Shown here: one piece after another, positions 1 through 64,000 of the stretch
Layout of the letters: the number at the start of each line of letters is the position of its first letter
Numbering within the stretch: the stretch's first letter is position 1
Assembly: GCF_040954835.1 (NCBI RefSeq)
Contig: NC_090699.1
Span: 17,973,817-18,037,816 of the forward strand
Reading direction: 5' to 3'
Length of the DNA: 64,000 nt
Source of the DNA: Lepisosteus oculatus
Taxonomy: Eukaryota; Chordata; Actinopteri; Semionotiformes; Lepisosteidae
Program-made: the position numbers and the translations under genes
Notes under the pieces: model-generated
What the model was told of the DNA's origin: nothing
The model's input: the letters and a program-made list of their open reading frames with translations, nothing else
Databases searched by the model: none

Positions 1-954
1 TCTTCCACCTTCCCCTCATGTTGGACATCCTCAGGCTCGTCTGCTGCTTCTGCTCCAGATTCATCTTCATCAGCACCTCCCTCATCTGGTTTCACTGCAG
101 CTGCTCCTTCCTCCTCAGCCTCAGGAGATGACTGTTCATGTTGTTTCTCTGATTCTGGGGTGTCCCCTCTCTGCTCTGTCTCCTCAGCCTCAGGAGATGA
201 CTGTTCATGTTGTTTCTCTGATTCTGGGGTGTCATCTCTCTGCTGTGTCTCCTCAGCCTCAGGAGATGTCTCTTCATGTTGTTCCTCTGATTCTGGGGTG
301 TCATCTCTCTGCTGTCTCTCCTCAGCCTCAGGAGATGACTGTTCATGTTGCTCCTCTGATTCTGGGGTGTCCTCTCTCTCCTGTGTCTCCTCAGCCTCAG
401 GAGATGTCTCTCCATGTTGTTCCTCTGATTCTGGGGTGTCCTCTCTCTCCTGTGTCTCCTCAGCCTCAGGAGATGTCTCTCCATGTTGTTCCTCTGATTC
501 TGGGGTATCCTCTCTCTCCTGTGTCTCCTTAACCTCAGGGGATGACTGTTCATGTTGCTCTTCTGATTCTGGGGTGTCCTCTCTCTCCTGTGTCTCCTCA
601 GTCTCAGATGTCTCTTTGTGTTGTTCCTCTGATTCTGGGGTGTCCTCTCTTTCCTGTGTCTCCTCGGCCTCAGCTGCCTCCTCTTCCTCTCTGCTCCCAT
701 TCCCTCTAGCTTCTTCTTCTCCGTTTGTTTCCTCCGATTCCGTCTCTTCAATCTCTGTCATCTCTACTTCCTTTGTTGTTTCGGTAATGATCTCCTCAAC
801 GAACTTGTACTGTGGCTCTGCCTTGGTGGCTCTGCTCCGCTCCTTTGTGTAGCTCGGGAGAGTGTAGACAGGGGACTGTCTGTACACATATGGCAATGAA
901 ACCTGGGCTCCAGCCACTGTGGATAGTCGAGTCTCTTCACCTTCTAACAGTTTC
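1..954 (-). CDS. IF-A exon 3: end of rod and acidic repeat tail, partial
   Basis: The acceptor is CTCTTAG before base 954. Reading starts [10 protein letters not shown] and stays open to base 1, so the stop codon lies outside the window. The tail passes through a Glu-rich segment, then about eight 69-bp repeats (roughly bases 660-110), then sequence equivalent to IF-B just after its repeats ([14 protein letters not shown]). Other open frames on either strand here are by-products of a repeat whose unit length is divisible by three. Confidence 0.87.
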
Positions 955-1750
955 CTAAGAGATGAAAGAGTGTTACTAAGGAAAAGGGGTGAGGGAATAT
1001 TGTCAAAGGGTCTCAGCTTTATTTTACAATTTATTTTTTTAATGTTAAAAAATAGTGCAAAACAACTCAAAATGTTTTTACCGATTTATTAAATTGTGAA
1101 ATATAGCTTATGTCTTACATGTGTTTTTATACTCAATTTGATGCACTAAACCATTAGAAGTATGTATTCAAATTGGAATGTCATTTAAAATTATTTTTAC
1201 CTGGTTATATAAAGACAAGTTATATATGCAAAAACTAATTTACACCAATTTCATCAATTAAAAACGTTCAAATGGCATGCTATAAAAACTGTCAGATATG
1301 TTACAGATTACACAGACGGGTATTGCATACTCTGGCAATGATATTTTTTAAAAAATCATTCCTTACCTATAAGATGCAATTTCAACATCTAAAGCCATTT
1401 TGACATCCAGCAGATCCTGGTACTCCTTAAGGTGACCAGACATCTCGCATTTTGTGTGTTTAAGCTCATGTTCCAGCAACCTGATGATGTCCTGTTAAAG
1501 CACAAGAAGTGAATCACCTCATTAAAATCACAGCATCATGCAGGCATCACGCAGCCGGCAGAGGAATCCTACTCTGTTGGGCTCCTGAGCAAGGCCCTTC
1601 ACCCCAACTGCACCAGGGGCGCCGTACAATGGCAGACCCTGCGCTCTGACCCCAGACTCTGTCCCTGTCTGTGTGTCTCGTGGAGAGCAAGCTGGGTTAT
1701 GCGAAAAGATCATTCCTAATGCAAGAAATTGTAAAGGGTTAATAAAGTGA

Positions 1751-1804
<54 letters not shown>

Positions 1805-3725
1805 GAAATACACACTGTGATTAAACAATAGGAAAGGATCCTACTCAAAGAAATCCTTGTGGTGTGACTATAGTTAGTAGACATTTCATTTCTAGTGATA
1901 TTTAAAAGCCATACTCATACAGTTGGACAGAAACACCAATGTTTTTATACTGTAGAATTTTGGCTCTAAGGCAAAAAAGCTTCAGATTTTTCTGAAAGCA
2001 TGTACAGGAGTGTCTGCAAATACAGTTTCATTGGATGGTTCTTTTATTTGTAGGTTTTGGAATATGATTTTATCTTGATTTTCAGAAATTGCAGCAAATA
2101 AACTTTGAAAGTCATCCAAGCTCTTTGAAATGTATAGTTCCTCAAAAACAACAGTTATGAACTACAGTTTGTGATGTTTTTTCTCCTTTATCTTGAGTGT
2201 CTTACAATTAATAAAGCTGAATAAGTCGACACGATAACCCTAATATCTGACAAATGCTGAGAAAGTGTGAGAATAACCAGTAATTGATGTTTGAAGGTCA
2301 CATTACAGGAGAGGTAAATATAACGCAAAACAGCAAAACTGCAAGTCCCATCTGACAACTACAATCTGCCAGATTCAAGTTTATTTCGCACTGTCTGTTT
2401 TTGGATTGGTTCAATCCGTTATATAGCTAAATTTGATTAAACTGTTGAAAGTGTTTAACGAGAGCGGTGGGTTACAAAGCTATTAAGACTGAGTACTTTT
2501 CTTTTCTCCCTCTACTCGTCTTCATGTTATTTGGTTTTTATTTTTATACCTTTCTCTCCTACCACGAAATTAAACCCGACACGGGGTGAAAGTAGAGTCA
2601 ATGTCAAGTAGGTTTTGCCACTTGTAGATTTAAAAGTCCAGGTGATCCCCGCAATGATAGAAACGCACGCAGCCCGACCAACCCCGCACTGATCGATACC
2701 TGGTAATGACTGATTTCTCCGTCGTGCCTTTCCTCCAAGTCGCACAGCTGTCTCTCCAGAAGCTCCCGGGTGCCCTTGGCGGTCTCCAGCTCCAGGCTCT
2801 TGGACTGCAGCTGCCGGCGGTGCTGCTGGATCTCCTGTGTCGTGCTCTGGAGCGCCTGGCTGCTGCTCTCCGCGGCTCTGGTCAGGTTTTCCACGCGAGT
2901 GCGGAAACTCTCCTCGGCGTGCTGGATGTTGGAGCTGGCGTGACCTTCAAGCTGCTTTCTGATGTCCCGCAAAGCCGCGGTGATGTCCGCCTTCCCGCAC
3001 TCCTTCACCTCCACGGTTAGGCGGGCCTGTTGGATTTGGGCCATCATTTCGGACACCTCTTCGTGGTGGTTTTTCTTCAGGAAAGCGATTTCTTCAACCA
3101 GAGAGCGAGCCTTACTTTCTAGTTCCATCTTGGAAAGATATACGTCATTCATGTATTTTTTCAGTGTCATAATGCTGGCCTCGGTGTCAGCTCTGTGACG
3201 AGCTTCTTCCTCGTATTTTTCCCTCAAAATGTAAAAGTCTTCGTCCAGATGCTGGTGTTCCAGTTCAATCTGGCGCTTTTGCAAGGTGATGTCTTGCACA
3301 AGTTTCCTCAGATCTTTCATCTCGGGTTCGAAGGCTTGGGACAATGAAGAAGGAGACGCTTTCTTTTGCCGGAGGTCTTCAATTTCCTGTTCCAAAATCT
3401 TATTCTGCTTTTCCAGCAGGCGGACCTTCTCTATAAAACCCGCGAAACGGTCATTTAGACCCTGTAGCATCTCTTTCTCGTTTATGTTGGTCAGCATCAG
3501 CCCTTCTGAATGCTGGCTCGCTAAACCAAGGCTGCCGCCGTGACGGAGAACAGCCACGGGCTCTTTTTTCAGCATCACGTTGCTCTTTTTATAGGACGGC
3601 GAAAGGCCGGCGTTCGAGGGGCTTCTAGGAAACTGCCGAGATGCAGAAGACCGGAGACTCTGAGGCTGAAACTGGAGCCATTCTCCCTGCGGTCTCCTCT
3701 GAGGAGAACTCGTGAGGCACTCCAT
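1..3725 (-). CDS. IF-A: neurofilament-like type IV intermediate filament gene, 3' end outside window
   Basis: Codes for a cytoplasmic intermediate filament subunit that would assemble as a coiled-coil dimer into 10-nm filaments. Exons on the minus strand are 3725-2700 (342 codons), 1491-1367 (125 nt) and 954 to beyond base 1. The head is about 80 residues. The rod opens with a helix initiation motif ([20 protein letters not shown]) and closes with [13 protein letters not shown], the helix termination motif. All junctions are GT-AG and in phase. Two introns with a 125-nt middle exon match the NEFM/internexin (type IV) layout as I know it. The tail is Glu-rich with 23-residue repeats containing TPESEEQH and SPEAEE. 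It runs divergently from paralogue IF-B. I cannot say whether it is NEFM-, NEFH-, internexin-like or a fish-specific filament gene. The start ATG lies 69 bp downstream of a TATA box. Confidence 0.88.
110..660 (-). repeat. 69-bp tandem coding repeats in IF-A tail, about 8 units
   Basis: Each unit encodes 23 residues with the core TPESEEQH followed by a Ser/Thr-Ser-Pro-Glu step. Eight copies of the TPES core are countable. One unit near 600 is shortened by three codons and another near 530 is more diverged, so the array is not fully homogenised. The same unit occurs 12 times in IF-B. Confidence 0.85.
955..1366 (-). other. IF-A intron 2
   Basis: A 412-bp AT-rich intron. The 28-bp splice-donor minisatellite of IF-B intron 2 is absent here. 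Confidence 0.8.
1367..1491 (-). CDS. IF-A exon 2: coil 2 continuation
   Basis: 125 nt between acceptor TTTAACAG and donor GTAAGG. It encodes about 42 residues starting [19 protein letters not shown] and ending in DVEIASYR, the lead-in to the helix termination motif. It is not inside the identical tract and differs clearly from IF-B exon 2. It is too short to appear as an isolated open frame and is identified by homology and phase. Confidence 0.88.
1530..1745 (+). repeat. Dispersed retroposon fragment in IF-A intron 1
   Basis: The stretch around CTGAGCAAGGCCCTTCACCC, followed by TTGTAAAGGGTTAATAAAGTG and a TTA microsatellite, is homologous to 14337-14610 in IF-B intron 1. It is a fish interspersed repeat tail of unresolved class. 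Read along each gene's own sense strand, the two copies have the same orientation. Confidence 0.6.
1746..2699 (-). other. Rest of IF-A intron 1
   Basis: Apart from the microsatellite this is AT-rich intron with no recognisable element. It shows no obvious alignment to IF-B intron 1 beyond the first few donor bases and the retroposon fragment. Confidence 0.6.
1753..1803 (+). repeat. (TTA)n microsatellite
   Basis: About 17 uninterrupted TTA/ATT units directly after the intron 1 retroposon fragment, probably its simple-repeat tail. Confidence 0.95.
2700..3725 (-). CDS. IF-A exon 1: head, coil 1 and first part of coil 2
   Basis: The start codon is at 3725-3723 and the splice donor GTATCG follows base 2700. 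It encodes residues 1-342, ending in HDGEISHYQ. Bases 2697-3085 read identical to IF-B 13440-13828, while the upstream part of the exon is only about half identical at protein level. Confidence 0.9.
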
Positions 3726-3793
3726 ACTGTCGCCGCCTCGGGATGCTGCGGAGCCGCTGGAGCGGAGTGGGAAGAGAGGCGCAGCTCCTCGAG

Positions 3794-3801
3794 CTTATAT
3801 A
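3794..3801 (-). promoter_or_regulatory. TATA box of IF-A
   Basis: TATATAAG on the minus strand, 69 bp upstream of the IF-A start codon in a locally GC-rich stretch. The spacing would put transcription start about 35-40 bp before the ATG. IF-B has an equivalent box at a similar distance. Confidence 0.65.
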
Positions 3802-6800
3802 GCCCCCTCCCGCGGCTGGCGCTGCAGAACCCAGCTGTCCGAAGTGCTGAAGCGGGGGGATCAGCTGTTCGGGTGGTCCAGCGCCAACACTACGTGCTAC
3901 CTTTGCAACTTGCAACGACGCGCGCTGCCCAAACCAGAAAACCACTGCATTCGGCTCAAATATTATGGAATGTGCTGTGGAAATATGAACACTCAGCCTT
4001 CGCTCTCAATCAGTGTATTTAAATACGCACCAGCGCTTTGAAAACATCCCAAGCGGTTCTACTAACTAAATTGCCGTTCATGTAGCCTCGATTTTACAGA
4101 CAAAAAACAGCTTTATGTACAGTTAACTGCTAAAGCACAGCCACGCTTTATAATTTTCAGTTAAATCAGACAGCAGCCGCATGGCTTCGAGAGGCAGGCT
4201 GCCTCACTGGCGTCTCTGCATTGCCCGAATGAGCTTGGCCCACTGGCCAGGGTGCAGTCCCACCTTGTCATCAATACTTCTGGGAAAGGTTTTGTGAGGC
4301 CATGTCCCTTACCACAAGCGACAGCCTGGCAAATGATGGATGGGGAATTCAAGGGGACCCTGCAATTCCTAAATCCTTGATTTCATGTTAAAGTTTGATT
4401 TCACTAGGAATAACAACACCCGAGAATAAAATGACAGGATTATGGAGTGAAAACCTGGCTTAACCCGCCTGGCTGAGGGCTGACCTCCTGGCCACAGGAT
4501 GAGTAGGTCAGGACCCCCCCTGCAGAATGGCCAAGGGGCAGCTGCAGAGGTGGACATAGGGTGTAGGTGGGATGCAAGAGACATATGCGAGGGAGAGATG
4601 GGGATCACGTAGGTATTTATAGTGTTTTAGGAGAGGAAATGACGTCTTGAGTGATTTCTAATTACTGACGGGCGAGTCTGATTGAACATGGTTGTTGTCA
4701 TCTCTCCTGAAATTTCGTTACAAACTCCATTTATATAAGTTAACACTTCCTTTGTGCATTATTGTGGGACTGCAGTTTCTGATTAGAATGTTTCGATGGA
4801 ATCTGGGAAATCCCCAAGTAAAAGTAAATTGTAAATAGACCTGATTACGACCTCCTTTTACTTTCTTACCCTACTGTCATGGAAATATAACTATCAAGGA
4901 AGCCACAAGAGAGAGTTCTCACCTGAGTAAGGTCTTTATTTCAATATTGCAATATTGGGAGCCCTGCTGCCACTTCGCAAAGTGCAACCAGAGACTCAAT
5001 TTGTTACAAGCAGTACAGGGTTTTTATAAGACGTTGCGCTGTAAAAAAGTTCAGCACTTGGTCCCTTCTAAAACTTCCCCTTTCTCTAAGAGAAAACAGA
5101 TTACATCATAGAGCGAGAAAAGAAAAACTAGATTTGTTATTCAAAGCTTATCAGTTACTTTCAGCTAATTCTAATGACCCAGACAGCATATATTGTTTTG
5201 GTACATTGTCTTCTAAATTAACCTAAACAGTGTACTTTGTTGACGAACTGTTTTCTAAAATTCTGCACGTACTGTAGCACAGCAGTTACATCCTTGAAAT
5301 ATATTATCTAAAAGCACCAATATATTTTTTCAAAGCTCTCTACATTTTTAAGAATCAATTTACTTATTAGATTTCCACTTCAGTCTACCCAACAGTACTC
5401 TTGTAAGGCCACATTTAGCACAGCGGTATGTGTGAAGGTTCTCCATCTTGTACATCACTGGACCTATTTGGCTCTATGTCAAAAAGCTCAGGGGCCACAA
5501 GAAATATTAAGCTAAAGACAGACAAGCTCAATAAATTGCAAGTTCTTTCAGCGGCAGGCAGCTGACAGTTCATGCTGTGCTGGAAACCCAGCAGGGTTTC
5601 AGGCATAAGATCCCTGTGGTGAAGCCAGTTCCAAAACCCAAATCTCCTGTGGAAGTTGTCTGTGAATTCATTTCAAGGCGGAGTCAGGTGCTCGGACAGC
5701 TATGGAGATGTTGATGCACGGAGAACCATCCAAAATCTGACTCGACTCTACTGGGATTGGGAACATTTTTCCCCTCCCCCTCTTGGCCTTCGTGCGTGTC
5801 CGATAAGGAGGGCAGCAGGTAGGCATTGCTGCAGCAGCAGGCACCTGATCTCCTTAGGAAGAGGAGACACTGTTTATTCTCAGTTCAAGCGGGTGATTGT
5901 GCACCTGCCCTCTGGAGAGCCAGTTCACTTCACTGAGACTCAGAAATTCCACCTACTCTGCCTCCATGCTCTCATGAAACACTGAAGAGCATTTGGGATT
6001 TACTCATTTCCCCTCCAACAAAGTTGACCTTTTTAGAGGCCTGAGGTCCTGTAGCTCCAGTGCCATCGTGAGGGTGAGCTTTAGCAATGTAGGAAACAGC
6101 CCTCTCCTCTGTCTGTACTGTAACACCACTGGGTATCCTGGTCACTGAAACAGCACTACACAGTACGTGCATGCACCCACGCAAATATTCCCTTGAAGTC
6201 TCTTAAATTAACATTAACATTAACGTGAAAGAACTCACTGGCTGTTGTTTTGGTGGGGAACTCATGGCAAAATAGCAGGTCTTCATGAAAATGTACATCT
6301 CTCAGAAACTATCAACAAAATAGTATTGATAACATCTGTCCGACTGTGTGGACAGATACGGGTTTGCTTTCATTCCGTCAAAAAACGGTCTTTTAATTTC
6401 AATCCCCTACAGCAACTGTTCATCTACGGTGATCTTCGACAGCGGGAAGGACACACTTTTCTAATCCTGCGCCTCCCTTAGTAACTCTCCGCTCACGTCC
6501 ACGACGCTGGGCAGAGGTAGCTTGTCGGCAACGGTGAAAGCTTTCTTGCTTCGAGCGAAGGTAACTTGCCTTGGGGACGCTTCTGGAAATCGTTGTGAGG
6601 GAAGCTTCTGTTTTTCTGCAGAGTTAGAATTACGTCCCATTTCCTTCGCACATTTTCCTTTGGTTTTCTAACACAGGCAGGTTGTTTCAGCGATTTGGGT
6701 GATAACACAGGCCCCCTGGCTATGAATCCAAACTATCTGGGATCGACTTTTATCGCCTTTTTAGTCTTAACTGCATTTTCAGAGGTTTTAAATCGTTTTG

Positions 6801-8066
6801 CCGTTATGGAAACTGGTCTTGGTTATCCAGATATAATTCAGTGAATAGTGGAGTTGCTAACCAGCCTTACTGGGTTCCTACTTAGACACGCGACAGCCTT
6901 CACAAGTGTCTAATTGATGACGTCTCAGTCAAATGCACTGATGAAATAAAAAGTCGTCCATTTTTAATTACAGTTTTGGATACAAAAAAATAAAAAAAAC
7001 GATTTAAGTGTATTTTATCGTGCTTATTTCAAAGTGAGAGACTTTGTTAGTATTAGGGACAAATTGTGACGATCCCGTTTTTGATCAGTACTCTTTTTGA
7101 TGTTATGGTATCTGCACACCAAAATGACACCAAAAATTAACAAAATGAGATGGCAGTTCACGGTTCACCGATGAGTCACCGTGATCTACCTGTTGAGGGC
7201 TGATGTTCATCACTGATGTTCCGTGTTCCAGTTGGTGGTGATCGGCCCTGATAACGGCATTAATTGTTCATGGCTGTTAATATACTTTTATTACAGGGTT
7301 ACTCACATGCAGTTTTAAGGCATCCTTTTGAGAGGTGTTGTCATAATGAGTTAGCGACTCTGGTTTACAACAGCAATACACACGCTTTCGAGTTTTTTGT
7401 GTGTGTGAAGACACACATGATTGGACATTAAAACTCAATTAAGAGAAACGTGTCAACATCCACTATGCGGCAAGGAACAAGGACGGCATGAGACCATAAA
7501 TCTTTTTCTTCTATTCTTTTCTTTTTTCATTTTCTTGTTCTTCTGTATTTGTTAAAAGTATGCATTGTAATGATACCCTGGTGACAGCAAAATGGAGAAA
7601 ACATGATTGCCAGCTCAAAGTAATAAAATAATAGAAGTGTGGCACTAATGCTTATCAATAACAGAAAAATGGGCTCCTGCAGCTCTGTGCCAAGTTGTAA
7701 AATGCTTTATGTAAGGATTCATGGTCAATTTGATTATTTTGCTATCTGTTCTCTGACGGACAAGTGTTGGATACTTTATCATGCTTTATGTTTTAGTCAC
7801 GCTTTAATCATGCTTTATGTTTTAAAGTCCCTGTTTGTAAGTGAAACTGAAACTTTTAACTGAATTTAATTTAAGTAAACTGAATTTTTGATGTAATTAC
7901 ATGTGAAGTAATACATCATTTCCTATGGAGCATATGAAAAATGCAACTTGAGACACAATGTATTCTTGGGCTGGTCATACAACTTCTTATCATCAAATTG
8001 AATTAATCATAGAAAACATTTATTGTAAATTGTTACAATATATTTCCTATGTAATGAATATAATAT
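3802..8066. other. Intergenic DNA between divergent IF promoters, left part
   Basis: No exon set or recognisable protein is seen. An open frame at 5656-5985 (110 codons) has no familiar domain and no supporting splice context. Around 4880-5060 a minus-strand AATAAAG followed by a GT-rich stretch resembles the R/U5 part of an LTR, but no termini could be defined. The rest is AT-rich single-copy-looking sequence. Confidence 0.5.
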
Positions 8067-8310
8067 TTTTGCCGGGTGCTTCAGCTTCCTCCCGCAGTCC
8101 AAAGACAAACTGGTAGGTTCAGTGACTTCTGGGAAAATTGGCCCTGATGTGAGTGTGTGTCTGTGTGTGCCCTGGGATAGACTGGTGTCCCATCTAGGGT
8201 GTACCCTGTTTTGTGCCTGTTGCTTGCCAGTATACACCCCTCCTTGCTTGCTCCTCCATAACCCTGAATCACATGAAATTGTTAGAAAACAGAAGGAATG
8301 GTTGTAATAT
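8067..8310 (+). repeat. tRNA-type SINE copy, 5' truncated
   Basis: The body contains TTCCTCCCGCAGTCCAAAGA, TTCTGGGAAAATTGGCCCTG and a TG-rich stretch, then the GATAGACTGGTGTCCC module. The same family occurs at 15961-16235, 36040-36272 and 60940-61205. Confidence 0.75.
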
Positions 8311-11300
8311 GCATATCACAAATGTGAGAAGAAGCATTGTTCCCATTTTGTAGGTGACAGATTTAGTGTCTGATGCCATTTGTCTTCTGAAAACCTCGAG
8401 TTGTATGTTTGTAGATTGCTAAAATGTTAGATTTGGAGTATAAAGTGGTTCTTTGATGGCAAAATAATAATATCAACACAAATAGCAGATGTTTCTCCAC
8501 TCTTGGCTGCCTTGAAGATGTGAATATGTTTAAGGCAGAATTAAGTAACAAGATTTTATGGACCAGAAAGGTTTCCCAGTTAATACAAATTGCAGCTGCG
8601 TTGTGAACATTGATGGATTTCTGAAAGGAATTCATACAGTGTTCTGGAATTCAGCAGCCAATGAACAATTCAACTGTTCTGTGGAATCCGAGCACGGAGA
8701 AGCAGAAGGTGCCAAACAGCACTGCTACTGCCAATCATAGCTATTTGATTTCTGTCAGCATGGTCTGAGCTCAGAGGTTCTCACTGTGATGGAGAAGAAA
8801 TCAAGTCGACTGTCAGCAGGAAAAAGAAGAGAATCGCAAGTTCATAAGCCAAGTTAGCATCTTTTTCCTTTTGCCTTTTCAGTGCTTCGTGTATTAAGGA
8901 GAAACAATATGGGGTGTGATGTTGCAAACGCATGAGAATACAGATTCTGAGTTTTGAAAAACTATTTTATTTAAAGGAAGTTCTCCTAAGACCTAAAATT
9001 GATCACAAATCTGCAATAACAACCATAATTATACTTATTTTCTTTAGGGGAGAGTTTCAGAAATGCATTCTTGATTGTTGTGAAAATTGAATATAAGAGC
9101 ATTTTTTTAATATTACGCATTCTTTGCTGTTGCAAGCAATTGAAATATCAGTGTGGTTCTCATAGCTGTCTTGCAGGCTTGTCGTGTCAGGTCTCGGAAG
9201 GAGGACATTAAAGTGATTCTTTTCCCTCTGGTCCAGAAGCCAGAGTCCAGAAACAGAATAGCCCTGTGTAGTGACAGGGAACGCTGTGCTATTAAACTGA
9301 GACCCTGTTTAGTTAGCCAAGATCCCACTGCATGTTTCTTAATGAGTAGGACACCCTGCTGCCCTGGCTTAAGTCCATTCTGGGTTTGTATCAGGTCTGC
9401 CTAAGGTTTAAAGTTTCTCACAGTGACGCAGTTTCTCATTCTTCTAATTAAACTACTATGTAGTCGGGGCTGCTATTTGACACCCAGAATTGCCTGATTA
9501 GTGTCCTGTGAGAATGGAATGCCACAGGAGAGAAAGAGCTTATATAATTGACTCTGTTAGTAATTGGACTTTGCACAGGATTAATTATCAGTGTAAATTA
9601 GTAACAAGGTATATATGGGATGGGGTCTGCATCTCATAGAAAAAGAGAAATCAAGAGAAACCAGTAAAGGAGGTGAGAGTGAATATGAAAAGTAGTGAGT
9701 TAAGATAGCACAGGAGTGGTTTTTCGGCTCCTATGATGTATCGTCAGCAGACAGCCTGCAGTCTTAGCATCAGTCAAGGTTTGAAGGATTGAGAAGATTA
9801 AAGAAAAACTTTCAAATATTTTCTTTTGGGGTTTATTATTAATGAAACAAGGGTTCAGAGTAGAATACTGATTTTATTTGACTGAAATTAGTTGAAACAC
9901 TCCAGAGTCTCTAAGGGGGTGTTGATTAGTGTAGCATGGTTGGAATTTGGGCGTAAGGAGATGAAGGTGAGTAAGGTGCACCAGAAGGTCTCTGAGCAGA
10001 TCTAGAACATGAATCTTCTGATTGAAGGGGGATCCTGGTTATGCCAGGTTATGTGTGTCAGGGTGTTACAGCAGGAAAACACAGAGGGCCAGTAGGAGAG
10101 CAAGAGGAACTGGAATGGCTGTGCAAACATTACCTCTGTGAAAGGGACTTATCTTGGGGTTATACAGGCATCTCCGCAAGGGGACCATCAGTACATCTGT
10201 AGGAGCCCAGAGGGGTTCCGCATTCCCAACAGTGACAGGCCACTCAAATGCGCATGCGTAATCAGGTGACTTGCAGATTCAGGGCTGTATTTTGTGGCTC
10301 AGGGGTTTGTTTTCACCACAAACAACCTTATATAAATGCAAGGAATAAACCCATACCACCACATTCATCTAGTGCACTACCCTAATGAAGTGTCTTTTCA
10401 ATGGACCTTCAAAACTTTGTAAGTCATTGTTAAGTCTGGATCATTAAGAAAATGTGTTTTTTTGTTAACTTGGCTGCTGTGACAGACTGTGGATCATTAT
10501 CTGTAGTCTACCCCTTTCATATTGGATGGTGCTTTACTCTCTGATATGATTCTCTTTATACTGCTCTAGTTTCTCAAATGCATTTACTGTGCCATGTTCA
10601 AAGGACCAATAGTATGAGTTATGTAGACAAACTTTGAACCTTTTTATCTGTGACTGCCAAACATGTTTAAACAAGATTAATAAACTTAATCTGCACCTGA
10701 TCTTTGAACAGAACATATCAAGACTTGCCAGTAACCCATTTATGGGTGTATTTATATATGACATCAGTGACCTATTATTCTATTTTGATGCACCACATGG
10801 GAGTAAGATCTAGTCTCTTCAATAACTACATTTTAATTCAGGGCTTCAAGGCTGTGCCTACCAGTTCAGTAGGAATGACAATTTGTTAATGATGGAAATC
10901 CTTTGAAGTACTATGGCAGAGAAGTTTCTGTCCTGGGCCTGGGTCATGCAATGCATTTTTTTCACATTTCTTATTATGTATATTATTGTTCTTTTTAGAA
11001 ACAGAAACAGGAGCCTATGCTATGTCTGCTCCCATTTAATATAACCCTCTGCTTCCACACAAAGTGATACATGAGAACTGCATTTTATCTGCAGCATATC
11101 AGCATTTGGTGCAGTCCCTGAAGCACATTAAAAGAGGGGGATAACTGCACATGTAACTAGCATTTCCAGTGCTGAGGTGATGGATACTAACAGTTTAGTT
11201 TTGTATTGTTTTTTTAAAGAGTCTCTATCATTTTGTCCCAGACTATTTAAACTTATTTAGGATACTGTGTGTCAAAATGGTCACTCCACTCTTTACTCTG

Positions 11301-11344
11301 CTTTCTCTGTCTGAGCTACTGCCAGTAGTGATTGTGTTGGGATA
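8311..11344. other. Intergenic DNA, no gene seen
   Basis: Only short open frames without domain similarity are found. Nothing here could be assigned to a known repeat family or RNA gene. Confidence 0.5.
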
Positions 11345-11535
11345 AGCATAAGAAACGAGGTTACAAATGAGAGGAGACCGTTCAGCTCATCTATCCCATT
11401 TAGAACTAGTAGTTTAGTAGCTCATTGATCCCAGGAAATTGCTAGGTGAACTTGTTCCACACTCCCACACCTCTTTAGCTAAAGAAATGCCTCCTGTTCT
11501 CAGTTTAATTCTGTATAGACTAGTCCCTAGCTAAG
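11345..11535 (+). repeat. Dispersed retroposon copy (GAGAGGAGACCGTTCAGC family)
   Basis: The sequence runs through AGCATAAGAAACGAGG, a TTCAGCTCATCTATCC module, a CTCATTGATCC module and a CTTGTTCCACACTCCC module, ending near AAATGCCTCCTGTTCTCAGT. These modules recur in order at 31490-31805 and 58835-59060, and in reverse at 42690-42965. Confidence 0.7.
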
Positions 11536-12748
11536 TCCCAGGACCCAGAAGCTGTTGGGTGGTAGTGGTAACTGCCATGCTATCTGTAAATTGTTTAATT
11601 CTGATGCAACAAGCAGCTCCAAAAATTATTAAATGGCTTTAATGCTTTGCAGAAAATGACTGTGTTTATAAATGCATTAATTTGTCAGCATACCTAAGCT
11701 TTACCGTCATTTTTGTGTGTGAATGCAGTGAATTTTCAAGCAATGCAGTCTTCTGCACTCACACCATTTCCTTGTCACAGAGGAAAAACCTATAGTAAGC
11801 ATTTCTCAGCTAAAATCAACTACTAGACAAACAACAAAAACTATGCAAATGCTGCCCTCTTCAGAAAATGTGAATGAACAGCATTTGGTTCCAGTGATAC
11901 GTCTGTTTTGCTACAGAACAACCTTTAAGGTTGCTTCTGAATTTTTAATATGGTCGAAAATGTGGTACATATATTTCCTATGACACATACTGCACCAAAG
12001 CTGAGCTCCCATTACACTTTAATGATTTCCAAGCAGAGCAGCAGTAGGTTTTACTTTTCAGCCAACTGTTAAAAAGATTCAGTGGATTCAAAAAGATCCA
12101 CTAACATTTAAATGATTGGTACTTTGCAAAATGTCTCATTGACTCCTAATGATTTTTGGTGTTTTTATTTGTCAGTATGTCTTCTTTCTCTTGCCCAAAG
12201 CCTCTCCTCATTAAGATGCTTGGCATGTGTGTTACTTTCTGCTTCTTTGTCTATTTTACGATTTTCGCAGTGCAGAGAGTAAAATTGAGCCAATATGGTA
12301 TTGAAATATACTTTTTAAAGACACCGGGAAACGAAACTATTAAAACGCCACATACAATATGTGTATGTATACAATACTTTGTCAATTATTTAAATGGGGG
12401 GGCGGTTTTAAAATAGAACGCAACAGCATGAATAGCACATTTTATGTATTCATAAATAAAATCCTCTCAGTGGACTAATCAATACTGTACTGTATATACT
12501 TGTATTCTGACCATAATTTAAGAACCTTTCACGATGCTGAAAGAATGGTAAAAATCGGGAAAAAACGCGTGTCTGTCTAATGAATATGCACTCTATACAA
12601 ACACAAAATTTCTCTACTTTTGTGCACACTTGACATCCGACCCCGTCCAGCGGGCCGAAGGCCAAATGCTTTACCGCGTCAATATCGGTTTTCCCATTTC
12701 AGCACTTTGGACAGCTTCGTTTCTGCAACGCAAGGTGTACTCGGTGCC
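11536..12748. other. IF-B upstream region
   Basis: AT-rich sequence with no supported coding exon. It presumably holds promoter-proximal regulatory DNA for IF-B. No element other than the TATA box could be defined by eye. Confidence 0.45.
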
Positions 12749-12755
12749 TATAAAG
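12749..12755 (+). promoter_or_regulatory. TATA box of IF-B
   Basis: TATAAAG, 57 bp upstream of the ATG at 12806. It makes the in-frame ATG at 12620 an unlikely start, because that one lies upstream of the expected transcription start. Confidence 0.7.
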
Positions 12756-12805
12756 CCCCTGTTCAGAGCTACCTCCTTTCACAGAAGCCGCTGTATCTTG
12801 CAGTC

Positions 12806-13825
12806 ATGGATTACCTGACAGGGCCTCCTCTAAAGCGAGCACAGGGCGATTTCAGCCGATTCATGCCCAAGAATCCTGTGGCATCTACAGAGCTGCAGTT
12901 CCTCAGGATGCCTGGACGAGCCCTTTCATTAAAAAGAAGCAAAGCGGGACTGCAAGAATTTAGCAGCTCTCCGGTTCTGAGACTAAACTCTAGTTCGGAC
13001 TATGCGCGGCAGTTTTCAGGAGACGAAAACCTCGTGAATATAAACGAAAAACAGCTGCTGCAGGGGCTGAATGAGCGCTTTGCCGGCTTTATCGATACGG
13101 TTCGTCAACTGGAAGATCAAAACAAGTGTTTAGAAAAAGAAATCGCCGAACTAAAACAAAAAGAATGCTCCCCTTCCGATTTAGCAGAAGTATACGATCC
13201 GGAGATTAGACAATTGAGGAAACAGATTCGAGAAATGGCTCTCCAAAAGAGTCAGATTGACCTGGAGCGCATTGATATGCAAGAAGACTGCAGTGCTCTC
13301 GCTATGAAGTTTGAAAAAGAAGTTCGGAACAGATCAGAGTCCGAAAGTTACATCGCGACTTTAAAGAAAGATATCAATGACGCTCAGCTTTTAAAACTCG
13401 AATTAGAAAAGAGAGTCGACGCCCTTGTTGCAGAAATCACTTTCCTGAAGAAAAACCACCACGAAGAGGTGTCCGAAATGATGGCCCAAATCCAACAGGC
13501 CCGCCTAACCGTGGAGGTGAAGGAGTGCGGGAAGGCGGACATCACCGCGGCTTTGCGGGACATCAGAAAGCAGCTTGAAGGTCACGCCAGCTCCAACATC
13601 CAGCACGCCGAGGAGAGTTTCCGCACTCGCGTGGAAAACCTGACCAGAGCCGCGGAGAGCAGCAGCCAGGCGCTCCAGAGCACGACACAGGAGATCCAGC
13701 AGCACCGCCGGCAGCTGCAGTCCAAGAGCCTGGAGCTGGAGACCGCCAAGGGCACCCGGGAGCTTCTGGAGAGACAGCTGTGCGACTTGGAGGAAAGGCA
13801 CGACGGAGAAATCAGTCATTACCAG
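12806..13825 (+). CDS. IF-B exon 1: head, coil 1 and first part of coil 2
   Basis: Starts [15 protein letters not shown] and ends HDGEISHYQ before the donor GTAAGA. Residues about 212-340 lie in the tract identical to IF-A. Codons in that tract are clearly richer in G and C than those of the preceding coil 1 region. Confidence 0.92.
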
Positions 13826-16800
13826 GTAAGATAAAACGGCAACGTGGGATGTCGAGGCCAGTAGAACAAAGTTTTTCTTATCTGTATGCTGTTCTACCCT
13901 ACAATGTATTCACCTGACAATTTCCAATGATCTCTCTGTGTTTTAGTTCCATCACATACTGTACGAATTCTATTGAATCAAGAGCAACAAATGTATCTGT
14001 GAAGAAAAGTAACAATGTTTACTGAGAGGTCAAACCAAAAATTGCCATCTTAAAAATAGCCCATTCCAGGTGTGAACAGATGAATGGATTACTCTTTGTA
14101 ATGACTAAATGTGTTTCAGAATTTACAGTAACATTAAGATTACAAACATTAAGACTTTCAACCAGATGAAAAAACGTTTAAACATGCAGGATTTAGTCTT
14201 GCTAAAGCTTGTCACTTTTGTTCCTTACATGGTGTAGATGATTTCCTCTCAAACATTTGTTTTAGCTCTTAACTTTGTCTCTTTATAGCTTTCTAACTTT
14301 TAGCTCTTAACCTGCTGTGACACAGGCTAATGTTATAATAAGATAAGATCACTTTATTGGCCATATACAATTTCTTGCATTAGGAATTCGTCTTTTCACA
14401 TACTCCAACTTGCTTTCCATGAGACACACAGACAGGGAGAGAAGCTGGGGGTCAGAGCGCAGGGTCAGCCATTTATACAGCACCCCTGGAGCGGTTGGGG
14501 TGAAGGGCCTCACTCAGGGGCCCAATGGAGTGGGACTCCTCTACCAGTCGCAGGATACGAACCAGCAACCTTCCAGCCACAGAGCCGCCTCACCCCTGGG
14601 TGATTCTGAGCCACAGGAAACTAGCTGTGTCATTGATCTGAGTGGTTCTGTAGATTCTTCAATGAGATTCTAGCCTCATGAGGACCATGGGAGGAAGCAA
14701 TAAAAACACAATCCGAATGTGTTGTGAGCATTTTCCAGAAATTCAAAGTGCTTTACAATAGCACCCCTGTAATACACATAATAGAAAACAGGAAATCCAG
14801 GACACTTACAAATGACAGCCTGCCATTTGTCCCATCTAGCTTGTTTAGTAGTTCTATATATATAATAGAAGGAAAAAGAAAAACATGGCAAAACTGATTT
14901 AGCAAAACTAAATAATACATTCAAATCTATAATGAAAAGAATGGTCTTTAAGCAAATGTTGAAAATGTCAACCAGGGCTGGGTTCCTAATGGATCTGGGC
15001 AGTGAGAGCATTGCTGAACATTTAGTGTCTTAAATCCTGAAGGGCAGAGACAATATCAAGCCAGGGGGCTATTTCCCACTCAGGAGCACAAACTACCAAA
15101 AGAGCAAGCCTGCTCTCGCCCTTCTTATATTCTAAAAACACCCAAGAAGGTAGTTATCCCAGTAAGGGTGCAGGCAAACCTGAGCCCATGCTGGAGACAC
15201 AGAGGGCTCTTGGACTGATACAGGACATCCAGTGAGCTACAATGTATTTACTGAATTCACTGCATGCTTTTCAGGAGACAATCAATCACCTGGAACTGGA
15301 GCTGAATCTCACCAAATCCGACATGTCTGGTCACTTGAGGGAGTACAAGGATCTGATGAATGTCAAAATGGCACTGGACGCAGAGATAGCATCTTACAGG
15401 TACAGTAATAATCCTCCACCTGCCTTTTACAGGTAATAATCCCAAACCTACGTTTTACAGGTAATAATCTCACATCTGTGTCATACAGGTAATAATTCCA
15501 CACCTGCATCATACAGGTAATAATCACACACCTGCAGTTTACAGGTAATAATACTTCACCTGCGTTTTACAAGTAATCATCCCAAACTTGCATTTTACAG
15601 GTAATAGTCCCACACTGCCTGTTCAAAACAACAGGTTTATGTTGTTTATGTTATGTTATGTTTATGTTTAGTGTGTGACGTATCATAATGGAATTGTGTC
15701 TACAAAACCTCAGCCTCAGTGAGTTGTTTGGTTACGTAAACAAAATATTTTAGCAAGGTGTTTACATGAAGGGTGCAGATTGGTTGTGAGACATTCAGAT
15801 ATAACTGGTCATATTTCAAAAATGTAGACATTTACATTGTGCATATGAATTAAGAAGCTGTTACTTGACGGCGATTTATACACAATATATATCAGAATGC
15901 TGCAAAATAAAAAAAAAGAAAAATGAACACTATGGAATTCTGGTGTAAATGTTGTACTTTGGGGGTGGCATGGTTGTGCTGTGATTAGTATTATTGCCTG
16001 GCTGTGCTGGGGCCATGGGTTCAATTCCTGGGGTGCTATCTCCATGGAGTTTGTATGTTCTTCCTGTGTTTTCGGGGGTTCCTTCTGGGTGCTCCAGAAG
16101 ACATGCTGGTAGATTAATTGACTTCTGGGAAAATTGGCCCTGGTGTGAAAATTGGCCCTGGGTGTTTGTTTCTGTACGTACCTTCGATGGATTGGCATCC
16201 TGTACAATGTGGTTAGAAATTGGATGGATGAATGTTATACTTTAATTGTGACAGCTTTGTACAGATTGACTCAACCACACACCCCTGGAGTATGCAAATG
16301 TGCATTACCACAATGTTTCTGAATAAATCTGAAATCTGATTATGTTTAAATTTGGTTAAGTTATATCTACTGTATCTTGTTACAGACTATGACAATGTAT
16401 CAATAACATTGTATTTGCAATGAGTACTCTTCCTGTCTTATCCTGACATATGGGTAATGCGTATCCTACTTTTAAACAGGAAACTGTTGGAAGGAGAAGA
16501 GACTCGTCTGTCTTCAGTGTCTGGATCCCAGATTTCATTGCCGTATGCGTACAGACAACCTCCAAGTTACACAAAGGAGCAAAGCAGAGCCTCCAAGACA
16601 GAGCTACAGTACAAGTTCGTTGAGGAGATCATTACCGAAACAACAAAAGAAGCAGAGATGACAGCGATTGAAGAGGCAGAATTGGAAACAAACAGAGAAG
16701 AGGAAGCAAGAGGGAATGGGAGCAGAGAGGAAGAGGAGGCAGCTGAGGCAGAGGAGACACAGGAGAGAGAGGGCACCCCAGAATCAGAGGATCAACATGT

Positions 16801-19800
16801 ACAGTCATCTCCTGAGGCTGAGGAGACACAGCAGAGAGAGGACACCCCAGAATCAGAGGATCAACATGTACAGTCATCTCCTGAGGCTGAGGAGACACAG
16901 CAGAGAGAGGACACCCCAGAATCAGAGGAACAACATGAACAGTCATCCCATGAGGCTGAGGGGACACAGCAGACAGAGGACACCCCAGAATCAGAGGAAA
17001 AACATGAAGAGACATCTCCTGAGGCTGAGGAGACACAGGAGAGAGAGGACACCCCAGAATCAGAGGAGCAACATGAACAGTCATCTCCTGAGGCTGAGGA
17101 GAGACAGCAGAGAGATGACACCCCAGAATCAGAGGAACAACATAAAGAGACATCTCCTGAGGTTGAGGAAACACAGCAGAGAGAGGACACCCCAGAATCA
17201 GAGGAGCAACATGAACAGTCATCCCATGAGGCTGAGGAGACACAGCAGACAGAGGACACTCCAGAATCAGAGAAACAACATGAAGAGTCATCTCCTGAGG
17301 CTGAGGAGACACAGCAGAGAGAGGACATCCCAGAATCAGAGGAACAACATGAAGCGACATCTCCTGAGGCTGAGGAGACACAGCAGAGAGAGGATACCCC
17401 AGAATCAGAGGAACAACATGAACAGTCATCTCCTGAGGCTGAGGAGAGACAGCAGAGAGATGACACCCCAGAATCAGAGGAACAACATAAAGAGACATCT
17501 CCTGAGGCTGAGGAGACACAGCAGAGAGGGGACACACCAGAATCAGAGGAGCAACATGAACAGTCATCTCCTGAGGCTGAGGAGGAAGGAGCAGCTGCAG
17601 TGAAACCAGATGAGGGAGGTGCTGATGAAGATGAATCTGGAGCAGAAGCAGCAGACGAGCCTGAGGATGTCCAACATGAGGGGAAGGTGGAAGAACACAC
17701 CACACAGGAAGCTGTGCCAGAGGAATCCCATGATGCAACAGAGACATTGGAAGTAGTGAAAGATGCTCCTGCAGAACAAACTGCAAAGGAGGTGAATGAC
17801 CAGGCGAAAAAAGAAGAAAGTGAAATAGAGGGAAGGAAAGCAGAACTTGCAGCTGCATCTGAATCAAAGAACACAATCAGGGACAGGATCCCAGAAAAGG
17901 ATGAAACAGAAGTATTAGAAGACAGGCAAGACCAATCTAAAACCAAGAAAGAAGCTTCTGGAGTAAAAGCCTTAAAGGAGGTGACAGACAGAGAGAAAAC
18001 AGAAGAAAAGGCAGCAGAAGACAAACCTGTGTCTGAAGCTAAGTCCCAGAAGAGTGACATTGAAGTGGCCCTGGAGAAGGATGAGAAAGAAGAAGTGCAG
18101 TCAGAGGAGCCTTCTGAGGACACAACCCAGAGAGAGGAAACCAAAGAGTCTTCAGCAAGACCACAGGAGAGCCCAGTAAAAGAAACTGTAGAAGATCAAT
18201 CAAAGGAGCACAGTGTTGTAGTGGAGGAAGTGGAGGCTGCAAAGGAAAAGAGCCCACAGAAAGAGACAGCAGAGGATCCCAAAGAAACATCAGTCAGACC
18301 CACAGGAAAGGAGCTTACAAGACCTACGTGTGAAGAGGGTGAAGAAAAGCCCACTGGTGTCAGAGCAGAACTTAAACACAGTCCTGCAGAGGAAAAGGTG
18401 GACACAGTGATGGCAGGAGAGGTTTCTGAGTCTACACCTGAAAAGACCGTACAGGAAACAGAAGACAAACAGGCACCCAAACACCTCCTGACAGAGGAAA
18501 GAGCAGAACAACTGGCATCGGAAAAGGGGGCTTCAGGACCCGAGATTGAAGCAGAGACAACAGCTGCAGGTGCTGAAACTGAATCCACAGACCTTCAGGA
18601 ACAGGAGAGTGTGAGTGAAGTCAAGCCCACAGAGAGCAGCGGTGACAAGAGTGACCACACCCACGAGAGAGCAGAGTCAACGGTCAAGGCCAGCGATTCA
18701 GTGGACAGAGACTCACAGAAGGAAGACACATCCGCTGATCAGAAAGACACAGCTAAAGAATCAGAAGGTTCCCAGAAGCCGGAGTTGACACTGTGTCCTA
18801 AAGAAGGACTGGAAGCTGCCAGCTTTCCAGGCACCAGGGAGAAGAAGGATAAAGAACCAGAGGAACCAACACAACAGGAACAGGAGGGAAGAGCTGAACA
18901 GAAACAAGATCCAGTGAAGGAACTCAGCGCAGGACTGAAATCTCAAGACCCTTCAGCCCAAAGAGAGAGACCATCTGAAAGCACAAAGACAGACAAGCGG
19001 GGGGACATGAAGCACACAGAGGGGATTCCACAGAAAGAGAAGCAACTGGAGAGGCCAGGCAGCCCAGGGCCCAACACCAAGGAATTAACTGCCAGCAGCT
19101 CCACAGACCTTAAAGCAGTCAAGGACACAGAAGTGCCTTCAGAAGACTCACAGGTAGCAGTAGAAATCAAAGAGCAACAGATTCTACCATCTGACTTGAA
19201 AGTAAAGAAAGAAGTTGACAAAGAGTTAAGAGAAGAAGTCAGACCCACCATTCAAGAGAAAGAGAAGCAACCAGAGAGGCCAGACAGCCCAGGACCTGAC
19301 ACCAAGGAATTAACTGCCAGCAGCTCCACAGACCTTAAAGCAGGCAAGGACACAGAAGTGCCTTCAGAAGACTCACAGGTAGCAGTAGAAATCAAAGAGC
19401 AACAGATTCTGCCCTCTGACTTGAAAGCAAAGAAAGAAGTTGAAAAAGAGTTAAGAGAAGAAGTCAGACCCACCATTCAAGAGAAAGAGAAGCAACCAGA
19501 GAGGCCAGACAGCCCAGGACCTGACACCAAGGAATTAACTGCCAGCAGCTCCACAGACCTTAAAGCATTCAAGGACACAGAAGTGCCTTCAGAAGACTCA
19601 CAGGTAGCAGTAGAAATCAAAGAGCAACAGATTCTGCCCTCTGACTTGAAAGCAAAGAAAGAACCCGAAACAGAGTTAAGAGAAGAAGTCAGACCCACCA
19701 TTCAAGAGAATAGGCTTGATGGAAGGGGAGATGTCACTGAGTCTGTGACTAAGACTAAAGAGGAAGATACAAAAGTGCCAGAAAAGGAATGTCAGCCTGA

Positions 19801-19870
19801 GACAAGTAAGCAACCACTAGCTGAACCCAAGGTTGAACAGAAAGGAGTTGTAGACGAGGCAAAATGTTAA
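12806..19870 (+). CDS. IF-B: neurofilament-like type IV intermediate filament gene with very long repeat tail
   Basis: Exons are 12806-13825 (340 codons), 15275-15399 (125 nt) and 16480-19870, giving a predicted 1511-aa protein with consistent phases (0, then 2). The head is about 80 residues. The rod runs from [20 protein letters not shown] to [17 protein letters not shown] (about residues 81-391). The tail, about 1120 residues, is longer than those of known mammalian neurofilament proteins. It has a Glu-rich segment, twelve 23-residue repeats with many Ser-Pro sites, a Lys/Glu-rich region with a KSP motif, and three 75-residue repeats. Filament tails of this kind project as charged side arms, and Ser-Pro sites suggest proline-directed phosphorylation (family knowledge). 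I chose the ATG starting MDYLTGPP because of the upstream TATA box. The assignment to type IV is firm; the exact orthologue is not. Confidence 0.9.
13826..14336 (+). other. IF-B intron 1, proximal part
   Basis: AT-rich intron with nothing recognisable. Homology to IF-A stops within four bases of the exon boundary. Confidence 0.7.
14337..14610 (+). repeat. Dispersed retroposon fragment in IF-B intron 1
   Basis: Contains GATCACTTTATTGG, CAATTTCTTGCATTAGGAAT, GGTCAGAGCGCAGGGTCAGC and GGGGTGAAGGGCC, all matching the reverse complement of 1530-1745. It lies in the same intron of the paralogue and in the same sense orientation, though at a different distance from exon 2. Confidence 0.65.
15275..15399 (+). 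CDS. IF-B exon 2: coil 2 continuation
   Basis: 125 nt from acceptor GCTTTTCAG, encoding [19 protein letters not shown] onward and ending at CTTACAG before GTACAG. The following intron starts with tandem copies of a donor-like sequence. Using the first copy, 33 nt downstream, would add 11 residues ([11 protein letters not shown]) in frame. Confidence 0.9.
15400..15615 (+). repeat. 28-bp minisatellite made of splice-donor-like units
   Basis: Directly after exon 2 of IF-B, a 28-bp unit with the junction TTTTACAG/GTAATAATCC is repeated about seven times. Most junctions carry CAG|GTAATA, close to a vertebrate 5' splice site; one has CAA|GTAATC. Period 28 is not a multiple of three, and GTAATA places TAA in frame after the first junction. 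Confidence 0.85.
15961..16235 (+). repeat. tRNA-type SINE copy in IF-B intron 2
   Basis: The head has a tRNA B-box-like GGTTCAATTCC preceded by a GTGGCATGGTTG stretch. The body has GAGTTTGTATGTTCTTCC and TTCTGGGAAAATTGGCCCTG modules and the end is GGATGGATGA. It is the most complete copy of this SINE in the window, with a short internal duplication of AAAATTGGCCCTG. Confidence 0.8.
16480..19870 (+). CDS. IF-B exon 3: end of rod and entire tail
   Basis: The acceptor TTTAAACAG precedes base 16480 and phase 2 joins AG+G as Arg before KLLEGEETR. It encodes 1130 residues of rod end and tail, ending VVDEAKC and TAA. The long antisense and second-frame open stretches across 16632-18144 are shadows of the repeat and not separate genes. 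Confidence 0.93.
16757..17585 (+). repeat. 69-bp tandem coding repeats in IF-B tail, 12 units
   Basis: Twelve TPES/IPES cores are countable, each in a 23-residue unit, with alternating variants (QHEQSS, QHKETS, QHVQSS). Pairs of units recur together, suggesting expansion by unequal exchange of multi-unit blocks. The unit gives one S-P site per copy in most repeats. Confidence 0.9.
19027..19701 (+). repeat. Three tandem 225-bp coding repeats in IF-B tail
   Basis: Units at 19027-19251, 19252-19476 and 19477-19701 encode 75 residues each, with the markers [36 protein letters not shown] and [10 protein letters not shown]. They differ at only a few positions (for example V, G or F after DLKA), so the triplication is recent. 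Confidence 0.92.
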
Positions 19871-20123
19871 CCAAAAAGAAATAAATACGAGAAGATGCAT
19901 GTGGAAAGCTCTAGCTAAGCAAGAAACAGTAAATAAAAAGCATGATTAGAAAAACAAATTCCAGCTCTAAAAACTGAAAGAAGTTGCTGGTATGATATGT
20001 GAGAATTGTAGTACTGTGCAAACCAGGCAGTTAAGCTCAGTTGTTTTGAATGTATCTTGCTGTTATTCAATGTTCTCCTATAAATACTGTAATTGATCAC
20101 TACAGAACTGCCTTCTAAAGTTA

Positions 20124-20129
20124 AATAAA
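20124..20129 (+). terminator. Poly(A) signal AATAAA downstream of IF-B
   Basis: AATAAA followed by a GT-rich stretch (TGTGGTATGTGTTTTT), about 255 bp after the stop. Earlier AATAAA hexamers at 19880 and 19932 are alternatives. Confidence 0.55.
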
Positions 20130-20546
20130 TGGTGCTTGGTTGCAATATAACTGTGGTATGTGTTTTTATATACAGGGTGTTTTTTAAATTAATTGGCTTA
20201 ATTAGTTGCAGCTATGCAGCAATGAGGGTTACTCAACAAATGGGAAAACAGCAGAAAACAGCAGAACACACTACACAGCATAACATCAGTTGCACCATTT
20301 GCACCACTGTGACATTTATACCACTAAACACGTGACTCCAGCATGTTCATGTACTACATTGCCAAAGTAGTCCTTAAAAGAAGTACTACCCTCCATATTA
20401 CAGAAAAGCAGAAGCGTTGCAAGCATATTAGAATCTGTGTATATTGTTGATCGGGATTTTGATTTATGTTTGATATACAGTACTGGTTGCTAAGCAGCAT
20501 GTCTTCCCAAAGATTATTTAATTAAAGTTAAAACCTTACACGACAG

Positions 20547-20870
20547 GATCATAGTTTGAGCACAGAACAAGAGAAGTTTCCTTAACGATATCATACAAAC
20601 AAAACAGGAATGTGTAAGAAGAAGACCGTCCCGCCATCTATATGGTGGCTGGCACAAACAAATTAATGTGCCAGCCACCATATTTTTAGTTCTCACTTAA
20701 CTATACAATAGGACACATATATACAATATAACAATAGGACAGTAGTTTGAGCACAGCATAAGAGAAGTTTCCTTGGAAAAAATACTTGAAAAACATACAA
20801 AAAAACTTGTTCCTCTGTCTCACGAATTGATGTGCCAGCCTCCATATTTTTATGTCTCACTAAATTCTTA
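20547..20870. repeat. Imperfect tandem duplication with hairpin
   Basis: The segment from AGTTTGAGCACAGAACAAGAG to GCCAGCCACCATATTTTTAG recurs about 190 bp later as AGTTTGAGCACAGCATAAGAG to GCCAGCCTCCATATTTTTAT. The first copy contains a perfect 16-bp inverted repeat at 20640-20655 and 20668-20683. Confidence 0.7.
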
Positions 20871-21082
20871 CCTTTCCATCACTGTTTACCTCTGCAACTA
20901 AACTGCAACATTTTCCTGCACATTGTCCTGTTGCTAAGAGGTTTTTTAAAAAAACTTTTTTCTATACATTTCAAATTACATGCATTTTAATGTACAGTAT
21001 GTCACAGAACAGGAAACAAATCAAAATCTAATTAATGAATAGGCCCATATACATTAAAATTCAACACCAGAGCTGGACACTC

Positions 21083-21300
21083 AAATATTGATTAAACTCG
21101 TCAAGATCCTCATGCTTCCCGAGACCTGCTGTTTTCAGTCTTTTACAGAACGAAGCACAGAATGTGCTCTTCTACAGGGTTCATTGTGAGCATCGAAAGC
21201 TAGCATCTCATAGGGTTATTTAGCTTTATTGACTTGCACGGCTTCCATGGCTTGTAGGTATTTCTCATTGTTCTAATTTCTCCCGACTCCTTTGTTAGCA
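21083..21300 (-). repeat. 3' flank of IFIT pseudogene, paralogous to 23098-23325
   Basis: The stretch with AGACCTGCTGTTTTCAG, ACAGGGTTCATTGTGA and TATTTAGCTTTATTGA matches a second copy about 2 kb to the right. It lies directly 3' of the IFIT-like stop codon and is probably old 3' UTR. Confidence 0.65.
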
Positions 21301-21305
21301 ATTCG

Positions 21306-22545
21306 TTAGAGAGACTCCCAATACTTTTGCCACTCCTGAGACAAGTTTTGCATCTTCAGCCCCTCCGTGTACTGCTCAATAGCTTCATCCTCTGAGTGCT
21401 TCTTACGAAGGAGGAAATCCCTGCAATGGCAATGTGGTTTCAGCTTGTCAGCAGGCTGGATGCCAGGAATGGACTGATTCCTGAAATAAATCTTCTCCTT
21501 TTTAGTTCGTTTTGTTCTGCGTACAGGTCTGCTCGGTCGATGCGGGGGTGCATAAAGCATGGATTCAGACCGGCCACTCTTTCATAATGGTAGATGCCAG
21601 GCTGAATGAGTTCTTTAGAATTTGCTTTTCCTTCTCGTTCCATTTGAAATAGTTGGCATTTGTAGCAGAGGGCTACCTGGTGGTGCAGAAATGCAGAATT
21701 TGGTGACACTTTCAGAGCCTCTTTCAATATTTCTATGGCTCTTTCATAACGCCCATTCTTTCTTAGAAACTTTCCCACTTGTACAGCTACTTTGAGGTCT
21801 TGTGGCGCTAGCTGATGGGCTTTGTCATAATACTCTGAGGCTCTAGAGTGGTCTCCTCACATTTCTTTCCCAGGTAACCCAGGATCATAGCATCTTCTGC
21901 ATTTAGCTTGTAGGCCTTCTGTAATTGCTTCACAACAGGTGACTGAACAAAAGGAATGCTTTTGCAATTTGAGCTTTTCAGGCTGAATATGGCAAAGGCG
22001 TAACCCATAAAGGCGTAACTCCTTATCTTCTGGTTCTCTTTCTAGATCTGCACTGAAACACTCTTTTGCTCTCTGATAGTGGTTTGGGGAGAACTTCTGA
22101 AGAGACCACGTCTTTTCCCCTAGAACGTCAAGATGAGGACAAGAAGGCGAATCTGCACACAAGACCTTGCTGATGTTCTCCAGGTGGGCCTGAGCTTTGG
22201 ACAGCTGACCCATGTGATAGCACACCCAAGCCATGTTCCCATACTGTATGTGACAATGACAAGCTGTTCAAATGCAGCACCTTTCTTCCTGATTTCCTCT
22301 TCAGGTTTTTCTAGATATTGTATTGCCTCTGCATTAAACCCTGCAACTGCTTGACATAAACAAAGTAATTCAAAGCTCTTATGGTTTCTTCGGGTTTCCC
22401 CACTGACACAGACAGTGTTTCTCACAGAGTTTCTTTCAACCTGACTTCCAGAAAGTTGACACTGGCATCCTCCTTTCACAAGTCCCAGGTGAAGTGGCAG
22501 TCAGGTGTCTGCAGCTTCATTTTCAGATTGTTTTCTTTGTCCAAA
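21306..22545 (-). pseudogene. IFIT-like (interferon-induced TPR protein) pseudogene
   Basis: The minus strand carries pieces of an IFIT protein in order but in changing frames. The N-terminal CHFTWDL signature is followed at once by an in-frame TGA. Next come TPR segments (AWVCYHMGQLSKAQAHLENI; YQRAKECFSADLEREPEDKE; GRYERAIEILKEALKVSPNS; CYKCQLFQMEREGK; NPCFMHPRIDRADLY) and a C-terminal end EWQKYWESL with TAA at 21308-21306. A splice acceptor (TTGCAG) precedes base 22545, as expected for the large second exon of IFIT genes. At least three frameshifts and an early stop argue against a functional product, unless the sequence has errors. Total length, about 410 codons, fits the family after small deletions. 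Functional IFITs bind viral RNA; this copy is probably dead. Confidence 0.85.
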
Positions 22546-23097
22546 CTGCAAGAAAGGATTAATGGAAGGAGAGAAAAAACAACTGTTTTCCGTTTTGAAG
22601 GATAATGTACAGAAAACTACCTTGACAGCGTATCACTCCTACACTTACATCTCTACATTGGTTGCCTATAAAGTCACATATTCAATAGAAGACCCTGCTA
22701 CTGATTTTTAAAGGGATGAAATAATCTGGCTCCATTATACAGCTCTGAACTACTCCCGTCTGTTCAGTTGAGGCTAGTCCTTTGCTCTAGGGCAATGCAA
22801 TCTGCCAGGCAATGCAAAGGGTGTGTTTTGAAACTGGTAAAATAATAATACAACTAACCAGAAGAAGATGATGATGATGATAATGAAGTACGTCTTTACA
22901 AAATGTAAAACTATTCAAACTTAATGTTCCTGTAGAGTTGCATAATTAATTTATGCCACCGCTGATTAATTTTAAAGGAAACATCTGACAAAGCTTATTT
23001 CATTCTTATTTATGTTGAAATTTCACTTTAGGTGGAGAATGTACCATTTTAATATATGTAAGAAGAACACAAAACAATCAATATGATTAATATTCAT
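22546..23097. other. Region upstream of IFIT pseudogene
   Basis: No clear first exon or interferon-response element could be picked out. A short GAT microsatellite lies near 22870. Confidence 0.45.
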
Positions 23098-23325
23098 CAA
23101 TAAGCCCTTAAACGTATTAAACTTGTCAAGATTTCATGCTTCCTAAGACCTGCTGTTTTCAGGCTTATAGTATATAGAATCGAGCACAGACAGCACTGTC
23201 TTACAGGGTTCATTGTGAACATTGAAAGCCAACATTTTCTTATAGGAATATTTAGCTTTATTGATATACATGGTTTCCAAGATTTAGAAGTATTTCTTAT
23301 TCTTGGGATTTCAAGGAATGCTTAC
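23098..23325 (-). repeat. Second copy of IFIT 3' flank without its coding part
   Basis: Matches 21083-21300 up to about the position of the IFIT stop codon, where homology ends and a retroelement remnant begins. This suggests a tandem IFIT duplicate whose coding exon was lost or displaced. Confidence 0.6.
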
Positions 23326-23329
23326 TGAT

Positions 23330-24500
23330 TAGGCAATGACATCTCCTCACCCCTTGCAATGGCTTAAACTTCCTGCCAGGGGAACTTCTAGCCAGCACTT
23401 CATTGACTCCAGTGCGGCAGGGAACTTTGTTGATCTGAAAACCGCCCAGGTCCTGAGCATTCCCCAGGTTCCAGGTAATCTGACACTGATGGTACAGGCC
23501 TTGGACAGGAGTGTCCTGGGCCCATAATCGTGACCCTGAGGGTGGGCGCGCTGCACAGGGACAACATCAACTTCCTGTGCATTCCATCCTCATGCTGCTT
23601 CCTGGTTCTTGGGTTTCCGTGGCTCCAGGCGAATGTTGTGAGCCTGGATTTCACTCCAAGGAGATAGGGCCTGGAGACATGCCTGTCAAAACTCCTGTGT
23701 CATGTGCCCCTGCTTTGTACCCTAGATTTACAAATCACTGATCTCTACCTAAATCAAGACTTGGAAGCATACCTGCGGTGCTCCGGGATGACTGGGCTCC
23801 AGTGTTCCCCTGGGCAGAGGTGTCCTAGACAGTTCGACAGGTGTGTCTCTCTCTGAATGCCAGAACAGTTTTCAACCCCCTCTCCTCAGATTGTCCTCGA
23901 ACCCTTCGGACACTCCTGCTGCCGACAGGGCTGAAAAGACCTAGAGTGGATCTGGCGGATACTACAGGTCAATCTCTGCAAAGCTGCACAGCACCAGGAG
24001 AGGACACCCAACTGTTGCCAGAGAGTTGCTCCACCTGTGAGGCCAGGACAGCACATGTGGCTCTTCATGAAACATCTCAGACTCCGTCTACCATTGCGGA
24101 AGTTTGCCCCCTGCTTCATTGGGCTGTACAAAGTACTGGAACATGTGAACACTGTCACCTATCTAGTTGCCCCTCCCTGGTCCTTGTGGAGACTGGTTTT
24201 GTTGACGTCCCATATTTCCCTCCTCAACCTTAACTGGTAACCACCAACCCGTATATCCCAGCTCAACCAGCACTGCCGGTCGAGGACTCTGGGGAACTCA
24301 GGCCCCACTGGTTCCTGGACTCTTGTGGGGTGCAAAACAGTCTGCCATACTTGGTCTACTGGTGGGGCCATGGTCCTGAGGACATGGGTACCAGTCTGAT
24401 ATCTCCACGTGCCTCAGATAATCAATACCTTCCACACGCGGCACCTCAGAAGGCTCCATCTGCACTCCTGAATTCTGTTAGTCCTGAGCCATCTGTACCT
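23330..24500 (+). mobile_element. Decayed, internally deleted Ty3/gypsy-type retrotransposon
   Basis: Near 23400 a frame reads FIDSSAAGNFVDLKTAQVL, resembling the retropepsin region (D-S-G-A with Gly replaced) of chromoviral gypsy elements. After a large gap, 24037-24240 resembles the integrase C-terminal region (RKFAPCFIGLYKVLEHVN and VTYLVAPP). Around 24330 LPYLVYWWGHGPED resembles a chromodomain. Reverse transcriptase and most of the integrase are missing, and frames are broken throughout. Confidence 0.7.
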
Positions 24501-25159
24501 TATTCAGAAGGATTACTTGAAAAAGGTCCTCCAACTGTAAACCTAATAGGATTAGTCAAATATTAGAGATTGATAGTGTAGTGATGTGAGGGTTTTAATT
24601 TACTCTAACAAACAGAAATTGTAAAGGTAAATTGCAAGAGTACTTGAGGAATCACACATCATTTACTGTCCCACACATGGATTCTAAATGTACAATTTAT
24701 CAAAAACATCCATAACACAAAAGATATATCTGTGAAACAATCTGTGTGGTATGAAAGGTTAATTGTTCTCTCAGGGATGAAAGGGTGAAGAGTTAATAAC
24801 TTCAGAGTTAAAATACTGTACATTGACTATAATATGTTTGGTCAACATTGTGGGTTTTAGCAGTCTTGTATAATTACATCACATTCATATTCTCAGATAA
24901 AAGTAAATATGCATTTTTGAGGTTTGCACAGTGTTAGGATTAAAATCTAGTTTCAGTGTAATTTTGTAAACGATAAACACAGTTAACATCTTCAGGCCTG
25001 CTTTTACCATTAGATGATTTGGTCTGAAACCGTATCTTTATACCACAAACAAATAAGAGATTACAAATTGTGAATATTTTGAATTTTAGATTGTGAACAT
25101 CCAGATCATGGAAAAGGAAGGTCAGAATCTCTTTTGAATATTTATTTACCCACAGGAGT
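24501..25159. other. Intergenic, nothing recognised
   Basis: AT-rich sequence with no coding, RNA or repeat call that I can support. Confidence 0.5.
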
Positions 25160-25390
25160 TTATTTTAAGAAGCCATTCAAATCACATAATGTACCCAACA
25201 TACCTGAAGGGATCTTTTGCCTCCAGAAAAAGAAGCTGATTTTTTTAATGTGATGCTTGCAGCCATCAAAATACTGTAGACAATACAAGGTTCTGAACAC
25301 CAACACTGAATACTGAGAACAGTGATCTTGTTGCGTTAGTATAATCGATTATACCATGTGATATTCTGACTGCGGCACACAATACCATCT
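25160..25390. repeat. Paralogous segment, copy 1
   Basis: Shares ordered blocks with 27880-28100: CATTCAAATC, CCAACATACCTGAGG-like, CAGAAAAAGA, GCAGCCATCAA, ATACTGAG and CTGATCTTGTTGC-like. Class unknown: either an interspersed repeat or a local segmental duplication. Confidence 0.6.
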
Positions 25391-27256
25391 CCATACAACT
25401 AACACGTATCTTACAGCATCAGGTATTTATTGACAACGTTGTAAGGGATGACTATACTAAAGATGGCAAGTGTTTACAAGACATTAAAAATAAAGCCAGT
25501 TTGAAGAAACATGATGATTAGAAATCTGGAAAAACATTTTGCAATTATACTTTACACTGGATTTACTGCTTATAGTTCTTCTGCACCGTCAGAGCATACT
25601 GCTGTAGACTGCTCAGGCATACTGAAAGGTTATGGGCTATTTTCAGCAATAGCTACTGATAAACTTCATTTAATAAAGCAAATTTCTTTCTGTCTGAACT
25701 TGCATAGTCTTAGAAACAAAGCGAAGGCACTCTGTTAAAAGATCAAGGGCAGCTCATTGATCATCCTTTCCTCTCAAGCCCCATGGGCTCCTATTGTTGG
25801 TATCAGGTAGGTAGTGAAAAGGGTATCTACCCACACAGCTGTTTCACCTGATTATTAACTACACATACATACAGTAAGAATAAAGCAAAGAAGGACAGAC
25901 ACCCAGAAATCACAGAGGTGCTGTTCAGTAAAAAAAAAAACAACAGTCAGCTGTCGATGCACACTCTATACACCCAAATAGGTTTATTTAACAGTTGTCA
26001 ACATGTTGGCAAAAATGTCTCCATACAGACATGCTTGTCCTGATGAAGGTTTGTTAAATAAAATTATTTTTTTTGGAGTATGTAGTGTGTGTCACACTAG
26101 ACATTCAGTCACCTTCTCCTTTAACAGATGAATCAGTGAGAAGGGATATTGCAATGGTGGCAACTGCAGCACCAAATACAGGAGACAGCAGGGCCTGTGC
26201 AGGAACATCTGGGGAACACCTGCAGGTGTTGTGTCTCGCCGATCGTGAACAACTCACTGCTGCTGGTGCACTGGATTGATGCTTCACGTCACGATCAGGC
26301 AGCCATCATGCGGCCACTACCAGAATAATAAGGTTGAGTGTTGTGTCAGCTGTGGGCAAACAAGCTACTGTACATTATACGACACCGGGTGCTATAGGAC
26401 CACACGTGAACAATGGATGGTTTCCATTATACTTGGCACTCTAGGAAAAGTTAAATTATGTACCCATCAGAGAATATGGACGGATGAAATGTGTCAAGTT
26501 TAACGTTCCAGGCTTTATTTTGTTTTCAGGCTTCTTCTGTTAGGAAGAAATAGTTGAAATGTGTGAGAAAATATCAAGTGGCATCTCTTTTAATCTAATC
26601 TGATAAGGTTTTGGCCCTTACAAAAGATCTTCAGTTGCCACATACGGTATTGGCTTACATGGCCTCAACTCCGCACCATAGTGTATCTGATCTGACTGTT
26701 ACATTAAAAAGTGCCTGATCTCACTTCAAATTCCTCTGGCAGGCTAAAAGGTTTTAAAACCACCCTGTTTACCCCAAAAAGATGCATATTTTATTGCAGT
26801 GCCTTCCTGATTTGGGCATGAATCTTGGACTACATTGGGCATGAATACATTGGGTGAAATAGTTCCTAAGTAATTGACCACAAAGAAACGCTATGAAGAA
26901 AAAGTTCATTATGGTAGAAAAAGTTCAAGTAGGTGTCTATGTCAGCATGCGTATGCACCAAAGAAACAGGTTTAGCTCATGCTGAATCAAGAAGGGGTTT
27001 TTCCAAGTGCCATTACTCTTTCAACATATATGTACAGTGAATATCAGAAGTACACTGTACCACTGTAACGCACCCTTATTGAAACTTCAGCCACAGACCA
27101 CAAGTTGAAGGTCCACTCCTTTCTTCTTATACAGTTGCATACATTATTGTGATGCAATTTTTTTCATAATATTTAATCAAACTCTATGAAACCCAGTACT
27201 CAAAATGCATCCATAATAGAAATAAACATGCCAAAACATTCTCCATTCTAATCCTG
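25391..27256. other. Intergenic, downstream of COMTD1
   Basis: No gene found. Around 25983-26060 an inverted TTTATTTAAC/GTTAAATAAA pair could mark a small transposon relic. Open frames at 26073-26503 have no recognisable domain. Confidence 0.4.
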
Positions 27257-27262
27257 TTTATT
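27257..27262 (-). terminator. Candidate poly(A) signal of COMTD1
   Basis: AATAAA on the minus strand, about 170 bp after the COMTD1 stop codon. Confidence 0.45.
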
Positions 27263-27430
27263 ATAAACATCTACCCACACTCTGTCTGGGACAGCAAATA
27301 CAGTATTTTGTGTAGTAAAGAAGAAGAAGAAAACCTAATAACGATCTGCGACCCAGCAGCTCTGGAATGAAGTACCACTTTGTTCCTTACTGCATGTGCT
27401 CTCTGAGGGTGTGCTATCTTGCACTGTGAG

Positions 27431-37055
<9,625 letters not shown>

Positions 37056-38084
37056 TTTTATAAGGACAAAAACTACTCAGTACCACCCCGGAAATAACAC
37101 GCTTATACTCGCGCTTCCTTGTCTCGAGTACCACAATCCTTTGTATATTCTTCCTGTGAAATTTCAAACAGGAAGAAACTGCATTGGAGCTCCCACACTT
37201 ATAATCGAAAATATACGACACATTGTAGAAATGGCAACAAACGGAGCGAATTCAATCGGTAGATTGTTTTAAATACCCGGACAGACAGACACACATTTCG
37301 TACTCGCATAATTGCAATATAATCAGCTATAAAGTTAATGTACGTTAATCTATATTTGACTGTACACAAATAGCTAATGATATTGGTATTACAATACTGT
37401 AATAAAAGTACGTGAAACATTTCAAGTGATGCGGTCTTCGTTTATACGTATACATATCAAAACTGTAGTTTGAAAACACCTCATTCCTAAATCACGTTTT
37501 TCACCATTCTAATTTCCATATTCGTTCTGTGTATTTAAAAATAATTCAGGTCTCCTTGTCTTTTGTCGTACAAGACTAGATCTGCGTCTTTCCCAGTTAT
37601 TTGACTATTTACGCCATGCCGACTCGAGTTAAATTATCTTCTCTGTAAAATACGGTAGTTCACAGTTTCTTACCATCCGATGCCATGTCTATTCCGCACG
37701 CTGACTGAGTTATAAAGTTGATCCGAGGCGGTAAATACTTATGGTTTAAAAACTGTACAGTAACGGTGAGTCAGCAGATCACACCCCGTATAACGTATTT
37801 ATATTGGCTGCAGAAAATGGCAGTGGGGTTGGAGTTGGAGCTGAGCAGTAATTTTCCGTTAACTGTTAATGCTCCACATTCACTTTACTAGCACAAAATA
37901 CTCGACACCGCCAAAAACATGTGCAATTTGCAATATTTTTTATCTTGTTTAAAACGTTTCCAAAATACAATTAGTTTAACAAAAAAACAAAATCAATTTG
38001 AAATTTGGTTAGAAAACAAAACTCAGTATCATTACCAATATTCCGCAAGGTGACAAAAACGAAGCCTAAGATTTACGACACCTA
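37056..38084. other. COMTD1 upstream region
   Basis: Promoter side of COMTD1. No TATA box at a usual distance and no further gene. AT-rich beyond about 37200. Confidence 0.5.
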
Positions 38085-39195
38085 CAGGTGGTGCGGATAG
38101 GCAATAAAACATCACCACTTACCCTGAGCACTGGAACCCCACAAGGCTGCTGTCTGAGTCCAAGGTTGTACTCCCTATTTACTCACGACTGCACAGCAAG
38201 ACACAGCAACAACCGCATCATTAAGTTTGCCGATGACACCACTATAATAGGACTGATCAGTGATGATGACGAGTCCACTTACAGGGATGAAGTTGTACAG
38301 CTGCTTAGGTGGTGTCATAGCAATAACCTGGACTTGAACATAAAGAAAACGAAAGAGCTAATAGTGGACTTTCGGAGACACAGGCCACACACTCACAGCC
38401 CACTCAGTATTGATGGAACGGAAGTGGAAACAGTCACCAGCTTTAGGTTTTTGGGAATTCACATCTCTAAAGATCTAACCTGGACTGTGCACACTGACTC
38501 TATCATGAAGAAGGCTCAGCAGCGCCTTTATTTCTTGAGGTGCCTTAAGCGATGGGGGATGCCAATACATGTGTTGGTAAACTTCTACCGCTGTACTATC
38601 GAGAGCGTCCTCACCAACGGGATCACCGTGTGGTATGGCAACACCTCTTCGCGAGAAAAAAAGGCACTGCAGAGAATGGTCAATATGGCCCAGAAGATCA
38701 TCGGCTGCGGTCTCACCGAGATTAAACAGCTCTAGCCGTGGTAGAATTCTGGCCATCACAGAGGACAGTCACCACCCCGGGCATGAGCTCTTCACCCCAC
38801 TGCCCTCAGGCAAGAGATATAAGAGCATACGGACACTTACCACTAGATTCTTCAATAGCTTCTATCCACAAGCAGTGAGACTGGCGAACACATTTAGCCA
38901 TCCCCCTCGGACCACACCTACACCATCACCATCTACCTCATTGTAATTTATTTATTGTACGTCTCCAGTCATTGTTTACACGTCTGTATTGTTTACATTC
39001 AAACTGTCTGCATGTTTACTTGCACATTGTCTATTGTTTGTTTGTACATTGTCTTGATGCACTGTTTGCACTTTGTTTTGTTTTTTTACACTTGTTTTAC
39101 AAACGAGAGACTTTCTGTAAGTAAGAATTCCATTGTACCAGTACCGGTTACATATGGCAATAAAGTTCAAAGTTCAAGTTCAAGTTCAAGGTGTG
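38085..39195 (+). mobile_element. 5'-truncated LINE with reverse transcriptase C-terminal part
   Basis: The frame 38088-38735 contains a reverse transcriptase with GTPQGCCLSP, IIKFADDTTIIGLI (catalytic FADD box) and LNIKKTKELIVDF. A single frameshift near 38730 moves the rest to the next frame (ITEDSHHPGHELFTPLPSGK to SFYPQAVRLANTF, stop near 38946). The 3' end is an AAGTTCAAGTTCAAG short repeat, typical of non-LTR elements with a simple-repeat tail. The clade is probably in the CR1/L2/Rex1 group but this is uncertain. Confidence 0.85.
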
Positions 39196-39589
39196 TCGAC
39201 AAAGAAACCACTGTGGTTAGAAATCCAGACGGACAATATCACAGTTATTACCCTATCAAACAAAACATTACCATTTTACGCATTCCTGACATTTATTTAC
39301 GCATTTTATACAGTATTTATACATTTATTTTGCAGCAAAATAAAGTGTACGAATTATGGATTTTGATTAAAATTCGCTTTGATTAATTGATCGTAAAAAC
39401 CTTGACATTTTCCAGTCACCTTTACAAAAACTTATTATTGAATAAGGAATTGGAAAAAAAAATATTTGAGTGGAGAGTGTGGCGAAAATAAAGAGAGGCA
39501 GTTCTAAATGCCAAGATATTACATCCAAACACAGCCCATCATTAAGAATACATGAGATGGTATATTAAGATTTTAATAATAATGTTTAT

Positions 39590-39970
39590 GCTTATATAGC
39601 GTTTTTTGGACACTCAAAGAGCATTACAGGTAATGGGGACTCTCATTGTTGATGAAGCAACAGCAGCCATAGTGCATAATGGGAAATTTGGGTAGGACAC
39701 AACCTGGAATGTTTTAATGACCACAGAGAGTCAGGATGTTGATTTTACATCTCATCCGAAGGACAGTGCCTTTTTACAGTATAGTGTCCCCATCACTATA
39801 CTGGGGCATTAGGACCCACACAGACTGCAAGGTGAGCGCCCCTACTGGCCCTACTAACACCACTTCCAGCAGAAACCTTAGTGTTTCCTAGGAGGTCTCC
39901 CATCCAGGTACTGACCAGGCTCACACCTCCAGAGTTTCAGTGGGTTGCCAGTTCTGAGTTGCTTTTGATA
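39590..39970 (-). repeat. 5S-rRNA-headed SINE (SINE3-like), internally deleted
   Basis: Near 39895 GGTCTCCCATCCAGGTACTG matches the reverse complement of 5S rRNA, the pol III head of SINE3-type elements. The body extends leftwards through CTCATCCGAAGGACAG and a TATAGTGTCCCCATCACTATA module to the 3' end at about 39590. A stretch in the middle is missing compared with the copy at 47950. Confidence 0.75.
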
Positions 39971-39984
39971 AAGAATCCTTCTAA

Positions 39985-40350
39985 AAGATTAATTCTCAAA
40001 CTAAAGGTGGTACGAATTGATGGAAATGTGTCGTTGTGGGTTGAGAATTGGTTAAAGGATAGAAAACAGGAATTGCAGATTATGGGTGAATGTTATGACT
40101 GGGATGATATACTGTAATTAGCAAAGTTCAACAGGGATTGGTATTAGGACCATTTTCCCCTATAAGGACCTTTTCCAAATGTATACCAATGGTCTCCTGG
40201 AATACTGTAGTTATTAAATTAATCTAGTTCGTAACTCATACCACAATAGGAGGAATAATGTTGTAGGCGTAGCAAATAAAATTCAGAAAGTTTGATTCGC
40301 AAGTGATTCAAGCCTTTGCAGATGACTTTTCACAAGAAGATAGCAATATA
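39985..40350 (+). mobile_element. Degraded LINE reverse transcriptase fragment
   Basis: The frame WVENWLKDRKQELQIMGE, then a broken GVQQGLVLGP region and, near 40310, QAFADD, follow reverse transcriptase order. Stops and frameshifts are frequent. Confidence 0.5.
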
Positions 40351-40374
40351 TACACTATAGATACCAAATGGGAA

Positions 40375-40632
40375 ATTTGGACAGGATGACGAACAGGGGA
40401 CGGTGTAGACAGTGATCTGGTGTTCAGGGGAAACAAGAGCAAACTAACCCAGGAGGAAGTCCAATAGGGGAAAATCAGGCACAGTCCAGGGTCCCGGTAC
40501 CGGGAGAGCCATCCAAACGAACAGGAAAATAGGAATCCAGGAACATAGAAGGTTAAAACTATAACGGAGCAAGGTGCTCCGAGCCCTGGGCACAGTGGTC
40601 AGGGCGCCATGATGAAGATATGTCCTCGCGCT
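40375..40632. repeat. Unclassified repeat, left half, interrupted by the L1/Tx1 insertion
   Basis: This sequence and 42247-42425 appear to be two parts of one older element (possibly an LTR) separated by the LINE insertion. Flanking target duplications at 40633 and 42231 support this. Confidence 0.4.
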
Positions 40633-40802
40633 ACTCCTGAGCCCGGTTGGACTGACTTCCTTTCTGGTCTTACAACTGATTTATTCTTGGATGGCGTGGA
40701 AATATAGGATAAGAAATGTAACAATACTCATATAAGGAATCTTCGTAAACCCCATCTTATCCCTTCTTGTTTATCTTTTTGGAATGCAATGTTTGAAAAC
40801 AC

Positions 40803-41043
40803 TGTAGTGCTCCAGGGTTCACATGGGCACCCTCACTGCTGCCACATCAGGTCAGCCCCACCACCATCAGGGACTTGAACCCAGGCCTCCAGCATCACTC
40901 AACAGGGACCCAGCCTCTTGAGCCAAAGGGAGATCTCCCATCAGCCCAGCCGCTGCAGTCCCTGCTATCCACAGGGAAGGGCGGTGACGTCACCGCTCTG
41001 GTAAGCCGGCTCTCACAACCAATGGTGGCCGTATGGCGTTACA
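40803..41043 (-). mobile_element. Older solo LTR-like relative of the TRIM element
   Basis: On the minus strand it starts TGTAACGCCATACGGCC and ends CACTACA, and shares in order the CRE palindrome TGACGTCA, a GAGATCTCCCTTTGGCTCAA stretch and the B-box GGTTCAAGTCC with the 235-bp LTRs at 41531. It is strongly diverged. No matching target duplication was seen. Confidence 0.7.
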
Positions 41044-41530
41044 ATATAAACTGGAGGTTAGTTTGGACAACTCCTGATAGATGATTGTATTACAAATAAA
41101 GTTAAAGAGATATCGTTTAAAATTGTTCATAACTTTTATCCAGTTAAATTAGTGCTCTCTAAATTTAAGCATGAGCACGATGATCTGTGTGTTTTTTGTC
41201 GGGATGAAAGGGAATCTTTGGTGCATTTATCTGTTAGGTGTTGGGTTGTAAAGTTGTTTTGGATGGACTTGCAGAGTTTTGTTTGCAGGCAGTTAAAGGT
41301 GTTTTTTAGATTTAAGGATTTTGATATTTTATTGTACTGTTTAATAGAAAATTTGGAAAAAGAGCATTTATTTATAGTAAATTTATTAGTCATTCTGGGT
41401 AAATTTCACATTCATAAATCAAAATGGTCTAATCATACTCCCCTTTTTAGTACTTTTGTAGGTGGAGCTGAAACACTATTTAAATTCTATAAAAATTGAG
41501 AAATAATAAAGCAAGGAAAACATATGATAT

Positions 41531-42062
41531 TGTAACGCTTACGGCCGACAGGTACTGTGTAAGAGCCGGCGTACCAGAGCAGGTGACGTCACCGCCCTTC
41601 CCTGTGATAGCAGGACCACAGCTACTGGGCTGTGGAGAGATCTCTCTTTGGCTCACGGGGCTAGGTCGCTGCAGAGAGACGCGGAAGTCCCGGGTTCGAG
41701 CCCCGGACGGTGCAGGGGCCGACCTAATGCGGCAAGGGCGCCCGCCGGAGCCCCGTTGCGTTACATTGGTGTCAGAAGCGGGGCGGGATAGCCCTTCGCT
41801 GGGGACTGCGATTTAAGCGGGGGAGAGTGTAACGCTTACGGCCGACAGGTACTGTGTAAGAGCCGGCGTACCAGAGCAGGTGACGTCACCGCCCTTCCCT
41901 GTGATAGCAGGACCACAGCTACTGGGCTGTGGAGAGATCTCTCTTTGGCTCACGGGGCTAGGTCGCTGCAGAGAGACGCGGAAGTCCCGGGTTCGAGCCC
42001 CGGACGGTGCAGGGGCCGACCTAATGCGGCAAGGGCGCCCGCCGGAGCCCCGTTGCGTTACA
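41531..42062 (+). mobile_element. TRIM-like miniature LTR element with tRNA-like sequence in the LTR
   Basis: Two 235-bp direct repeats (41531-41765 and 41828-42062) read as identical, each beginning TGTAACGC and ending GCGTTACA. Between them are only 62 bp. These start with a primer-binding-site-like TGGTGTCAGAAGCGGGG, complementary to a tRNA 3' end of the Leu type, and end with a purine tract GCGGGGGAGAG. A 4-bp ATAT duplication flanks the whole. Each LTR holds the palindrome TGACGTCA and a tRNA-like block: A-box-like TGGCTCACGGG, B-box GGTTCGAGCCC and a 5-bp/7-nt T-arm. No protein is encoded, so mobilisation would need proteins from another element. Confidence 0.85.
41649..41703 (+). promoter_or_regulatory. 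tRNA-like internal pol III promoter (A and B boxes) in left LTR
   Basis: A-box-like TGGCTCACGGG at 41649-41659 and B-box GGTTCGAGCCC at 41693-41703, with near-normal tRNA spacing. The same boxes recur in the right LTR at 41946-41956 and 41990-42000. Confidence 0.6.
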
Positions 42063-42246
42063 ATATTTAAAAAATAGAATTTGATCACATAATTTACTTC
42101 ATTACCTCTGGCGGTTAATTTTTTTTTGTTTGTGTTTTTTCTCTTGTACCCGTTTTTGATCCTCTAGTTGTAGTTGTATTTGTAAATTCTTTATACAGTA
42201 CGTTTAATACATTTTTTTTAAAAAAAAAAGACTCCTGAGCCCAGTT

Positions 42247-42425
42247 ATAGGCGGGTTTCCAGGCTTCCATCTTCCAAAGCTGAACCCCGAGCTGCGGAGA
42301 CAGAGGTGATACGAAAAACACTAGGAACACAAAAGGGTAGGAGCGCCCTCTAGAGGAGGGAGGACGACTGTGACACAACCTCCTGGTCATGAGAAGGGGT
42401 TGCTAGGACTACCGTGCCTGGTGAA
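42247..42425. repeat. Unclassified repeat, right half
   Basis: Continues the element seen at 40375-40632. Includes GAGCGCCCTCTAGAGG and GACTGTGACACAACC near its right end. Confidence 0.35.
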
Positions 42426-42689
42426 AAGGTGACCTACTGTAGGGTAGGAGAAGGGGCGGACGAGGGATGCTAAATGAGCGAGGAAGTGGAGAGAGTGACG
42501 TGTGCTGTACATGGGAAACTGCGAAATTACGTCAGGATTAGTTGTGTTGTGTTGTGATGTTGCTCATTTATTCCGGCTGCCCTCATCCCTCCCAAGTGTT
42601 TTAGAGTATAAAGTTTAAATAATAGCATTAAAATCAAGGAATGTTTGGTCATCATATTACAAAAAGCTATTGTTTCTCTGTAACTAGTC

Positions 42690-42965
42690 CAGAGAAGAAC
42701 AATCAAGTACATTCCTGGTTTCAAAGAAATATCCTTATACTAACAACCTAGAAGAATTAACCCTTTTGAGTCTTGAACAGAGGACATACAGAGAAGAATC
42801 ATGGGGACCTGATTCAACTCGTCAAAATCCTCAAAGGTACTGTCAAAGGCGGCACAGTGAACTTCTTCAGAAACAACAGCCAAAGGACTCAAAAGAAGAG
42901 AAAACTATGAAAAGGTGCCTTTAAACCCAAAGAACAGGAGGCACTTCTTTACACCATCGGGAATG
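42690..42965 (-). repeat. Dispersed retroposon copy, reverse orientation
   Basis: AACAGGAGGCACTTCTTTACACC and the preceding modules are the reverse complement of the 11345/58835 family, extending further into its body. Confidence 0.55.
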
Positions 42966-45900
42966 AGCTGACTAGCCATGGTCTTGAAGCTTCTTACAAG
43001 ATGCAGCTGGCAGAGAACCTCAGATGGGCTGGAGGGGTGGACCAGCTTCCTCTTGTTTGTGACTGTGCTTATATTTTATATCGCTGTTAAATCGCTTGTC
43101 CCGATTCCTGGCCAAGATCAATGGAGAGGACCAGTTGTGGTGGCCTGGTCAGGAGTGTCTATTTACTACAGAGAAACACTTGTTGCACAAGTTGATGACA
43201 GCCTGACTGCAGGGCTACATCGGCTACACTGATCAAGCCCCGGGACCCCACCTGTGGGCTCCCCCTGATGTGACAGCGGTCCAGCAGGACAACACACAGC
43301 CTCGTGCTGCTCGTGTAACACCGGCCTCTCGCGAGATGAGAACGAGACAGTAACGCTGCAGAGACTGTCTGCTACGCATCAGTCCTGAGCTCCGTTCAGG
43401 CGGAGAGAGCCGTGCAAACAACGTTAGCGAGTAACCTAGGACAGGACGAAGGCGATTCTTTGAAAGAAAATAAAACGCATCAAAATATAGTTTTTTTTTA
43501 TTTTTTTACAGTTGTATGGAAGTCTTTACAGTAACAAATGTGTATCCCTTAATGATACATTGTGTAATAGTTTGTTACATTGTCTACGATTAAGATGAAC
43601 TGCCTGAACGTAATCCTCCCTCGTACTTTATGTTAAACTCACCGGAATTAAGTGTTGGTAGAGTTCATGTTTTTTCCAATAAAGTGCTCTGGCGCTCTCT
43701 AGTGTATATTTAACAATTTTCTTAATGCGTTGACTTTAAACCTCGTATTATCACTAGTTTATTTCTGATAGCACGTAGAATGTATTGGAGAAAAATCGTT
43801 ATAATTTTTTCAGTCTGTGTTTTTAAAGAGAGCTTTGTGCCTTTGTAGCTCACAATAAAAAGACAGTTACTGTACATCATAGTATCCATTCTTATGATTC
43901 AGTTCCCGTTTCATTTCCCAATGTATTCCGTATTTGTTACTGGCACCATAAAATTGGAAATGTTATACCATCTGTTAAGGTTTTACACAGAGACGCTTTA
44001 TGTAACCTGTAACATTACATAAATCATAATATTTATTTTTTTATTTCCTTACCCAGCGAGCACCTCTTGCTAAATCACATTAAACGTTCATGCGTGTCAA
44101 GATATTTACTATCACTAACATCTCCACTAGGGCAGGGAGCGAAGTCAAGACATTGATAAAAACTCTGGGCTCTTCTGAGCACGATAGCTGTGTTAGATTG
44201 TGTTGTGCATTGAATGAAACAAGTCTTGATGTGATTAGTTCCGAACAGAAGTTTGGGTGTTGCACGTATTGTAAGATAAGCCACACAAGTTCTTGTAAAC
44301 TGAATGACGTCTTCTCTTTTACCGAACTGTTCTGTAAGTTTGTGGTGTATGCAATTTGGAAAATGATAACGCGCCTATGCGTTTGGATATGTTGCACCGA
44401 ACATTTACTTTCTGATGAAACATTCAATAATATATATTTTAAATAATAACAGAAAAAGCGTATGATAGAGGCCAATTAAGCAATTTAGCAAATGAGGCCG
44501 CTGTTGTTTGGTAGACACAGCGGTTGCACTAACAACACAATAGAGTTTAGAAGTATTTTTCTCCATAAACACAACAGCTACAACCCTGCAGGTAAGTTTT
44601 GACAGATTTGAAATAATTATTTCAGTGACTGTCAAGAATATGCAAGTGTAACTATACCTGAATATACGTGATGAAGTATAATATATATATAGGTACAGAA
44701 GTGTGGACGTTTCTGCCTAAACACTTGTTTTTGCGTTTCTCTTGTTTAAAGTCTTTGCAATAATTCCTCCTGATTGTTTAGCAATAAACACACTAGGGTA
44801 AGAGGCAAAAAGCGTTAAGACATATATCAAAGAAAGGAGCACTCATTCTGTCAATCCCCAATTTCAAATGTACAAAACAAAACCCTTTCATTGATGCGCC
44901 ACCGATGACACGAATCGTAACTTGGATTTGCAAAACAAATTTCTACAGAGTCATTAGGAACAGTGCCTTAAACAGAAATCTCGGCGAAGGTATTCGCACT
45001 TGGAATATGAAGCCGTATTTTCTCATCCTCTCCCACGGCAGCTTGGGGCTTTTCGCTTGACACTAATTGTTTCTGCTATTTGTGCCAAGTACCTACTGTT
45101 TCCTAGCACGTTGTATAGACAGGACCCAGTCCCGGAGCTGCTTCTTATGTCTGTTAACAAACGAAAGGATGCGCCTTGCTCTCTCTTCTATGTCTTCACC
45201 TAGCTCTCGCTTGCCTGCTCCTGTTTTGTGTAACTCGGGGCTGTCACTGTGCCACACAGGCACAAATTCAAAATCATTCTCAAAGGTTCTCGCTGCTGTC
45301 CAAAAATTCCACTTCTTTTAAAAATACCACCAGCTGATGATATGAAATGCACAGTTATTTAAAAGCTTAACATGGAGACACCTCTTTGTAATGAACTTTT
45401 TTTAAAAGCAAAGTTGAGCTTATCTTACACCGGTTTTAATTTTTGTTGGTGCTCTAACAAGCACAAGAGCTGTCAGCTATCATGATGACAATTCGTTTTG
45501 AATTACCAAGAGTAAAACATAATTTGCAGTGGTATGAGACTAACATTTTTAAGACCCTTCCAACTGTTAAAAGTCAGGATTTCTGTCTTAAAACATAGTT
45601 AAGAAATCACGGGTAACGTGATTACATGATCATGGGAAAATTCCGTTCATAGTAACTCTGGGCCCATGGAGATGGGTGCCACAAAATATTTGGTAAATTA
45701 CGAATATTCTAGGTTGTCAGAACCAACACAAGAAGCTTAAAGATGAAAGATTAGTGGGTTTCGCGTGCACTAAGTGTTATACAAGCTTTCTACTGAGGGT
45801 GGCAGTATTGCCTAGGAAATAGTGCAGCGCTGGTATTTAGATTTTAAGTTACAGCAGCCTTGTCTGGCCTTGTTGACAGGAAGGGATCTGTTTCTGAGTG

Positions 45901-46347
45901 CAGCTGTAAACCTTGCATGCATATCACACAGATTCCCCTAGGACATGTGCATACCCTTTAATCAATCCGTATAATACATTTCGGCTTTGCTTTTGGATCA
46001 CTCTATTAGCGCAAAGGCAACATCATTATACTGTATAGAACTAATCACAGCTCAATAGAATATATTGTGAGTATAAAGCACTCCAGTCCAGTAACTGAAG
46101 CTTTGCAGCAATCAATGCAGCAAGCTATGAACTCATGCATTGCCAGCTCTGTATCCTTTTTAAACAAAAATGGTGTTGTTCACTAACTACTATGCTTAAA
46201 ATGCTGTATAAAGTAGTTGGCCTTTGCTGCTGTACTTGAGACTCATAGTTATATTTTAGTCTTTCATTTAGTCTGAAAAACCATTATATTACATACAGTT
46301 TTCCAGACTGAAAGATGTTAAAGTAGGAATAGTGTTGTTTTGCTGGG
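42966..46347. other. Gene-poor region
   Basis: No gene recognised. Open frames on both strands at 44075-44475 have no domain similarity. Sequence is largely AT-rich. Confidence 0.5.
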
Positions 46348-46520
46348 GTAACAGTTCTTGGGGTCCCCGCCCTTGCCGCTTCTGCTCTGCCAGTTCCTCC
46401 CTCACTGCCTGGGCGCGAACCCGGGTCTCCGGCGTCACGCAACAGGGAACTTGCCAGCTGAGCTAAAGGAGAGGTCCCCCAGTCTGGGCAGCTGAGATCT
46501 CTGTTATATGCAGGGGTATA
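46348..46520 (-). repeat. tRNA-like repeat related to the TRIM LTR
   Basis: The minus strand has GGAGACCCGGGTTCGCGCCC (B-box), an A-box TAGCTCAGCTGG, the shared GCGGCAAGGGCG block and an ACTGTTAC end. It keeps the order of the LTR modules but is strongly diverged. Confidence 0.5.
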
Positions 46521-47949
46521 TTCGGTACACTGGACACACCTGTCTGTACGAGGTGCTGTTGTCTCCCTTGCAAAGTTATCCACAGCAGACACAGATTTCG
46601 TGTGAGTGCCGCGGTTTATGTTTAAAGACCTTTCCAGTTTGCTTGGGGTGGGCAGGGACAGTGTTTCAACACCTTCAATCCTACATGGGTCAAAGGAATC
46701 ATTTCTGTTTATGCGTGCAGTACAGTCTCATACAGTACGGCAACATTTGTTTGACTGATTCATTTGCTGAAGTACTTTCAATTAGCAATGTTGTCTAGTA
46801 GACATCACTTAAAAGTCAAAACACTAGCTCGTGCGGTCAGAACAATCTGGACAGAAGAATCTGACATGATGGTAATTACTCTGGAATGGAGCATGGAGGA
46901 GGAGAAAGGGATGATTGATCTTACTACCAGATTTAGCGTGATGCATTAGAAAGGTTGAGATTTTTTCAGGCAAGTGACAAGTCATGACTTGTTATATGAC
47001 AAATTGTTACAGTCTAATAAAAAGGCTTAAAATTGATGTCCGCAACCTGAGCTTTACTCTTACATTTGAGCTTTTTACTAGAATGTATTTCCTCTTAATT
47101 TATGACTGTTCCATTTTTTTCTTAATCTGTGTAAATCTGTAAAAAATGCAATTGTTTGCTTCCTGGTTACTGGTGACATAGTCAGTACCATTTTTGTGAA
47201 AGTACCCCAAAAAGAAAATTGCACATATATTTAATTCTGTGAATAGCTAACATTTCAGTCAGGGAATGACAGAACTGCAGCACAGCGTAACTCAAAGGCT
47301 TAAAATAATTTGTTATTCTGCCCGTCTTTCTGAGTACCCACCTCTGCATTGGTAAGATATGTGCCGACATGAAATCACAGCTGAGCGACAGGCCCAGAGG
47401 ATGCTTGACTTTCAAATCACTTCGACGTTTTTTTTTTGTTAACGTTGTATGCAAATAAATACAAATTTCAATTTTATGGAATCATGCACTCAGTGACAGT
47501 ACTCAAACTTCAAATAAGGTGCTGGAGGGCAATCTTGATGTTGTGAAACCATTAATATGATAGGCATTGACACCTTTTGCAAAGTGCAAAAGACAAATGC
47601 CATTTCTTCAAAAACAATTACTGGCTGAGACTGAGGGTTGGAACCAATGAGTCTCCTGGCTTTTAATCCCTCGACTGGCACTGCCACTCCAGTATGTTAG
47701 ATTCAAAACTTCAATTGCTTGAAATGCCTGAGAGCCCAGATCTGTCACAGGCCACGCTTAGGTACAATTTCTGCAATTCCGCTTGTTTTCAGACTTCAGC
47801 AAATATAGAGCTTTCAAAGTAATGTTTTTTTTTATTGCTGGAAAAAATATACCATATACCCAGTCATTTGTCTCACTTTTGCATCATGCAGAAATTAAGT
47901 TTGCATGACTATGTGGCAGTGACATATCTTTTACTGTGGTGATAAGTAT
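46521..47949. other. Gene-poor region
   Basis: Nothing recognised in this AT-rich stretch on either strand. Confidence 0.5.
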
Positions 47950-48215
47950 AATAATAACTTGCAAAAGTGCTTTTCATATAGGCTGTGTCCCACGTCATCC
48001 ACCCCTGGAGCAGCCCCCACCTGGGTGATATAGGTGCCATTCTGCACCAGCAGGCTCACTGCACAGCAGATCAGCTGGAGAAGTAAGAAATGGCTTCGCT
48101 AATTGATTTAAGAGAGAAACTTAGCGAGGCTATACTGTACAAGCCTGAAATAGATTTCCATGAGGAGCGCCTTGGGATCTTTAATAACCAAGTAGTCAGA
48201 GTTTAAGTTTAAGTC
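47950..48215 (-). repeat. Body fragment of the 5S-headed SINE
   Basis: GCTTTTCATATAGGC, CCCCCACCTGGGTGATATAG, CATTCTGCACCAG and GGGATCTTTAATAACCA match the SINE body that is partly missing in the 39590 copy. The 5S head is absent. Confidence 0.6.
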
Positions 48216-48227
48216 AAGAGCTTAAGA

Positions 48228-48420
48228 CAGGGTGGGCGACCCAGGTCTTTGACTGCTGGGTTTCTGCAGATCTTAGAGGCACCTTTCAATCAGCTCCTAA
48301 TTAAGACCTGGAAAACACATCTGATTTGACTTTGTATGCACTTAATTGGATTGATTCTTCTTTAAGATCTGTGTTACAATAAAAAACGGAGACAAACATT
48401 GCACGGAGGACCAGGGTTGT
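48228..48420. repeat. MITE-like element with inverted ends
   Basis: Begins GGGTGGGCGACCCAGGTC and ends GGAGGACCAGGGTTG, imperfectly complementary termini, with TCAGCTCCTAATTAAGACC inside. About 190 bp, noncoding. Confidence 0.5.
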
Positions 48421-49929
48421 TTTCTCCTGGATTTTTAACTTCTCATCTCCCCCCACAGCACCAGTCCCCTGTCACCATACATTTGCTTGGTCTGGACATT
48501 CTGTCCCAGAGGGAAGAGTGACACTGACTGGCCCAGTCTATGGATTGACAACATTTTATCATTATCTATAACTACACCAATGGAAAAAACGTCTGTATAG
48601 TTAATACACTTGAGGTATTCAACCATGGTACAATAATCTTGTGAAATATTCTTCTTCTTAATAAGAATATGAATAATTGCACACAGAAACACATAACTTA
48701 TGATATAACTTATTAATCTAATATATCCATGTTCACAAATCTTAGCCATTTAATGACTGAAACAACCTGACATCAGAAAATGCTGGTAATTAGCTAATTC
48801 ACATTATCTAGCAACAATAATACTGCATTTTACTAAAGTCAGACGTTTGCTATTGCACTATTGCTTTCCTCTGTTGATGTACTGTGAATGATGTGCAATG
48901 TGTATTTGTGCCTTTGTGTGATCTATGGGGATGACATAGGGACTGTAGTTAAAATGAAAGCCCTGAGGATCTGTATGACTCTGGGATTTGCAGATCAATC
49001 CACAGTCATTCAGTTTGTCCGATGGTTTGTGGACAATGTGTGTCATGCGGGCTTTTCCCGGTAAAGAAAAACAGACCTTTGTGGCATTTGGAGTGTATTT
49101 GATGGTGGAATTCATGACTTCCCATCTTCCTCAGTCCTCTCCAAAAGAACTTTGACAGCATTACATGCACCTTTTCAATTCCAGTGACTTTGTAAAGTCA
49201 CATGTCTCGTTGTTCAAAACACATGGCTGTTCAAATACAGTACCCTCTCTTCCCTCTCTGTTCTCACAATTGTAATAATTACCAGGATTTCTTTCTTGCC
49301 TTATATTGGCCAGCTGAGAGGTTCAGCTGGTCTCTGTGACCAAGATCTGCTGACCTTCAGCCTGAAAGCTCTGGTATGACACCTGGCTCCTGCTGAGTCC
49401 ACCAGTGTTGGGAGAAAAAAGCTTTGCAGAGATGGGCAGCAGTAGCAGATGGAGACATTTGTATTCAACCGGTATTGTCACACACAGGCAGGATGTAAAT
49501 TTAATCCAATCAGAGGAAGACACCTTACTTTAATTCGTTGAAGACCTCATATGCATAAGGTCAAGTGCAGCTGGAGCCAGCGCATTGAAATCGAGCAGAG
49601 TGTGTGCAGATAATTGACTTAAATTACTTTGAAAGAATTCAACATTAAGCCATCCTGTGCCAATAATTTTTAAGTACATAACATTTTTCCTAGAACTCAT
49701 GATTTGAAATAATTACCATTGCTTGAAAATACAATGAGCTCACAGGAGTGACATCAATAATAGAGCTGATTAGTTAAAACTGAGCATAAGTATGCTTAAT
49801 AAAAAATAGAAGCTGCTGCTAGTACTCTCTGAGTCCCAGGGCTAAAAATTATTAATACAGTTAGAGTGGTATCAGTCCACAGTTCTTCACTTATTCTCTG
49901 AAGTCCATAAACCAATAATTATTAATTAT
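48421..49929. other. Gene-poor region with AT-rich block
   Basis: No gene. The part 49530-49770 has several TAATT-type homeodomain cores and ATGCATAA, and could be a regulatory element. Confidence 0.4.
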
Positions 49930-50145
49930 AACAGGTTGTCCAAGTCCGGTCCTAGGGGGAAGGTGTGTCTGCAGGTGTTCTGGATCTTTTCAAAGCAGCA
50001 GCTCCTGAAGTTGTTAAATTGTTCCAATTAGGTCCATAATGAGCTGATATAGATCGTTAAAACTGAGCTGATGAGAAAACGTGCAGGAACTCCTCTTTAC
50101 CAAAGAGGGATCTGAAAAGTGCTGAGCCATAATCCAGGTCTTTGC
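49930..50145 (+). repeat. MITE-like element, copy 1 of an inverted pair
   Basis: TCCGGTCCTAGGGGG, TGTCTGCAGGT, TTGTTCCAATTAGG and GAGCTGATATAGAT match, in reverse complement, 50330-50510. Confidence 0.55.
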
Positions 50146-50329
50146 AGTAGTAGCAGTGAAGGATGCATCATTTGTGGATAATTCTGAAAACATTTAAAAT
50201 GCAAAGAAAAAATATGTTTTCCCCTTTCAAATCTCATAGTATAAAGTGTTAAATGGAAACTGGAATCTTTTTTGGAACTTTGAAGCTTTAAATAGAATAG
50301 GGTTGTCTGATTATGGTTCTGAAGGGATG

Positions 50330-50510
50330 GTATGGTTTGTGGTTTTTATTCCATATCAGCTCTTAAGTACCTAAATCAACTTGTTATCGGCTTAATTGGA
50401 ACAGTTAACCACATTCTCCCACCTCTACAGGTGCTGCTGCTTTAAAAAAGATCTAATAAACCTGCAGACAAACAGGCCCCTCAGGACCAGGATTGATATG
50501 TTACTCATGC
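50330..50510 (-). repeat. MITE-like element, copy 2 of an inverted pair
   Basis: On the minus strand reads AATCCTGGTCCTGAGGGGCC, TGTCTGCAGGT, CTGTTCCAATTAAGC and GAGCTGATATGGA, the same order as 49930-50145. Confidence 0.55.
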
Positions 50511-53500
50511 ATTATAGGGAATAAGAACAGGCCATTTTTTATTTTCTAGGTAATACCAGTATTGCTTGTTGTTTTTTTTTGTGTATCTATGATGAAGTGT
50601 TAGAAGTCACGGCTTCTTTAAGAATACAGAAATACAGCTAATGTTCCATGAAACCCACAATGAATTTTATTGATGTGACTGTTGATTCTAAACCCTACAG
50701 TCATGATTTTTTTATAAGCCATTGGGAACAACAAGTCAGTCAGCTGACAGGTGTTAGCACTGCAAATAAAAAATTGAACACACATAAGAACATATCTGGG
50801 TTTGCTTTCAGATATTTTCTTTTTTAAACAAGATATTCTGTGCACTCGTATAGTTAGGTATGCACTGTGCAGTATATAGCTAGGGGTTTTACAGGAACTG
50901 TGAACACCGCAGTGCCCCATGTCAAATATGATGAGCCTTGATAACGTTAATTCATACCCTGGAACCACACCGCCCTTATTATTTCCAAGGAGGCCCTGAA
51001 GCTCTTATGTCTGAATTCCCAGAATGCACCAGGAGTAGAAATCCCATTCTGGAAAACATTGATTATTCTGGCATCAGCAAAGGAAAACATTAAGTACACT
51101 GTTTTCTGTATTTATGAAAATTATTTGTGTAAATATGTTAAAAACCCATTAAAGCAAAAAAAAACCCCAACATGAAACACATGGGAAATAATCTGGTGAA
51201 TCTGAATCAGTTTGGCCCCTCAGGGAGATGGTTGATATCCAGAGTGAAGCAGGACTGAACCCAGGCCTCTCTGTGTTTTACCAGTCAGCGCTGCAGCCTT
51301 TCTTTCAGCTGATGAATGGCTGGCTGACTTATCTGACACGCACCCTCAAGGCTGAAGTAAATCCCACAAGATCCAGACTGCCTGCAGCCCCTGGTTCAAG
51401 ATAAACTTAAAGACAGCCAGAGAGGAGGCCCTTTCCTTCAGGGATCCATCTGTACAGCTGCCCAGCAGTGGAGAACATGCCTGAGGTGTAAACTTCACTC
51501 AGCAAGGAACCTATCAGACAAATATTACAGTAATACAAAGGTAATACATTAGCTCATCTATCAGGGGACCCATGTTTGTGATAAATACCTCTACTTATAC
51601 TTTTGTAGCCAGTTTGCTAGAAATCATATCAGCCGTCTTGCTAACCTATCGTTTATCTTATTACTGCTTGTATTCGGAAGTTATGCACGCAGTATTTTTT
51701 CTTAATCGTACTGCCCAGAGGACTCTTCATACGCTTCTGCTATTCTGTTGGGTTTTTTTTAGAAAATACAGTCTGGATGCTGTTATGAAAGTAATATATC
51801 AGTAATCCTAAATGCTTACTGTATAAAAAAGAGAAGAAAAGTGCTGCACTGCTTATATTCAATGATAAGTATCCTCCTGTTGTTTTCACGGAGCGAGCAG
51901 AAGTAGCTCATTCTTGATCTCATCAGGCCCCCCATCTTTCAACAGTTCATTATGTTTCGTTCAAATACTTTTGTGTTGTTAAAATGTCACCCTTCGGATA
52001 TTTTTAAAACGTTTGGGTTCACATTAGGTACACGTCTTAGAACCAGGTAGTTTACTTATTTTACTATATTTGTTCACTTTTGTCTTGAAGTAGGCAAGGA
52101 AATAGTTTGCTCCTTTCAAATCTACCCAACTACAAAGAAAAAGACCACATTTTCCATTTCAGCTGCAATACAGATTTAACGCGTCCATTTTCTGGTGAAA
52201 AGGTAGGGTCAAGGCCAAAGGTTGTGATCACAGTTTACTGACATGCAGTTCAGTGAGACTATTCTGACTATGAACTAGTTACTAACTGCCTAACCTCCCA
52301 GATGAGTCAAATGCCTCCTCTTGCTTGTAATCTGATGCTCTTATTGTATGTTCAGATGAACTGTGAGCAAGCCTGGCGGATCTTGACTGTAGCTTAGCTT
52401 ATCATGGTGAAAGCAGCCTCCTGTAGACATGAAGCTCACCGAGTGTCAATGAATATATTGTCATTGTGCACTGTGTGTGTACCATCCTTATTAACGTACT
52501 CAAAGGAACCATCAGCCCTTTTCCCTGTAACATCCTGTTGTCTCGCAGCTCTGCTAAATCAGGATTGAAATGAAATTTGTGTGTCTGGAACTGAGGAGTA
52601 TTCCAGGTGACTGTTTCATAGCTTCCCGCATGGGACCATACAGAAGGGAAAGAACAGAAAATAAAAAAGAAATGCAAAGCGTCACGCGGTACTGTAACAT
52701 TCGCAGCCTGCAGTACACATTTCTGTTTTCGTCGCTTTTTTAAACTGTGTCTTAAAATACATCAAGGTGCAGGTTTCATCTGGCTTTATTTTAAACTGAG
52801 CCGCAAGAACGTGCATGTCAGTTGCTTCCATTTTGTATTCTCAACTTCTCTACCAGGAGTTTTAGTTTGGCAGGGAGCTTTCAGCAAGATTGACAAGTTA
52901 GCAGACAATATGATGGCATCAAAAAGAGCCTGATGACAGGTCGGCTTGGCAACCCTCTTCGACCTAAATATGTTTCTTGTTCCTGGCATAATTTCATCTT
53001 GAAGAAGAAAAAAAAAGATCCTCTTATGAAGCAGTCCGCTGAATAGGTAGTTAGGTAATCACTTTCATTATGTTGGTCTTTTTATGTTTAGTTTTTGTGT
53101 CATAATATTGTTTTGTATTTACTTTGAGTGGACATTATTATAATATAAATAACACATTTTTCCTTTTTGGAGGTTTTGTGGGTTCTTCTCCACAGTGAGG
53201 GTAAGGTGATGGTCCTCTTCCTAGATCCCAAGCTGACTGCATGCTCCTCAGTAACTACTCTGTTAACGTGAACTAAATAACGGCAAATGAAAAGAAAGTG
53301 ATGCAGATGACTGTTTTTCAACTCACTTAAAAAGCCCAGGCAAAGTAAGAAAGAGAAATAGGCAGTTTCTGCTGGGATGCACAAATTACACATTTCAGAT
53401 TTACAATGATGACAATGATGGAAAGAGGGAAGTTGCGCCTTTCTTTAGCACATTTTCTTTAGCAATTACTAGACAGCTATTGCTGCGTTTGCTCTGAAAC

Positions 53501-53669
53501 TGCTTTTATTTCTTCAGAAAATTGTAACAGTGGTTTACAGTGGAGCCCTTACCAATGGAATAAAGGAACTGTAAAATAATTATTTCCTATTTGAACGGGG
53601 CTAGTTTCCTGCAATCAGTTCGGTCATGTAGATATACTACATTCACTTGCTCAGCTATTTCTGAAGCTG
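50511..53669. other. Gene-poor region
   Basis: No gene or classified repeat. Near 51230-51270 a B-box-like GGCCTGGGTTCAGTCC on the minus strand could be a worn tRNA-derived fragment. Confidence 0.45.
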
Positions 53670-54200
53670 AGTTTAAAGTGCTGTGCCCTCCGCGGTTCTA
53701 TTGCCTTTAAAATACGCCGTCTGCGTTTTGTTGTGTCCGCATCGAAGCTTTAACTTAAAACACGAACCCGTCTTCATTGCGCTCCTCCGGTCTGTCTTCT
53801 TCCGAAGCCGCTGCTGTGCATGTGCAGATCCAGTCGGGACTGTCCTTGGCGGGGGGGGCGAGATTGTGCGGGAAGGGTACAGCTCATTTCCTTCTCTTCA
53901 CGTTAGCGGTTTTGTCATTACTCTCACTCGGCGTCACTGCTACCGCTATGTAAAAATGTTAGAGGGGGGTAATGTTGTGAAAGACGGGCTCCCAGCGCAA
54001 TTGTTTTTAGAAACAATTACGGAAGCGCGCTAATACCATCTGACACCCGCTTGTAACAGTCCCCCTCTTTCACAGCTCACTGCAATACAGCAGTTGCTCG
54101 CCTCTTGCGGGACTTTGTCCTTAATTTGGAATGCAGGGGGTTCTCCCCCTCCCCACATCAGCATTAGACTCACTTAAATGACAGGCCGTCACCTTCCCCT
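53670..54200. other. GC/CpG-richer island in AT-rich surroundings
   Basis: CpG dinucleotides are much denser than in the flanking DNA, for example in CCTCCGCGG, GAAGCGCGC and a G-run at 53851-53859. A 117-codon open frame at 53683-54033 has no known domain. It may be a promoter or enhancer-associated island of an unannotated transcript. Confidence 0.4.
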
Positions 54201-55386
54201 CCCTCCGTCTCTGCGTCTTATCAGCTGAGTGACAGGTGGGAAGATACTGTAACTTACTCCTGCCACTGCTCTGCTGCTCCAGCAGAGAGATACCTTCATC
54301 TAAGCTTCCATTGTCTTTGTCTGCCAACAAATACAGAATAACACAGCACCGGCTAAGTTATTATTGTTGTTATTATTATTTTCATCATCATCCCCATCAA
54401 CAACTTGAAGTAAGCAAATTGATTTTACTGTGATTAGGCCAAATCGTTTGAAGACGGTCGTCATGCATCTTCGTGTCATATTAGCTTAGTGTAAAACAGA
54501 GGGCCACAGTGCATCATTTATAAAATTGATATATATATAGATTATAAAATATTGTAAAAGTTTGTTCTATTCGTGCTAAATCCTTAATGTAAAATTTGGA
54601 AAAACTTTTTTTTCTTAAAAGTAAAACAAACAGTTAAGTCATTTTTATGGTTATGATAAATTGGTAGGATTCCTTATTGCTCATAAGAAATAAAATGAAG
54701 ATTAAATGAAGATTTATTCAAGATTTAAGACTAACACTGCACATGTAGATGCAATATTTGTTTCCCCATTGTTATATTTTAAAATAATTTAAATAGCTGT
54801 TTACTAAATTCATTATTCACTTCCATGGTCTGTTCCCTTCTGAAGATTTACTGCAGATTGTAACATTATCTCCTTGCTTGCACTGTGTATTTGTGTTTTG
54901 ACCAATTGGTACCAATTTTTGCCATGTTCTGTGCTTTACTTAACTCTGCATTTTCCATGGAATATCACAGTACACCTGTGAGATTAAACTCGCCCTGTGC
55001 CTATTCACCTAAAAAACCACAAACAGTTGCTAGAGATATCCACTATATATTTAAAAAAAATGGATTGTGTTGATCTTAATTGACCTACCGCTTAATAATT
55101 GTGTCCAAAGAATATTTTAATTCACAAAGTCGGTCGTCTTTAATGTAGTGATGGCTTGAAAATCTCCAGAAACTGCTGACGGGGTGTTTATAGGTTAAGA
55201 CATTAATTTTACATGCAGCTGTTAAGAACAAAAACGAATTAATGCAAAGCAAGTGTTTGCAGGTAGTTTTAGGAGGATTGCACGAAATCCTTTGTTTTAC
55301 ATGCTGCCAAGAAATATCAGCTTCTGACAAAAGTTATTCTTCTTTCAGCCTTCATTGTCATTGTGAGATTCCAGTCACCTTGTTTT
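54201..55386. other. Gene-poor region
   Basis: AT-rich with short TTA and CAT microsatellite runs near 54360-54400. No gene seen. Confidence 0.5.
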
Positions 55387-55462
<76 letters not shown>

Positions 55463-55472
55463 TAATAATAAT
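55387..55472 (+). repeat. (CAA)n/(AAT)n microsatellite
   Basis: About 13 CAA units followed by about 16 AAT units with one CAA-type interruption. The 119-codon open frame crossing it (poly-Asn) is an artefact of this repeat. Confidence 0.95.
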
Positions 55473-58400
55473 GTGTTAAATTATGTAATTGGTTTATGCT
55501 CGTCACCGATGTGTGTATATATATTTAACCACACTGTTTTGTGTTCTAAACTCAGACTGATTAAAGATGGTGTTATTGGTGCAGAGACCGAGGAAATATA
55601 ATCTGGAACGCCTGGGAGGAACTGATAAACATCTACAGAACAGATAACTCCTAGAAAAAACATTTTTGCAGAGATGAGACAGGCAGTGCATTTCTCTTTT
55701 TTACCAGAGATAATCTTTTCCTGTCTGGTATGTTTTGACTTTGCAGTATTTCTTTTTAAACATATTTTATAACACTAAACCCATTAGCTTGAGAAGTGTT
55801 TAAGCATATCTACACAAGCACCAGATCCACTCCGAAATCTGCAACATTGTGCATAGTGTTTAGAATTCAGTTTTATGCATGTTTATTGAGCATGTAGCCT
55901 AATTGCCTACTTCTTTAGACTCCCAGCTGTGTGAGAAACATATTTTACTGCTTACTAAGACACTGCCAAAAACATGAGCTGTTTCAGCTTTATTTGTCAA
56001 TTATTAAATCATAATTAGAAATTTGTATCGCCATTAGCAACAAACCTCATGTTCAGTTTTCATAGGTCAGTAGCTCTTCTCCTACTTCTACAATCTGAAT
56101 TTGGAAAGTGTTAATTTAAATCATTGTGATGTGCCTAGATTCTATTTCCCCATTTAGCTAATAAAGTGCATAAATGATTCATGGCAGCCATATACATAAT
56201 TCATAATTAAATCACAGCTTGATGGGGTGGAATTTATTAATTGTGAAGACACATGTGCTGCCATAATATACTAATTTATTTCTTTCATTTTTATTGGCAC
56301 ATTGTTCACTCAGCTGTAATCAGCTGCTGTGTCTAGTTACCAAGTTGCAGTAACACATTGTTACAACAAATTATCCCCAACTTTCGATAGGCCAGTCTCT
56401 TAGTGATGGCCACAATATGTGATTGCCTCAAAAACTTAGGGGTGAATTTAATTTATTGAAGTTGTCACATTGCCTCACTAAGTAATTATTTTAAACACCC
56501 TTAAGATTACTGCTAATGCATGCAAGAGCCGCAGAGCTGCAGGGCTCGTGTCGGACTGGGCAGGCCTTTCCCTGAGTCCAGTCATGGCCCAGTTCATGAG
56601 ACCTGGAAGCATACCGGCCGGGTAAGGTCCTGTGTTCAGTTTCTTTCCAAACTCCCTGTGTTACACTGCCTGAGCTGCTTACTGTACCTCACAGCAAGAG
56701 TCCCAGAGATGCTCGAAGCACCAAGCAGCCTCCACTCAGTCACAGACTTTATCTCCTTGCTCCTCGTGGAATTTTCAAAACAATTTCGAGTCTGTCTGAC
56801 TGGTTTTTGTGCATTTACAGTACTTATGCAACGTACGATGTTTGGGTTATGTTGTGTGTTTGCGTTCTTACCCACCTTCTCTGAATCTATTTGCCTGACT
56901 CTCCGTCATCATTCAATCATATGCATTGCTTATTAGCAGATGAGAATTATTTTCGTAAAAGTATTGTGTATGAAAAAGTTTAAGACTATTGTTTCTGTTC
57001 TGTTCCGGAGGAGCTTTTTAGTACTTGATGGATATGAGAACAAATAAACACGTGGGTCTGTGCACATAAAGTGCATTCGGAAAACCTTGTTTTTCTTCTT
57101 ACATTTGATAACAGACTTTTACATAGCATTATATAGCACAACCAAAAACAAATCACGTTAACAATTGTGAACGAGCGTGAGTGTGGTACTCATGGTCTTT
57201 TATCATTCATGAGGATCTGCTGTGATCTAATGGTTCAGTGTCACCCAGTTACTTTGTAGATTAGTCCCTAACTCCCCTCACAAGGAGCCCAGCAATAGAA
57301 ATGTGGGAGCTCATGTTCAGTGGTCGAAAAAACAAGTTCACACCTCCCTGTGACCTCTACCTTTATGTGGGTAAGTAAGGGGTGTAAATGCTAAGCCGAG
57401 TCCGATCTGATCTCAGATAAATCAGAAAATTGAATCTTGCTCATTTTATAAGACGAGCCCAAAATAGAGCACAGCTCCCCAACTATAAACCTGTCACAAA
57501 GATATGGCTCTTGCAATGATGGCTCCAGATTTTTTCACTCACTGCTATCACCTCCTTTCTGTTATGTCTCTCTGCTCTTTCAGACAAAGGGTAATATAGC
57601 TATAAATTGTGTGTCCTGTGGAAGGTATAGACATTCTGTCTTAGAACTGCTGTTAAAACTGCCATAAACCACCCTCAAAGTCTTAGATAGAGATTTACAG
57701 TTATTTAACATCCTCCTTGTCCACTAAATCAGTGTGATAAGAGAATTAAGTGATGGCTATAGGTTCTTTGTCCTTAGTCTATTGATTTTTTTCCAGAGGA
57801 GTCCAGTATGATATATTTATTGAGCTCTGTACTGGCTTCATGTTTACCGAGTAGTGTAGATAATGCCTTCAATTTTAATGCCCTGTAAAAACCAGAACAT
57901 ACAGTACTCACACAGGATGAAATTCAGCAACTGGCTACCAGTTGTCTACTACTTTGTTGCTATTAGCTGTTGGCAAATTAAGTTTATTAAAAACCAAGAG
58001 CTGGTCAGATGCTTGTTCAGGTGGTATCAAACCTCTACCTCTGGCTGGATCCACAGGTTGATCAATTTCAGCTGAAAGGTTCGGTCTCAAGGTCAACCAG
58101 TATCCGTGGTGCCTTGTATAACTAAACAGAGCGGTGTAGGGAAAATGGTGACCCCAAATGGTTGCAGGGAGTATTTCCACCCTCTCCAGGTCCACGTATT
58201 GTAGAGCTGACATACTGTACATTACAGCACTGTATGCTTCCGGCTTGTTTCTCCCAGCTCCTTATACAGTACATGAGACCCACTTGAAACTCTGATTGCA
58301 ATGTTGGGTTTAGACCTTTTTCAATTCCATTAGAGCATTTCTGTTGGCATGACATAAGGCTTTTTATATTTAGATATTTAATCCATAATAATTCATAAGA

Positions 58401-58834
58401 TGCCATCAATGAATTTAAACCAGATTATTAAGGCCAGTGAGAGAAATTAGCATTCAAATGTAGCAACAGATGACACAAATGTAAACTGGTGTTTACACAA
58501 CTGAGGAAAAATTTAACCTTCATTTAACCTCCTCTAAGAATATTACACATGGTGGTAGAACTGTCCTGAGAGATCAGTAATGTCTCTAAGTTTCAAACAC
58601 ATACTCATCATTTTGACATGAAAGTGCTTTCATATTGCATTCAGGTGTATGGCTCTAGAAGTGACTTTCTCCTCACCCTCAGTGTGTACCTTGTGTCCTG
58701 CCAGTAGCTGCCTTTCAACAAGGACGTACCAACTTTATTGATGCTGTTTTTTTTTCCTGGGTAAGAAACAGAACACTGAATTTACTGAACCTAAAATAAG
58801 AACACAATAAAGTTTAAACAAATTTAAAAAAACA
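55473..58834. other. Gene-poor region with AT-rich conserved-looking block
   Basis: No gene recognised; the open frame 56520-56936 has no known domain or splice context. Bases 55980-56350 hold many TAAT/ATTA cores and few simple repeats, a texture often seen in developmental enhancers. Confidence 0.4.
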
Positions 58835-59060
58835 TTCAACCCATTAAGATCATTTGTTGCCAGTAGCTAAACTGAGCCTGGAATCCAGTATAACATCCAG
58901 TCATGTCTTGATAGGAACAGGGTATTGACTTCAATATGGCTGAGTAGCTAGTTCCCCACTCCCGCAATTCTGAGAGCAAAGAAGTGCCTCCTGTATTCAG
59001 ATTTAAATATGCTTCCCCGTAGCTAGACTGTGTTTCGCTGTCAATTAATTGCCGTGTTTT
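58835..59060 (+). repeat. Dispersed retroposon copy
   Basis: CATTCAACCCATTAAG, ATGGCTGAGTAGCTAGTTCC, CTCCCGCAATTC and AAGAAGTGCCTCCTGTATTC follow the order seen at 11345 and 31490. Confidence 0.7.
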
Positions 59061-60939
59061 AAATTTCTAAATGTTTTAAAATGCACTGAAAACTGTCTTA
59101 GAAAATACTGTATCTGTCTACATTTTAAGACAAACCAACCAAAAAAAAAACATTGTTTAGGTGGTGCAATGGGAAAGGTACAGAAAACATACTTCTGTTA
59201 TCCTTGGTAAGAGGATCCAACATTAGATAGAAAATTCAGATTTTGGGGGTTTTCTGGCAGATTTGAATGCTGTTTTTAGGATGTGATTTCCAAGCTGAAA
59301 AAAGCCTGTAGTGTTGCTCCACTCCTGGGATGAGTTTCTGACAGAAAACAGAAGATACCACCCTCTCCATGTACCTGTTAATTCTTGTTTTTCGTGCTCC
59401 GTTAAACATGGCTCACACAAACAGGAGCCTGGGGCGTCCGTAGAATCTGCTTCATTGCCTTATTAATTCCTGACAGTTGGCTTCTTAACAAAGACACAGG
59501 GAATATAATTAAATCATATTTACCTTTGATTCTGAGCCAGCACCGTAATTTATTAATTCACCCAGGGTTCATTTGAAATATAAAAAATCTCTGTACTTTG
59601 GGGACAAAGGAAAACACTTTCTCCCCTTCCTTGCTGCAACACGAAAGAAGTTAAGAGGTTTTGAAGATTAAATAATCGTTTCGGTCAGCCACTTGCCTTT
59701 TAACGACTTAATCCATTGCTTGCTGGCTAATATAAGTGGACAGCAGTTTTTTACACATTCATATACCCTTTAATTTTCGCTGACCTTTGCTATGAAGTGG
59801 GAAGAGTATTATAGTTGACGTTGTCATCTTGCAGTTACAAAAATAGCTTTAGAAGTTCGCAGTTTGCTTGTTGAGTGAAGTCCTTTTCCTGAGGACGTCA
59901 GTCCAAAGAACGTGTTGTTACTTAGTACCTATCAGAAACTAACGATGAAGCTATAGGTCTTAAATATGTATTTTAACAAAACATTATTAGAAACTATAAA
60001 GAAGATATTTGACTTCTTTATGGATTAATAGAAGCAATTGAAACTGAGCTATAAGAGCCAGCCCAAGTAAGTGCAACTCACTGACATCTTTGAAAATACC
60101 ACCTACAGAATACTACTTTAAATCATATTAATGCAGCAATTATTAGGGTACATCTGTATATGATTAAAGAGTTTTAATTGTATTTGCAGCTTTGGTAAAT
60201 TTGGTTAATTCTGTTACTTTGAAAGTACACCTAATTAGTTTATATAACTTGATTTTGAACTTGGATTTTGTTTCTAATGAAGATCAAAATCGAATTCGGA
60301 TTTTCAAACCCCTGAGACAAAAAAAGCAGCTTATTGCAAATATTTACCTTATTGTAAATCTCTTTTATTCTTTTTCAATTTCTTTTGCTTTTTCCTGAAA
60401 TAATCCTTAAGTGTTACCTAAAGACACTGAACCTTTTTATCGATCGCCTTTTAAAACGAGCCCGGTTTATTCTTCCCGTCGCTTACTGCCACCGCTACAA
60501 AGTAAAATATAGCTGTATGGGTATTTTATAAATTACAACCATGGAGTAAAAAGCATTCAAAACTACTTTCGTAAATTATTGTCAATAAATAATAATGAAT
60601 CACTTATGAAATTGAGTGGCTTCTGATTTACAGCTCTGTCCTGACTACAGTAGGAAATATTACCCCCAGAGCCTCCCAGATTCAGTGGGGTCCCACGCTC
60701 ATCCATCATTCGCCACTCAAATGATGTTAAATGCTCAGGACTATTACATCATGTAACAAGAGCAATGCCTTTCATTTTCTGGTGCTATTGTCTAGATTCC
60801 TCAAAGACCTTTTGAGATGTTGGGGGGAGTTCAATTATTTATTCTGAGTGAGGTGTTTCTGAGCTGGAATATATAATATATATAATAATTATATTATTAT
60901 ATTTAAATAATGTAATAAATATCATATAGCATAATAGTC
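59061..60939. other. Gene-poor region
   Basis: No gene. The block 59450-59800 (with TTATTAATTC twice and CTTTGATTCTGAG) is another candidate regulatory element. Confidence 0.4.
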
Positions 60940-61205
60940 TGACTAGAGGGTGCAGCAGTCCTGGGGTTCAGTTCGAAACTGCGTGGCATTTGTATGTTCT
61001 CTCTGTGTTCGCCTGGGTTTAGTGCTGGTGGGTTAATTGGCTTCGGTAACTTTGCCCTGGTGGGAATGTGTGCATGTTTGTGTCTCTGTGTGTCCTGTGA
61101 TGGACTAGGGTCCTGTCCCACGTGTATCCTGCCTTGCTCTAGTTGCTTGCCAGGATAGACTCTGGCTCCTCTGTGACCCTGTACTGGACAAAATGGGCAG
61201 TTACC
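60940..61205 (+). repeat. tRNA-type SINE copy
   Basis: GGGGTTCAGTTCGAAACTGC, TTTGTATGTTCTCTCTG, GGTGGGTTAATTGGCTTC and TCCTGTGATGGACTAGGG occur in the SINE order. Confidence 0.75.
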
Positions 61206-64000
61206 ATAATGTAATAAAAATACAACTTTAGACAATGCCCTAAACTCCTGCACAAAATTATTCTAATGCATGCCTATGTTTGAAAGCCTCACATATCACT
61301 ATTAAATACGTAATATTCATTAATCATTTGAGTGAAACAGGGTGATGTGATCAGTGCTTTAGAAACTGAATTGTAGTTCAACAAAGTTTAACAAACTCTG
61401 CAGAACACTCTTTGCCTCCAGCAGCACGATGGAAAACTGCTCGAGAGCTCTGGAGAAAACCAGTTGTTCTTTCGTTTTGACACAGACAGGTATGCAGGGG
61501 AACGCCTACGGACAGGGGTTCAAGTCCAGTAATGCCGTTTGGCCAACGTTTCCAGACTGCAGAGGAGAAATGCTTTCGTGCCCCACAGCCACTTCATCAG
61601 AGAACACTCGGCAGATTAGCATTCTCACAAATTAAGGCTGCCCTCGCGTTTATAACAACATATGCCGCTCTTTAATGGTTAGTGGTATTTATGTCAAACG
61701 CAACAAACAATTAGCTAGTAAAAGCGTGAATTATCTGGCCTGTACCCGAGGACATTCAATTACAGCCATGGTCTCCATTCCCCCTTTTCCTTGGCCCAGT
61801 GGAAGCAATTTATTTTAGCGTGAAAAGACTTGTGATCACGCCATGGCAGGACTCGGCAAAAACCCTGCATCTTGAATGCTTCAGTGCAGCTCGCTGGGAG
61901 GTCGTGACCCCGGAGCGATGGGAAATGTCAAGCGCAACAAACGCCCTGTAAACAAGAAACGCCTCCCAGCCAGCCCAGCCCTTGCTTACGGGACCCCCCA
62001 CCGTAGAGACGCGCCAACATGCGGATCACACATTCTCTCCCACGGCAGAGCCAGAACCCGCTCTGCTTTTGGATTTTGGAGAGAGCAATCACTGGTGTGT
62101 CCTGTGTGGAGTGATCTAGTGCTTGGATAAGAAGCCCCACTCATAAGTGAAGGCACACTGTTCTGTCACAGAGTAATCTGCCGCCCCCTTTGAGAGCACT
62201 ATGGTTTTAGAGCAAGTATGGGAACGGCTGTGGACAACGTGTTGCACTGTATTTCATGGCGGGTGTCACAGATGGTTTCTTAAATTTCACAACCATCTAC
62301 AGTTTTCTATGCTGTAGGGGTTTTGCTATGGAACTGCAATTCATAAGAGCATAAGAGTATCAGAAAAGGCTAGACAAAATGATAATTATTGCAACACAAG
62401 CAGGCAACTATAGTAAATGAGTCACTAACTTTATTTTTTAAGGAATAAACAATTAGTATACAAACATGAATATTCATTGTCAGTAAGCATTAAGGGTTAG
62501 AGGTATAGCCTGATATTTTGTAACCTAGTGCACAAATAGGAAGTTTATTCATGAAAACTCAAAGGCTGAGTCTTTACATTTGTTGTAGTCGAACCTGACT
62601 TTGAATTAGTAAAGTAAATTGAATTGACTAAGTTGTGCATGCAATTCAGCACATACAGTACATTTCTTTTGAAACCTGAAGGCGTTATCTGTCTATAAAA
62701 ACTTCAGATTTCCATCATTCGTTTTAACTATAAGGTTATCAGGCGTTACATATGTTCTCCCGTACAGTATTTTGAAGTAAGGAACTGTATATACATGTAA
62801 CTGCGGGATTGTGTCAACACAGTGCTGCCACCTAATGGAACATTTGTGAGTGAACCTTCGGAAAGCACAGCCTGAGAAGAAACTGAGGTTTTCAACGCCC
62901 TCTTGTGGCAAAAAGAAAAAAAAAAGCTGCTAAAATCTTCTACTGCAAATATCATTAACAAGAGTGCTTGTGGTCATAAAGTACAAACTTTAAAAAACCT
63001 GCTTCCGGGGTATCTATTCTGAATAGCGTGGGAAAACACAATGTCAGAGATTTTGGAAAATGCTTTTCAGACCCTACTGTACTTTACTGTACTGTACTAT
63101 AAAGACAAACATACAATTGTTTCTCTGCATTTAGGTTTGGCAGCTCCAGCAAAGTAGAATCACAGTTGTTATGATAAAGCTGACAATGTGTTTTCTTGGA
63201 TTACAAACTCCACAGCAATGTTTATTCTGGATTCCAGTGAAAAAGTAAAATGAATTAATCAGACCTGGCTAAATGAAAGGAAAAACCTTTGAGATTTATT
63301 ACATCATACTCTGCATTGCTCTCAATATACTCGATTATTGCCGTTATGTAAATATGATCAATCTCCAGCCTTCTGTTCCAGGGAGAAGAGGGGTATTTAA
63401 AAGGAGCAGGAGAAATGTGCTGTGATGCAACCTAGTATCTCTAAGTTGGAGGTGCTGTTGCTTGCTATGTTTAGGAGACACACATGCCTCTCTCATGTGA
63501 TCTCAGTGCACAATGCTGGAGACACATGCTGGGGTCAGACAGACAGGCAGTTCTTTCAGTGATGACAGCAACACATATTTCATAATATTGTACCTCTCCA
63601 CGTAAAATCTGAATCAGACCAAAATGATATGTTCAGAAAAATAACATGATCTTGTTTTGGTTGTCGTTTTCTCAAGATAATTTCCTTAACCCAGTTTCCC
63701 AGTCTCATAGCAGAGCATAGTAATTTTTATGGTACTTGTAATATGATGCATCACTATCTTGTTTGTGGGATTTTCCTTTTAAAGAAATGCTATTAGTGGA
63801 GTTATTTGCTGGAGGTGCAGTAAATCATGGCAAACAGTCCCATTCATTGTCATGATTAACAGTGTTCCCATCTGTGTGTGTGAGTGGGGGGGATAGCTGA
63901 AGGTCACACCAGGACTAAAAGCACAAAAGCCCACCGTGTTTAAAACTGTGTAAGCCATGATGTCTTGTCTGTTTCTGAAGCCCACTTAATAATGCAATAG
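61206..64000. other. Gene-poor right end
   Basis: No gene or RNA gene recognised. Paired GTGCTGCCACCTAATGG and CGCCCTCTTGTGGC near 62820-62910 resemble transposon edges but no element could be delimited. Confidence 0.45.

Follow-up and report, generated by a model that had tools for sequence, protein, structure and literature searches.

The 532-bp element at positions 41531-42062 of the window, that is, of the whole 64,000-nucleotide stretch of Lepisosteus oculatus DNA that was analyzed, carries promoter boxes of the tRNA type inside its long terminal repeats (LTRs). This combination raises the question of which RNA polymerase transcribes the element, where its RNA starts, and how so short a non-coding sequence is copied.

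Structure of the element and its tRNA-type boxes

The 5' LTR (41531-41765, + strand, with TGTAACGC...GCGTTACA ends) and the 3' LTR (41828-42062, +) were compared directly and were identical over 235 bp, with 0 mismatches. The 4-bp target site duplication (TSD) ATAT adjoined the 5' LTR on the left (41527-41530) and the 3' LTR on the right (42063-42066). Between the LTRs was a non-coding interior of 62 nt (41766-41827, +), in which the primer binding site (PBS) TGGTGTCAGAAGCGGG (41767-41782, +) lay one base after the 5' LTR and the polypurine-like tract GCGGGGGAGAG (41817-41827, +) stood directly before the 3' LTR. The PBS was complementary to a tRNA-Leu-type 3' end. It was compared with 14 genomic 3' ends of the type GGTTCRAATCCC(A/G)CTTCTGACA, which we take to be tRNA-Leu 3' ends with CCA added; the single end with G fitted at 16 of 16 nt, and the thirteen with A fitted at 15 of 16 nt. 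No open reading frame (ORF) of at least 120 aa among those listed for the window overlapped the element, and a motif search found neither AATAAA nor TATA(A/T)A in it. TTTT was also absent from the element by motif search, and this absence was dropped as evidence, because TTTT was present in 638 of 2000 shuffles and chance explains the result.

The A box TGGCTCACGGG (41649-41659, LTR position 119, +; second copy 41946-41956) was located by a box search, and the B box GGTTCGAGCCC (41693-41703, LTR position 163, +; second copy 41990-42000) lay inside a T-arm-like hairpin, CCGGG-TTCGAGC-CCCGG (41690-41706, +), which was obtained by hairpin alignment. The motifs TGGCT...CGG (A) and GGTTC (B) were 44 nt apart in the LTR. 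By dinucleotide shuffling, 20,000 versions of the LTR were made. An A box and a loose B box with tRNA-like spacing arose on either strand in 28 of them, an A box and an extended B box in 3, and the boxes together with a T-arm able to fold, counted on the + strand, in 0. The initial annotation, made from the letters of the sequence, had given the same coordinates, identical 235-bp LTRs, 62-bp interior, PBS, purine tract and ATAT duplication, and all of these were exact on re-examination; its tRNA-type A and B boxes with a foldable T-arm were borne out as well.

ARAGORN found no tRNA gene in the window, and no tRNA match was listed by Rfam even at permissive thresholds. A functional tRNA with a full cloverleaf in the LTR was rejected on these two results. 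Judged from the sequence, the LTR resembles a tRNA in its promoter boxes and T-arm alone, and the boxes are promoter-like only. Further, Rfam listed no 5S rRNA match in the LTR, a match that serves as the criterion for Cassandra.

Genome copies, the Helenus kind and the search for a helper

The full 532-bp query was searched against the host genome of 1.2 Gb and gave at least 86 matches, with 40 of 2275 candidates scored; among the scored candidates, the matches spanning all 532 bases were 95-100% identical. In the genome, 2178 places matched a core of 20 LTR bases in which two positions were left free. At the 39 other loci, which were fetched from the best-scoring candidates only, a perfect 4-bp TSD was present in 37 (the exceptions were L011 and L037), or at 32 of 34 distinct flanks when identical flanks were counted once, and 31 of the 32 distinct TSDs had a central TA. 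Among the 28 single copies in which both LTRs were complete, the LTR pair was identical in 9 and differed by 1-6 bases in the others; these 28 had been chosen by similarity to the window copy and therefore lean towards young ones. The element is an LTR-interior-LTR unit with a PBS, a purine tract and 4-bp TSDs, and it is present in many young copies.

Five loci on three contigs (L022, L024, L025, L031 and L042) had common flanks (tatactat / ctataata), and these flanks suggest that they are probably one insertion carried within another, amplified repeat. Tandem LTR-interior arrays were seen at L016 (G000:C8:38133490-38140001), L014, L017, L021, L027, L030, L033 and L045. The largest, L016, contained 22 LTRs and 21 interiors, all within a single 4-bp duplication.

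Helenus elements are described in the main text of PMC10886601 (Kojima 2024) as TRIMs with tRNA-derived LTR promoters from fungi, animals and one plant, and the animal hosts named there include coelacanth, sturgeon, paddlefish, zebrafish, other fish, bivalves, wasps and more. According to the same text, their tRNA-derived boxes read TRGCY...YGG (A) and GGTTC (B), the TSDs in animals are of 4 bp, the primers in vertebrates are tRNA-His, -Leu or -Lys, and tandem arrays occur in zebrafish LTR-11_DR, a Helenus family. Of the features required of Helenus and TRIMp3, two LTRs, a length under 1000 bp (532 bp here), no protein, A and B boxes, a PBS, a polypurine tract and a 4-bp TSD were found in the window element. 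In its TRIM length below 1000 bp, LTR-borne A and B boxes, PBS and polypurine tract, 4-bp TSDs, tRNA-Leu primer and tandem arrays, it was in agreement with the published description (PMC10886601). By these sequence features, the window element is a Helenus-type TRIM, of a kind already published in 2024.

These results bear on the remaining claims of the initial annotation. It had proposed a genome search for full copies with flanking duplications and had staked its reading on the existence of other copies; at least 86 matches were found, with TSDs at 37 of 39 loci. The local tandem duplication that it had raised as a contrary outcome was rejected on these matches and TSDs. The recent insertion holds, with identical LTRs in the window and many young copies elsewhere. 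Its view that no well-described animal counterpart uses a tRNA was wrong, as Helenus was named in 2024 with fish included (PMC10886601). The earlier interpretation thus stands or is still the best reading for the TRIM structure, the recency, the tRNA-type boxes and the mobilization in trans, and fails for the novelty in animals.

Two other kinds of element are worth comparing. Like Cassandra, a plant TRIM, the window element bears a pol III-type promoter in its LTR and forms long tandem arrays (PMC7215508); the promoter is a 5S promoter there, whereas tRNA boxes are present here. Cassandra RNA ends within the 3' LTR, as told in PMC10886601, while the window element has no TTTT, a difference that is not significant alone. 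Like tRNA-derived SINEs, the element has an internal pol III-type promoter and is non-autonomous, but it has LTRs, a PBS, a polypurine tract and 4-bp TSDs, unlike the SINEs.

A helper that could supply the enzymes, for Helenus a Gypsy element with the same PBS, was sought through the LTR end and PBS. Used together as a pattern, they matched 127 places in the genome. Thirty of these loci were read: 13 were the window TRIM (L063 and L064 overlap), and 17 (L050-L060, L070 and L073-L077) were another family with the same LTR-PBS junction, TTACAT-TGGTGTCAGAAGCGGG. In this other family the LTR end was pol II-like, with AATAAA close by in 16 of the 17 loci. Twenty ORFs chosen at six loci of the family (L078, L080-L083 and L086) gave neither reverse transcriptase nor integrase; 18 of these ORFs had no Pfam family, and 2 were Tc1-type transposases. 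The AATAAA family is therefore unsupported as the helper. One genome pattern for further tRNA-Leu PBS families gave 0 matches, and the LTR end-PBS pattern, the ORF and Pfam checks and the tRNA-Leu PBS pattern yielded no coding parent, of which the element might be a deleted form, as in the last contrary outcome raised by the initial annotation.

Head-to-head joints and the proposed RNA start

Ten partial LTR matches among the 124 reported all began at LTR positions 103-110 and formed inverted pairs in five loci. In such a joint, the LTR ran outward both ways from one copy of a 12-bp inverted repeat, GAGAGATCTCTC (41635-41646, LTR 105-116, +; second copy 41932-41943); the core had a two-base variant in L017 and a 10-bp version in L098. 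As a genome pattern, the joint matched 68 places with at most two mismatches (10 exact and 9 with one), which need not be 68 events, since some are possibly copies of one and four are on contig C283. The reversed pattern, used as a control, gave 0 matches. Among the matches listed, 27 of 31 two-mismatch places shared one common sequence with the A box TAGCTC on both sides, and the five joints of this type that were read (L101-L105) had different flanks.

A total of 13 joints were read, in a sample that was not random. Two (L096 and L101) consisted of nothing but U5-R-R-U5. Seven (L017, L097, L099 and L102-L105) met the flank with U5 at one side and ran into the PBS on the other, and three (L019, L038 and L098) entered the interior on both sides, the seam of L038 being irregular. 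At L100 (G000:C12:27154131-27154430), the arms were 86% alike, and the left arm jumped from the U5 part to the 5' part of the LTR; L038 and L100 were more complex than the other joints read. At positions 275-300 of L105, the right arm spanned the spacer base and the 16-nt PBS exactly and then departed from the element, which is the end point that a copied tRNA primer would give. In addition, at L106 (G000:C11:38161482-38161661), a minus-strand LTR with its interior met a plus-strand LTR at the PBS, with GAG at the seam.

In all five joint insertions with both ends available (L017, L019, L038, L096 and L101), the reverse complement of U5 came first and U5 came last, and a perfect 4-bp TSD was present in 5 of 5. 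This indicates that the joints formed before integration and are integration products. It is quite unlikely, in our judgment, that they arose in the chromosome through a template switch, or through recombination, at a short palindrome, in which case they would say nothing about the RNA start. Such an origin would fit the position of the joints on a perfect 12-bp palindrome and the tandem arrays, which suggest genomic rearrangement of copies. However, internal rearrangement of an integrated U3-to-U5 element alone cannot yield two U5 ends, and in each of the five complete cases both outer ends are U5 and the TSD is intact. Moreover, of the 285 matches to a joint at the CRE palindrome, of equal length (12 bp) and in the same LTR, none was exact. 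Fifty of the 285 were listed, 8 of them with one mismatch; 5 were ordinary LTR, and the three on C3, C10 and C12 were ambiguous between a changed LTR and a mutated joint. The 42 two-mismatch places among the matches listed were ordinary LTR variants.

We infer that the joints are dimers of minus-strand strong-stop cDNA, which would place the RNA start near LTR 105, with the 12-bp palindrome as the putative RNA 5' end and start of R. The joints fix the cDNA end only if it is untrimmed, and the 10-bp core of L098 implies a start near 107. If the RNA begins with the 12-nt palindrome, the 3' ends of strong-stop DNAs are self-complementary. Two such DNAs would anneal there and prime each other to give U5-R-R-U5; copying of the tRNA primer would add the PBS, with which neither side, one side or both could enter second-strand transfer, and integrase would insert the dimer product through its two U5 ends. 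The strong-stop dimer account seems to be the simplest single account of the joint types, and the joints may preserve a natural trace of the point at which reverse transcription ran off the end of the RNA.

Palindromes could also be made by snap-back self-priming of a single strong-stop cDNA, which would leave the inference on the RNA start unchanged. The 12-mer could conceivably fold with a two-base loop, the arms of L096 agreed at 118 of 119 bases, and arms of one subfamily could arise from a single cDNA. On the other hand, among ten joints compared, the arms of L101, L102 and L104 carried blocks of clearly different LTR subfamilies, which points to two templates, and snap-back is regarded as somewhat unlikely. 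One arm of L105 was unclassifiable, and the arms of the old L100 differed too.

No description of integrated U5-R-R-U5 palindromes was found in the titles and opening abstracts of the open-licence papers listed in the literature searches. Fungal GalEa elements have palindromic sequences at their primer site, which are a different feature (PMC5445492).

Upstream promoter elements and the polymerase

When +1 was set at LTR 105, the A box started at +15, the CRE/ATF site TGACGTCA (41584-41591, LTR 54-61, +; second copy 41881-41888) was at -51/-44, and the TATA-like stretch GTGATAGC (41604-41611, +; second copy 41901-41908) was at -31/-24. The cDNA end from the strong-stop dimers would thus fall where a pol III start is expected. 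In the text of PMC7279448, the CRE is at -51/-44 in the EBER, 4.5SH and 7SL genes (-50/-43 for 7SL in its table), at -53/-46 in the vault gene and at -54/-47 in a 4.5SI gene, and a TATA-like box is at -31/-24 in such pol III genes. The site of adenovirus VAI is at -38/-31 in the same source, and the spacing is therefore not universal. Like the 7SL, EBER, vault and 4.5SH genes, the element has A and B boxes, a CRE in the region of -51/-44 and a TATA-like box in that of -31/-24 (PMC7279448); their upstream flanks are fixed, whereas the upstream elements here travel inside the LTR. SINEs are described in that text as having no CRE at -50, in contrast to the window element.

The CRE was kept in 94 of 101 distinct LTR copies covering it among the copies examined. 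Two copies, a solo LTR in the window (40840-41043) and one in L068, have diverged most (79%); the CRE was intact in both, and their palindrome was GGGAGATCTCCC, changed on both sides. The former, an old solo relative of the same LTR on the - strand, also keeps GATAGCA and the A and B boxes. Inside the main family, palindrome positions 2 and 11 were other than A..T in 17 places among the first hundred or so listed of the 2178 (counted by eye: G..T 8, G..C 5, T..T 2, A..C 1 and C..T 1), which is weak evidence for covariation.

A piece of a second, older related family was found at 46370-46530 (- strand), with the A box TAGCTCAGCTGG, the B box GGTTCG, CATATAAC upstream, and no CRE. This family gave at least 41 genome matches (40 of 1357 candidates scored). 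At L107, two of its LTRs surrounded a 61-nt interior homologous to that of the first family (score 37, compared with a maximum of 24 in 1000 shuffles). The A-B spacing was 44 in 5 of 5 copies read, and (C)GTATAAC or CATATAAC was at or within 1 nt of -31/-24: CGTATAAC was at this position in L107, L109 and L110 and was shifted by one base in L108, and the window copy had CATATAAC. The TATA-like stretch of the first family aligned with GTATAACA in the second. The start region of L108, taken 14 nt before the A box, was self-complementary with one G-T pair, GGGGAGCTCTCC, and was less regular in the other copies read. The U3 was only about 50 nt, and no CRE was present in the copies read; the younger family may have gained a longer U3 with the CRE. 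When the second family was searched for head-to-head joints with one pattern, there were 0 matches.

Pol II can use a CRE as well, and does so in other LTRs. The element might accordingly be transcribed by pol II from a CRE-driven, TATA-less LTR promoter, the tRNA-like boxes being functionless remnants of an old SINE; the conservation of the CRE and the lack of a tRNA in the Rfam and ARAGORN results would be in line with this. We consider it unlikely, as the LTR has no AATAAA, compared with 16 of 17 loci of the other family sharing the PBS, the 44-nt A-B spacing is kept in two diverged families, and the distance from the CRE to the start is that of several pol III genes (PMC7279448).

The whole reading, that of a Helenus-type non-coding TRIM with a type 2 pol III promoter in its LTR, an RNA start near LTR 105 and palindromic strong-stop dimers, appears probable on the sequence data. 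In such an element, TFIIIC would bind the A and B boxes, aided by the CRE at -51/-44 and the TATA-like box at -31/-24, and pol III would start near position 105 of the 5' LTR and read through the 3' LTR. Minus-strand DNA would be primed by tRNA-Leu, and copying and integration would be performed by the enzymes of some LTR retrotransposon. Because an LTR element rebuilds U3 in each round, the upstream pol III elements would be kept, unlike in a SINE. This suggests what a pol III element may gain from LTRs: upstream promoter parts that SINEs lose at each jump are regenerated with U3. A more specific account is offered tentatively, as a possibility: the 7SL/EBER-type promoter would be renewed in U3, and the self-complementary RNA 5' end, maintained through covariation between families, would cause strong-stop cDNA dimers to integrate as U5-R-R-U5.

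Four features set the element apart from Helenus as described, namely a CRE at -51/-44, a TATA-like box, the proposed palindromic start of the RNA and the head-to-head dimers; the contrast is one of published description, and Helenus families may share all four. The main text of PMC10886601 contains no mention of CREB, cAMP, palindromes, inverted forms or a start site. As far as checked, the spacing of the CRE, the proposed start of the RNA and its palindromic cDNA dimers would be new within the Helenus kind. Pol III transcription of Helenus is stated in PMC10886601, the one research description found besides a meeting report, as not experimentally shown, and with the gar element it becomes directly testable in a live animal.

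Other features were observed in the window. Tandem repeats of 69 bp were present at 16743-17584 and 111-673. The array at 16743-17584 sits within an acidic frame of 1137 aa, with an intermediate-filament-type ORF (12620-13834) upstream of it, and looks like a neurofilament tail. A reverse transcriptase fragment (RVT_1), probably from a LINE, was found at 38088-38735 (+).
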